The position numbers and the translations under genes were made by a program. A model generated the notes under the pieces. The model was not told where the DNA came from. It searched no databases and was given only the letters and a program-made list of their open reading frames with translations. DNA of 64,000 bases from Enchytraeus crypticus (taxonomy: Eukaryota; Annelida; Clitellata; Enchytraeida; Enchytraeidae). Below are positions 1-64,000 of this stretch, piece by piece. The stretch's first letter is position 1, and every line of letters begins with the position of its first letter. Location: assembly GCA_905160935.1 (NCBI GenBank), contig CAJHZI010000382.1:309501-373500 (forward strand), read 5' to 3'.

Positions 1-406
1 AAACCGCATAAACTTACCTTTTCAATTTGTTCTGAAATTAGGCTTGACAAGCCCATAAATTTCTAGTAATGTGTACATATGATGTAATATGATAAAGCAA
101 CATAGACCTATAATAATAAATAAACTAAGAAAGTATACCACTATTTTTCTTCTTCAATTATATTGTATTTGGCATAAGTTATCGACCGCTGCGATGCTGA
201 AGCAGTCAAATTACACCTAAAGTTATCAAGTAAACTATCTTATGAAACTCTGGATAAATCTGTAAAGAAACTTTCTACCATTTTGAAATTGATTGAACTC
301 CGACACAGTAATTAACCAATACCAGGCAAATATTAATTTCATATCTGCATACGTTATTAACTTATTACTCTATCATTAGCTACAAGCTTCATCTATACAT
401 GTAGCA
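1..406. other. Non-coding sequence, nothing recognised
   Basis: AT-rich sequence without a convincing ORF, repeat or RNA. It probably lies downstream of the minus-strand glycosyltransferase gene. Confidence 0.5.
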
Positions 407-494
407 TTTTTTATCCGTCTCCAGTTATTCCGGAGATATCACATTATAAAGTGAATGAAATCTTACTAAAGACACGTCATCATACTATTTAATC
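407..494 (-). pseudogene. Decayed duplicate of the C-terminal coding part of the neighbouring glycosyltransferase
   Basis: About 88 bp match positions 1273-1360 of the intact gene at high identity. Read on the minus strand, the copy gives YDDVSLVRFHSLYNVISPE and LETDK, the same peptide as the real gene, but with two in-frame stop codons. No similarity is visible on either side of the block, so this is a short segmental duplication and not a second gene. It lies about 780 bp 3' of the parent exon. Confidence 0.75.
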
Positions 495-613
495 TATAGC
501 TACAGCTGCTTGGATTAAACACATACTACATGAACATCTATGCTGATATCCATACTCAATCACTTAGAATAAAAGGTGTTTAGAAATCTAGAGATTTCAA
601 TTTAGTTTATTCT

Positions 614-745
614 AAAGCTAAAGCTAATGCTAACGTCAGTTTCCTCACTCTAAAGCGAAGTCAGCGACGGGATAGCCCAGAATTTGAACCCCGCACACAC
701 CGATCCGCGGTGGAATATCTTACCGACACCGTCACTGGCTCCACA
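614..745 (-). repeat. SINE-1 copy (tRNA-derived)
   Basis: On the minus strand this carries the family hallmarks: the head CAGTGGCGATGTCGGTAAG, a pol III B box GGTTCAAATCC (here as TTTGAACC), a GTCACTGACATCGC block and the tail GACGTTAACATTAGCTTT. A second SINE head in the opposite direction (CAGTGGCGACGTCGG) follows at about 747, giving a short head-to-head arrangement. Confidence 0.8.
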
Positions 746-1179
746 CAGTGGCGACGTCGGTAAATCTCTAAATTTTCTTTCTAACGACAATTTAGTCCAT
801 CATTTTTTTACCCTGTGAATGTCCAAGATTTTGCAAGCAATTCTTGTCTGTGTTTTGAACCGATGAGACCTTAACGCATACTCCAAGTTCCATCCTTTCA
901 CATTTCATAGAGATTCTTTTGATGCTCTCTACTTACTGCGCTATTTGAACAATAACAGATTATGAGTCACAATTATCAACATCATTTGATATTTAATTAA
1001 TACACAGTTATACATATACTAGCATAGGTAGTTTTTCTTCAAAGTCAAACTAGATGTCTACTTATTTGTGTCGGCACAGATTTTGCAAGTATATAGATAT
1101 TAATACACACATATACACCAGCATAGATAGCCATAAAATACAACTATAGACTAGCGTAGGCAGACACAATATATTGATA

Positions 1180-3074
1180 TTATGAGTTGACAAACTTTAG
1201 GTTACTTTTTTCCCACTGTTCATATTCTGAGCAATGAAATCCTAAGTCACACTTCATTCTAAACGCACCTAATCTTTTATCCGTCTCCAGTTCTTCTGGA
1301 GATATAACATTATAAAGTGAATGAAATCTTACTATAGACACATCGTCATACTTTTTAATCCAATCCAATACTTCGTCTATACTCGCTCTAATCTTACTGT
1401 CTGAATTTAAATACTGCAGACTCGTGTTAGTCAGATCTGTCAGCTGAACGTCTGGGGATGCTGTTACGTTAACGAACAACACCGGAGACAGTGACGACAG
1501 CACCGAAGTTGGCACCAGTGGATTCAACAGAAAACTATTCTCACGATATATCTTTCGAAATTGTTCATCAAACGTTCGCAGTCTTGTGACAGAGAGTAAT
1601 GAGCAGCGGAACCTCGGATGACTGCATTGGGAGCTGCCATCACACGGGCAGCAGTGAAAGCGAGGTAGGATGAGGATCCTGTTGGATAGAGTTGACAGAG
1701 CCAGAGCCGTTTTCAAAGTCGTCAGTTCAAGGTTTGATATAGAAATGTTGTTGTAAGAATCGACGGGATTATCGTACGTGATGTACTTAGCCGAACTATT
1801 AGAATAGTACGCGCCTTCATCCACCGTCCATAGGAGGTTCTCCTTAAAGCGATATATCTTCGCAGCAACGCTGCCGAGGTAGTTGTTATGAACCATCACG
1901 CATTCCTCACACTGTGGAAGATTCTCGAACATTCTATGATGATGTTCGAAGTAGTAAACACCGCAAACGAACAGCCGTGTACTAAGAGAATGAATCTTAA
2001 GTGATGTCTTTCTTTCTAGCATCATCCTAATGGCCATGTTTAAGTAGGTTTGATCGTGGCCCAACTGGTACTTAGCGTAGAGATTCCAGGCTATTTTGTA
2101 GAGGTCACGAGCATGGTATGATGGTCGGATATATACAAATCCGCTGTTATACATCTGTCTATCTATCTGAAAATGAACGTCACAATCTGTACAATTCAAA
2201 TACGGAAATGGATCTTTGAAAATGATAACATCCGGATCTGACATCAGTACGGAGTATCCCAGGCTTAGAGCCTGAAGTGCTACAGCTGTTTTAGTATTTG
2301 TTTTCCTGTAATATCCTGCTGTTCCGAAGTCGCTCGCTTGATGGAAATTCGTATCTGGAACTTCTGATCTTTTCTTAAAGTTTACAAATTTATTGTCCAA
2401 TTCAGCATTTGCCGATTTGTCAGATGCTCGAGGTCGAACTATGGAAGAATCATCAAAAAATGCGCAACTTATTCCGATTTTGCTCAGTTTCGCTACAGCC
2501 TTCTGGGAAGTACATACGAGCAAAAAATTACTAATATTTAGCCTGTCGATTGAAAGTCTTTTAAAGTTGATTGCAAAATTGATATAGGCATAATCCACCA
2601 CACAGATGATAACTCGCTTAAATGGATCGGCAGCTCCTTCGAGAGAATTCGCGAAAGATCTACTTGTGGCTCCTTTAACTGCCTCAGCATCGCTTACCAG
2701 AAGCGTCGACACACTGGGTTTACTAGTCTGTGTTACAGCACCAAAGTTCTTGACGCCAAAACCAAAACCGGCTGCCTTTTCTCTCTCTTCGAGCGTCAAA
2801 ACTTTCTTCCCCGCTTTCCCTCCTTCTTTCATAACCCGCTCCGCCTGAAACCGTCGAACAGGATCATTGCCCTGCAACTTTCTCTCATCCTCAGAGAATT
2901 CTGGATTCAATTCCTCCAAGTCATCCTCTGAAAATTCCTTAGGCGAGAATGATCCAAATAAGAGTTGACTGATGCTTGATCTGTAGAAAGCGAACAGTGA
3001 GAAGAGAACGAGACTGAAGAAGAGGACAAATAGCGAGTGTCGATGTAGAAACCGAGATAATTGTTTACGTCCAG
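1180..3074 (-). CDS. Golgi type II nucleotide-diphospho-sugar transferase (GT77/PF03407-like), last exon
   Basis: The open frame has about 630 codons and ends in TAA at 1180-1182. Near its start is a basic stretch (RKQLSRFLHRHS), then a hydrophobic segment LFVLFFSLVLFSLFAFY, then an acidic lumenal stem: classic type II Golgi topology. The catalytic part carries a DxD-type motif in SDPDVIIFKDPF, followed by FQIDRQMYNSGFVYIRP, GHDQTYLNMAI and a late CEECVMVHNNYLG segment, as in the nucleotide-diphospho-sugar transferase family that includes plant xylosyl- and arabinosyltransferases. No in-frame ATG precedes the membrane segment. A pyrimidine-rich tract ending CTGCAG (minus strand, 3080-3075) looks like a 3' splice site, so translation probably begins in an upstream exon (position above 3300) that I could not find. 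Donor and acceptor sugars are unknown. The family call is firm, the substrate is not. Confidence 0.8.
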
Positions 3075-3125
3075 CTGCAGCAGAAAAATAACGAAGTACA
3101 ATATGTCCCTATTGTTTTGCTATCT

Positions 3126-3302
<177 letters not shown>

Positions 3303-3730
3303 ATGTTCACCTAAATGACAGTCCCTCCAGATACACGATCCTACTTAGAATTAGGTTCGGAGCTAACCAAGAAGCACTTTATCGACCAACAAGTAAATCC
3401 CATCACAAATGCTCTAATTATTACAATAAATCTCAGCTTATACGGCCGCTTAAAAAATATGACTTATTCATAACGAGTTGTTACGCGGCCTCGTATTGCC
3501 TTTCTCAGTAAACGTTTAGTAATAAATAGAAAGGGTTAAATGAGAATTGAGGAGAATTATCATTACCTCAGTATTATTACTATATTATTACTATATCTAA
3601 TTGATTTACGCACATTATAAATATAAAAATATCAAAATGCGCAAATCAATCTGATTTCCAATAATCCAACAACCACGCTATGCCAGTTGTGTTAGTAAGT
3701 TTTTAAAATAACTTTTTAAAACTTATTTGC

Positions 3731-3885
3731 ATGAGTCTCAAACAAGCTATTGAGCTTGCTGTCTGACCCAGTATTTATGTTATGTTATGAGGCCAATGCA
3801 CAAACGTTCTACACGATTAACATAACGTAACATAACATTACAGAGTCAGGAAGCAATTATATGTTTGTTTAAGACTCATGAGACT
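3731..3885. repeat. Imperfect inverted repeat (hairpin, possible foldback/MITE)
   Basis: The left arm, about 3731-3790 (ATGAGTCTCAAAC through TTATGTTATGTTATG), is the reverse complement, with mismatches, of the right arm, about 3819-3885. A spacer of about 28 bp separates them. No ORF is present. No target-site duplication is clear, so the element class is open. Confidence 0.6.
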
Positions 3886-3899
3886 CTTAACTAATTCCA

Positions 3900-5475
3900 A
3901 TTAATATTGATAACACCTCATAGTTCAATATAAAATGTCTAATTTCACCTATCTGTACATCGTAAAATACTTAATTAGTCATACTTTATAAATCAAATCA
4001 TACAAACTTCATGTCAACATATCAAATTTATACATATGTATCACACTGAAAATGCAATTAGCATCTAATTTACAGTTCCTATGTTTATCATATTTGTTTT
4101 TAAAAGCATTCACTGATTCTGCTTCTACAACTTCGCTTGGCAAACTATTCCAAGCATTTATAACTCTCTGACAAAAGAAAAATTTCCTTAAATCTAGTCT
4201 ATTTCTAAATTTACTAAGTTTATAAATATGTCCCCTAGTGTTTCTGTTGTTTGATAAATTAAACCAAATACTATGGTTAACTTTGCTGAAGCCTTTGAGT
4301 ATTTTAAAAACTTCTATTAAATCTCCTCTAGTTCTTCTCTCACTTAAAGAGGTTAATCCTACGAATTTTAATCTATTCTCATAACTAAGTTTTTGACAGT
4401 CAAATACCAGCCTTGTTGCTCCGGCTTGTACCCTTTCTAATTTATCGATATCTTTCTTAAGATATGGGCACCAAGCCTGAACGCAGTATTCAAGTTTGGG
4501 CCATACAAGAGCCTTATATAGCCTTACCACAGTATCTTTATTTCTACATGTGATTGTTCTTTTAATCATTCTTAATACACAATTAGCACTATTTACAATT
4601 TTATTACAATTTTCACTAAATTTAAAAGAGCTATCCACATAGACTCCTAAATCTCTCTCACTGTTTGTGGATTTTAATTTGATATTGTTCAAAGTATACT
4701 CAATTCCTAAATTATTATTCCCTATATGCATAACTCTACATTTCTCAGCATTGAACTCCATTAGCCAATCACTGGACCAGTTCTGTAATATTTTTATATC
4801 ATACTTCAAAATCTCAGCATCTTCAATGTTGTTTACTATCTTTGCCACTTTATAATCATCTGCAAATTTACTAAATTTTGATACAATATCTATGTCAATG
4901 TCATTGATGTAAACTAAAAATAACAGAGGTCCTAAAACAGAGCCTTGTGGCACACCACTCTTCACTGCTGCCCATTCCGAGAACTCGTCCTCGACACACG
5001 CCCTTTGTTTTCTATTGCTTAACCAATTACCTATCCACTTTAAAAGTTTGCCCGTTATTGCATGCGATTCCAACTTACTAAGTAATCTTTTATGTGGAAC
5101 TTTATCAAAAGCTTTAGCAAAGTCTAGATATAAGATATCAATGCTATTTTTATTATCTACTTCCCTTGTAATATATTCTTAAAAAATCTAGCAAATTAGT
5201 TAAACAAGAACGCCCACTAATGAAACCATGCTGACTATTTCTAATTAAATTATATTCTTCCAAGAAACTAATTATTTTATCCTTAATAATGCTTTCAAAA
5301 ATCTTACCGATTATGCTTGTTAAGCTAATAGGCCTATAATTTTCTGCTTTATCCCTATTCCCCTTTTTATGTATTGGAACTACATTGGCATTCTTAAAAT
5401 CTTGAGGAACCACCCCTATTTCCATTGATGCCTTTAGTAGTATTACACTGACATTATTCGCAAACTACTTATAAC
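3900..5475 (-). mobile_element. 5'-truncated CR1/jockey-like non-LTR retrotransposon (LINE)
   Basis: Minus-strand frames encode reverse transcriptase: VVPIHKKGNRDKAENYRPIS, SIIGKIFESIIKD, SQHGFISGRSCLTNLLDF, then LDFAKAFDKVPH, SGVPQGSVLGPLLF and the catalytic box SKFADDYKV. The C-terminal part (LEYCVQAWCPYLKKDIDKLE, FFCQRVINAWNSLP) ends at 4009. A single frameshift lies near 5160-5185, between the LLDF segment and the AFDKVPH segment; the rest is open. There is no endonuclease domain, so the copy is truncated at about 5460-5475. The small number of defects suggests a fairly recent insertion. Confidence 0.9.
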
Positions 5476-6002
5476 GATTAATGAAAACAGATTCAACCGG
5501 TTAATTAAATTTCTATTTTACTTTAAAAGCATATTTTTATTTAATAAGGAAATTGTAAATATCCTAACCATTCATGTTTTCCAATCACTACAACACGCTT
5601 TGTGTCACGCTGGTGTATCATCTGTAGAGCTTACACGGCCCGCAGCGCTGTCTCAGGCTCGGCTAGGTTGAGCATAGCCTACTCGTAGCCTGATAACCTT
5701 ATTGGCCTGCACGTACAGGTGATATCAATACAATCCTGAAAGTCAACGCCAAATCTAGGTTTTAAAATTCTTTTTAGTTAACTAATCTTAATTAGGTTTT
5801 AATTACATTAATGCTGTACAGATTTTTCTCAATGATATGTTCAGGCTACTAAAGAATAGACAAACCTTCGAATTTAGGCATTGTAAGAGGGTGCTATAAG
5901 CAGAAACTACAAAAAAGTGAGGAAGGCAACGTGAAAACCTCTTGAAAAGCCATATACATGAATGTTGTGTCAATCTAAAGTCGATGTACATGTAATTATA
6001 AG
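5476..6002. other. Spacer without recognised gene
   Basis: No supported ORF. A GC-richer patch at 5590-5710 could be an upstream exon or promoter of the minus-strand glycosyltransferase, but nothing in it is decisive. Confidence 0.3.
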
Positions 6003-7376
6003 TAGTGTTGGAAATTTTAAGAATTTCCAGAGTTCGGGTTCGGTTCGGTTCTAACAAGGGTTCGGGTTCGGTTCGGGTTCGGCTTGCTTTCCAACTCGCA
6101 AGAGTTCGATTCGAGTTCGAAATGTTTTGGTTTGGATAATGTTGCAATAGTTTACATTACTTATAATAATCATGGTTATGACAAACATGTTCGAAATGGT
6201 TTATGGTAAATATGCTTAAAAATTCATTAAGTTATAATAGCTGCCACATTTTTTCACCTTGGTAAAAATATGACATTGAAAAAAAGATCGAGTGAAGTGG
6301 TATTTATTCCTGTACATTTCTTAAAATATTGTAAGTTGACCAACAAATGTTCATAATATAGATATTTAGCTTTATTATTGCATCTGAAATATTCTCCTTG
6401 ATTATAACGAGCAAATAGAATGCTTCATCAATTTTTAAATTTTTATTATCGCTATAGGCCTATATAATAGATACGTTTATAATTAAGTGGAAAAGTCCTG
6501 GCTAAAATTTGATCCAACATTTCAGAGACAAAGTGCAATTTAGTAGCATACAAATTTCAAATAAAGATGATTTGGTAAACACGTGTACTTCCATAGAAAA
6601 ATGATCATAATATACACCGTTTGCCATCAACTGACCAGTAATAAGCTTCATAATATACCTTAGGGTTTCAAATTTGAAACTCTCAGATCAATTATGAAGT
6701 TACGAAAATAGTTAGGAATTTATTGCATTGCTATGGTGCAAAATTATTTACTCCATATAGTCTTAACACATAGAATGTCATATAGAATTATTTGTAAATC
6801 TGGCTGCAAAAATGCTAAGGTAGCACACTAAAATTAGAAAAAAAGTCAGAATTTTAATTTAACAAAAACAAATCCGCCTAGATTGAGTCAAGAATTTTCA
6901 GATTTTCAAGGAATACTCTCATCACTTGTGTCTCTTTTATGTTAATCTTCATTTCATTTTCAATGCCGCATCATTCAGACTATCCATTATCTTCTGAAGG
7001 CCCGTCTCGCTTCCCACTACCATTCCTTTGTACCGCTACCATTTCAAAATTTGTGTCGGAACCAACCTTAACTGAATATATGCTGTTAGATACTATAAGA
7101 CATGTAAATGCAAAAACTTATATATATTTGTGTTGTTCTTACTATCTTTATTTAATGTCAGGCTGGTGAAGAAGAAAGAAACTACAAGAGTTTGGTTCAG
7201 TTCGATTTGGACAAAGTTCGGGTTCGGTTCGGGTTCGGCCAGAGTCTAGGTTCGGGTTCGGTTCGGTTCGGCCAAAGTCTGGGTTCGGGTTCGGTCAGAG
7301 TCTGGGTTCAAGTTCGGTTCGGTCAAATTTCTAGATTTTAGGGTTCGGTTCGGGTTCGGTTCGATTCCCATCTCTA
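6003..7376. mobile_element. hAT-superfamily DNA transposon, non-autonomous
   Basis: The 1374-bp element is flanked by a perfect 8-bp direct repeat ATTATAAG (5995-6002 and 7377-7384), the target-site length of hAT. Its ends are TAGTGTTGGAAA on the left and, read inward on the minus strand, TAGAGATGGGAA on the right, like hAT terminal inverted repeats. Both subterminal regions (6032-6120, 7187-7363) carry many GGTTCGG units, and these lie in the same orientation on both sides. No transposase remnant is visible. A LINE-B fragment sits inside. Confidence 0.85.
6926..7030 (-). mobile_element. LINE-B fragment inside the hAT element
   Basis: The sequence around TATCCATTATCTTCTG and CTACCATTCCTTTG matches 20030-20140 of the larger LINE-B copy. 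It is a short piece of the reverse-transcriptase region carried inside the hAT element. Confidence 0.65.
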
Positions 7377-7409
7377 ATTATAAGACGTTTGGCAACGAGC
7401 TATAGGGCC

Positions 7410-8882
7410 TAGACTTAGCATTCTTTCCTCTTGGTTTGGTATCCATGGCAATACTCTTGCATGGTTAACCTCACATCTTACCGATCGTACTCTCAGCGTA
7501 AAAGTGCAAGAGTACGCATCTCACCTTCCAACCTCAAGTACACCGTGCCTCAGGGCTCCGTTCTTGGTCCAATCCTATTCAACCTCTACACTACACCTTT
7601 AAGCTCTTTGATTTCCTCTCATTCACTTGACCACCAACTTTTTGCTGACGACATTCAGCTATACACATGCTTCACCCCCCACTCCTATCCTGATGCCAAG
7701 CATCAGGATAGGAGTGCCTACAGCATGCCTACAGCAATCCTTCAAGTCGATATCTTCATGGATGTCTGCCAATTTCTTAGCTCTGAATCCATCCAAGACT
7801 GAGTTTGTGCTATTTGGGACACCTCACTGGCTGGAGCCAGTGGCGAAGTCGGTAAGATACTAGACCGCGTATCAGTTGATGCGGGTTCAAATCCTGGGCT
7901 CGCCCGTCACTGACATCGCTTTCGTGTGAGGAAACTGACGTTGACCTTAGCTTTACCAGCTTTTTTACCTCACCAACTATCAAAACTGAATGAGGCTTCC
8001 CTCTCTGTCACTCCTGACCTGGCCATCACACCTATTTCTTCTGTCAAGAGCCTCAGTGTCATCCTCGACCAGCATCTTACATTCCACGATCACATCACCA
8101 AAGCTTCACAGGCTTGCTTCTTCCACATCAGAGATCTGCGCCGAATACGACCATATCTTACCTTAGAGACCGCTTCTACCGTCGGTGCGGCTCTCGTGCA
8201 ATCCAAACTGGACTACTGTAACTCCTTGCTTCTGAATCTCCCAAGCTGTGAGATCGACAGATTGCAGTTCATCCAGAATTCCCTTGCACGTGCAGTCTTC
8301 CGTCGCTCTAAGCATTCCCATGTGACTCCTCTCATGAAGTCTCTGCACTGGCTTAAAGTCAGAGAACGCATTGTTTACAAGGCAGCTTCTCTGACATATA
8401 AGTCTATCATCATCCCTGGTAAAGGTCACATGTCCCACTTAATACAAGTGAGACAGCCTTCCTCCATGCAGTCATCCACTAGGTCCTCTAAGTTAATCAC
8501 TTTAGAGCGACCAAGCATCCCTTCTCGCAGTAAGCTCTCCAATCGGTCCTTCCAGCACGCTGCTTCTCAGATATGGAATTCTCTTCCTTCCAGTTTACGC
8601 ACCCCCTCATCTTCTGCTGATCATACTTTCCTTTCATATGAACAGTTTCATAGACGGTTGAAGGCTTTTCTTTTTATACTCAACCAGTGCACATGAACTG
8701 AGACCAACACGTAAACCTCCATTCCACTAGTACCCTTCCTCGGACAGAACTCCCGGATTTTGTATCGCACCGTTTTTGGCCCCCACACTCTGCTCATCGG
8801 ATTGATTTGGCACCACAGTGCTCAGTGTAGTCAATGACGACAGTAGCACTCTAATTCAGTTGTTGTTGTTGTTGTTGTTGTG
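7410..8882 (+). mobile_element. LINE-C: 5'-truncated non-LTR retrotransposon with (GTT)n tail
   Basis: Plus-strand frames encode reverse transcriptase: NLKYTVPQGSVLGPILFN, LDHQLFADDIQLYT (catalytic FADD), NFLALNPSKTEFVLFGTP, LDYCNSLLLNLPSCEIDRLQ, HWLKVRERIVYKA and the terminal QIWNSLPSSLR. The frame ends at 8696; a 3' UTR and a (GTT)n tail follow. Frame changes occur near 7505 and near 7700, the latter at a perfect 17-bp palindrome (7680-7716). A SINE-1 copy interrupts it at 7828-7966. The element is truncated just after the hAT right flank. Confidence 0.88.
7828..7966 (+). repeat. SINE-1 inserted into LINE-C, with target-site duplication
   Basis: This is the best-defined SINE-1 copy: 139 bp, flanked by ACCTCAC at 7821-7827 and 7967-7973. 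The LINE-C protein reads FVLFGTP before it and LPHQLSKLNEASL after it, which proves insertion. The 3' end is GCTTTACCAGC plus a run of T. The B box GGTTCAAATCC is intact. Confidence 0.92.
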
Positions 8883-9298
8883 AATCTTGTGATTAGATCA
8901 TCTGGTTGATCTACGGATGTTTCCTTCTTGGTGTTCTTTTGACCTGCCATTTGACAGAACACTAGAATCTACAGACAGTAAGCCGCCCCCCCCCCCTATA
9001 TTCTTTAATTTTATTAGCAAATGGTCCAGTCTTACACTCATCAACTAATACACATACTCCTTCAGAATATACTAAATATAAGTTCTAAATTTGGAAATAA
9101 TTCAACACGCTACCATATACATCGTTCCTGGTGAGAACATGCACGTGAATTATAATACAGATCTCGACATGGTGCGCCCTCTCTTGGATGGTAGTATTAC
9201 AGGAATTTTCTAAATCAACTATATAAATAATGGCGGTTTAAAAACCGCGATTTAGTGGCGCCTCTGTTGTAGATTACGTGAGTGTGGCACAACGGGAA
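8883..9298. other. Spacer with poly-C tract and a short palindrome
   Basis: No gene is supported. It contains a run of C at about 8983-8996 and the palindrome GCGGTTTAAAAACCGC near 9232-9247. Confidence 0.4.
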
Positions 9299-9440
9299 GC
9301 TGGAGCCATGGCAGTAGCGATGTCGGTAAGATATTTGACCGCGGATCAGTATGTGCGGGGTTCAAATCCTGGGCTCGCCCGTCACTGACATCGCTTTCGA
9401 GGGAGTAAACTGACGTTAACATTAGCTTTTTACTTTAACA
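9299..9440 (+). repeat. SINE-1 copy
   Basis: The family head GATGTCGGTAAGAT, the B box GGTTCAAATCC and the tail GACGTTAACATTAGC are all present. A (GA)n microsatellite follows its 3' end. Confidence 0.85.
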
Positions 9441-9837
9441 GAAAGTGAGAGAGAGAGAGAGAGAGAGAGAGAAGTGCGCACCTGGCCCCTGGGCACGTGG
9501 ATAGGAAGACAGATATGGTTCGCCCTATCTTGTGCCATAACGTTTTTATTTTTTTACACTAGGATGTTACATGCAAGGCAAATTTTTAATATATTCTTGC
9601 CTATAACTCACTACCCTAGATCGGATAAAACATTTAAGACACTGTTTCGTTAATTTGTTTCTACATTATACTAGAGACACTTTTATCTCAGGGGAGGGCA
9701 CTTTGTGTGAATCACACACATTATACAACGTGTGCACTGATATTTTTGGATTAACACAATTTTACCTGTCATCTAGAGGAAGACTCCCCTGCCTCCCCTC
9801 CCACGATACCGTCTTGGGGAGGATTCATAGTAAATAA

Positions 9838-9935
9838 AATAATAAATAATTAAAGGTTTAACGTCCGTTCCTCATACAAGGATGATATCAGGGACGTCAC
9901 CGGTAGCGTCAGTAGCACGTACACTGGTAAAGTTC
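9838..9935 (-). mobile_element. LINE-A 3' end fragment
   Basis: Begins with an AAT-rich tail followed by TTTAACGTCCG and CATACAAGGATGATATCAGG, the minus-strand form of the LINE-A 3' terminus seen at 17562, 23967 and elsewhere. Confidence 0.6.
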
Positions 9936-10712
9936 CTGACTAAAATGGGAAAAATGAACCCTTCAGAAATATACAGAAAGAAAACAAATCCTGTAAGAAA
10001 CATACAGGACTGGTATATCCTGTTCTGGATAGGTTCAGAGTACCTGCCGTAGTGATGAAATCATAATGAGTCCTCCAGAGATTGTTATAAGGTGAAACAG
10101 TTGAATAAAGGTAGTAAAGATTAGCGCGGTAGCTCGGTAGATCTGGACTCAATGTTTTATCGCACTTAAAAACTCACAACAAAGTGCTTGAGAGGCCTTG
10201 AAAGAGGCGGCAGCAAGACCACGATATTTATAGGCTATCGTTTTAAAGTGGACTGCGGTTTTCAGACAATGAAATTAATCCAGTACCAAGAATCAGAAGC
10301 AGTTCCTTACCTGCGGGGTATGGGTCACCAAGAGGAAATGCTCCCCGGATAAAGGTTGTGTGCCTCAACGATTGAAAAAAATAGCTCAGCTAGCTCTGTA
10401 AAATTGTAAATATCAAATATGTATATTATATTATTGTTTCTTCTGCAAACGCATAATGTTACGCATTGGCTAGGCAATATACAGTAGCATATGCAGCAGC
10501 TGTGATAATGTTTCTTTGCAATTGACTGTGTGCGTATTTCGATCTTAAATTAAAACTAAACATTTGATTTTAAAAATTGCAGTTGGTATAATATTATTTC
10601 TGTTATCAGAAAATATTTACTAACGAATGATCGAATTCTTGCCTTAAAAATGAATATTTGCTAACATTTTGTCATGTAAGTCATAGCATTAAAATATTGC
10701 AAAGCATCTATC

Positions 10713-10853
10713 ATAAAGCTGGTAAAGCCAAATGTTAACGTCAGTTTCCTCACTCGAAAGCGATGTCCGCGACGGCCAAGCCCAGGATTTGAACCCCACA
10801 CATACTTATCCGCGGTCGAATATCTTACCGACATCGCCACTGATTCCAGCCAG
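10713..10853 (-). repeat. SINE-1 copy
   Basis: Minus-strand copy with tail ATAAAGCTGGTAAAGC, the B box as ATTTGAACCCC and the head complement CTTACCGACATCGCCACTG. Confidence 0.85.
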
Positions 10854-11759
10854 AAGAAAAATAAGCTAAATATGACTAAGTAGGTGGCTAAACTCGAAAG
10901 ACTCATGGATGTTAGGACGATTGTGGGAATAAGATAATTGTTTGATTTGAATCGTTAAATCTACTTTACTTTTGTACCTGATATCTATTGACATTCGTCT
11001 ATTGGTTTTTAAAGCGAACCGAACTTCTAAATTTATAAATATTTATTAATTCACTGCATTGAAACTAGGGCTTAAACTAGGATTAAGAAATAGGGGGGGG
11101 GGGTGCAAATGAAGAGGGCTTGATTCTAGTCCTTACAGACAATATATATGGACAATGGGTTGAAAGTTGAGGACTGAGCACGGAATTTACAGGGGTTTAG
11201 CCCCCCGCAACCTAGCCCTCCCTAACCACGGGCCTGAATTATTTGGAACTTATGCCACGAATACTACGCTCGTAATCATTGGGGTACAATCCGGTACATG
11301 TAACTGATAGGAGGCTCAGTGAAGTTACACGTCTGAACAGCTGTTCCAGCACGCGCCCATCAAACTTCTGTTTTTCTCTTATTTATTCTCTGAAGTTCTT
11401 CTTTGTACTGCGAGTAGATTACCGTGAACAGTTCAGTAGGCTACAAGCTTCCAGACCACATGTGTGCTAGGTGATGAAGTTAGTCATAGTCTTGTAAATG
11501 TTACAAAAGTAGATCGTACCGTTCAAGAATATAGAATAAGAATAGAGAAGAGTTTTTAATATATTTACAATTAAAACATTGATGGTGCAATTAGGTATGT
11601 ATTGTACTTTTTCATAGAATATATCGCACTTGGTCAACCATCATTTCGTCACCACTTAACTGTTAACTTTGTTGCGACTTGTTGTTGAAACGAGTATGGT
11701 CGAGATTCTTTAAATTAGCTGCGAAATTCGGCCGACTACCGGTCTATTCTGCCTAATAT

Positions 11760-11910
11760 TCTACCGACAGTATTCGTGTTTGTGAATTGAAATAGTTGGC
11801 TGAGCACGTCCTGAATTATGTATGTTACGCAATTTACGCGTTGACTGATGTGGGCTTTGAACCTAGGTCACATACTTTCGAGGCGAACTCTCTAACCCTT
11901 ACGACAATTG
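11760..11910 (-). repeat. Possible tRNA-derived SINE of another family
   Basis: On the minus strand TTAGAGAGTTCGCCTCG resembles an A-box region and CCTAGGTTCAAAGCCC a B box, with tRNA-like spacing. No second copy in the window confirms it. Confidence 0.4.
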
Positions 11911-11951
11911 TACACTATACTGCATGCGTATATATTGTATATATTGAATAA

Positions 11952-11956
<5 letters not shown>

Positions 11957-12042
<86 letters not shown>
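11957..12042. repeat. (AT)n microsatellite
   Basis: Two (TA)n tracts separated by TGCAA; self-complementary overall. Confidence 0.95.
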
Positions 12043-12044
<2 letters not shown>

Positions 12045-12349
12045 GTATATCATGTTTATATTGTATATTAAATGCATGTACATGTATACATGTATATCTC
12101 ATGGCAATAGTTGAAGAATGAGTCTCATATTAAATGTCGTCATAAACCCATTAGCATAATTATGCTGTGTAATTTTCAATTCCGATATGTAGAAACACGT
12201 AATTACAGTTATAATTAAAATTAATTATACTTGATAATTATCGACTACAATAAGTTATGCTATATTTGAATCTACTTTCCGGACTCCATCAATTGGTAAC
12301 ATTATGAAATTATTTCAGAACCCTGAAATAATGTATTGCATTATCTGAT

Positions 12350-12482
12350 CTGGCTGGAGCCAGTGGCGATGTCGGTAAGATGTTCGACCGCGGATCAGTA
12401 TGTACGTGGTTCAAATCCTAGGCTCGCCCGTCACTGACTTCGCTTTCGAGTGAAGAAACTGACGTTAACATTAGCTTTTTAT
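12350..12482 (+). repeat. SINE-1 copy
   Basis: Full-length copy from TGGCTGGAGCCAGTGGCG to GACGTTAACATTAGC plus T run, with an intact B box GGTTCAAATCC. Confidence 0.9.
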
Positions 12483-12835
12483 AATCATTAGAATGACGAA
12501 TTCTATCATATATTAAAAACAGTACAATTTAAGACTCTTATCTTAAATAACTACTTCAAGTATCACGTTAGAGCCGCATATATATAAGTCAATGGCACTT
12601 ATTGTTTACAATCCCATCACTCGGTAGTGAAAATCGCTAAGGAACCGCGAAAATCTCCAGTAGACTTAATTGACAATAACAACAAATAAACGCTAAAAAC
12701 TGAGAGCGAATTTCTGTTCTCTTCCGCATCTGTAGGCCAACATTCTCAAAATACATCTGTGCGTGTACTTAATCCTGCAGTGGTGGCTATAATCACTAGG
12801 ATATAATCTAGGAAGCAAAAAAGTAAAACACGCAT

Positions 12836-13060
12836 AATAGTGAAATGATCAACTGTGTTGATATCTATCACTTTTTAATACCACATGTTTAAGCCGTTAG
12901 GCAATTTATTTCATTTTCCGTGTAACTAGTCCAGTGAATGTTCGAGATTTTACTCTCAGATCAGCGCGGCTGGGATTCGAACCCACGAGGGTTCAATTCA
13001 CCTCAGAATCTGTCATTTAAAACTTCATGACGTTACCCCAAAGCTATTGAGACATTCTGA
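12836..13060 (-). repeat. SINE-2 copy (tRNA-derived)
   Basis: On the minus strand an A-box-like TAGCTTTGGGGTAACG and a B box GGGTTCGAATCCCAGC are followed by a body containing GATAGATATCAACA and GTTGATCATTTCA. The same body occurs at 34450-34662 and 41690-41925, so it is a real dispersed family of about 215-235 bp. Confidence 0.8.
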
Positions 13061-14200
13061 AACTATTAATTAAATACTTTTCTCCCTAGAATGCACAAAA
13101 CTTTCTGTGTTAAGTAATCGATTAGAAGAGTGTTTCTTTTTGGCCACGTTTGCATAGAACTTGGGAGTGAAGGCTCACATCTCCACGCCCCACGCCGCTA
13201 TTTACTATCGCCACCTAGAAATAGTGCAGGTTTCGCTTTTACCATCCGTTTCAATCGATTTAAGTGCGCATATAAGTGTAGTTTACCTGAAAGCAATGCA
13301 TATATCGGAAGAAAGTTTACTAGATCTTGCCAGTGCGTTGCAAGCATTTGCTCATTTTGAGTCTTTTAAATTGGATAAAATTACATCAGAAGGTTTCTCT
13401 GTCTAGCTAATATGAATGGCACATATTAGGAAAATTTAAAATCTTAATTTGCGTAAATTTTAGGCAATATTAATATTAAGTCAATATTAATGACAGCAAA
13501 TGACTGCTTCGTGCTGCTGTAGTCTCTCCATCATGCCTAGAGGATGCATTTTAAAGCTGTCAAATAATGAAAATCGATAATTATTTTCTTGACTGGAGAA
13601 AAGGAAATATACCATTCCCGTCATGGAGACTTTATTTCTCTGGATTATTCTCCCTCTGGACTCTATCAAGTAAGCAATTATAGAAAACATAATTATATTG
13701 ACTAAAGTGTGTTTAATTTCGATAATATATTTGAAAATTTTGTTATATTTCTAGCAGTTATTATGCACTTTAGCCTTAAATTAAATTTGCTGCTGAAATT
13801 AAATTTCTTAATAAATTTGCCTTTCTTAGAAATGAAATAACTTTCTAGACAGTAAATATTTGTTCCATCCAATATATAGTTCAGATATAATTTTTATACA
13901 TTATAATACCCCAAAAATTGTATAAATTTCACTTTGAGAATTGTCGAAGTTAAAGGGATTTCAGTTGAAGGGTGTATTTTTGTCCCAATCTGCATAAGTA
14001 AAGCTTTTTTCTACGGACCGCTCGGTTTTTTATCTCTCTCATCAATCAATCTAATTCTAAGAGTTACTGACATCGCCTTCAGTTTAGGAATCGGCCGTTA
14101 AATCTTCATTGTAGAATAATTAATAACACTCGATTTTATCTTCCTAATGCTTTCAAGATGTGACGTTGAAAATAAAGAAGTTCCTGCAATGTAGAGTGTT
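13061..14200. other. Spacer without recognised gene
   Basis: Short ORFs exist (for example 13161-13406) but none shows a domain, signal peptide or matching splice sites. The unidentified first exon of the fibulin gene could lie here or up to 16.1 kb. Confidence 0.35.
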
Positions 14201-14311
14201 GGTGCAGAGGCAGTTAACACGAGATGAGAACTACGGTATTAAAGGAAAAGAAAAACTAGGAAGCAAGGAAAGGGTTAGAGCTAGACGAAGACGAGGAATG
14301 CTGGACTATTT
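14200..14311 (+). mobile_element. Degenerate LINE-B C-terminal fragment
   Basis: The translation KGKEKLGSKERVRARRRRGM resembles the LINE-B segment [19 protein letters not shown]-1 copy abuts it. Confidence 0.35.
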
Positions 14312-14442
14312 AATAAAAGCTGGTAAAGCTAAGGTTAGCGTCAATTTCCTCACTCGAAAGCGATGTCAGTGACGGGCGAGCGCAAGATTTGAACCTGCAC
14401 ATACTGATCCGCGATCGAGTGTATTACCGACTGGCTCCAGCC
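14312..14442 (-). repeat. SINE-1 copy
   Basis: Minus-strand copy from ATAAAAGCTGGTAAAGC to the head complement; about 15 bp of the head are deleted. Confidence 0.8.
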
Positions 14443-14809
14443 AGTGGCGAAGTAATAATAAATTCATATACAATTAATAATACTCGATTATATCTGCCTA
14501 ATGATTTCAAGATGTGATGTTGAATATATAGAAGTTAACATTAGCTTTTATACATAGATTAAAAGTAGGTCTGAGGATGGAATTGATTGGAAGAGTTGTA
14601 TTACGTCGTATTACTGAAAGGCAATACACCGAGTGGGATAAGAAACGATAGACATCTTCACGTATGATCACATCGCTAAAGCGTTTGTTTAATTTCTTAT
14701 AAGCGAAACTATACTAGATCTAGGTCAATTAAAATGAATCTTGCTACTCCACAGCAGTCTTAGGCAAAATAAATAAAATGTATGCTAGCTCTCTCATCCT
14801 AGTATTCTG

Positions 14810-15000
14810 CAAGGTGGCAGGTTCAAGGCGCATTAATTCTTAATTACACCTTAATGTAACTTTTTGCCTTGGAATAATATGACTTCTGATGTGGTTTTCC
14901 GTTACCTTCCTCATTTCTTGCTCAGTAATTTATTACGAAACGTGTAGTTTGCAGTTGATCTATTCCTCAGTGATCCAGGCACTACACGGGTAATGTATGC
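14810..15000. repeat. Repeat family D (unclassified)
   Basis: Shares CTGCAAGGTGGCAGGTTCAA, ATGACTTCTGATGTGGTTTT, CCGTTACCTTCCTCA and TTCCTCAGTGATCCAGGCAC with 20945-21305, 29205-29470 and 56870-57010. The origin of the family is unknown. Confidence 0.6.
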
Positions 15001-15267
15001 TAGAAAGTCTATAATTATTTTCACGATGACGATCGTATTTCATAAATTCGCAGACACCAATACATAACCCTTGACCGTGAAAATCTATTTTCAATCTGTA
15101 AACAATTTAGACCGGATGTTAATTCACCAGTATATGATAGACTGGTGCCGCACTATATGATTATACCAGTACCATAGTAGATTGGTACCAGTCGACTCTC
15201 ATCTCGATTTTTGTAACCAATTAATGGAACCAGAAATTACTCGTTCATCGCTGCGTATAATTAAAAA

Positions 15268-15402
15268 AGGTAATGTAAAGCTAATGTTAACGTCAGTTTC
15301 CTCACTCGAAAGCGATGTCAGTGACGGTCGAGCCCAGGATTTGAACTCCGTACATACTGATCCGTGGTCGAATATTTTACCGACATCGCCACTGGCTCCA
15401 GC
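15268..15402 (-). repeat. SINE-1 copy
   Basis: Minus-strand copy with tail GCTAATGTTAACGTCAG, body CACTCGAAAGCGATGTC and head complement ACATCGCCACTGGCTCCAG. Confidence 0.85.
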
Positions 15403-15829
15403 AAGTGTATACATGTAAATTTATATACATGTATACCGAAAACATTTCAAGCCGATAGAATTCTGTACAGCAAGGTTATGATGTTCCTTACTGTTACTTT
15501 AAACTTGTCTTTGAGTTCGTAACTCAGAATAAATTCATGCAGAAATGAAAGTTATAATCTGTAAATAATCTGTTTTTGAACGTATTTTGCTGGCTAAATT
15601 GTCCTGGTCTGTTTTCCAATTGACATTTTTCTCTAATTGTGTATTTTCTGCAGCACTGTTTAATATCTATGTTTGTATGCGTGATGTAAGGGCTATCATG
15701 CTTGCATTAAAATTGTAGTATCTGACAATAATGTCAATCAATGAATCAATGAAGCAATTAATCAATGAGATTTTTTTCTTTCATTTGTGTTGCGTAATGT
15801 GTGTTGTGTTGTGTCCGCGTTGTTTGAAG

Positions 15830-16087
15830 AATTGACAAACCGGTGACTGAACGTGTCGTAGAGCGTCTAAAGCACTAAGATCTACATCAACGTCAGAAAA
15901 GGCATTCGGTTGGTGAGCGCCTAGGCTCCAGAAATTGCTACAAAAATTTAAAGGAATGAAAAAATTTCAAATAGGGGATTGGCTGATGGATTATATTTTG
16001 TAGGGCAGAGAGGATTTGAGAGTCTATTCGTATCACGATCCTATTTAAACTGAGATTCAAGGGAAGAAGAAGATGATGATGATAATG
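15830..16087 (+). repeat. SINE-3 copy with (GAT)n tail
   Basis: The most complete copy of a family of about 260 bp. The head contains AACGTGTCGTAGAGCGTCTA, the middle CCTAGGCTCCAGAAATTGCT and the end GAGAGTCTATTCGTATC, then GATTCAAGG and a (GAT)n tail. Parts recur at 17950, 25955, 36593, 40905 and 42745. Confidence 0.7.
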
Positions 16088-16149
16088 CGTTTCGTAATGT
16101 TCAAGATATCATAGAAGAAATTATGCTGACTGGTATATTGGTTGTTTAG

Positions 16150-16843
16150 TAGCTGGACGGGTGACAACAGAAGAGTCGAAGAACCTAGTTGATCGATGCT
16201 GCACCTCAGGAAGGCAATGGTACAACGACAATCCTCACAGACTCTGTGAATCTCTGACGTCTGTGCCTCTCGATGTGGTTGAACGAGAGGACGTACTAAC
16301 GTGCCAATCTGTAAGAAACATCTGCTGCTTAACATCAAGGTCAGAGGCTCAGTGTCTGATCGGTAGAAAAGTCGCCGTCACTGAGGCTGACTGCTCCAGT
16401 CTCGGCAATCAGGGTGATGTAGCCAAGGTGAGTCACTAAATATAACACAATGAAAATTTTGTTTAACGTCCGTTTCTCACGCAATGACAGTCTCTGAAAG
16501 ATATTTAATGGATCATTAGTTGTACGATTCAAATATATTGCTCTCCCCGTCGCTGATATGATATCGCGTAAGAAATCGACATTAAACTTGACTTTTTGCA
16601 TTCTAAGAAATAGGAAGAAGAGTTGGATAGGACACATTCTAAGGGGGGAAGCTCTATTAAGAGAGGTCTTAGAAGATAGAATAGAAGGAAAAAGTGGCAA
16701 AGTCAGGCCGAGATTAGTTATGTTAGATGATTTAAAGACCTACTCATATGTGGAAATGAACAGGAAGGCGGAAGACAAAATTAATTAGAGTGGATGCGTT
16801 ATGTAATTTATATACCAAGGACCTGCCGGTAGGCAGTGCACTA

Positions 16844-16886
<43 letters not shown>

Positions 16887-19800
16887 GGCCAGATAAATTG
16901 TATAATTTGTATAATGGACTGGAACAAGATCATCGCCCTACCTTACAACTAAGCATTTGTTACATGACATGCTTATTTTGAGCATGAATTATTTTGCTAA
17001 TAATTATATAGACTCCAGATTCCTCCCAGATTCAGAATCGAATGTAGTTGCGCACATATGTTCTCTGACCTTGCCTTTAAGTTACGCAATCTGGTTGTAA
17101 GTCTTAGACAAATATGTTCTATCAAAGTCTACGGATTCAGTTAGATACCTAAATAGCTCGCCTACTCGACTAATATTCAACAAACCACGTATCAATGGCA
17201 AAAGATCTCAAGGGCAAAACAGTTGGACATAGTGCACGGGCACCTAATGAAACGTGCAAGTAGGCCTAATTCCCCAGCAAGCAACTAATGATGTGTTGCA
17301 ATTCAATCCGATGATTTTCATTAAAATCTTATAAATAAACCTCTATATTCAAGGAATCGTGTAGGAATAGAATGTGTAGAATCGTGTATCGTGTAGGAAT
17401 GTTGCGGGTGCTGTCAACTGGGACTGATATGGAGGAGGAGGAGATTTCCCTGCGAGCTACCGGATAGGCTGCACACCAGTCTCCAGTGTCATGTGACCTT
17501 CAGCGAGTGTTGTCATGGACTTCCTATCGACGAGCCTCAACAAAATTCCCGAAGTAAGAATAAATAATTAATAAATAATAAAGATTTAACGTCCGTTTCC
17601 TCATACAAGGGTGATATTAGGTACGTCTCTACAACACATAGGGTCTATCACTACAGATCAATTCACCCAGACCAAGCCGCAAAAGAAATGTGCTGAGGAG
17701 AAGTAAGGTCATAAACGAAAGCCGGTCCGGTGATCAAAAATGGTCAGGATAGAGCGGGTATGTCTATGATGGGAAAAGGTAAGTCTTAAACTTACTATAG
17801 AAAGTTGAAAGAGAAGAACAAGAGCGAAGTTGAGTAGCTCCAGAGGTCCAGCGCAACAAAATTCCCGCAGTAAGAATTCAATAAGTAGTATATATATCAT
17901 CATCATCGTCGTCGTCGTCGTCGTCATCGTCATCGTCATCGTCGTCGTCGTCATCATCATCATCATCTTCCCTTAAATTTCAGTTTATCCGGGGTCGGTA
18001 TACGAATAGACTTTATCCATTCTTTTAAGTTTTCGTAGCAGTTTCCTTTTTTATGTCTCTTTTTACGACACGTGCGTATATACACGGTTGGTGTATCTTA
18101 AAGCAACCAGGACACAATACAGGGAATACTTTGTATGTACAGTATATACACTGAAATATATTTAAAGAGTTTCAATGCTCGAACTGAGCAGAAGCTAATA
18201 ATTTGGTCGGCTTCCTGGCAAAACCGTTTGAGAAGCAGGTATGTTGAAACAAAAATATGAACTTATTCGTTATTTTGTCATCTAAATATTATCCAGACAC
18301 ACAATTGTCCCAATATTCCTGGCTATAGTGAGTGGAACAACTGCTAATTGCTACTTCAGTAGATTTTGGGGATTTCGCAGCTATTCTTTAAATATTAGCC
18401 AGATTTTAAATCATGTATACAGTAGATTGGGAAAATTGAGTCACACGAACTTAAGATCGTCGGTTTATATATCGCTATTTAAGCTAACGATGAGTTGCTT
18501 TTAACTACCTAGTCCTAGTCAAATCACAGAAATGCATATGCCTATTGCAATAAGAAAAACGAAAAAAACAAGCTTATGAACAGCAATACAGTGAAACTAC
18601 ATGTACGTCAAAATAGCGTTTAGTTTTGCACTCGCTTAGAAGCTAGAGTTTTAAATAGTGCATGATATTTATGGCAACAGCCCCAGGGTCTGAACCGTGC
18701 GGAGAAGGCAATCCGTGTGAACACCTGTGCGCAGTCTTCAACTCCTCCACGCGCTGCGCCTGTCGTGACGGATACCGCCTGCTCGACGACGCTTCCACGT
18801 GTCAGGGTACGTCTAGCGCCGTTATGTCAACATTTCAATGAACTCCCGTGAAATCTTATTTATCCTAGAGAACGGTACTTTTGATGTACAAAATCTAGAT
18901 AAAATTATGGATAGTGATGCCAGTGTCGATGTCGGTAAGATACTCGACCGCTGATCAGTATGTGCGGGATTCAAATACTGGGATCGCCCGTCACTGTCAT
19001 CGCATTCGAGTAAGGAAACTGACGTTAACATTAGCTTTACCAGCTTTTATAGGAAGGAATGATAGAGTGCAAGCAGGAAAATAGTGCAAATTGAACAAGG
19101 ATATCAAGGAAATGAATACGTTTAAAAAATGTCAATTGTAACTGTAGGTGATATAGCGCTACTGATGGAGCATTCCCGTTACTTTTAGGCAGCGATTTTC
19201 CTTCAATAGACTCTATTTTAATCTTTGCACTTTCTTTCATCTTACTCTGGCTGGAGCAGCCAGTGGCGATGTCGGTAGGATGTTAAGACATCGATACCAA
19301 CTACGGATAAATACATGTGGGTATAAATCCGTGGCGCGACCGTCAAAATGATATCGCTTTCGTGAGATAAAACTGACATTCTCTCTCTGTTAGTGCACTG
19401 CCTACTGGCAGATCCATGGTACATAACGCCTCCACTCTTCTCTGTCTTCCGCCTTCCTCTTCATTTCAACATATGAGTGGGTCTTTAAATCATCTAACAT
19501 ACCTAATCTCGGCCTGCCCCTGCCTCTTTTTCCTTCCATTCTTCCTTCTATGACCTCTTTTAATAGACCTTCCCCCCTTAGAATGTGTCCTATCCATCTC
19601 TTCTTCCTATTCCTTAATGCATTTATCAACTGTCTATCTGTGCCAACTCTCTCCAGGACTCCTCGTTTGTAACCCTTTGAGTCCAGCTAATCCTCTCCAT
19701 TCTTCTCTAAATGCACATTTCCTATGCCTCCAGTTTCCTGATATCTTCCTTCCTTAAGGTCCATGTTTCACATCCATGCAATAGCGTGGTCCAAACAAAA

Positions 19801-21465
19801 GTCTTCACTATCTTTATCTTTGTGTCTTTCTTTAGACTTTTTGTTAATAGTTCTTTTCTACTACCAAAGGCCGCTTTTGCTTGTGCAATCCTACTGCATA
19901 TTTCCGTCTCACATTTCCCTTCATCGGTTATAGTATGACCCAACTATTTGAAACTCCTTACCTGTTCCAATTTCGTACCATTTATTTTGATATTAACTCC
20001 ACCTTTATTATTGGACACTCTCATAACCTTGGTCTTTTTTATACTAATCTTCATGCCATATCTTAGGGCCGTATCATTCAGCCTATCCATTATCTTCTGC
20101 AATCCAATCTTGCTGCCCGCTACCATTCCTTGATCTAAGCAAAACTGACATTAACAAAGGATTTAAGCTTTTAAGCCTTCTTTGCACTCACATTCATCGG
20201 TGCTAATTAATCGCATTTATGATTTCTTTCTAAACATATAAAACACATGCAAATGTAATTGTGCATTATTTTAAAGACACGGTAACCTTGTTCCTGCATT
20301 CTAATTCATTTATATCCACTATGCAAAACAAAGGAATATAAGTAGGTCGATATCACGAATGAAACAGTGATTATCTTTGAAATGAAGAGGATTTTCCATG
20401 AAGAATCAATTAATTTAATTTTGTTTAATTGAGCTTAAACGTATTTAAAATTATTACAAATTATATTCTCCGAATATATTTAAGTTAAAAAAGATAGACT
20501 GCTATAAAACTTTGCGAATTCTTCTATCTATCCGAAATACGATTTAAAACTAAGGTAAAGTTTAACTTTTTTGTTTATTACGTCAAAATCCGTGTTAACT
20601 TTGACGAGAAAGGAGAATAAGGTTAACCGGAAACGCAAATATTTTGACTTCCTGTCGAGTCGAGTGATTGTATTGTGTTACGTTGTTTTGCAACCCTAGA
20701 TGTGCGCATCACTATAGCGCAGACGTCATTATTCTATTTTCCAGCAATTGTGATGAGAACCCGAAGCTGTAATAGAATTAGCGTGTAAAACTAAAAAGCT
20801 AATGTTAACGTCAGTTTCCTCACTCGAAAGCGATATCAATGACGGGCGAGCCCAGGATTTTAACCCTGCACATACTGATCCACGGTCGAGTATCTTACCG
20901 ACATCGCCACTGGCTCCATATGGTCTGGCTCCAGAGTCTTCTACTTCAGTCCACTGTAAAGTGACAGGTTCAAGGTACATATTCATACTCAAAGTCTGTT
21001 TTTTCGCTCCATAAGAGCACTCATTAGATCAACAAGTTAATCTCTTTACAAAGTCTATGCCTTATCCATACCTTATGTAGCCTATAGATTGGGAAAAATA
21101 TGGCTTCTGAGGTGATTCCCCGTTGCCTTCCTCAGTTAGGTGGATTAATTATCATTTAATCCTGGGGGAAAATATTTCATGGTGAGGTGAGTCCCCTCTT
21201 TCCATCCTCAGCCTGCTTTAGTCGCCTCTTACGTACACGCGGCATATTGTTTGCGGTTGCCCTATTCTGCAGTGGTCCAAGCACACCCGAGCACAACACG
21301 TACTCCAGAGTATGCTTTAAATAAAAGCTCTACTAAATAACATGGCGTTAGTTCTTAATGAGATGATTGAGATTCAAGAGTAGGTGAAAGTGAATTTAGG
21401 AATAGTACTATAAGGAGATTTTTAAATATTCACAACTATTAGGAAATTAATTCGCAAATGCGATG

Positions 21466-21519
<54 letters not shown>

Positions 21520-21754
21520 GAAGTAATATATATATAAATATATATATATATTATATATATATTACATTATATATTATATATATATATATGCATTATATAT
21601 TATGTTATGTATATATATATACATGTATATTACTTCGTATATATATATATATTACTTCGTATTTGCGAATTAATTTCCTAGTAGACGTGAATATTTAAAA
21701 ATCTTTTTATAGTATTATTCCTAAATTCACTTTCACCTACTCTTGAATTTATCA

Positions 21755-21803
<49 letters not shown>

Positions 21804-21804
21804 A

Positions 21805-21851
<47 letters not shown>

Positions 21852-24800
21852 ATATATTGTACATGTATATAGTATATGAAACATTAGTCTCTACCGCAAG
21901 GTATTTGTATATTTTCCGTTGACTTCTATCAATCCTTTGGTGGGCATCAGTGAGTTAACTTGGATGAACCAAGTGCTGCATGTTATTGAATTATATCATA
22001 CACTAAGAAGACGGTTTTATATTTTCTAGAAATTTAATTATGATCCTGTTGTGTAATTCTTCATAAACGTTTAGTTACTATCAGTCAGTACAAAATGGGG
22101 TTTTCTCCTCCATCAATATGGAACTCTCTGGCGCTTCGAGCTTGTAATTGTATTGGTACTTACCTTGGCAAGCTAAAAACCCATCTCTTACCGCCATAGG
22201 TTTAAATTCTGACCCGCTTGCCTTGGATCTTGGACTTGCACTGTTGTGATCTCGCTTTCTCGTGTGGTCTCTGTGTACTCAGTGGTCATCGTGCGGTGTT
22301 TTGGCGCCTGTTTGTGTAGAGTCTGCAAGAGACGTCCCTGACATTGCCTTATGGCGAGGAACCGGACGTTAAATTCTTATTGATTGATTGATTGAATGAA
22401 AAAGGCCTGTGAAATATAACACTGATGATCAAAAATAGAGCTATTTTTAACTTATGCTTGATATCTCCAATATTCATTATATTCCTTGCTCACAATGTCT
22501 AGTTTGGTGGTCAATTAAATTAAAGATGAGCATTTGTAGTATCCAATACTACAATTTGAATAGGTTGATTATAGGTTTGAGAGATTAAACTTAAGCCCCG
22601 ATGAAAATTACTAGGTTATAAAACCCTTTCTCTGTCCTAAATAAATAATAAAGTAAATCAAAAACAAAGGTTGTGTAACATTTCTATGCCATTATTAGAT
22701 TAACATTATAAAGTTAACTCTTTATGCAATCTTCTCTCTGTTTCAAATATTCTCACAACACTGGGAAGACGTTCATCCTCTTATGAAGCACCCATGATCT
22801 GGAACTTTTAAGCTACTTAACTTCGCTCTTGTTCTTCTCTTCAACTTTCTCTGGCAAGCTCAAGACATCTTTTACCACTATAGGTATACTCCATCTATCC
22901 TGACCATTTTTTGATCACCGACTTTCATTTTAGGATCTTAATTCTCGTCAGTACATTTCTTTTGCAGATTGTTCTGAGTAAGTTGATCTTAAGCGATGAG
23001 GTCTGTGAGGACGTTCCAGACATCATCCTTGGATGAAGAAAGGGACGTTAAACCTTTATGATTATATTTACAATTGCTTATAAATAGACGTAGATGAATG
23101 CCTCGAAGGCGGTCAGACCTGCGGCAAGGCTGAGCGGTGTGTGAACACTATGGGAGGATATCACTGCTCTCCACATGACGAGCTGGATGAGTCGAGTCCT
23201 GAGGTATTGAACGATTGCAGCCAGGGATTTGCCTGGAATAGACTGGAAAACAGATGTGAAGGTACTGCAATAATTAGGTTGTTTAAGAAATATAATACTT
23301 TATATCGAGAAAGCAGACTTTAAGTATGAATATGTACCTTGAACCTGCCACTTGGCAGTGCACTGAAGAGGAGAATACTTTATACTATAATGCCTTTTTA
23401 TTGATTAGCAATTGTTTCATTCTTTATATGAGTAATAGTTATGCTATATGGTAAATATACGTTCTAGAGAATTTTGCAATTTATGGGACATTAAGTAGTT
23501 GAATTAAATTATCTTTTATTAGCTATTTAATTTGTTAGCCTATCTAACTGAGATTACGCTCTTTTGTAATAACCCTCTTCATGATGTTTAAGTATTTGCA
23601 TATTATATTTCATTTTGTTCAGTCATATTTGTGCTGATCTCTCTCTGTGTCTTAGTTCACTGCCTACTGGCAGGTCCATGGTATATAACTCCTTCAATCG
23701 TCCTTAACTTCTGTTTTCCTGTTCATGTCTACCTACGAGTGGATCTTTATAAAATCTATAACATTCATTTTGATATACCGTTATTCTTCGTGGGATTCTG
23801 CTTTGACGAGGTGGCCCTATTCCTGCTTCAGCTTCGACTAAAATTTACTGGACAGGGGCATCATTCCCTGAGAAAGCAATCCTGTTTACCAGTGCTGATA
23901 TTAACCAAAATGTCAATAGTTTCAAACTTTTGTCATCGATGAAGAATTCAGGCAGGATTAGACATGGAAATAATAATAATAATAATAAAGATTTAACGTC
24001 CGTTTCCTCATACAAGAATGATGTCAGGGACGTCCCCCATCACATGACACTATAAATCGATTCACACCAAACGATCTGAAAAAACACGTGCTGAAGAGAA
24101 ATGAAAGATCCTAAACAGTGCCGGTCCGGTGATCAAAAAAACACTCAGTCAAGATTAAATAAAATCTATAGTGGGAAGAGATGTGCTTTCAACTTACAAC
24201 GGAAAGTTGGAATAGTAGAACATGAGCGAAGACCAGATATTTGATCAAATAGATATGTAATATGCCAGTAGTATATTGTGAGTATTAAATAAGAATGCAA
24301 CAATTGAAATATCTTAATAATTACTAAACATTAAGATATGGTCGAGCTTACTTTGGCTCAAAGACTTGCCAATGGCGAGGCGAGCGATGCATTTGAACCC
24401 TAACCTGCACCTCCGTAGTCGGACAGCCCAACGATCATACCACTTTCAGTCCTTTTATTACTGCAACTTGACCGATTTATTTCTGGATCGTTTTGTTACT
24501 ATAATGCAATGATCAGATTATTGTTTATGATATATATAGTCACATTTAAATTTGCACGCTAACGCTCTTGTAGACATAGACGAATGCGTGCTGGGCATTC
24601 ACACGTGCGACACCTCTGATGAGTACTGTAAGAACGTTGAAGGGTCATTTCAGTGCGTCCCGGGATCGGAGGACTACTACTACTACTATCTGGAGTACGA
24701 AGCTCTGAAAGGAGATGATTCGACTGAGTCCGAGTACGACTCTGTGGAGGAGACGAGGACTTTTCCAGATCAGAACTTGCTCACCACAAGCACTGGGTCA

Positions 24801-27387
24801 ATTACTGGGTTTGTTTGTGAAGAAGATGTGATAATTACGATAAATATAATAAACATGGTAAATTTCCGTGATAAACTGTGTGGATTAATTTAATATTACC
24901 ATCATTTTCTTTCAACTGTGACATAATAACATTTAATATGGTATAGAGCAGCGAATTTTTATTTTTATTGCTGCAAAATATTAAATTGGTTTTAAGTCTG
25001 ATGTGAATAGAAGGCACATAATACGCCTCTGTTTACTTATGATATTTTAAAATTAATAAAGATAAGTTTATATCGCAAATTATAATCTTAGGGTATACTC
25101 GTGGCTCAACAGATCTTTCCGCAAATTAGCCTAAGTATCGAAACGCCGAAATGCATAACTTTGTTTTGATTCAATTTCATATGAACTAAGTCGCTCATAA
25201 GTACATGTATGCCGCGCCTGGCACGTAGAGATATAATTATGCTATAAATGAATTACTAACTTCAACTTATCAGTTTTGTAATTTGCTGATTTAGAATTTA
25301 GTTTTAACTTATTGAAATTATACACATCAAACACAGGAGCAGAAATAGATATTATAAGGTACTGTAACAACAAACATCCTAAGATTAGAGCAGCAATTAA
25401 TTGGCAATCTGATCTTGATCGTCTTACGGCATACTTTTGAACGGTTTTGTTTTGTGTGTCTTAAATTATTTTAGAACGAACATTCAGGCAACTACAGCCA
25501 GTATAAAGTTTTCTCATCGCACTAGACCCACGATTACAACCAACCCTTCGACTGAACGTGCAAGCACAACCACTCGGAGGCTTATATTTGAGGACCCCAC
25601 TTGTCCATCTGGAATGTTCTATGACAGAGAAATGGCCGACTGCAATGGTACGTATGTTATAATGTACAGAAATTTCTAATTTAATTAATTATAACGTAAA
25701 TAGTTAACTTATAATTTACAGAAATGAGAAAATATAAAAACTTACATAACCATATTTGCATAAATTTTATAACCGAGAGTTGTATTGGTATGAACATTTT
25801 CGTTAGTTTAAATTCTAAATTATGAGTTTCAATTGATAGGCCTATAGACGCATCGATCTTTCGGCAAATCTGCCTGGATGTCCTTGTAAAGTCCTGATCA
25901 ATACAAATAAGAAATTAAAAGCTCGATCAATAAAATAAAAGTTCACTCAGATATATTCCTCATCATCTTCCATTGAATCCCAGTTTAGCCAGGGTCGGGT
26001 TACGAATAGACTTTCTCCATTCGTTTTAGAAAGTATTTAGCAATTTCTGTAGCCTAGTCACTAACCTTCCGATTGCCCTTTCTAACGATGGTTTGAATCT
26101 TGTGCTTTGTCATCCTCTACGACACGTACTCTCCACGGATGATTTATTTAGCATTCTGGACAATGCACGGGTTATCAACTAAATATACATGTATTACAAA
26201 TATATAAAAATAAATCGATCTGGCATACACAACGTTAATTATTTCGCAACGGCAGCTAAGTATAAATTTATGCTAATTTCACAAGGTAAAGCTATTTACA
26301 TGTGGCGCAATTCAGTTCACTGCGAAATCCCTCATAAAATCCTTAAACTGAACCTGAAGGTTTCAATTATCTTTTTCTGGGCTTGAACGGCGTTCCTAAT
26401 TGCTTTTTATCTAATGCCTGTCATTTTTGTTACAATGGCAGCTTATGCAATTAGAGTTTTTTTAATATAAAACAAGTAATTGTTCAATTTTTAATATTTG
26501 TTGAGCTTGTTCAATTAATTATAATTTTAATTCAATAAAATGTTTCAAGTAAAATAAGATAAAATGGATTGTTTCCATTATTGTGTTTAGATATTGACGA
26601 ATGCCTTTTGAGGCGCCATAGTTGTACAATACTTGAAGATTGTATCAATACACTCGGGTCGTTTGAATGCATTCACAAGAGATGTTCTCATGGATACTCG
26701 TTGGACGCACTATCCGGGGACTGTGTCCCGGTCACGTGTGCTCCAGGATTTATCCTGGATCACAGTAGCAATTGCATAGGTAAATAATATAAATATATAA
26801 AATATATAAATATAAATAAATAAATATATATATATATATTTATATATATAAATAATAAATATATAATAGATTTTTTTTATCCGCCTAATTTGATAATATC
26901 ATTTAATTGTACGTGATACTACTGAAAGATGAAGAAAAGTGTATGATGTTCATTAATTACTTAATACAAAGTTTAATTTAATAAATTATAACATAAAATT
27001 TAGCATAATGATTAAAAATCTCTTCCTTCGTCACACTTACGATACTAAATCGTGCAATTTCACGGTTTTGCTTATAAATGGTTAAGTTGCAATGGCAGGT
27101 ATGCAATGCATGTAAAAGTAGTATCATTCTTTAAGTTCTTATTTTTAATGAGGAACTGTCCGCATGGTGTTTGTTGATAAAAGCTGAAGCTAGTGTTAAC
27201 GTCAGTTTTCTCACTCGAAGGCGATGTCAGTGATGGTATAACATTCGCTCAAATTGTTTTTTCAATAATGCAATTTGTCGTAATAACCATATAGGGAGAG
27301 ATAGCGAAGAGGGTGTGAGAGAGAAAGCGAGAAAAAGAGAGAGAGTGAGTGAGAGAGAGAGTAAGTAATAGTGAGTGAATGAGAGAT

Positions 27388-27440
<53 letters not shown>

Positions 27441-30400
27441 GCCCTATCTATTTCATAATGTAGAAAATATACGTATCCCTAAAGAAAGAAAGAAATCTAA
27501 AACTGTTATTCGAAAGCATAACACATTAAAAACAATGCCATACATTTAGAAAATTCTTCAGGCTTTTTTACGCTAATCAAAGTGGTGTGTAGAGACTATT
27601 AGATCCACAACGAACACCATTTGCTGACTGCCTCAACAAGTTTGACTTATTAAATTATGTTAATTATGAGACTTCTCAAGTAAGTAAATTCTTATTTTAT
27701 TTATAAATTCAATATCATGATATTGTCCAATGCTCACTTACAGATATAGACGAATGCCATCAAGATTATCACGAGTGTAGAGTAGGAGAAGTCTGCGTGA
27801 ACACCCATGGATCATACGACTGCATGGCTAAGCCCTGTCCACCTGGGATGAGGCTGAACCAGTACACCGGGGACTGTGAGCCAGTGGAGTGCAGGGAGGG
27901 CATGACCCCTGACTCACTGGGCGACTGCGTAGGTATGATTTGAATATTTCATATATCCTACTCTCTCTCTCCTCTCTCTCTCTTAGTGCACTGCCTACTA
28001 GCAGGTCCATGGTATATAACGCCTCTACTCATCTCTAGCTTCCGTCTTTCTCTTCATGTCCACATACGAGTGGATCTTTAAATTATATCTAACATGTCTT
28101 TTGATATACAATTATTCGTGGGAATTCTGCTTATAATGAGGTGGGCCCCCTATGCCTACCTCAGCTTCGACTGACATTTACTGGGTAGGGGCGTCATTCC
28201 TTGAGAAAACAATCCTGTTTACTCATAGATCCTACATATCTAGCTTTATCTATCTCAATGAGAAATGCTACAGTATCATAATGAACAATGTAGAATTGAA
28301 GAAGTTAATTACAAAGATATACAATTATTCATGTACCATTAGTAGAAGACTATAATTAATTATGAATTAGTTCGAAAGAGATTAAGTGGATAACTGTAGC
28401 TTAATATTGAACATTAGTGAATTAGGAAGCTTATTATATAAAACCAAAAAAATTAAAGTAGTCAGTCAAAAGTGAAAATATAATTACATATATGTAGCAG
28501 CAGACCTTAAATCACTGCATTACAATTGGAAAGGACCAGACAGCAGAAACCTTGTCAGCTCTAACTGTTTAATCAATATGTTATATTATGAAACCTGCAT
28601 TTTCCCAACTATGTTTCTATGCTTCATGGCAAACGATTTGTGGTTGACAAGTCTGAATTTTTTCAAAAATTTGCTTGTCATATTAGCAATAAGCCATGGG
28701 TTCTAATCCCCGCCCGATTGTCTTACTATATCGGTAGTCCCTATAAGTAATCCAAATTCAGAAATTGATACAACTCTTTTGCTAAATTACGATGATGAAG
28801 AAATTGGAATGCCATTCAACTATTTATTCCTGAAAATATTTTTCCGTCACTGATATTGTCTGCGATGTAAATGACGATCGTTAAAATATTTTCTGCTTTT
28901 ACTAGATATTATTCTATTAAATTACTTATTTTATTACAGATATTGACGAATGTTCGAGAGGAGACCACAGCTGTGGACCTGCTGAAGAGTGTTTTAACAT
29001 GATTGGTTCATTTAGATGTAACCTAAAACAGTGCCCATCCGGTCTGCGACTTGACATACATACTGGAACATGTGACCCAGTTTACTGTCCTCCAGGGATG
29101 ACCTCTAATCATCAAGGACAGTGCGTTGGTAAAATTATTGTCCTTTTATAAATGAATGTAAATTCTGTAAATAGTGGCTTTCTCTCACACTCTCTCTTAA
29201 ATATTCTGCCAAGTGGCCGGCCCAAGGAGCGTAATCCTGTTCAAATTCTGCTGTTACGCTCCATACGATGCATGCCGTAGATCACTAATTCTTTCACCGA
29301 ATTGTTTGCCTTATCCTAACTTTAATGAAGCCTGTGGCTGGGGAATAATGGCTTCTGAAAAAGGTTCTCGTTGCTTGCTCAGTCCTTGCTTTGTCGTCTC
29401 TAACGACAAGTGCAGTTTACGACTGGTACATTTTTCAGTGGCCCAGACACAACAAGAAAGATGTGGTATCTATAATCCTAGAAAAATATGGTGAAAGATT
29501 TCACCTTTAAAATAAAATAAAAATAAAAATATTCGTTTATTTCAATAATATCTGACACAGCGAAGAAAAATAAAATAACTGCTCAACACAATGCAATTCT
29601 TTTCAATGAATTGATGAAGTAAAGCTACTTAACTATAAAACAGTACTAAATAATAATCAAAGTCACAGCAAATTTTAATAAAAATAAATATGCCTATATT
29701 ATAATTCTAAGCACTGTTTTAGTAGCTTGTAAAATAATTCTATAAAACTCTATAAAAGCGTTGATTAATCTGGAAAGTTACCGAAATAGGTTTCTTAATA
29801 TTGATTTTTTAGGCACATGTATTCTATTAATTATTTACTGTGGGCTTACAGTTTTTGCAAAATCTTTCACTTTATCTGACACTTTAAATCATTTCCCTAA
29901 CGATTAAGTTAGTAAATAATGTGAGTAAACCATTTAGACACTAAAATAATTTTGATTCCTCGGTTGACTGTCATTTTACACTTGAGTTTAGATATCAATG
30001 AGTGCGAGCGAGAGAACATCTGTCAGACTTTTGAGAGATGCTTAAACACGGAGGGTTCGTACGAATGCTTGAGGATTCAGTGTGAATACGGGTACAGACT
30101 GAACGAGCACACGGGATTCTGCGAGTACATCAGATGCTTACCGGGCTTCACTCCCGACGTCTCGGGGAGTTGTGTGGGTGAGTAACTAGTTAACAACAAC
30201 AAAGTAGATTTACAATTATGCCAACGACAGGTATATACAACCGTTGAGCCAGTTCAGGTTAGGGTTAGGATCTAGAGTTTATCTGTAGGTTGTCCGACTG
30301 TAGGTATTGGGTTCAAATCCAGTGCTCGCCTTGATACTGATATGCTTTCGAATACAAATTTAATTTCAAACTTACATAAAGTCCGTCTGGTATTCGTTTA

Positions 30401-33400
30401 GTATTTGTTTTAGTTTTATCTTGTAACATGCCGCGTAAAAACATTAAACAATTGTCCAAGTGGAATTTTGCAAATTACGCCTAATTGATAATATCTTACA
30501 ATTAAGAGTTTGTAGAAGAATAGACTGCGAATCTATTTATTAATCAGCAGCTAAATTTAGCAATCTCCGTTCTATTCAACTGTCTCAGAAGCAGAAATTG
30601 AATAAGAATTATAGGCCCTACAAAAGAGCTACGGAATTTCAATACTGTTTGTTTTCAGACATAGACGAATGCACTACTAGTCAACACAACTGTGATGTGA
30701 CAGAACACTGTATGAACAGCGTAGGATCATTCCATTGTGAGCGGAAGAGCTGCAGTGTCCTGCACCGACTAAATCCCTACACAGGACTCTGTGATCCTGT
30801 TGAGTGCTCTCAGGGATTCAAACTTGATATGTCCGGAAGCTGTGCTGGTTCGTCTGCTAGTGAAGATTATCTGTGTGATAGAAATTATAAATCTTGTGGT
30901 CACTAAATATTAAATAAAAATTGAAATTCTAAGCTCATAAAATGTATACTCCGAATCCTGTTTATCCTAATGTAAACTAAATACTAAATGAGATAAAATC
31001 ACAAAATTCTAAATCCTAAATCCATACTGTTATCACATTACACCAGAAAGTCAATGAAAGCCCTGAAGTAATCATTCTATATCATCAAATATCAGAATTG
31101 TTCGTCCTAGCCTAGGACCAATTTCGAGATCTTTTAGACTTTCATCTGTTTACAGACTTTTGATTTAACGTAATTTCACTAAGGGTAACCATCCATAACA
31201 AATGACATTTTTGGTGCAATTTATCGGAGTATCGTTGCGATATTTGTGAAATCATGCAATAAATAATTATTTCACTTTTCTTCAGTTGGTTCATTAATCT
31301 TTACAAATTTGAAATTAAGGTATATCCGAGTGACTGACCACTATTTAAAACTCCTTTCAATATTATTCACGTTATACAGGTTATCGATGCCAAGAAAATT
31401 ATCAATGTTATAGGTGTTGTTTAAATAAAAATCTGTGACTGAAATAAAATGTAGAATTGCTCAAGCAAAAGAGGCCTTAGAACTGCTACCAAAAAGTCTG
31501 AAGATACCCACGAAGATAAAGATTGTAAAGACTTTAGTGTGAACCACGCTTCTGCACGGTTGTGACATATGGACGCTAAGAAAAGAGGATCTTAGAAAAC
31601 TGGAAGCATGCGAAATGTGGCTATGGAGCTGAATAGAAATGACCAAATGGACTGACAAAATTACGAACAAAGAAGTTTTAAATAGGGTTTCGCATAAAAA
31701 AACAATTGATAAATATCGTAAGGAATAGAGAGAACTGGATGAGTCATATACTGAGAGGGAACGGTGGAATAAGATAGGAAATTGAATGAAGACTGGAAGG
31801 AAAAAAGGCTAAAGGAAGATCGAGACGTGGGATGTTGGATAATATGATAACTATTCGTATATTGATATGGAGAGAAAAGCAGAGGATATAAATATGTGGA
31901 GCAGTTATATGCCATGGACCTGCCAATAGGCAGTGCACTAAGAGAGAGAAAATGTTAATGTTATCAGTGTGTTCATTTCATCAGTGTTATCAACGCTATC
32001 ACTCTTATCATTTCAGACATAGACGAGTGTGAGGAGAGAAGACACATGTGTCGCCGATCAGAGCAATGTGAGAACACAGTGGGATCTTATGTGTGTAGAG
32101 CGACTGTCAAGTGCTCACCAGGGTATCAACTCAATTACAATGAAACTCAATGCGAAGGTCTATTTTTATTTGATATTCTTAATTTTCTACTGTTTCTATG
32201 TATGATGACAGCTTCTAAGTTTAACGTCTGTTTCCGTATCACAAGGGATACCGTCAGAGACGACCCGGTTGAGATTCCAAAGTTAAATCGTTAAGCAGTT
32301 ATTATATTTTATAAGGAAGAAAATGCATGGAGAAATTATATTAAAGATTTAAAGAGATAATGACGCCACCTATATATGACTCTATTTTGTAATTAATATT
32401 TACATTCTTAAATTCAAAAACGTATGGCATAACAACAATTAGAGCCCTTCTGTCATCCATGACAACATCGAACACTGTTGAGACAAAATGTAATATTCTC
32501 CTGCAACAAGTCGCGAGCACTACGCGTTGTCGAGCTCTTTCTACACTGTCAGTAACATGTCCCTATTACATACTCCAGATTGTTGTTATCAGAACAGAGT
32601 TACTAGAAATTAATAGACAATTCAACTATAACTATTAATTCGGAAAACTGATGGAGGCTTTCACTTTCGCATCATCAGCACAAGTGTATAATTTTATGTT
32701 AACATTTCAGACGTGGACGAATGTCTTACTGGAAGTCACGAATGTCGCGGGCCAAACGTTCAGTGCTTTAATCAACCGGGTTCATACCACTGTGTGTGTG
32801 ACCCTGGCTACAGGTTCAACTTGTTCTACAGCTACTGCGAAGGTGTGCTTGAATACTACATGTACTTATGTATTGCAGTACAGCAAATTAAAATTAAATC
32901 ATCTTCATCTATCTACCCAACTTGCCATTTTAATGCTATTTCTTGGCTGAATATTTTCTAATCTCATGATCTTTTGTAAGTGTGAATTGGTTGTGATATT
33001 GATTATATACGTTAATAATTGCTAAAACATTTTATAGTCGTTAATGTATTTTAAAGTCGTTTAAAATCGTCTAGTTATATTTAGGCGAAACTCCTTTCTC
33101 AAAATGAAAAGTTATGGTAATATAGCTATTGCATTATCTTAAGATACGTTATATTAACATTAAATTACCACTTTGCTATATTAGATATTGACGAATGCTC
33201 CAGAGGTATTTGTGCCAGCAATGCAGAATGTCAGAACCTGCCTGGCTCATACAGATGTCTGTGCAACGAAGGCTTCCAGCCAGAGCTGGACAACACGGAA
33301 GTGTGCAGAGGTGCAAATAGTTTACTACTTAAAATTTCATTATCTTAAATCTGCTTAAGCCGGTCTCCTACCCTAAAGATGCATTGTTCATGAAATTACA

Positions 33401-36400
33401 TTAGACATATTTACAAATATGATGACTTAGCCTACACTTTCATGATGCTTATTTATTAAATGACTTCTAAGTTCCTAATGACTTCTAGTTCATAATTTAT
33501 ACTTTAATTTAAACTTTATATGACACTATTGATTATGCAGATTTCCTATCAATAAAAACATTAGCGCATTTTATGCTTTAAAAGTTCAGGTGTAGATGAT
33601 AAAATTAAAATTTAGCTCGAATTGTAGTATTTGTATTAGGTATATTCAACTTTTATGTTATTTTCAGGATATTGCATTCGCACTGTTTGTATAACCTCTG
33701 TAACTTGTGTTTTTCATTCATCGGCATGGCTTCAAATCTTAAACGTTCCATGCAATCATTGACTACTGTACCACTTTAATGGCTGTTGTTGTAGTTGCTG
33801 GTGTTGCATCTTAACATGACGATTACTTTAATTACAGATATAGACGATCATCTTAACATGGCGATTACTTTAATTACAGATATTGACGATATCTTAACAT
33901 AACGATTACTTTAATTACAGATATAAACGAGTGTCTCGTGCCTCATATTTGTCATCACCAGTGTCACAACAGCTGGGGCTCATATCGCTGCTCCTGTAAC
34001 CATGGTTACGAGCTGAGGTCTGACAACAGGACGTGTCAAGGTCAAAGCACAATTCGTTTCTTCTGTTTAATTTTTTCTGACTGCGTGACAAATTTTAAGC
34101 GGACGTTAACGAGTCAATAAGTCATTAAATCCAAAAGTGACTATCTCCTCGATAGTCTCTCCTCGGTAGCTTACTATCGGAATGCCGTAAAATTGGTTAT
34201 CAATTATCATATTGTCAAAAAGCGATTAACGAGTTATATGATACTTCGATAACATTCGTAAGTTACGGTGATAATTTTCAGAATTGATCTATTCTTGTTT
34301 TTATGGAATTACTGTTAGATGATATTTTCACGACGAAGTAATTTCTATGAAGATGTTTAGCTTAAATATCGATCGTATTCCTGGCCATATTATCAATCGA
34401 AAAGTTATTGTAAATAGTTTTCGTTCAAAGAGATTGTCAAATGTTCTTAATAATAGGCCTAATCAGCCGGTAAAATGACAGATCCTGAGGTGAACTGAAC
34501 TCCCGTGGGTTCGAATCGCAGCGGTACTGATCGGAGAGTAAGATTTCGGATATTCACTGGACTGTTTACACGAAAAATGGTCAAAATTATTTAATGGTTT
34601 AAACAAGTGGAATTATAAGTGATAGATATCAACAGAGTTGATCATTTCATTATAAACACTACAACATTACTATAACACTAACACTACAACACCACATAAC
34701 ATTACTGCACGATTTTGCTACACTACTACTACTGTGACACTACTGCACCATTTTATTGTAGATCCGAATATTAAGTCTTGAAACAGATGGATTATGCAAA
34801 GACGATTGCAAAAATATCAGAACACAGAAACAGTTATTACTGTCCAAGAGCGGTACTGATTTTTATATGACTAGCAGACTATGCAAACTTTTCTGTGACT
34901 TTTAATATTAATTTCTGATTGAGAAATGAGTGATTTTGCGATTGATTGACAAATGGGTGCTCTTACAGATGTAGATGAATGCGAGTCTTGGACCACTCGA
35001 GGTTTGAAGCTGTGTCAAGGCAGATGTGAGAACTCAGCGGGTTCATTTCACTGCTCCTGTCCGCATGGCTACACACTCGCCTCCGATGAGAGATCCTGCA
35101 TGGGCAAGTTCTTTATGTGTAATCTATGACGTTCCTTAAAATAGCAGGCACAAACTACAAAGTGCATATTCCTTTAACGTCTTTTACGCTCTCTTTGAAA
35201 AAGGGTCCGTCAATAAATTAGTTCTTTTATAGACGTGATGACTTGAAAACTCTGAAATTGAACTGAATTTTGTGAAATATTTTATCATTGATTTTGCGAA
35301 GCATCAAAGCCCCATCAGGTCAAAAGTAAAAACCTGTTTCCTTCGAGTCCTTACATGTATCTTTAGGGTGGTTCTTTGAACGGATTCTCAGTATATCGAA
35401 GTAGCACCATTTTTGAACTTTTTTGTTGTCTTTGCTAGTCTTCTTGACTTTATTTTTGTAATGTTCGATGCTGTCTTTTTGTAATGTTCGATGACTGTAG
35501 AAGCACTCTAATTGTTGCTGTTATTGTAAACATGAAGCGATTTTTTAATCTGATCTTTGTGTATCGCTGGTAGATGTGGACGAGTGTTTAACAGCGGACC
35601 AGTACTGCGGATCAGACGTTTGCATTAACACTCGAGGTGGCTACAGGTGTCAGAGGGTCGAGTGCCCCTGGGGATTCGTGAGGGACAATGACGACATCAA
35701 CAGGTACAGATAATAACATTTGAACGTGTTAGGTATAACAGCAAGTCGAAGTACAGATAATAACATTTGTACACGTGTTAGTGAAACACAGCAAGAAGTA
35801 CAGATAATAACATTTGTACGTGTTATTGGTAACAGCTAGGCCAAGAGGTACAGATAATAACATTTGTAATCAATAGTAATGGCGTTACAGATAAAATGAT
35901 ATAAGAAATAGAAAGAAAAAATTACAGGGCAATTCATAAGTGAATTCAGATTGAAGAAGGGTGTGAAGGAAAGAAATGCAGGGGGAAATGATTGGAAAAC
36001 GACCGAAAGTAAGACGTGGGATGTTAGCCGAATTGACGATGTATTCGTTAGTATATGGAGAAGAATATGAAATTAGAGGATAGATTTAGTTGGAAGGGTT
36101 GCATGATGTGACGCGGCAGTTACGCAGTGTAATCAGAGAGAGAGAGAGAGACAGAGAGAGACAGAGAGAGACAGAGAGACAGAGACAGAGCGAGAAAGAG
36201 AGAGAAACAGTGAGAGAAACAGTGACAGTGCCAGAGAATGAGTGAAAGTGTTGGTTAGTGAGTACAATAACGGTTGAAACAATAGCATTCTTAATTTTAT
36301 ATTAACTGTTCTCTACAGTCAGATGTTATTGTATTTTAATGATAAGAAGGAAGGCATATGCATAATGTTCTAAATATGAATATCTAAGCTAGAGATAGGT

Positions 36401-37308
36401 TACTGTTAGATCTACAATAAAGAACTTTTTGTTGAAGGATTTCGAAGTACTAAAATATGTACCTGTATTTTATTTGTTGTACCTACGATTTCAAGTGTTG
36501 CTTACACACATCGGTGCGCAGAAGTGTATACTACTACTACAAATATTTATAAAAGTTATTCCTACGTAAAATATTTTCACGTGTATTGTCTAGATTGCTG
36601 AAGAATAGACCAACCGTGGACTTTACGTGTCGTAATGGCGACAAAGCACTATGATCAAAAACGTCAGAAAGGGTATTTTGGTTGTTGAATTGAGCTCCAG
36701 TAATTTCTACGAATTTTTCTAATCCATTAAAATAGGTCCAAGGGAAAATGCTGACGATTCTTACCTATAATATTTGGCTCTAATAGTATTAAGCAATTAC
36801 AATGAACATAATAACAAAATTAATAATTACCCGTTCTCAACATATTTATTAATCTATCATACTTTCATGCAGAGGCGTACTGTGTATGCGGAAGATATTT
36901 GCATGTAGTCAAGGCCACGACGAGTGTGTCAACGCCCCGCTCTCTTATTCCATTAAATTCATCACCATCCCTCACGACATACTGCGCATCCCTGCCAAGC
37001 TGTTCACCATGAAGGGTCCCAACGCCCCCAACCGACGCTTCGAGTTCGACCTCGAGCTGATCAGCTCTGAGCACCCGCAGACAGGCAGGACCCACGTGAG
37101 CCGTCAGTTCTTCAGCGTCCAGCAGGTGAGTGGCCACGAGGCAGTGGTCAGTCTCGTCAGGGAGGTTCCCATAGAGCAGAACATCGAGATGAAGATGCGC
37201 ATGAAGATATTCAGCTCTGATCTGGTGAGGAGCGAGAGAAGGGAAGAGATTTTCTTCGGCACGGCTATTGTTAAAATCTTCTTGTATCTGACAGAGAGCG
37301 GGCTTTAG
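16150..37308 (+). CDS. FBLN1: Fibulin-1-like extracellular matrix protein (5' exon missing)
   Basis: Eighteen exons join in phase: 16150-16427, 17397-17553, 18681-18806, 23088-23261, 24574-24808, 25475-25647, 26591-26779, 27744-27932, 28940-29128, 29992-30177, 30659-30847, 32017-32157, 32711-32842, 33185-33310, 33921-34040, 34969-35103, 35574-35703, 36873-37308 (TAG). The product has about 1097 residues plus a missing signal peptide. Exons 1-2 encode anaphylatoxin-like modules ([22 protein letters not shown] to FSECCHG). Exon 3 is a first EGF module. The next exons are calcium-binding EGF modules starting D(I/V)(D/N)EC. The last exon is a fibulin-type C-terminal domain ([13 protein letters not shown] to [13 protein letters not shown]) closest to the FBLN1 C form. 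Oddities: exons 7-11 each encode an 8-Cys EGF variant; exons 5-6 put an acidic Tyr-rich and Thr/Ser-rich insert inside one EGF; intron 16 has a GC donor; the intron-5 donor GTTTGT is weak. Fibulins are secreted scaffold proteins of basement membranes and elastic matrix. Identity is firm; exon 1 start (16150 or 16153) is uncertain. Confidence 0.93.
17538..17877 (-). mobile_element. LINE-A 3' fragment with 24-bp target duplication containing a splice donor
   Basis: The insert 17562-17853 is the 3' end of LINE-A on the minus strand: an AAT-rich tail, then TTTAACGTCCGTTTCCTCA, GGTGATATTAGGTACGTC and TCCGGTGATCAAAAATGG. It is flanked by direct repeats 17538-17561 and 17854-17877 with one mismatch (AACAAAATTCCCG then AAGTAAG or CAGTAAG). 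The repeat spans the end of fibulin exon 2 and its GTAAG donor, so a second donor exists at 17870. Confidence 0.88.
17889..18110 (-). repeat. SINE-3 copy preceded by (TCA/TCG)n tail
   Basis: A trinucleotide tract at about 17895-17968 is followed by TTCAGTTTATCCGGGGTCGG and ACGAATAGACTTTATCC, the minus-strand 3' end of SINE-3. The tract is its (GAT)n-type tail. Confidence 0.65.
18912..19050 (+). repeat. SINE-1 copy (fibulin intron 3)
   Basis: Full-length plus-strand copy ending GCTTTACCAGCTTTTAT. Confidence 0.88.
19247..20170 (+). repeat. Divergent SINE-1 copy split by LINE-B
   Basis: The head and body lie at 19247-19380 and the remaining tail at 20142-20170. The SINE tail word AAAACTGACATT is repeated at 19369-19380 and 20142-20153, as expected if LINE-B inserted into the SINE and duplicated 12 bp of it. 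Confidence 0.78.
19381..20141 (-). mobile_element. LINE-B: 5'-truncated non-LTR retrotransposon (endonuclease-reverse transcriptase type)
   Basis: Minus-strand frames encode the C-terminal third of a reverse transcriptase: [94 protein letters not shown] and [18 protein letters not shown]. Frames shift between these blocks, so the copy is dead. The 3' end is GGCAGTGCACTAA followed by an (AG)n tail (CTCTCTCT at the left edge). Clade assignment (ingi/RTE-like) is tentative. Confidence 0.85.
20791..20920 (-). repeat. SINE-1 copy
   Basis: Minus-strand copy from GCTAATGTTAACGTCAG to ACATCGCCACTGGCTCC. Confidence 0.85.
20945..21305. repeat. Repeat family D, longest copy
   Basis: Contains AAGTGACAGGTTCAAGG, ATGGCTTCTGAGGTGATTCC, CGTTGCCTTCCTCAG and TGCAGTGGTCCAAGCAC. 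The other copies match it in the same order. Confidence 0.6.
21361..21757. repeat. Foldback element with ~105-bp arms and an AT-rich core
   Basis: The left arm 21361-21467 and right arm about 21650-21757 are reverse complements at roughly 90 percent. Shared blocks include TTCAAGAGTAGGTGAAAGTG and AGGAAATTAATTCGCAAAT. The core between them is (TA)n-rich with internal ATTACTTCGTAT copies. No ORF is present. It is probably a long-TIR MITE; no target duplication was found. Confidence 0.8.
21758..21843. repeat. (AT)n microsatellite
   Basis: TA repeats with a few TATG interruptions adjoining the right foldback arm. Confidence 0.9.
22090..22396 (+). mobile_element. LINE-A C-terminus and 3' UTR, (ATTG)n tail
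   Basis: Encodes the end of the LINE protein ([23 protein letters not shown] then stop), followed by a 3' UTR ending GACGTCCCTGACATTGCC, GGACGTTAAATTCTTATTG and ATTG repeats. Confidence 0.72.
22790..23065 (+). mobile_element. LINE-A 3' end, ending 22 bp before a fibulin exon
   Basis: Contains TCTCTGGCAAGCTCAAGAC, TCCATCTATCCTGACCA, ACATCATCCTTGGATGA and GGGACGTTAAACCTTTA. The copy stops about 22 bp upstream of fibulin exon 4 (23088), so it abuts the acceptor region. Confidence 0.75.
23640..23935 (-). mobile_element. LINE-B 3' end fragment
   Basis: Starts TTCACTGCCTACTGGCAGG, TCCATGGTATATAACTCC. Its distal part (TACCGTTATTCTTCGTGGG, GGGGCATCATTCCCTGAGAA) matches 28090-28215, showing a second 3' variant of the family. 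Confidence 0.6.
23967..24235 (-). mobile_element. LINE-A 3' end fragment
   Basis: (AAT)n tail, then AAGATTTAACGTCCGTTTCC, TCATACAAGAATGATGTCAG and GCCGGTCCGGTGATCAAAAA, colinear with the copy at 17562-17853. Confidence 0.78.
24330..24440 (-). repeat. tRNA-like SINE head, other family
   Basis: On the minus strand TGGTATGATCGTTGGGC resembles an A-box region and GGGTTCAAATGC a B box. It shares TGTCCGACT and the B-box region with 30240-30375. Confidence 0.4.
25955..26140 (-). repeat. SINE-3 copy
   Basis: Minus-strand copy containing CCCAGTTTAGCCAGGGTCGG, ACGAATAGACTTTCTCC, TCTGTAGCCTAG and CTACGACACGT, matching the complement of 15830-16087. Confidence 0.65.
27177..27437 (-). repeat. Truncated SINE-1 and (GA)n microsatellite
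   Basis: The 3' half of SINE-1 occupies 27177-27237, cut off before the B box. A GA-rich tract follows at 27296-27437, pure from about 27390. Confidence 0.75.
27962..28230 (-). mobile_element. LINE-B 3' end fragment
   Basis: (CT)n tail, then TTAGTGCACTGCCTACTAGC, AGGTCCATGGTATATAACGC and CACATACGAGTGGATC. It lies 30 bp after the donor of fibulin exon 8. Confidence 0.75.
29205..29470. repeat. Repeat family D copy
   Basis: Shares CTGCCAAGTGGCCGGCCCAA, TACGCTCCATACG, AATGGCTTCTGA and TTCAGTGGCCCAGACACAAC with the other copies. Confidence 0.55.
30240..30375 (+). repeat. tRNA-like SINE head, diverged
   Basis: GGTTGTCCGACTGTAGG followed by a B box GGGTTCAAATCC and a GCTCGCC / GATACTGATATGCTTTCG segment that resembles the SINE-1 body. 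Confidence 0.45.
31440..31957 (+). mobile_element. LINE-B fragment ending 60 bp before a fibulin exon
   Basis: Plus-strand sequence encodes remnants of the LINE-B C-terminus ([33 protein letters not shown]) with many stops, and ends GGACCTGCCAATAGGCAG, TGCACTAAGAGAGAG. Older and more decayed than the 19381-20141 copy. Confidence 0.75.
32212..32295 (-). repeat. SINE-5 3' fragment
   Basis: TTTAACGTCTGTTTCCGTATC, CAAGGGATACCGTCAGAGAC: the minus-strand 3' tail shared with 40185-40325 and similar to the LINE-A end. Confidence 0.5.
32395..32560 (-). mobile_element. LINE-C 3' end fragment
   Basis: ACAACAATTAGAGCCCTTCT, GACAACATCGAACACTGTTG: minus-strand form of the LINE-C 3' terminus near 8830-8870, also seen at 48280-48360. 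Confidence 0.5.
33807..33932 (+). repeat. Triplicated 3' splice site of a fibulin exon
   Basis: Three tandem units of 41-42 bp begin at 33807, 33849 and about 33891. Each contains CGATTACTTTAATTACAG and the first codons GATAT(A/T)(G/A)ACGA. The third acceptor (33919-33920) starts the real exon [11 protein letters not shown]. The two upstream acceptors would give DIDD and then an in-frame TAA at about 33899. Confidence 0.9.
34450..34662 (+). repeat. SINE-2 copy
   Basis: Plus-strand copy with B box GGGTTCGAATCGCAGC and the family body GTGATAGATATCAACAGAG, TTGATCATTTCATT. Confidence 0.8.
35380..35535 (+). mobile_element. LINE-C 3' end fragment
   Basis: Contains TAATGTTCGATG twice and GTAGAAGCACTCTAATTGTT, matching the LINE-C 3' UTR and its (GTT)n tail. 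It ends 40 bp before fibulin exon 17. Confidence 0.55.
35704..35880 (+). repeat. Fourfold tandem repeat starting at a fibulin splice donor
   Basis: GTACAGATAATAACATTTG recurs at 35704, 35751, 35798 and 35848, spaced 47, 47 and 50 bp. The first copy begins exactly at the exon 17 donor. Use of a later copy would read INRYR and then stop at TAA. Confidence 0.92.
36000..36240 (+). mobile_element. Decayed LINE-B 3' end with GA-rich tail
   Basis: Contains AAGTAAGACGTGGGATGTTAG, TATATGGAGAAGAATATG and TTGGAAGGGTTGCATGATG, similar to the LINE-B C-terminus, then TACGCAGTGTAATC and a long AGAG/ACAG tract. Confidence 0.55.
36593..36745 (+). repeat. SINE-3 partial copy
   Basis: AATAGACCAACCGTGGAC, TTACGTGTCGTAATGGCG, GAGCTCCAGTAATTTCTACG: colinear with the first half of 15830-16087. 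Confidence 0.55.
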
Positions 37309-37476
37309 TTTGCGTTGTTTAGTTGTGTATATATATTCAAATAGAATGCTCATCTATGGCTAGATTTGGTGTATTGTCGTGAGGTGATATCGACGACGGG
37401 AGTGGACTGATTAAAGACCACGCCTCTATTGACCGAAACCTTGAACAGCCCAACTCTACTGGCTCATCCTCTGAGA

Positions 37477-37581
37477 TAGGCCTTTAGGGGAGAGCCTATA
37501 GGGGAGGGCCTATAGGGGAGGGGACTTTAAGGTAGGGCCTATAGGGGAGGGGCCTATAGGGGAAGGGACTATAAAGGAGGG
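37477..37581. repeat. Purine-rich minisatellite in the fibulin 3' region
   Basis: Irregular repeats of GGGCCTATAGGGGAG (14-16 bp) about 170 bp after the stop codon, probably in the 3' UTR. Confidence 0.7.
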
Positions 37582-38285
37582 ATCTGGCTGATTAGTTGTT
37601 CAGATGGTCTCAGAAGCTTTTTTATATAGTGTATTATATAGTTTTTATTTATATGATGTTACGACGTTTTACATCGGTGAACACCGACATGCAGTAGATA
37701 GGCTAGTGACAGACAAATGATTATAATTTTGCGTCTTAAATTTAGAAATCATAATAAGCTTAACATTTACGACCCTTTTCTAATCGCAATCATTCTTCAA
37801 TATAGAACCAGCATGGAGAAAGCAGCATCGGCGATATAGAACTACTTCATTGAGATACTGTCCGCCAATTAATTAGTAATATTGAGATACTTTATGGTAT
37901 CCTTTAACGAAAGCAACGAAGACAAGGAGAGATATTGAGGATACGTTGGACTCACAAAGAAGAAAGCATATCGTTAGAATTTCTACATATGTGTGTACAT
38001 GTATATAGCTGAAAGCAAAACTCGTATATATTGTTAGAGTCTATCCTATATACAGTAGAGGGCAGAAGTTATGACAGCTTACATGAACGGCTATAAGAAG
38101 TAATAAATGGCTGTTACCGAAACTTGATAATTTTGATTGTCTATCATTTCGGGCTACTAAAACAAGAATAGAGGTAATAAAAAACGTATTTAGTTTTACG
38201 TTCAAACTTTTTTATTTGTTTATCTTTGTCACAATAATAGTGGTCCTAAATTCAAAAATACTTAATTAGCAAATAAACAAAACAA

Positions 38286-38345
38286 TCAATAGGAATTTAA
38301 CGTCCGGTCCCTCGCCATAAGGCAATGTCAGGGACGTCAATCAAG
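38286..38345 (-). mobile_element. LINE-A terminal fragment
   Basis: ATTTAACGTCCGGTCCCTCG, CCATAAGGCAATGTCAGGG: the minus-strand LINE-A end, closest to the variant at 22340-22380. Confidence 0.6.
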
Positions 38346-39078
38346 AAGGTTACAAAATCATCAAGAAAGTTACCACAAAAGAACATATATGCCATGCGAG
38401 ATGATACAGTCAGTAGCAGCAACTAAGAACATATTTAACATATTTGCTTACTAATTGTTTACTGCGGTACATAATACTCTAGAACCTATGGTAACCGTAA
38501 ATTTTATTTACATAAAAGCCAATTAATAAAACTATAAAGAACGTTCAACAAGACACTACATTAAAATGAGTATCTTAATATTATAATATAATAATTCTTA
38601 ATATGAATGTACAGTAGGCCTGTTAGACTCGATTGCTCCCTGACCGGAAAAGTTTTGTTCGACGGATCTTGGTCGAGATTACTGCACGACGACGATGAGA
38701 AGTTTCCTCCATTTGTGTGGTAAACATTCAGCGTGGCGAGGGGGAGGTCGTCCCTGAGGCCCCTGAGTTAATGGAACAGTCAAAATTGTTAGTCTCCCTT
38801 CCCGTTTACAGGATTCCTAACATTGGCGTGGGAATGCATTAAACTGTATTGCATTTTCAAACACGGTACGGTTATTAAAGCTATGAGCCGTGCCACAATT
38901 TTCATGAAAATAATTCTTGAACGCGAAATGTTGTACATGCAGCGAATTGCGTCAATGTCAGAGCTGGAGATGTGTAGCAGCTGCTGCTGAACGCTTGGTT
39001 AATACAATTATTACACAGCCTCCACTAAAAAGTTTAACCAGCGGCGAAGCTGTGCAATAGTTTGTATACCGGTTAACA

Positions 39079-39471
39079 CTTGAGCTGTGCCACTTTTAGT
39101 TTAGATATCGTTGAGCTGTGCCACTTTTAATTTAGATATCGTTGAGCTGTGCCACTTTTAGTTTAGCTATCGTTGAGCTGCGCCAATTTTAGTTTAGCTA
39201 CCGTTGAGCTGTGCCACTTTTAGTTTAGATATCCTTGAGCTGTGCCATTTTTAGTTTAGCTATCGTTGAGCTGTGCCACTTTTAGTTTAGCTACCGTTGA
39301 GCTGTGCCACTTTTAGTTTAGCAATCCTTGAGCTGTGCCACTTTTAGTTTAACAATCCTTGAGCTGTGCCACTTTTAGTTTAGCTATCCTTGAGCTGTGC
39401 CACTTTTAGTTTAGATATCCTTGAGCTGTGCCACTTTTAGTTTAGCAATCCTTGAGATGTGCCACTTTTAA
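39079..39471. repeat. 31-bp minisatellite, about 13 copies
   Basis: The unit starts (C/G)TTGAGCTGTGCCACTTTT and ends AGTTTAG(A/C)(T/A)AT. It lies between the convergent 3' ends of the fibulin and AUH genes. Copies differ at a few positions (GATATC, GCTATC, GCAATC). Confidence 0.95.
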
Positions 39472-40184
39472 ATTCAATCCGGCGCCTATGAGCCCTAATA
39501 TGTAATATGGGCCTCTTCTAGGGAATCTCACCTCATAAAAATGAGAGCTGGTGGAACACAGTTCCCATGCGTTCCCTCACTCTAACCCTGCATAATATAC
39601 ATATACGGGTATGTTTTATTTTATGAAAGCACTACAACGTTGAATGCGCAATTATAAGATAGAAATTTGTTAGGAAAATGAAGATTAGCTCAAGTTAGTA
39701 TGCAGTCTAATAAATAAAAGTAGAACTGTAAAGAGAAATATGTTTGTTAGCACCAAACCAAGAAAATAAAAGAAATATTATCAAACAGACACATCTTTCA
39801 GACATATCAATCAAATATTCACATCAATCATTTAAAACTAAACCAAATAATAAGTCTCTTAAATCCTTTAATTAAAATAGCAATTAGTATACAAAAGGTC
39901 TCCATAGTCTCTATCAATCAGTTAATAGCAACAATTAATTATAAAATTTAATTTCTATAAGATTTTATTGAAACGCAAGTAGTTTATCACTTCAAGCAGA
40001 AAAAATTCTGATCGCTTTCTATATACAGTATAGCAATAGTGATATATAATTTCACAATACTATCATGAACAAAAATGCAAATATTATTATATTATTAAAA
40101 ATTGAGTAGTTTTTCAATAAGAAAGACAATAATGAAAATATAAACGTAATTATTTAATTGTACAGTTTTTGTTATTCCTGAGTA

Positions 40185-40325
40185 TTAAGAGAATACACTC
40201 AGCTTAACGTTTCCATATCACAAGGGATACTATCGGAGAAGGTCTGTCTGGGATTCAAACCCATGGACTTCAACTTATCAGGCAAGCATACTATGCAATG
40301 GGCTATTCAACCTGTACGCATATGC
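40185..40325 (-). repeat. SINE-5 copy (tRNA-derived)
   Basis: On the minus strand TAGTATGCTTGCCTGATAAG resembles A-box and anticodon sequence, with a B box GGGTTTGAATCCCAGAC, then a tail GTGATATGGAAACGTTAAG like LINE-A. Confidence 0.6.
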
Positions 40326-40727
40326 TATCCATTACCGGTATAGACACAATCATATGTTCGCAGCTTGCTTTGGTAATATGTTCCTTCCATATGTGCAAAT
40401 ATAAATAGCATATATACATGTATACTTATATGTATACCATTAATATGGAGCAAATATTCAATTTGCATTACTAAATTTGCAAATTATAACTATTTCACAA
40501 TATCTTATATTGATAAGCATTAAAACTACAGTTCACTGTAATGTTTTAGGGATATTTTATAAGATTACTGCGGCAACACCATAACGCTATGCTCAATATT
40601 CAGCAACTGCATCAGCAAGCCGTTACAATCTAAGCAATCCAAGAATTTTCCGATAACTCATAATTAACATTATCTGTTAACATTATTATATTTTTCAAGT
40701 TTCATTGTGGCTGAGGAATTCGACGAC

Positions 40728-43700
40728 TTATTCGCCCTTGTATACTGGCGGGCGCTTCTCGGCGAACGCTTTCAATCCTTCAGTTCGATCTTTAGTTGGA
40801 ATGACCTGAACATTAAAACAAAATATAGAGGTTAGCATAATCAGGCACTACTTTGAAGATTAATTAATATGAAATTAATTAAATTTGTAAATTAATATTA
40901 AGTTTAATTTTAAGCGTCTAGGCTCCAGAAATTGCTACAAACATGTCAAAGTCCTGACTCAAGCTAAACTGGTATTCAAGAAAAGATGATGATGATGATG
41001 AATAAGTTTAAGTTTATATGTTCCTGTAGGTTATAAATGAATACAAGATTTCTTAAGCAGAATATTTACAAACCTGAGCATAGCAAGCTTGTTCAATAGC
41101 TAGACCTGTCGCCAGATCAACCTGAAATAATAATTAATCATAAGAACAGATATTTAACATTCTTTTCCTCATCCAAATCTGCCATCACTGGCATTCCTCA
41201 ACACACATTATTACAAAGCGATTTACTCAACGAATTCGTAAATACACACGTCGAAGAGAAATGAGGACCAAAACGATGGCAATTCTCATGAAAAAACACA
41301 CATACATGTTTTGTATGGAAAACAGGGGACTCGTTGCATTAAATACTAGTAATCGAAACAAAATTGATTATAAACGCCACATGTAGATTATTCTACAGTC
41401 GGCAATCATATACGGAATTCACTATACAATATACTGTATCTGCATATTTTATTATTTAGAATAAATACCATATATTTCCTGCAAATAGACCACATGTACA
41501 TTATTATCTGCGATATCATGAATATCAACATTTACCTCTATTCCCTTGTTGATTGCTTGCTTGGCCATTCGTAATGCTATTGGTCCCTGAGACAGAAAAT
41601 ATTTGTAGGAACATTAATCGTCTTTACAGTGGCAAATAGAACAACATAGTTTGTAGCTCATTTTGTAGAAGTCTCTAACATAATAACACGCATTATAATG
41701 ATTAAACACGTTGTTATATATCACTTTTTAATATCACATATTTAAACCGTTAAAACATGTTTACATCTAGTCCATTTTCAGTCTAACCAGTCCTGTCAAC
41801 GTCCGAGATTTTACTCTCAGATCAGCGCGGCCACGAATCAAACCCACGCGAATTCAATTCACATCAGTATCTGTGATTTAAAACTTTATGTTACCTGACG
41901 ACTCTAACTACTGTGCAACTGACACATTCAAAGCCATATCGAAACAGTATGTTTTGCGATGATACTGTATCAAAAATAGACGTTGACTTAGGTTTATAAG
42001 CCTTTGCTCCATAGAAGAAAACAAGCCTATAACGAAGATGAATATGAAATGAATCTTTAATATCATTTTATTTATATATTTATACCTAACTACCTTCAGT
42101 AAGAATTGCAAAACCGAAGCTTAGATAGATAGCTTAGGTTTATTGTGAAAGATATTAGTCAAAATTCGTCAATTGGAATTTTAGAAATAGAGACTAAAAT
42201 CATGTTTCGAAAATGTGTGCGCTACCTAAGTGGCTACTAAAATATGCACTGTAATAACAAATAATGATATTTGTAGCTCACACACACGAAACAGCTGCTA
42301 CGTCTACAAATATTAAAATACAGAAAAATATTAACAAAATATCACAAAAGAGCCTACAAAAAAGTATTACTATTAATAATAAGCTATTTAATCAATCCGG
42401 CAATCAATCAATATGTACTATGTAAACATATTAAACATGACAAGGACTTATGATAAAATGTTTCGTACATTTGGTATAATCTCCTCTGCTAGCTTCAGAG
42501 CTCTCTGATAGGCAGCGTCATTGGTTTCATTCTGCTCCACTACGTAGCTGACGATGCCCAGCTCATGAGCCTGAGCTCCATCGATCACTCGTCCCGTGAA
42601 AATGAGCTCCTTAGCGATAGTCACACCCGTCACACGCGACAATCTCTGAGTGCCACCTGACAATCAATCAATCAACTAACGTGGCTACCACATCTATAGA
42701 GTTTTCTTCTCTAATATGCCAAATTCTATATAAAATATTAAATTTAAATGGAAAGTCTCAAATAGGGAATTGACTGATGATGATGTAGGACAGAGAGGAT
42801 TTGAGACAGTCTATTCGTATCCCGACCCTAGTTAAACTAGGATTCAAGGCCACTAGAAAGATCATTGTAGAGAAGAGAGTCAGAGCGAGAGAGAGAGAAA
42901 CACTAAGAGCGAGAAAGCGAGAACAAGCGAAAATTGGTCTTCAGATATATACAGATACAGGACAGCAACTCATTTAAATATATACTAACATTTTAATATG
43001 CAATGAGTAGCAAGCATAAATAAAACATTCATCCAAATTTTGGATATTCAGTTAAGGATTACATTTTTAAACAGACAGAAATTAATAATCTATTCTACTA
43101 AAGTATCAATAAAGACAAATGCCTTTAAGATTAGCCTATAATAGATTTATTACAAATTTCACTTTAAAGTATGTTTTGATATTTAAGAATTACACATTCA
43201 ATACCATCTTCATCATCAATTCCATGCATTATAAACAGAATATAGTGTAATCTACAGTAGCAACATCTACAATGATAGCAATAATTATTCTGATATTAAC
43301 TAAAATACAAATAATTACCAGCTCCGGGTATAATTGCTAATTTTGTCTCGACCAGTCCCATCTTGGCATTACTTGCTACAATAAAACAAACCAATCTTTT
43401 AAATTATTTTGTGCACAATAGCAAATTTGAAATTAACCTAATTAAAAAAGTCATTCAAAATACATAAATTACAGCAATGATAGTATTATTCCAGTTAATT
43501 AATACAGAGTATATTAATACTGTGCAAGGTTTTAATGACATCAGAAGTAACAGACATAAATTATCAAACTATCACATTCGTTTCTCAAAGTTTACTCTTA
43601 AAGTTTTTGACTTCACAACAATGTAATAAAAAAACTCTGTAAAGAAACGGTATTTTGCATTCAACTTAAAATCTGTCATATTGATCATCTAAATGGTAAC

Positions 43701-46700
43701 TTAATTTTTCTCAACAAACTGACAGATCTATATACAGAAATGAAACAAACAAACCAGCAGTTCTGAAATCACAACTCAGTGCTATCTCTAGTCCCCCGCC
43801 CAGCGCAGCTCCATCCAGAGCAGCGATTGTGGCCATTGGTAAGTCATGAAGATCAACAGTCAGCTGTCGCGCTGTCCCCACAAACGGACCAACGTCAGCT
43901 TCACTCATCTTCAGTCGCTCCTTTAAATCTGCTCCTACAGAATTGCATTAATATTTAACATTATAGGCTAAACTAGAGGTAACATCGGTTTGATTTTCGC
44001 CTGCAGATCATTAAACGGGAGTTCAAATTATTTGCTTCGTCCATCACTGATATCCATTGGAGAGATAAAGCTGACATTACTACTGGAATTGTAGATATTA
44101 ACTACCTTCAGATAATTGATAATTGTGAAAGAGACCTTTGACTCTGTAGTGTACATGCGTAGTCATATTTAAAGTTGAAAATAGTATAGAACTAAAACAA
44201 AAATTTGAACATGAATATATTGAATAATTTTTTATAATTAAATATGCTACATTTGACTAGAAAAATTATTGTTAAATATTTGAATTTAGCTGAACCAGAA
44301 ATATTTATGGCCTAAATGAATACTAATATAACAAAACTATAATTAGCACCACAAATATCATAAACCTTTAATTAATACTGTGGAAATATTTAAAATATTT
44401 CAAAGATGTGACTCTAATTAATACTACAGGTAGTTGACAGAGATCAAGTAATATATAATCCAAACAAAACTCTAAAGACTTATCCGGATTGAAATTTTCA
44501 ACCATTTCAAAATTAAATTACAAATAAAACATTAACCTGCACAAAATACTCCTGGAACCGTGCTTCTCAGAATCAACACAGAGAGTCCCTTTTCAAATTT
44601 TAGCAACTCCAAAGCAGTCTTGAACTGTTTAGTACAATAGAAAGTGGCAGCCATTCCATACGAATGCACAACAAAAATGTCAAGAAATACATAGTGCAGT
44701 AAATAATCATACATTGAAAAAGGTATAAAAGACTAAAACAGTACTAAATGACCAAACAAAACATGAAATTAAGGCATTTATAGAAAATTACAAAAATCCA
44801 ATAAATGCAAAAAATTGTATTGCATCGCATTATACAATTAATTTGTCATACTGCAGAGGTAGCTCCACCATCTATCCTTTGTGTCCAAGACTACAGTGAC
44901 ACAAGTGGTTGAAGGAGTGGGAACCATTAACTTACGACACCATTGCGCATAGTATCAAACCATTCAAAGATATGGTGAGAACAACTGAAGACATAAGATA
45001 TCAGAAGTCAAATCCTTCCAACAAACAGAGCTTACTTTGGGTGCACTAAGTATCAACCTCTTACAATATCAGCCTCAAACTGATGGCACAGCAATTAAGA
45101 ATTATGATGGAAAAATACAATTTATCATGGGCTTCAAGTATAAATAATTTATGTGAGTCGATGTGCTATTAAAGAAATCACATTTAAGAGATAAAGTAAG
45201 ATTATTAGCTTAAAGAGTGAAAACAAAACAAAGAACTGGAACAGGAGATTCAAATATAGAGATTGACAGAGCAGTACCATTGAGAAATAAGAAAAATAAG
45301 GTAAATGTAAGAAACAATACATGAAAAGGAAAGGGCATACGATAAAAGGAAGAAGAACTTGTAAGTTAAAAATGAGATGAAGCAGAAACTGGAATTTTCT
45401 ATAACTTACAGAATATCTGTGGGTAAACTAAGAATATCAAGATGCAAATAAGGAATAATTTGCATAGATATTATTAAGAGCTGAAAAATATATGAAGAAT
45501 TATATTATACAAATTTCAGGTCACTTGATGCCAAACATTTAAAGGATTATCTTTGCTAGCATCTATATAGGATTTATTAAGATATGAAGATATAGTTAAC
45601 ATAATTAGCAAAGCTAGAACTTATTAATGATAGATATTTCATCTGCAGCAGTATCAGCGCATAATTCTACATGATATCTCTAATAACAAATCATTAACTT
45701 AGGTTCAATCTACTTAATTAATTAATTAACTAATTATTTACTTAATTTTTAGCAATAAGACTAACACACACACCTGATGCACAAGATTTTTACTGAGAGC
45801 ATTTTTAGCTTTGGGTCTGGTTAGCGAACAGACGGCTATACCTAAACGAGCAAGAAGAAAATTTTGTAAATAGAGCATTCAAAACATTGTCAATACATAT
45901 CAGTACCAGAGGAGTTTGTGGCATACCTGCCTGATGTGCAGTATATCATAGGTTCAAATAGTAGCCTGACGACTCTGACAACATAATTATGATACAGGAA
46001 AGACATTAAGCTAAACTTTACCTTACATGAAGAACTTGACTTGCTAAGCTACTGAACTGTTATTTTGATAAATGCTGTTTTGTTAAAATAAAATACAAAT
46101 TCAATTGTTGGACTAAAAAAATCATATCACCAGTACATATACAGTATTATTACAGAACACTATTTCAGATAGCTCTACCATGAAATCCTTGAACGATGAC
46201 ATCCTAGTTCATTAAATGATACTTGCAAATTAGTTTTTCCCTTTTTAAGTCCAAGTTGCCTGAGTTATTTCTTAGTAGCCTTTGCCAACAGAAAATCTAA
46301 AAAAGCAAATGTTAACATCAGTTTCCTCACTAAAAATGATGTCAGTGACAGGCGAGCCCAGGATTTGAACCCTGCACATATTGATACATGGTCGAATATC
46401 TTACCGACATCGCCACGGGCTCCAGCCAGAATGCATACTACACATACTTAAGAGGCACCTTCGAAAGAACTGAGGAAAGCAAGAAATATCTCAGAAGCCA
46501 TTTGTTTTCAAGCAGAAAGGACACAACGTGTCTCAAGGAGCAACCTTGAAATTTATGCAATGTGGTGTTCATTAATATTATTCTATAACGGATATGAAGG
46601 CAGACTGTGATTATGAGTAGGTAATCCTTGCCTTCTATTTCAAAGGACACTAAAGTGAGAGACAGTAGGGAAATGATTTGCCTGTTTTTAGAAATTTATT

Positions 46701-47206
46701 TTAGAACATTTTCAGATCAAAACCAATTACATTTTGAGGCACTACATAATTACGTTAATTCATTACTCTTATCTCATTGCAAAATGGCGCCGTTAAAGCA
46801 TACGCATAAAGCAAAACAATGAGATTAAAGCAACAAAAATATAACAACTAGTACATAGCAGAGTTTATTTCTATCAATAGTAACTGTTCAATGCACACCA
46901 ATGCATTAATTGCAAGAATCTAAATCTCTCGATCACTAATGATCATACAGTCAATTTTTTCATAAAGTCATAAAATAAGGTAAGCATAAAGTCAGCCACG
47001 TTTTAATTTATTACAGATCATATTCATAAAACATTTTCAATTGACTTCCCTAGATACTTGGCTAATAATTTACCTTTTCGATCACCTTCCAAAAATTCCA
47101 GATTAAGGTCTTCATCGTGCAACTTTGTCAAAGTGCGCTGGTACGTAAACTGACAAAGTCTACTAAACCTTAGTAATGTGTTCTGTGAAGATATAAGACG
47201 AGCCAT
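40728..47206 (-). CDS. AUH: Methylglutaconyl-CoA hydratase, mitochondrial (crotonase family)
   Basis: Nine minus-strand exons join in phase to 891 nt, 296 aa plus stop: 47206-47074, 45841-45774, 44624-44537, 43934-43755, 43375-43319, 42656-42469, 41586-41536, 41121-41074, 40805-40728. The start is the first in-frame ATG after an upstream stop and begins an Arg-rich, acid-poor leader ([20 protein letters not shown]), as for mitochondrial import. The order of motifs follows human [113 protein letters not shown]-like and the end [10 protein letters not shown]. Both catalytic glutamates (GGGLE and LVETK) are present. The enzyme hydrates 3-methylglutaconyl-CoA to HMG-CoA in leucine breakdown; vertebrate AUH also binds AU-rich RNA, which cannot be judged here. 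It is transcribed toward the fibulin gene. All introns are GT-AG. Very secure. Confidence 0.96.
40905..41005 (+). repeat. SINE-3 fragment in AUH intron
   Basis: GCGTCTAGGCTCCAGAAATT, GCTACAAACATGTC, TATTCAAGAAAAGATGATG: the middle and (GAT)n tail of the family joined by deletion. Confidence 0.55.
41690..41925 (-). repeat. SINE-2 copy in AUH intron
   Basis: Minus-strand copy: TATATCACTTTTTAATATC, ACGTCCGAGATTTTACTCTC, AGATCAGCGCGGCC, ATCAAACCCACGCGAATTC. Confidence 0.78.
42745..42855 (+). repeat. SINE-3 fragment in AUH intron
   Basis: TCTCAAATAGGGAATTGACTG, AGGACAGAGAGGATTTGAGA, GTCTATTCGTATCC: 3' half of the family. Confidence 0.6.
43990..44090 (+). repeat. Strongly diverged SINE-1 copy
   Basis: GAGTTCAAATTATTTGCTTCG, TCCATCACTGATATCCATTG and AGATAAAGCTGACATTACT follow the SINE-1 order with many changes. 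Confidence 0.5.
46299..46429 (-). repeat. SINE-1 copy in AUH intron 1
   Basis: Minus-strand copy: AAATGTTAACATCAGTTTCC, GATGTCAGTGACAGGCGAGC, CAGGATTTGAACCCTGC, ACATCGCCACGGGCTCCAG. Confidence 0.85.
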
Positions 47207-47236
47207 TTGACGTTTTGATGTTTCTGCCGCAAACAA

Positions 47237-47588
47237 CTATATTTGAAAATTAAATGTTTATATGGATATTCTTTTATTTACCAATAACAAAACATAATCA
47301 GCTGATATGATCTCTAAAGAGGCTATTGAACATCGGCCTGTTTCAATGTAACTCTGCTTTTTGATTACATAGTCTTTAGTTCTCTAAAACAAATTTAGAT
47401 AAAGACGGGTGCTATGGCTATAGAGTTCACTATGATTTGAAAAATATTATGATTATGGTTGAGGCTTGGAAATGTTTAGGGCTAATGAAGATTGTTACTT
47501 TTCAATAAAATCAAGTCGTCATCTAATAGCCAGTATTCCAAAACCTATTTTTTGACACTGCAAGTGTTGCCCAGCGAAATATATTAGA

Positions 47589-47633
<45 letters not shown>

Positions 47634-48264
47634 GCAATGAACAACAAAAATAACAATAATTGTTGAGAACATGAAATTATACGTGTATAATTAATCTATT
47701 ACTAATTATTATGGATAATGATAATTTACGTCGTAATCAAGCATTTGTGCTATTGGTCAGGCAGTGATCAAAGCTGCAGAGTAATTGAATCTGATTGGTC
47801 AGTTACCAAATCACCTGTGGTAGAATGCTGGAGATTCGTGTAAGAGGGAGATTATTCAAGTTGTGGCGGCCGGAAGGTCAAGTCCACACGGGGTAGGCCG
47901 AAGGCCGAAACCGGAGTAGAAGTCGGAATATTGATACTTTATTGATTGTGTGTGTAGATCTTATATTCAATTTTAAGTTTTAATGCTCGTACATATTAAA
48001 TTGTAGTGCTTTTTATCGACTATTAAATTGTGAGATACTTTTAGAAATCTATGCCTTGACTTCGATATTTTATCAGTAAGGATTAATCACAGAGATCCTC
48101 ACAACTTCTTCAGATCGGAGTCCCACACACCTCTGAGAAATGCCATCTCAGGTGTGCTAGTTAGAGCAGGCCTAGTCATTCAATTACGGTCACGGACCGA
48201 ACAAACGTCCTGTGTTGTGCTCCAACGGCGAGTTGCGAGGCAGAAGGCAGCATCAGCGACTCGA
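47237..48264. other. Upstream region of AUH, with (AAT)n tract
   Basis: No gene is recognised. An (AAT)n microsatellite lies at 47592-47631. The segment 47661-48100 is discussed under rejected items. Confidence 0.4.
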
Positions 48265-48720
48265 GTTCTTTATATAATAACAATAACAACAATAATAAAA
48301 ATAATGAACAACAAGAGTGCTACAATCATCAATGACAGCATCGAGCACTATTGAGACAAAATCAACCCGTCGATGAAAAAGAAGGTCTAAAAACGGTGCA
48401 AATTTCAAAATCCAGAAAATAATCCAAAGTAAAGGGAATTAAAGAGAAGGAGGTTTAAGCGCGGGTCACAAATCATGGACACTGGATGGAAAAGAGAGAT
48501 GGAAAAGATAGGTCTTCAAATGCCTATGGAGCTGCTCATTTCTATGAGCAGTTCCATAGCAAAAAATAAAAATTTCGTATTCCAAATTTCATAAAAAGCA
48601 AAGGCCGATGTGATTCGAATGAAGATTTCCGCAGATGGGACGAAAGAGAATTCCAGATCTGCGGTGCAGCATGCTGGAAAGAACGATTAGATAGCTTAGA
48701 GCGTGTAGGTAGGCTAGTAG
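48265..48720 (-). mobile_element. LINE-C 3' portion
   Basis: A (CAA)n/(AAT)n tail at 48276-48320 is followed by GAGTGCTACAATCATC and GACAGCATCGAGCACTATTG, and at the far end by a minus-strand reading CCAGCATGCTGCACCGCAG, ATCTGGAATTCTCTTTCGTCC (QIWNSLSS), the LINE-C C-terminus. A hairpin, GGAGCTGCTCA to TGAGCAGTTCC, lies at 48523-48558. Confidence 0.65.
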
Positions 48721-48810
48721 CATTACTCTATCTCTTTACAAAATTATATAACAGTAATGTTTGATGAGAGTCATTAAATTAATTTAAAGCGTAATGAGAT
48801 AGAGTAATTC

Positions 48811-48811
<1 letters not shown>

Positions 48812-48852
<41 letters not shown>

Positions 48853-48930
48853 CTCTCCTCTCTCTCCTCTCTCTCTCTCTCTTCTTAGTGTACTGCCTAC
48901 TGACAGGTTCATGATATATAACGCTTCCAC
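48812..48930 (-). mobile_element. (CT)n tract and LINE-B terminal fragment
   Basis: About 80 bp of CT repeats run directly into TTAGTGTACTGCCTACTGAC, AGGTTCATGATATATAACGC, the LINE-B 3' end. The tract is its (AG)n tail. Confidence 0.7.
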
Positions 48931-49584
48931 AAGTTCCACTCTATACCGTGGGCCTGTACGAGTAGAGATATGGGCTAATGTTTTCTATTTCAGTTAGGAC
49001 CTCGTATTTATCTGAGGTGGAAATTGAACCTATACAAAGTCGATTTGCAATTTAATTAATTAGTGAATTAAATTCCTCCATTGGACCATGCAGACGCTAT
49101 AATTATTATCGAGACTGCTACGATTGATACTCTCATTCAATCCAATTAAGTTAATTTAGTTAATAATTTGACATACTATCATGCAGCGGCGACCGATCAA
49201 CGATACATTACACACATAAATTTTACTTTTTCAGCTAAACTCCTATGCTGACAGCCTGACACTGAAATCCTCCTACAGATATCTTAATTTTCAGTTTACA
49301 TTCTTATGGATGTTTATCAGTTTCTTTTTAGTACTACATGTAGAACGCATCTATAGCTAGGACTTATCAATCTTAACTAACTGAACTTAATTATACTGGT
49401 TCAGGAAGTCGTAAAGGCTTGTGACACCAGCCTTGTTTGCTTGTAGATCATTGTGTTCGCAAAAGCTAATAATATAAGCTGAGTGCACAAAACCTTCAAT
49501 TTCTTCGTGTTTTCTGCAGAGAATTAAGAATTCAAAGGACTATATATCCTTGATTCAATATAGGCCTTCATGTAAATACCCGAC

Positions 49585-49711
49585 CTTCCAACAACAACAA
49601 CAATGAGAATGCTGATTCGCTAAATTTTAGACGATGTGCAAAAAGTCCAAAAATCGTTTAGAATTTCAAAATCAGTCAAAAGACGCTGTCTTAAAGAAAA
49701 TGAGGTTTTAA
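49585..49711 (-). mobile_element. LINE-C 3' fragment interrupted by piggyBac
   Basis: The (CAA)n tail and body up to TTAA at 49708-49711 match 48276-48450. The match resumes after the second TTAA (51566-51569) with TGGACACTGGATGGAAAAGA, as at 48476-48495. The piggyBac element sits exactly at the break. Confidence 0.7.
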
Positions 49712-49989
49712 CCTATTAATGCCCAAAACGTTTCAGTACATTTTTCCAAGCTGTAGCTCATAAATTGGTCTCAAATAATCCAACTGATGATAAAAAATAT
49801 ACAAGAATCATTTTTCATTTTTAACCCTACAAATGGGGGCCTGTTCCCAAATGGGAACATTGGGCACATACGCAATTCAAAACAAAAGCATCACCTATAA
49901 AACTTTATTGCATGCAACGCATGCAATTATCGCTGTAATGTGCCTGTTGAATTTTGAAGACATGCAAATTACTCAATTCTTAACAAAGT

Positions 49990-50118
49990 AAAATGCTAAG
50001 GTTAACGTCAGTTTCCTCACTCGAAAGCGATGTCAAGGACGGGCGATCCCAGGATTTGAACCTCGTACATACTGATCCGCGGTCGAGTATCTTACCGACT
50101 TCGCCACTGTCTTCAGCC
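49990..50118 (-). repeat. SINE-1 copy nested in piggyBac
   Basis: Minus-strand copy: GGTTAACGTCAGTTTCCTC, CAGGATTTGAACCTCG, CTTACCGACTTCGCCACTG. It inserted after the piggyBac copy had settled, close to the end of the transposase gene. Confidence 0.87.
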
Positions 50119-50124
50119 GGTATT

Positions 50125-51200
50125 GTACACCTACATCCAGATGCAGGTATACAACGTGCTTGTACAGAGCCAGTAACGAGATCGATATGTACGGTTGCTC
50201 ATGGTATTCGCGTACGCAATGCAGATGTATCGGAAAGCCACACTTGTCGCACTCCAGTCTGCCATTCGTGCCACAAAGTCTGCATCTGGACTGTTTTCCC
50301 GTTTGAACTAGGTGATGCTGCAGTGCGGACTCCAATCATTGGTTTAGCGTACGGGCCAGTTGGTGCACCAGCGACTGTTCCGGCTTCGTGGAGTCGCACA
50401 CGAACAACAGTTCTTCTGCAGGAGATGATGCTGCCCACCAACAGCGACATGAACGCGTCAAGCAGCTGCTGCCATGACGTTGATGCTATTGACGAAAAGT
50501 GACCGCCAACACTTATTTGAACGGAAGATCGGTTGGTAGGCTGAGAGAAATTTGTCGAGAAAGCCCACTCCACCTATATGTGAGTTTTGACTTCTGGCTG
50601 TGGTATTCAAAAGACGCCGTTCTTGCAGAGCTGCAAGTTTTCGCTTTACCCAATGGTTCCACATTGTCAGAGTTGGTCGCCACAGTATTGCACTGATCAT
50701 AATGCCACTTGACGGCCATCACAGACTTGTTACACTTGAAGCCAAAAACCGACGATATTCCTCTTCAAGAGCTTTGTGTCAAACAAAGGGCGGATCTTCA
50801 GCCTAGTGTCCCTGACCTTACAGGTAGCTTTCATGTTAATGTATAGCAGTGACACAAGTAGGTCATATGAAGTGAAGAAATTGTCAAAGAACACTTCGTG
50901 GCTTGATTGATTTTTCACGAATTTTAGCAACGAAATCTCTACTTGAGCCCTACAAATAACTTTGATTCTCAACCCCTTATGTAGTACCATTCTTCTCATT
51001 ACGTTATACTGGCATCCGCTATCGATCAGAGGCTAACACCCACAACTTAAAGCAGAAACGAACTTCATTGCGTCTCTGTTTATACAGGGATGCCACACGC
51101 TTAAAACATGACCGATGATCGGCTACGAAGATGTCTGGCATGACTTTTTCTGCGTATAATACATCCTCCTGTTATAGCAGTGCTTGTGCCCATTGTTCCC
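50125..51200 (-). pseudogene. piggyBac transposase remnant
   Basis: Read on the minus strand in several frames: RNEVRFCFKLWVLAS (compare GIKLWVLAD of the family), then EVFFDNFFTSYDLLVSLLY (the DNFFTS motif with a catalytic Asp) and ATCKVRDTRL, then GGVGFLDKFLSAYQPIFRSN and KCWRSLFVNSINVMAAAA, then a C-terminal Cys-rich zinc region CRLCGTNGRLECDKCGFPIH / LHCVREYH. Frameshifts separate the blocks. The N-terminal part of the transposase is absent, and the SINE-1 copy follows the Cys-rich end. Not functional. Confidence 0.88.
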
Positions 51201-51619
51201 AAATGGGAACATTCTAGTTCAACCCAGATTTTGCTAGATAATTATATATTTTTTATAACCAATATTTAAAATATATAATACGACACCATTTCTAAAGAAA
51301 ACTGCTGTTTCAGTTTTTTCATACATGATTATTACGTCGGAGAAGATCAGACTAAAGTTAGGCTGCTGGAAAGGTTGAAATTCGTTACTTTTGACCAAAA
51401 GCCACAAAGCCGGAAGTGGCTGAATAAAAGTTAGCTGGCCAGTAAACCATGCCCATATCATTATTGTTACACCTTGATATCATAGATTACTAATTGTAAT
51501 TCGACAAAGGGCGCCACGACATAAATTGTTGCTGTTCCCAAATGGGAACATTGGGCGCTAATGGGTTAATGCGAATCGCAACTTGTGGACACTGGATGGA
51601 AAAGAGGCACGAAAAAATG

Positions 51620-52036
51620 TATAGATAGGTAGGCCTATATGTTATTCCATAACCATATCACTGCATAGGCCTATGTTTCTTCTATAACCGCATCTTCGTC
51701 GAATATGCCCATAGTCATAGAATAAAGAAAAAGAGATCTTTGCTTTTAAAGATCTTTGCCAATTTTAGTCACGTGAGACTGCTGCTGTGATTGATGCATG
51801 TAATGAACACGCCTTGTTCGCAATTTATAAATATATATTAGCGATCGAAAGCAAATATTATACAGCAGTTATTTATAAATAATAAGTGACGTAGGGTTTT
51901 TCCAAAGATTTATAATAGTTGATACAAGCCGAGGTTGTGGGTGGGTATAGCTAGATTATAACGCAGGGTGTTCCCAAAGGCGCGTAAATCGACAAAGCGA
52001 GAAGTACTGTGATTGGCCGAAGCCGATCGCTTGAGT
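51620..52036. other. Probable upstream regulatory region of the orphan ORF
   Basis: No gene. It contains GTGATTGGCCGAAGCC (a CCAAT box in reverse, ATTGG, at about 52010-52016) shortly before the TATA box. Confidence 0.35.
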
Positions 52037-52076
52037 AGTATATAAAGCGGCTGTCGATATATAGAAAATCAGATTG
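52010..52076 (+). promoter_or_regulatory. Putative TATA-type RNA polymerase II promoter
   Basis: ATTGG (inverted CCAAT) lies near 52012, a TATA box TATATAAAG at 52039-52047, and an initiator-like TCAGATT at 52069-52075 whose A (52071) is 32 bp after the first T of the TATA box: textbook spacing. It precedes a GC-rich ORF. Confidence 0.55.
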
Positions 52077-52351
52077 GGTTCTGCGTGGTTCGTCTGCGCA
52101 GTAACTCAGGGAGGCCAGAACCTTCTACGCGAAAGTACTGGGAACCGAGGGAGGATAGTACGTAATATCCCAATCCCAAAGCAAAAGTACGATTAGTATA
52201 CAGAAATCTGGTCTTCGTCTACTATACCAGTTTGTAAAACTATGAAGCTGGTAGGAAATCAAACCGTAATCGCCCAAAATATATAGCAGACGTGGAGTAC
52301 GCTTCCACTCCCGGTTCGGGTCACCATATCACTTCGCCCCGAGAACCACGA

Positions 52352-52849
52352 ATGTCACTAGATAGAATCTACCAAGGGAGCATGGCAGAAACTCAACCGT
52401 TGTCGCCTAAATACGTTGAAGACGTGGAGTACGCTTCTACTCCCGATTCGGGCCAGCGCGGACGTTGTGCAACGGGTTCCCGAGAACCCAATTACGAAGT
52501 AGGTAAGGGGTGTTGGACCTTGGCCTGCTCAGTCGTAAATGAACGAGAAAGGCCTATCGAGACGGATGATACCGGGAAAGAAGTATCATCCGAAGACGCA
52601 GCAACTCGGTTCCTCCTGACAAGCGGTACCCTTAGTAAAATATTTCACGAAAAAGCTGCCGTCTCGAAGCACTGCCGACCGGCGAGCGAGTCCAGAAGTA
52701 GCCAACCGCTCGAGGACGAACAGGCAGCAAGGCTGTTCACGACAATGCAGAAAGTTGGTCTATTGCAATTCTCTGTTTTTAAATCGTCCTTTAATTTCTG
52801 TGTGATTGATCGGTTGTTGTTTGTTCAGAATTCGATATCTTCTGCGTGA
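52352..52849 (+). CDS. Orphan GC-rich open reading frame, unknown function
   Basis: Frame of 165 codons from ATG 52352 (MSLDRIYQGSMAETQPLSPK) to TGA 52849; it is also open upstream of this ATG to about 52240. No domain recognised. The base composition is clearly richer in GC than the surroundings, as in coding DNA here. The peptide DVEYASTP(G/D)SG occurs twice (upstream of the ATG and at 52430-52456) and NYE(A/V)G(R/K) twice, pointing to an internal tandem duplication of about 135 bp. A possible splice donor GTAGGTAAGG lies at 52501-52510. The last 25 codons are AT-rich and may be intronic. The first ATG after the promoter (52241) opens only a short uORF. Could be a real lineage-specific gene or part of an unrecognised element. 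Confidence 0.4.
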   Translation: MSLDRIYQGSMAETQPLSPKYVEDVEYASTPDSGQRGRCATGSREPNYEVGKGCWTLACSVVNERERPIETDDTGKEVSSEDAATRFLLTSGTLSKIFHEKAAVSKHCRPASESRSSQPLEDEQAARLFTTMQKVGLLQFSVFKSSFNFCVIDRLLFVQNSISSA

Positions 52850-53079
52850 TATTTTTAGATGCAATTAAGTATTCACGTGTTACACATATTTTAAAGTATT
52901 TAAAATGTTCATGCAAAGTATAAAGAGCATAATTATCGTTTAATTACAATACGGATTCTTTAACACAATGCCTAGGCCAAGTTATTTGACATAGTCTCAC
53001 GTGATAAAAGTATGCAGAAGTTATTTATACTCTTATGGTACCTAGCATAACTTCGAATGTTGTAAGTTGTCTAACCGCA

Positions 53080-53575
53080 CTTTCCAACATATGATTCTCC
53101 GCCGATCTGGAATACTCTTCCATCCACTCTTCGAAGTCCTTTCTTGAATCATATCTGAGCACCTTTTTTCCTATGAACGTTTGCATAGCCGGTGTCCACA
53201 ACCATCGATTAAGTTAACCTTTTTTCTTTATTTCAATTTCATATCTTAATTTGTACTTGCTTCTAGAGTTTGTGTTCTGCGCTGTTTTGGACCTTTTTAG
53301 TTTTTTGCAACTCGGCAATATAGGTCTCGGTTCAATAGTGTTTGATTGTGCTTTTGCGACAGTAGCACTCTTTAATTGCTAAGGTATACTTACATGGACT
53401 CCTTTCACTTTTGAATTGATTCAATATTTTTTGATAATGGGACAAATTCTCTGGATATTGGAGTTGTAATCTTTTAGGACCTTTATGTTTTTTTAATTTA
53501 TCGATTTGGCTTTGGCTCTACTGTGGTCGATGTTGCCATTGACTCCAGCATCTCTTAATTATTATTGTTGTTGTT
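53080..53575 (+). mobile_element. LINE-C C-terminal and 3' UTR fragments
   Basis: TCTGGAATACTCTTCCATCC encodes WNTLPS, as at the LINE-C C-terminus. GACAGTAGCACTCTTTAATTG (about 53360) and ATTATTGTTGTTGTT (about 53557) are LINE-C 3' ends, suggesting two overlapping or tandem copies. Confidence 0.55.
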
Positions 53576-55009
53576 TATATTGCTGTCTGCAGATCTTTGT
53601 TTATCGTTCGTGTTCTTAGTTGTCGTGATCAAGTTTTTCATTAAAACCACGCGAGAAAAAATGCACTGTCATAACGGCAGCCTAAAGCTAGCTGTGCGAT
53701 CGCAGCTGACTAGGCCTGAAAGGCTCATTCACCCTACGCTATATTCTACTAGCACGCTAGGCACTCAGGCGTGCCAAATTCAACATAGCTTCCTATTGCA
53801 GGATAATAGTGTAGCATTAAGCCACAAATTCACTCACTTTATAATTATAATACACGTACTACCTTCGGCTAGTGCTTAGGAAGGCCGATCGCTCCTTAGC
53901 AATTTTGCTAGAACTTTTTGCACGTGACAGAATGTTCGGTAACTTATAATAATTAATTAAACTACATCATATTTAAATATGCTTATGTAAAAATCGCGAA
54001 CGTCTGTAAGAGTTCTTTAATACGATCACGACCGGTTAGCTATACTTGAACCCAGCTACTGAAGCGTTGTTAATTTTGTTGACCTATATTTTTGTTAGAC
54101 TTTTGTTAGACTTTTAGAGTATACAGTGTGCCACTCTTCTCTTATAAAATGTCAGCGCCACATCTCTAGTGTATGTCCTCTGTATATATCTACATGTAAT
54201 GGAGATCTATACGTATAGGCCTACTAGGAAGTTAGCGCCTGAGAGAACGAAGCGATTAAGTATTTTCAGTTTAAAAAAGTCTTGAGCTAATCTTTTTAGA
54301 GACAGTAGTTGGGTGTAATTCTCTCGTGGAGTAATAGGCAATAAAATTAATTTAGGTGGATCGTAATTATTAATAAAGTAATAGAGAAATATTAGCAAGA
54401 ATGTTGGGCCTATTAGGCCTACTGACAGTGATATAATAAGATTATTCATCTCGTGTATAGATGTAGGTCGGTAAAGGTAATTAAGACTAAATGAAAGTTA
54501 ACAACTATTAATTTCATTGTTTTAACCTTTTACAAATATAAATGAGTATCATTTTAATATGATATATATTTGATAACTTTCATTTATTTTCTGAATTTAG
54601 CAATTAAGCTACCGAGTAATATCAGCACTACTGTTTGATCTACCATTTATGTTCAATCTCTGTCATTATGAGTATGTCTCAAATTCAAAGCAACTTGCCA
54701 CTAAATGGCTTCTTAAGTTACTATATAACCTAGACTTATATCACAGGCCAATTGTTTACCTTTTTCAACGCAGTGAAGAATCTTTTTTGATGTAAGATTT
54801 TAGCGTTAGATTTTTCAAGAATACCTAAAGGTTGAGAAAGAAATATTCTGGATAAAGCTCCGTATTTTGTTGGTTAAGGAAATGGAATAAAACCCGTTGG
54901 TATAGTCAAAATAGGACTACGCCGAATGTTTTATAGTTATCTATTTACTGAATTTTTGTATTTATTTTAATTAATGCAGGCTATGCTTAATAATTGCACA
55001 TACCTACCA
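53576..55009. other. Spacer and presumed 5' region of the IPT-receptor gene
   Basis: Short ORFs (53565-53879, 54207-54449) carry no recognisable domain. No clear TATA box near the signal-peptide exon. Confidence 0.35.
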
Positions 55010-58000
55010 ATGTCGTCATTACGAGGTCTTCAATACTTTCTTCTGCTGCACATTTGCCTTATCCTTCGTAAGTTGAATATCTTTACCTCTACGATATTTA
55101 TGAACAACGTCTATGATTACTTATATCTTACAAATAAATCACAACAGATAATAATTTTACATCGATTTAGTAATTTAGTAAAATAACTGCCAAAGTTCAC
55201 AGCAAATGACAACGTTGCTGTCTAATAGCTGTTTCCAGCAGGAGCGTCCGCCCTTCTCTCCCCCCCCCAGGCCACGACGCATGCATATTTCCCCCATCGA
55301 CTAACTCACTTTTTCCACTCTCCCTTTATTTTGTCAACGATGCAACTTGCGTCATTCTTGATATTTGTGGACGCTCCTGCTTTCCAGCATGTTAGTACTC
55401 CGTAGGTAATGCCTTTTCAGTCACTCTTAGACGGTCTAGTCGTTTTTAAAACGGGTCAGCATTTGCTGTCTTAATTAATAATTCATTCCATTGACATGTA
55501 AAGACATTGTACTGTAACTTTTTCATCTAGTGTCCTTGAGTTGCGACGAGCGCGTACACTTCTTCTTCCATTTTCTATCTTTAGTCCGGGCTCCTGCATT
55601 TTCCATTTTGTATCGTTTTTGTATCATTTTGTTAACGTCAGTTTCCTGACTCAATAGTGAGGTCCGTGTCGGGCGAGCCCAGGATTTGAACCCCGCACAT
55701 ACTGATCCGCGGTCGAATATCTTACCGACATCGCTAATCAGTCTGGCTTCCAGCTTCTATAGTTACAGTCAGCGTAGATCTTTTGTGGCCGTTTCGTGTA
55801 ATGCCTTGATATGCCATTTCCATAGTTACAATATAAATTTAAATTTTCTAAATCCATTTAGATCTCTAATTCAAGCCATAGATTTACATGGGTCTTAGCC
55901 GATTTTAACAAAACTGGAGTGACAAGTATCCTGTAGAGATAGGTAACACTAAAATTTATTGCTCTTCTGAATCTGCAGTTCTGATACCTATCAGAAATAT
56001 TTCTGTCTTATAGAACAGCCAGTGCAGTGCAGTCCTTTATTATTCCTCTCTGGAATTGGATTTAATTTGTTTTTGCGCAAATCAGTTCAGGTATAATCCG
56101 ACTACGATGTACACGTGCAGGTGTAGGCCCTGTATTGATTTATTTTGAGTCGACGAGTACTTGCGGGTTTTTCTACGATAGGAATTATTTTGATATCATT
56201 CAGATACGTCATCTTTGTCACTTGCCTTTTGAAAAGATATTTGTACACAAACTTGTCCAAGTAATTGTCGTAAATTGGATTACGTGTCGTTTTTAAACTT
56301 TTAAATTTCGTTGAGTGAACCTAATTGTATTTATGTTTCATTTCAGTACGTCTTCCTTCTTTCTATTCTCTCAGTTAACCGGTTACATGGTCCTGCTAAT
56401 AATTCATTTGCCATAAAATGCATTTTTCACTCATTTCACTGTTTAACTGCAGGCTCGTGGCAATATCTCCTCTACAAATTTTGTCCTCCGATTTCCTTCA
56501 CTTCTACATGCTTTATTAAATCGTTTTTTTTCAAACTTCCACATATGGCTTCTTTCAGCAAACCGAAGCACTACAACGTAGAACATGTTCTATCCAATCC
56601 TCTTCACATTTCTTAATACATATATCAGTTGTCTATCTGCACTGGCCGCTTGTATTTTTTCTACCACAGTTTTTAACTTTTTGGCTATAATAGCAAATCC
56701 TAACGCAATCCCTAAAACTAAAAAGTGACGCGTGAGGCAATCGAACCTAGGACGTCAGGATCTGAATCCTGACACCCTAGCGGAGAGAGACAACAATAGT
56801 CCAACTTTACACCAAGTGCTGTGTTTTAGCTTCTCCTCTTCCGTGTTCATTCCATCATCTCATTCCTCTGACTACTGACAAGCTGCTTTCAAGCTCCATA
56901 GAGAACGCTTTATAGATCAACAAAGTTTGTCTGGTATTCTCTCAGAAAAAGGCTCTTCTTTATCAATACTCCAATGTAGCCGTTACCTTAGAAAAGTATG
57001 GCTTTTGCGTTATGTCCGGGCCATTAATAAATATATCAATTTTAGACTGCATTTGTTGTTAGAAGCCAATAAGTAAAACTGAGGACGACAATGAAAAACC
57101 ACCACCTAATTTCTTAAGATGTTAAGACTTGTATAATTATGCATTTTCTTAGTGACAGTGGAAATATCAGCACAGATCAATCCGGACCAACCGATTCTTC
57201 TAAATGCTTCCAGTATCCGCATTTCTCCAAGTACGGTATCCTGGGATGGCTCCTCGTCCTGTAGTATTCAGTCAAACTGCCGGCTTGTAGATGGAGACTT
57301 AATGTCATCATGGACAATTCCTTCAGAGAACGTATCGATCGGCTTCTCGTTCACTAACGGATCTTTCACTGTGAGTCTCACAGCTGACTAGCATTTATGA
57401 CTAGTATTTATAACTAGCATTCTATGACTAGCATTTCTCTCTCTTAGTGCACTGCCTACTGGCAGGTCCATGGTATATAACGCCTCTACTTTTCTCTGTC
57501 TTCCGCCTTCCTCTTCATTTCCACATATGAGTGGGTCTTTATATCATCAAACTCATATGTGGAAATGAAGAGGAAGACAGAGAAGAGTGGAGGCGTTATG
57601 TACCATGGACTAACATTTACTAAATATTTATGACTAGCATTTTATGATTAGTATTTCTTGCATTTATTTATTAGTAGATTATTATTCTGCAGTCTGCGAT
57701 GTCTGGAACAGCTTCAGCTATTTTAAATATTTGTGAATCTGAAAGAATTGCTGCATGCAAAAAGGTATCTATGTGCCAAGATGTATTTCTGAGTAAAAAT
57801 TCCTAAAACATGTCATATGGAAAGATTAATATGCAATCATGCAGATATTACTATAACGGTGTGATCTGCGAAGATCTTTGGCAATAATTGATGGGCGGCA
57901 ATACAGTATTCTATACGGCATTGCTGTGCTATTTCTAGTTTTCATTAATACATTTTATTATTTTACAGGGATTTCTATTTAGGACAGTCTATAGATAATG

Positions 58001-61000
58001 CTTCATTGATTCTTGCACGTTCGGAGAAGCCCTATGATACAGAATAATCAAACTCTAATCCTCTCTGCTCGACTTGAGTTCAAACGCACACACATGTAGG
58101 CATACTCAAAGACACATACTCAAAATTACGCATACACACACATGCACCCACGCATACACACACAAACACTTGCATCCACACACACGCATCTGCACTTGGA
58201 GGCTCATGCTAAATTAACTTTATGTATCAAAAAATAGAGCCTACTAATAAAGCTAACATAATAGATACGGACGAGTAAAGAACAAATTAGTACATAGAAA
58301 TATGCTTAATTGCTTATGTTGTGACATGTCTATTATAAAAGCAGACGTGTTAACAATTCCGTTTAAGCGTGCCCATCACAAAAAAAGCTACGAATTGCGC
58401 ATAACTTTGGAAGAATTTTCGACTCTTCCCGTTAGTAATATAAGAATGTAAAAATGCAAAGACCTATGCAGCAATAGATATGATATGATACAGCAACATC
58501 GCCATAATGACGGAAATGTAACGAGTTTATTGTTATACAGATTAGCCGAGTGCGACTACACCACAACGTTAGTGACACTTCTGGACTGCATGTCGTGGTA
58601 ACACTGACAGGAAGTAGATGGATGTGGCGAACTACGTTTACTCCCAACTGTCAAGACGTTGCACAAGTACTAAGTAATGATGGAGAGTTCTACAATTGCA
58701 TTGAGTAAGTTTAAATGTAATGATGGAGAGTTCTACAATTTCATAGAGTAAGTTTAAATGTAATGATGGAGAGTTCTACAATTTCATTGAGTAAGTTTAA
58801 ATGTAATGATGGAGAGTTCTACAATTTCATTGAGTAAGTTTAAATGTAATGATGGAGAGTTCTACAATTTCATTGAGTAAGTTTAAATGTAATGATGGAG
58901 AGTTCTACAATTGCATTGAGTAAGTTTAAATGTAATGATGGAGAGTTCTACAATTTCATTAAGTTTAGTAATGATTTCTACAATGAGTAAGTGTAATGAT
59001 GGAGAGTTCTACAATTTCATTGAGTAAGTTTAAATGTAATGATGGAGAGTTCTACAATTTCATTGAGTAAGTTTAAATGTAATGATGGAGAGTTCTACAA
59101 TTTCATTGAGTAAGTTTAAATGTAATGATGGAGAGTTCTACAATTTCATTGAGTAAGTTTAAATGTAATGATGGAGAGTACTTCAATTGTTTTGCATAAG
59201 TTTAAATGTAATAATGAAAAGTTCTGCAATAGTGTTGAGTAAGTTTAAATAGAATTTCTATTATCCAGTATTTCCTTCTTTAATCTTTTCTGGCCTTCGT
59301 GTTAAATTGATTAACCCTAAGGAAATCATTACGTTCAAAACTATTATCTTGTAATTTGGAGCGATAGCTTCTATATTATATGTAGCTGAAAGTAGTTCTT
59401 AATTAAGATATTTCTGCTTTGCTTAAGCAATCAGAAACTAAACGTAACTCCACATCAATACGCGATAAATATTACACGAACTCTGTATGAACTCTGTATG
59501 AACTCTGTATGAACTCTGTATATTCTATAAGATAACTACTAGCCGTCAATGTGTACATCAGACTACTGTGGTGACTAATACATTTCTACTTGCCGCACTA
59601 TCACTGTCATCTTATTTAAGAGTGAAGCCAAGATGAAATAGGTCCCACACAGTATCATAAAAAGCTAATCTTAACGTCAGTTTCCTCACTCGAAGGCGAT
59701 GTCAGTGACGGACGAGCCCATGATTTGAACCCCGCGCATACTGATCCGCGGTCGAGTAACTTGCCGACATCGCAACTGGCTCCAGCCATGTCATAGAGAA
59801 TGACCTTCCTTGAACACTAGAAAATAAATCTTATCTGCATAATGAAACACAAGCATCAGAGAACTGCATGATGGGCTGGAAAATTTACAGGTGTATTGGG
59901 ATGTGATACTAATTTCAGAGCATCCAGGTGTAGGTCTGTCACTTGGAAAGATGTCAGTAGTGCGAACAAAGTTGATTTGTCTGCTTTCACAATTGTTTGT
60001 CGTTGTTTGACGACTTTTTAAATGAACATATCTACTACAAAGATATAAGTTAGTAGACAATAGAAAGGCCAAGCCCATTATATTGGCCTATTTCATTGCT
60101 CGTCTTTTTTGTTGCTTATGCAAAGTATCTGCTTTAAAGTAATCATGTACTCAAAATATATTGATTCTGCTGAGAATATATTATCTTGCCATAATGATAA
60201 TTTTATATGCTTAAGACAACTCAGTGGAATACAATACACTATAAGGACATTGTGCTTAAGTTAAGGTTTTACACTCGAATGCGCTTTTAGTGACGAATAC
60301 TGCATCTATAAAATCAAAAGAAATTATTTTGCACTACTTTAAACAAACCTGTTATAAAGTTACTTTATGTTTGTGACAGATTCTTAACGTTAGAAAATCC
60401 TGGTATATTCGAGATTCAGCAATCCGAGCAGTTCTCGATTCGAGACGCAAACGGTTCGTTCATTTGGTGGGAGGGCTTTCAAAGAATTGATCTAGAGTTC
60501 GTACATATCGATGGGTCGCAAAATGTTACAAGCAATATTTCAATTAAAGAACTGGAAGTTTTCGGCTGGTTTGTAATTTTCCTTTCTCAAAAGTATATTT
60601 ATGTTATGTTTTTAAATAACTAGCCTCTAATATTTTTACTATGTAATTATTCAATAATTATCGTGACGAAATTTACGGTGAGACTCTCTGCTTTGGTGTT
60701 TAGTTTATGCTGATAATAGAATATGGGCTATTTATTAACTAAAGTTACTTCTATGGCCATTTTATTTTCCAATAAATGGATAAATATTATATGACAGTAA
60801 CGCATTGCTAAAAAATTTGAATAAATACTATTTCATACAGTTTTGACCATCAAATAGGCTCTTTTATGGTATCCTCTTTCGTATTGCTGTTTGTTTGTCT
60901 GACTACATGCGCGTTCCTATTGTTTGTATAATCTGTGCTGTGATGAACAAATAAACGATACTAAATACTAAAAAATACTATAAAAATACTAGGCCTATAG

Positions 61001-63302
61001 CTGATCTACTTTCGTGAATATATTTTAAGTGTTCAAGATTTATTTCTTAACTTGAGATTTGCATTATTATGTCATTAGTTACGCATATTTATTGTAATTA
61101 CCTTAGTAAGTTCCATTTGGTAGATTTCTTATGCTACTTAATGAGCAACATAGATTTTACCACATGACCTGTACATGTATATTGTTGTATTTACATGTAT
61201 ATTGTACATGTATTATGTATAGGAAGGAACCGACATCTGCCTGCAACTGTCATCCACTTGGATTGCTTATCCCGGAGAATCCCTGCGATGAATTGGGCCA
61301 CTGTGTATGCAATCTACTGGACAGTCCAGACCCACGCTGCGTATGTATGCGCTTAATATTTTAGTAAATCTAAGTATCACTGTGGCACTACAAAACTTTG
61401 AAAAATATCCATTTTTCTCAAGTTGTATTACACTAATTAACTAGTATGTAGCCGTGCAAATGAATACGTTATGAAAAGAAAAACTCGCGTCCACTTCGAT
61501 TACGGTGTTTCATTTTTTGCATTAGTTTGCCGCTTTGTTTATTTTCGGATAAAGTTTGTGTGTATCCCTGGTGATCCTTTGTTGTATAGCTGATAACGTT
61601 TGTTTGTGTTACTGATAGAGCTTGTTTTTATCATTGGTAACGCTTATGTGTATTACTGATAACCCTTGTTTGAGTCTGACGTCCCCGATATCATTCTTGA
61701 ATGAGGAAACGGACGTTAAACCTTTATTATTATTGTTACTGATAACGCTTTTTGTATCACTGGTAACGTTTGCTTATATTTCTGATAATTCTTGTTTGTA
61801 TCACTTATAATGCGTGTTTGTATCATTGACAGTTCTTGTTTGTAACGCTGATAAGAATTTTTGTCGCTCTTCTATAGACCTTTTATAATATGTAGCGGTA
61901 ACTCTGTTCACATAATAAAGAAAGCCTAATGGTGGAGTGGGAAGGGGAGTGTGCTTATATTTCCGGCTGGCAATATTCTATATATTCCCATGTATTTATT
62001 ATGTTTTTCATCATTTATTAACAGAATGGTATTTTAAAAATTACAAAAAAATTATATTTTCATTACTTATCAAATGATGATAAACATGTCTTATTTACAT
62101 TTAATTTATGTCTATATTGATTATATAGAGAGGATATATTACATTTTTACGATAAATTACGTTGCAGTTGCCTGCCAAAAGCAACTAAGTTTATGATTGT
62201 ACGGTGGCGCCTCCTAGCGAAAGAAAAAATATAATTTGAGATTTTTCAAAGTAAACACTTTTTATGTAACTAAGGTCTATATATTCACAGGTTCCATCGA
62301 TTAATTCTCTCATTCCGTATGGACCGATAGATGGTGGCACTGAACTGATGCTGATAAGTAACGTGAACAGTTCATCACAAGTCACTGTCACTGTAGGTGA
62401 CAGCTACAACTGCGCAGTACTCAGTGGAAAATATACAGCAAAAGAGTAAGATTATGATTGCGTTCAGGATTATGAATAGTACTAACGCTTAGAATATGAT
62501 AAGATTGTAATTTGATACATCTATGAACATAATCATTCGAATATTAGTATACTGTAGTATATATTGTAGTTGTGGTCATAAGAATAAGTGAATATGATTA
62601 TTACTATAATACGTTATTATAATTATCAGTAAGATTGACGAAAATGATTACGAGCACTTTAACTTTAAGATGTAGTTATATCTTTACATTAAAGCCAATT
62701 TTGAACTATACATGTAATATGGGACATTGCTTGTAATTTCTGTTAGCATGTGTGGTGAATTCATTTAAGTTCAGGTCTGCTTCTAACATCATCATTGGCA
62801 GCCTGAACAACCCTTAAAATCCATCGACTGTCTCACTAGTATACACTAGTATAATGTAACAACGGCTAGACTATTCTACAGAAATAGAAAAGGAGCAAAA
62901 TATGTCATTAACAGCTCAACACTGAATGTAAAGTTTTCTTGCTGTAGCTTATTCTTATCAAATTCATTGAAATAAAATTATCTTTCTAATCTAGGATATC
63001 AGCTAAATTAATTTCTGAAGATTCATGTGATTAATTTGACATGTGCATAGTGGGCCTACTTTCTGATTTTCACATAGAGTTTATGGTATCTCTGTGAACT
63101 TAATTTATTGTTACAGCTCCTATAAGCAGCTGATGTTTTGCAATACGTCCAAAGCAACTGATCAGCTGCTCAAATCTCTGCCTATAAAAGTCTGCTGGCC
63201 GGTCAGCAGCTATGGTGATGTGTGCAGACAGCTGTCTGAAAGATTTCAATACAGACCAACTCCTGTCATCTCAAAAATTCACCCGCTAACCACAATCTCG
63301 AG
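55010..63302 (+). CDS. Secreted or type I membrane protein with laminin-EGF and IPT/TIG domains (partial, runs off the window)
   Basis: Seven exons join in phase: 55010-55067, 57153-57370, 58541-58704, 60380-60568, 61223-61340, 62291-62445, 63117-63302, about 362 codons so far. Exon 1 is a signal peptide (MSSLRGLQYFLLLHICLIL). Exons 2-4 form a region of about 190 aa ending SIKELEVFGW, resembling a galactose-binding or laminin-N-terminal beta sandwich but not identified with certainty. Exon 5 is one laminin-type EGF module (SACNCHPLGLLIPENPC, LGHCVCNLLD). Exons 6-7 hold an IPT/TIG domain opening VPSINSLIPYGPIDGGTEL, and a second begins PVISKIHPLTTIS. Tandem IPT domains occur in plexins, MET-type receptors and related proteins; an N-terminal domain plus LE plus IPT fits none exactly. 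The exon 7 donor (phase 2) shows the gene continues. The exon 3 donor lies at the start of a 43-bp tandem array. Confidence 0.85.
55239..55379. mobile_element. hAT-like MITE, 141 bp
   Basis: Terminal inverted repeats CAGGAGCGTCC and GGACGCTCCTG are perfect over 11 bp. They are flanked by the 8-bp duplication GTTTCCAG (55231-55238) and CTTTCCAG (55380-55387), 7 of 8 identical. No coding capacity. It lies in intron 1 of the IPT gene. Confidence 0.85.
55628..55753 (-). repeat. SINE-1 copy
   Basis: Minus-strand copy: GTTAACGTCAGTTTCCTGAC, CAGGATTTGAACCCCGC, TATCTTACCGACATCGC. Confidence 0.85.
56437..56700 (-). mobile_element. Decayed LINE-B copy
   Basis: GAACATGTTCTATCCAATCC, ATATCAGTTGTCTATCTGC matches 19580-19645, with many changes. 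The 3' end near 56440 is barely recognisable. Confidence 0.5.
56870..57010. repeat. Repeat family D copy
   Basis: TACTGACAAGCTGCTTTCAAG, CTCCATAGAGAACGC, AGATCAACAAAG and AAAAGTATGGCTTTTGCG resemble 20950-21120. It ends about 140 bp before exon 2 of the IPT gene. Confidence 0.45.
57388..57655. mobile_element. Two LINE-B ends as an inverted pair inside a short tandem repeat
   Basis: The LINE-B end 57437-57521 (minus) is followed by the same segment in the opposite direction, 57549-57612 (plus), forming a hairpin with arms of about 62 bp; shared words include CATTTCCACATATGAGT and GTCCATGGTA. Units of TATGACTAGCATTT flank the pair on both sides (57388-57436 and 57613-57655). Confidence 0.75.
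58085..58200. repeat. (CA)n-rich tract
   Basis: Imperfect ACACAC/ACGCAT repeats in intron 2 of the IPT gene. Confidence 0.8.
58674..59253 (+). repeat. 43-bp tandem array copying an exon end plus its splice donor
   Basis: About 13 copies, plus one degenerate copy near 58963-58992, of a unit that starts TAATGATGGAGAGTTCTACA and ends TTTAAATG with GAGTAAGT inside. The first copy is the last 31 nt of exon 3 (to 58704) and its donor. Twelve copies keep a GAGTAAGT donor. In the exon frame each donor reads GAG TAA, so any site except the first leaves a stop in the mRNA. Confidence 0.95.
59656..59788 (-). repeat. SINE-1 copy
   Basis: Minus-strand copy: ATAAAAAGCTAATCTTAACG, GGCGATGTCAGTGACGG, ATGATTTGAACCCCGCG, ACATCGCAACTGGCTCCAG. 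Confidence 0.87.
61670..61735 (+). mobile_element. LINE-A terminal fragment
   Basis: GAGTCTGACGTCCCCGATATC, ATTCTTGAATGAGGAAACGG, ACGTTAAACCTTTATTATT. Confidence 0.65.
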
Positions 63303-63344
63303 GTAATGTAGTTATGAGTATCGGCTCCATATGGGAGGGTCATT

Positions 63345-63530
63345 AGATAAATTTCAGCTGAAAGACTTTGCTCAGTCCAGTAATATGTCCTCAGCACATT
63401 TCTTTTGCAGATTGGTCTGGTGAATTGATCTGTAATGATGTATGCTGTGGGGACGTCCCTGACATCATCCTTGGATGAGGAAACAGTCGTTAAACCTTTA
63501 TTATTATTATTATTATTATTTATTATTGTT
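63345..63530 (+). mobile_element. LINE-A 3' end with (TTA)n tail
   Basis: CAGCACATTTCTTTTGCAGA, TTGGTCTGGTGAATTGATC, GGGACGTCCCTGACATCATC, CTTGGATGAGGAAAC and a (TTA)n tail; colinear with the complement of 17562-17853. It starts about 40 bp after exon 7 of the IPT gene. Confidence 0.75.
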
Positions 63531-64000
63531 CTCAGTCCAGTAATATGCTGCCTTAAGGAGTTGATATACATGTACCTTAGCGTAAATCATCCTAGAGCTC
63601 CGTGCTCAGCTAACTTGTTTAACTAACTTTCCTCGAAACTGAGAACTGATGCAATGCTTGCACGTTTGGGCTTACTGTCATTAATTCGGTTTTGTAATAG
63701 ATGACTTCACACATACTAAATGTTCATTGTCCAGAATTTGAGTGACGCTTCGATCTAAAATTATTTAAAATTACTTAACACGTAAACAATATTTAGTAAC
63801 ATTCTATTAAACGCCTGCTACATCTGCCACATAAATGCTATTGCTGTAAAATTGTCTTCCGTCACAATAGTATAAGGCCATGCATGGGTTCGAATCTTAG
63901 ACCGACAACATATTTACATATGATTTGAAAGCACAAAAAGTGTTTTGTATATCTAGTAGTGCAATAGTTATACTTATATACATACAGTATATTTACAAAA
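63531..64000. other. Intronic sequence of the IPT gene, nothing further recognised
   Basis: Exon 7 ends in a donor at 63303, so this is intron unless another exon is hidden. No EGF, IPT or repeat signature was seen. Confidence 0.5.

Follow-up and report, generated by a model that had tools for sequence, protein, structure and literature searches.

A minisatellite has multiplied the 5' splice site of one exon in a putative receptor tyrosine kinase gene of Enchytraeus crypticus. In the 64,000-nucleotide stretch of DNA that was analysed (the window), a 43-bp tandem unit at positions 58674-59250 spans an exon-intron boundary, with 31 nt of exonic and 12 nt of intronic sequence in each unit, and twelve GTAAGT donors lie within the array. 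A single donor, the first, keeps the reading frame into the next exon, and the same arrangement is present in seven other recognisable genes of this genome. The array is probably a tolerated, mostly neutral minisatellite, of the type named "mirage" in lancelets, in which the first donor wins through exon definition.

The earlier note on this DNA had described a unit made up of 31 nt from the end of exon 3 and 12 nt from the start of its intron, repeated about 13 times with twelve donors kept, and both counts stand. There are 13 unit starts (58674, 58717, 58760, 58803, 58846, 58889, 58932, 58993, 59036, 59079, 59122, 59165, and 59208) as well as a 25-nt fragment, and GTAAGT occurs at 58705, 58748, 58791, 58834, 58877, 58920, 58987, 59024, 59067, 59110, 59153, and 59239.

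58674..59250, + strand: 43-bp minisatellite array, 13 unit starts (one broken) and one 25-nt truncated unit
58674-58704 and 58705-58716, + strand: exon portion (31 nt) and intron portion (12 nt) of unit 1
58932-58967, + strand: broken unit of 36 nt, donor lost, followed by the truncated unit
58968-58992, + strand: truncated unit of 25 nt, donor at 58987 retained
59165..59250, + strand: two diverged units at the 3' edge, with 7 and 8 substitutions; the first has ATAAGT and the second GTAAGT

Tandem Repeats Finder reported two arrays of period 43, at 58674-58964 (6.8 copies, 97% matches) and at 58988-59250 (6.1 copies, 92% matches), which are separated by a disrupted stretch, and nested periods of 190-276 bp were also reported. 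The 12 in-register units differ by 18 substitutions, 15 of them in the last two units, one of which (the unit at 59165) has lost the donor by substitution of its first base. Homogenised arrays whose edges are old usually look like this, and a homogenised core with diverged edge units is likewise found in mirage minisatellites. Column 25 is T in 8 of the 12 in-register units and G in unit 1, where it is the middle base of a Cys codon. By a post hoc count, one of the 18 substitutions lies in the intronic part of the unit (12 bases), which is below its share by length. Selection on the donor hexamer itself, which also holds one of the 18, was considered and dropped, the numbers being too small for such a claim. 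When the genome was searched with 58600-59300, this locus alone was matched, in a search that leaves out simple repeats and words of very high frequency.

Other repeats were seen in the neighbourhood. Another minisatellite at 39079-39470 has a 31-bp unit (12.6 copies, 92% matches), and a further one, in the downstream part of the same receptor gene (2510-3421 of stretch L004), has a 25-bp unit in 36.5 copies; both are without GTRAGT words. Copies of a dispersed repeat, alike in their translated reading, lie at window positions 49984, 55650, and 59626 and near position 4883 of stretch L005 (78883 from the window start), and look like a SINE-type element.

The exon that carries the array was placed in a five-exon model, in which all joins are open, phases are consistent, and borders are AG/GT.

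57153..57370, + strand: exon 2 of the model, open frame with AG/GT borders, ending in phase 0 and followed by GTGAGT
58541..58704, + strand: exon 3 (164 nt), open frame, acceptor tatacag, ending in phase 2 at the first donor
58705..58710, + strand: first donor GTAAGT, the sole frame-keeping one when joined to exon 4
58748..59244, + strand: eleven later GTAAGT donors, each giving a stop when joined to exon 4
60380..60568, + strand: exon 4, protein open from exon 3 via the first donor only
61223..61340, + strand: exon 5, open frame, cysteine-rich, laminin-EGF-like by eye, without a Pfam match
62291..62445, + strand: exon 6, IPT/TIG-like (Pfam E 0.0014, 19.0 bits, below the cut-off of 20.9 bits)

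Downstream DNA contains tyrosine kinase exons carrying HRD and DFG motifs, in separate exons. Joined by eye, these match Pfam PK_Tyr_Ser-Thr (E 1.6e-78), and among PDB entries they match HGF receptor chains from E 1.8e-73 (250.4 bits), which are outscored by chain 9p9u_A, named EGF receptor (261.8 bits). The kinase part matched 1146 proteins in the protein database. Among the best 120 of these 1146, the named ones are HGF/MSP receptors or proteins of unnamed function, and the named HGF/MSP receptors are 46-56% identical to the kinase, the top match (46%) being from a mite. None of these best 120, a length-filtered set in which many entries are nameless, exceeded 56% identity, and none was named as Branchiostoma. 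Called an IPT-receptor gene in the earlier note, the gene is better described as a receptor tyrosine kinase of MET/RON-like type, the single IPT/TIG match falling just short of the cut-off. The 280-aa N-terminal model, which starts at exon 2, gave no Pfam match to a SEMA domain. No homologue of the extracellular region or of exons 3-4 was found at E <= 1 in the protein database (a word-based, length-limited search), nothing convincing was found for the extracellular region in the PDB (best E 0.03), and a search of this genome for paralogues of exons 3-4 matched only the locus itself. Because no homologue of that region was found, the exon 3-4 junction is defined by reading frame and splice borders alone. 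Exons of a neighbouring gene, read by eye as an SFSWAP/SURP-type splicing regulator, lie about 80.5-93 kb from the window start (L005-L006).

The genome was also searched for three AGGTAAGT words with gaps of 15-45 nt, with the reversed word as control. This pattern gave 361 matches versus 441 for the control, indicating that arrays are common as such and not special to donors; no genome-wide excess of donor-bearing arrays was found by these counts. Single AGGTAAGT sites numbered 14,001 versus 27,462 for the control, and matches in arrays amounted to 2.6% versus 1.6% per single site, with the matches within an array not being independent. At least 28 arrays were present among the matches listed, of which two (C105 and C185) were omitted as low-complexity and 26 were examined. 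In seven, exons were found on both sides of the junction together with a Pfam match that exceeds the cut-off, and one (L042) adjoins an EGF exon recognised by Pfam at its first donor. Two more have weak matches below the cut-off (L049 and L053), three have a long open frame only (L045, L056, and L063), and 13 have no callable exon (including L061, which is masked upstream). The seven are:

L040: C2 (synaptotagmin), Pfam; aligns to a PDB chain with no gap at the junction
L047: Kelch, Pfam match runs across the junction
L062: UCH (USP), Pfam match runs across the junction
L057: DOCK_N (DOCK), Pfam; aligns to a PDB chain with no gap at the junction
L059: WAP, Pfam; the better of two stretches lies beyond the junction
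L051: EGF (reelin- or teneurin-like), Pfam match runs across the junction
L044: HR1 of the TOCA family (HR1_TOCA), Pfam match runs across the junction

In six of these seven joined genes (C2, Kelch, UCH, DOCK_N, EGF, and HR1_TOCA) the best Pfam match crosses the junction. Gene names beyond the Pfam families were assigned by eye, except for synaptotagmin and DOCK, which come from the PDB alignments. At least 50 open codons precede the first donor in 13 of the 26 arrays, versus 22.7% of random GT at the same loci, with first-donor positions set by eye in L040, L042, L044, and L057. With automatic choice of the first donor and the N run of L061 left out, the figure is 10 of 26, which is marginal (binomial 0.05). 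The acceptor-like word TTTTCAGG gave 38 array matches versus 23 for its control (e.g., G000:C370:1474866-1474931), and these are possible mirages of the 3' boundary. The synaptotagmin locus (L040, G000:C54:314800-320100) has two homologous C2B exons in tandem, at about 1010-1180 and 2208-2376, which resemble mutually exclusive exons; a donor array was seen at the second only.

When donors 2-12 of the window gene were joined to exon 4, all 11 joins put a stop codon within the inserted sequence, as had been claimed from the first inspection. Across the window gene and its seven siblings, the first donor alone yields protein, and later donors lead to a stop in 55 of 56 cases and to a frameshift in the remaining one. 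Read in the other two frames, the inserts of the eight genes hold a stop in 98 of 112 readings, and stops after later donors are therefore largely what intron sequence gives by itself; we make no claim of special enrichment in the true frame. Nor does strength explain the choice of the first donor, since later donors mostly equal or exceed it in predicted pairing with U1. In the window gene, nine of donors 2-12 equal the first and two are stronger (-6.7 and -7.5 versus -5.6 kcal/mol), and across the eight genes 44 of 56 pair as well or better. All of the window's donors are weak compared with the first donors of the seven siblings, which range from -11.6 to -14.2 kcal/mol.

We propose that the minisatellite arose when a 43-bp segment lying across the exon 3 donor boundary was duplicated in tandem again and again. 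As a matter of geometry, duplicating such a junction always keeps copy 1 on the complete exon and places the extra copies in the intron, so that the array is harmless provided that splicing uses the first donor. We infer that it is the donor used in RNA, because exon 3 would be recognised as a unit (exon definition) and the donor nearest to its own acceptor would beat downstream donors of equal or greater strength. Intron lengths in the eight genes run from 465 to 1966 nt, which we take as fitting exon definition. Any leakage to later donors would produce transcripts with a stop, presumably at a low level, and such leakage is plausible given that exon 3 would measure 207 nt with the second donor and 250 nt with the third, both normal exon sizes. 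The earlier note had offered two outcomes, constant use of the first of a dozen identical sites or alternative use that tunes expression. The former is the better supported, by the seven sibling genes and by the minigene results described in PMC9225289.

Tuning of expression by poison donors would have some transcripts use later donors, carry a stop, and be degraded, with receptor output falling as copy number rises. The stop after every later donor would serve this end, as would the fact that all eleven in the window pair with U1 at least as well as the first, and boundary repeats in human segmental duplications are reported to lead to alternative splicing (PMC2812944). We nevertheless consider it unlikely, since the stops are not peculiar to the true frame, lancelet RT-PCR suggested regular splicing (PMC3087553), and the presence of the same arrangement in unrelated genes speaks against a gene-specific design.

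If the gene were dead, or if no exon adjoined the array, splicing would be irrelevant. The extracellular part has no homologue in those searches, its 280-aa N-terminal part is without a Pfam match, and the glycine-rich loop of the kinase appears unusual by eye. Against this, five exons join open with consensus borders, the kinase catalytic motifs are intact across separate exons, and the recognised sibling arrays adjoin conserved exons. The HRD and DFG motifs, together with the HGF-receptor and Pfam kinase matches, make the gene look intact, and we regard its decay as very improbable.

An artefact in which the assembly has the copy number wrong could draw on the single assembly used as source, on the nested periods, which could be misjoined, and on a similar array that was aberrantly assembled in a lancelet draft (PMC3087553). 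Differences between the units are patterned (unit-specific substitutions, an internal truncation, and diverged edges), however, and the arrangement recurs at seven other loci, built there from other units. An assembly error would moreover alter the copy number and not the existence of the array, and we give this explanation hardly any weight. It is just as improbable that the repeated donors are intronic U1 binding platforms, acting for example against early polyadenylation or to enhance exon definition; the low substitution count of the intronic bases would suit such platforms, but it is post hoc, and conservation says little where copies are homogenised.

Seemingly live, conserved genes with 5 to 12 similar donors in an array offer an in vivo gauge of how far exon definition can select the first among equal 5' sites. 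The experiments cited here used duplicated sites, and the eight genes, with others likely in the genome, make up a replicated natural test. They also allow one to ask whether a change in copy number alters expression or seeds new introns. A bolder reading, which we hold to be doubtful, is that tandem 5' splice site amplification is genome-wide in this animal; dozens of genes would then have length-variable arrays of working donors, whose copy number would determine a heritable but low frequency of splicing that brings in a stop, and would feed intron evolution, with the arrays normally hidden by exon definition.

The donor array is not singular, as mirages are known in lancelets and other arrays exist in this genome. 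It is a known kind of array, and its added interest comes from the copy number and from the siblings within the same genome. No genome-wide account of donor arrays was found in the literature searched, which covered few subscription journals. Lancelet mirages are described as length-unstable tandem repeats across exon borders, with copy numbers that differ among haplotypes or within the body, in genes for Adh3, the globins BflGb6 and BflGb9, troponin C, and PGBD5 (PMC3087553, PMC3902484), and RT-PCR suggested that regular splicing is undisturbed (PMC3087553). As in those accounts, the units here span an exon-intron boundary, many copies carry splice signals with one on the full exon, and the core is homogenised while the edges have diverged. 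The mirage units reported are of 150-160 bp in BflGb6, 157 bp in BflGb9, and 10-72 bp in Adh3 (PMC3087553) as against 43 bp here, and the twelve donors in a single array are a further difference from the mirages so described. Human segmental duplications also have repeats at exon-intron boundaries that alter splicing, with transcript support (PMC2812944). These too are minisatellite units, of about 30 bp on average, but they were compared between recent paralogues with transcripts, whereas here there is one array per gene, viewed at the DNA level alone.

Experiments on competing donors also resemble the choice that exon 3 would pose. In exon-defined minigenes in human cells that carried the same CAG/guaagu site twice, 52 nt apart, the upstream site was used exclusively; in minigenes of the same type with both sites weakened, larger exons were skipped (PMC9225289). 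The same source reports that intron-defined cases favour the downstream 5' site, and that about 60% of human events showed a preference for the downstream site when all were counted, ahead of any filter for equally strong sites. In C. elegans, where a pair of 5' sites had been duplicated, both pairs were used, mostly the upstream one (PMC8865678). The exons of PMC9225289 resemble exon 3 in having identical donors about 50 nt apart and one upstream acceptor, an arrangement in which exon definition should favour the upstream donor. They differ in having two engineered strong sites in human cells, compared with the twelve natural, weaker donors of this array.
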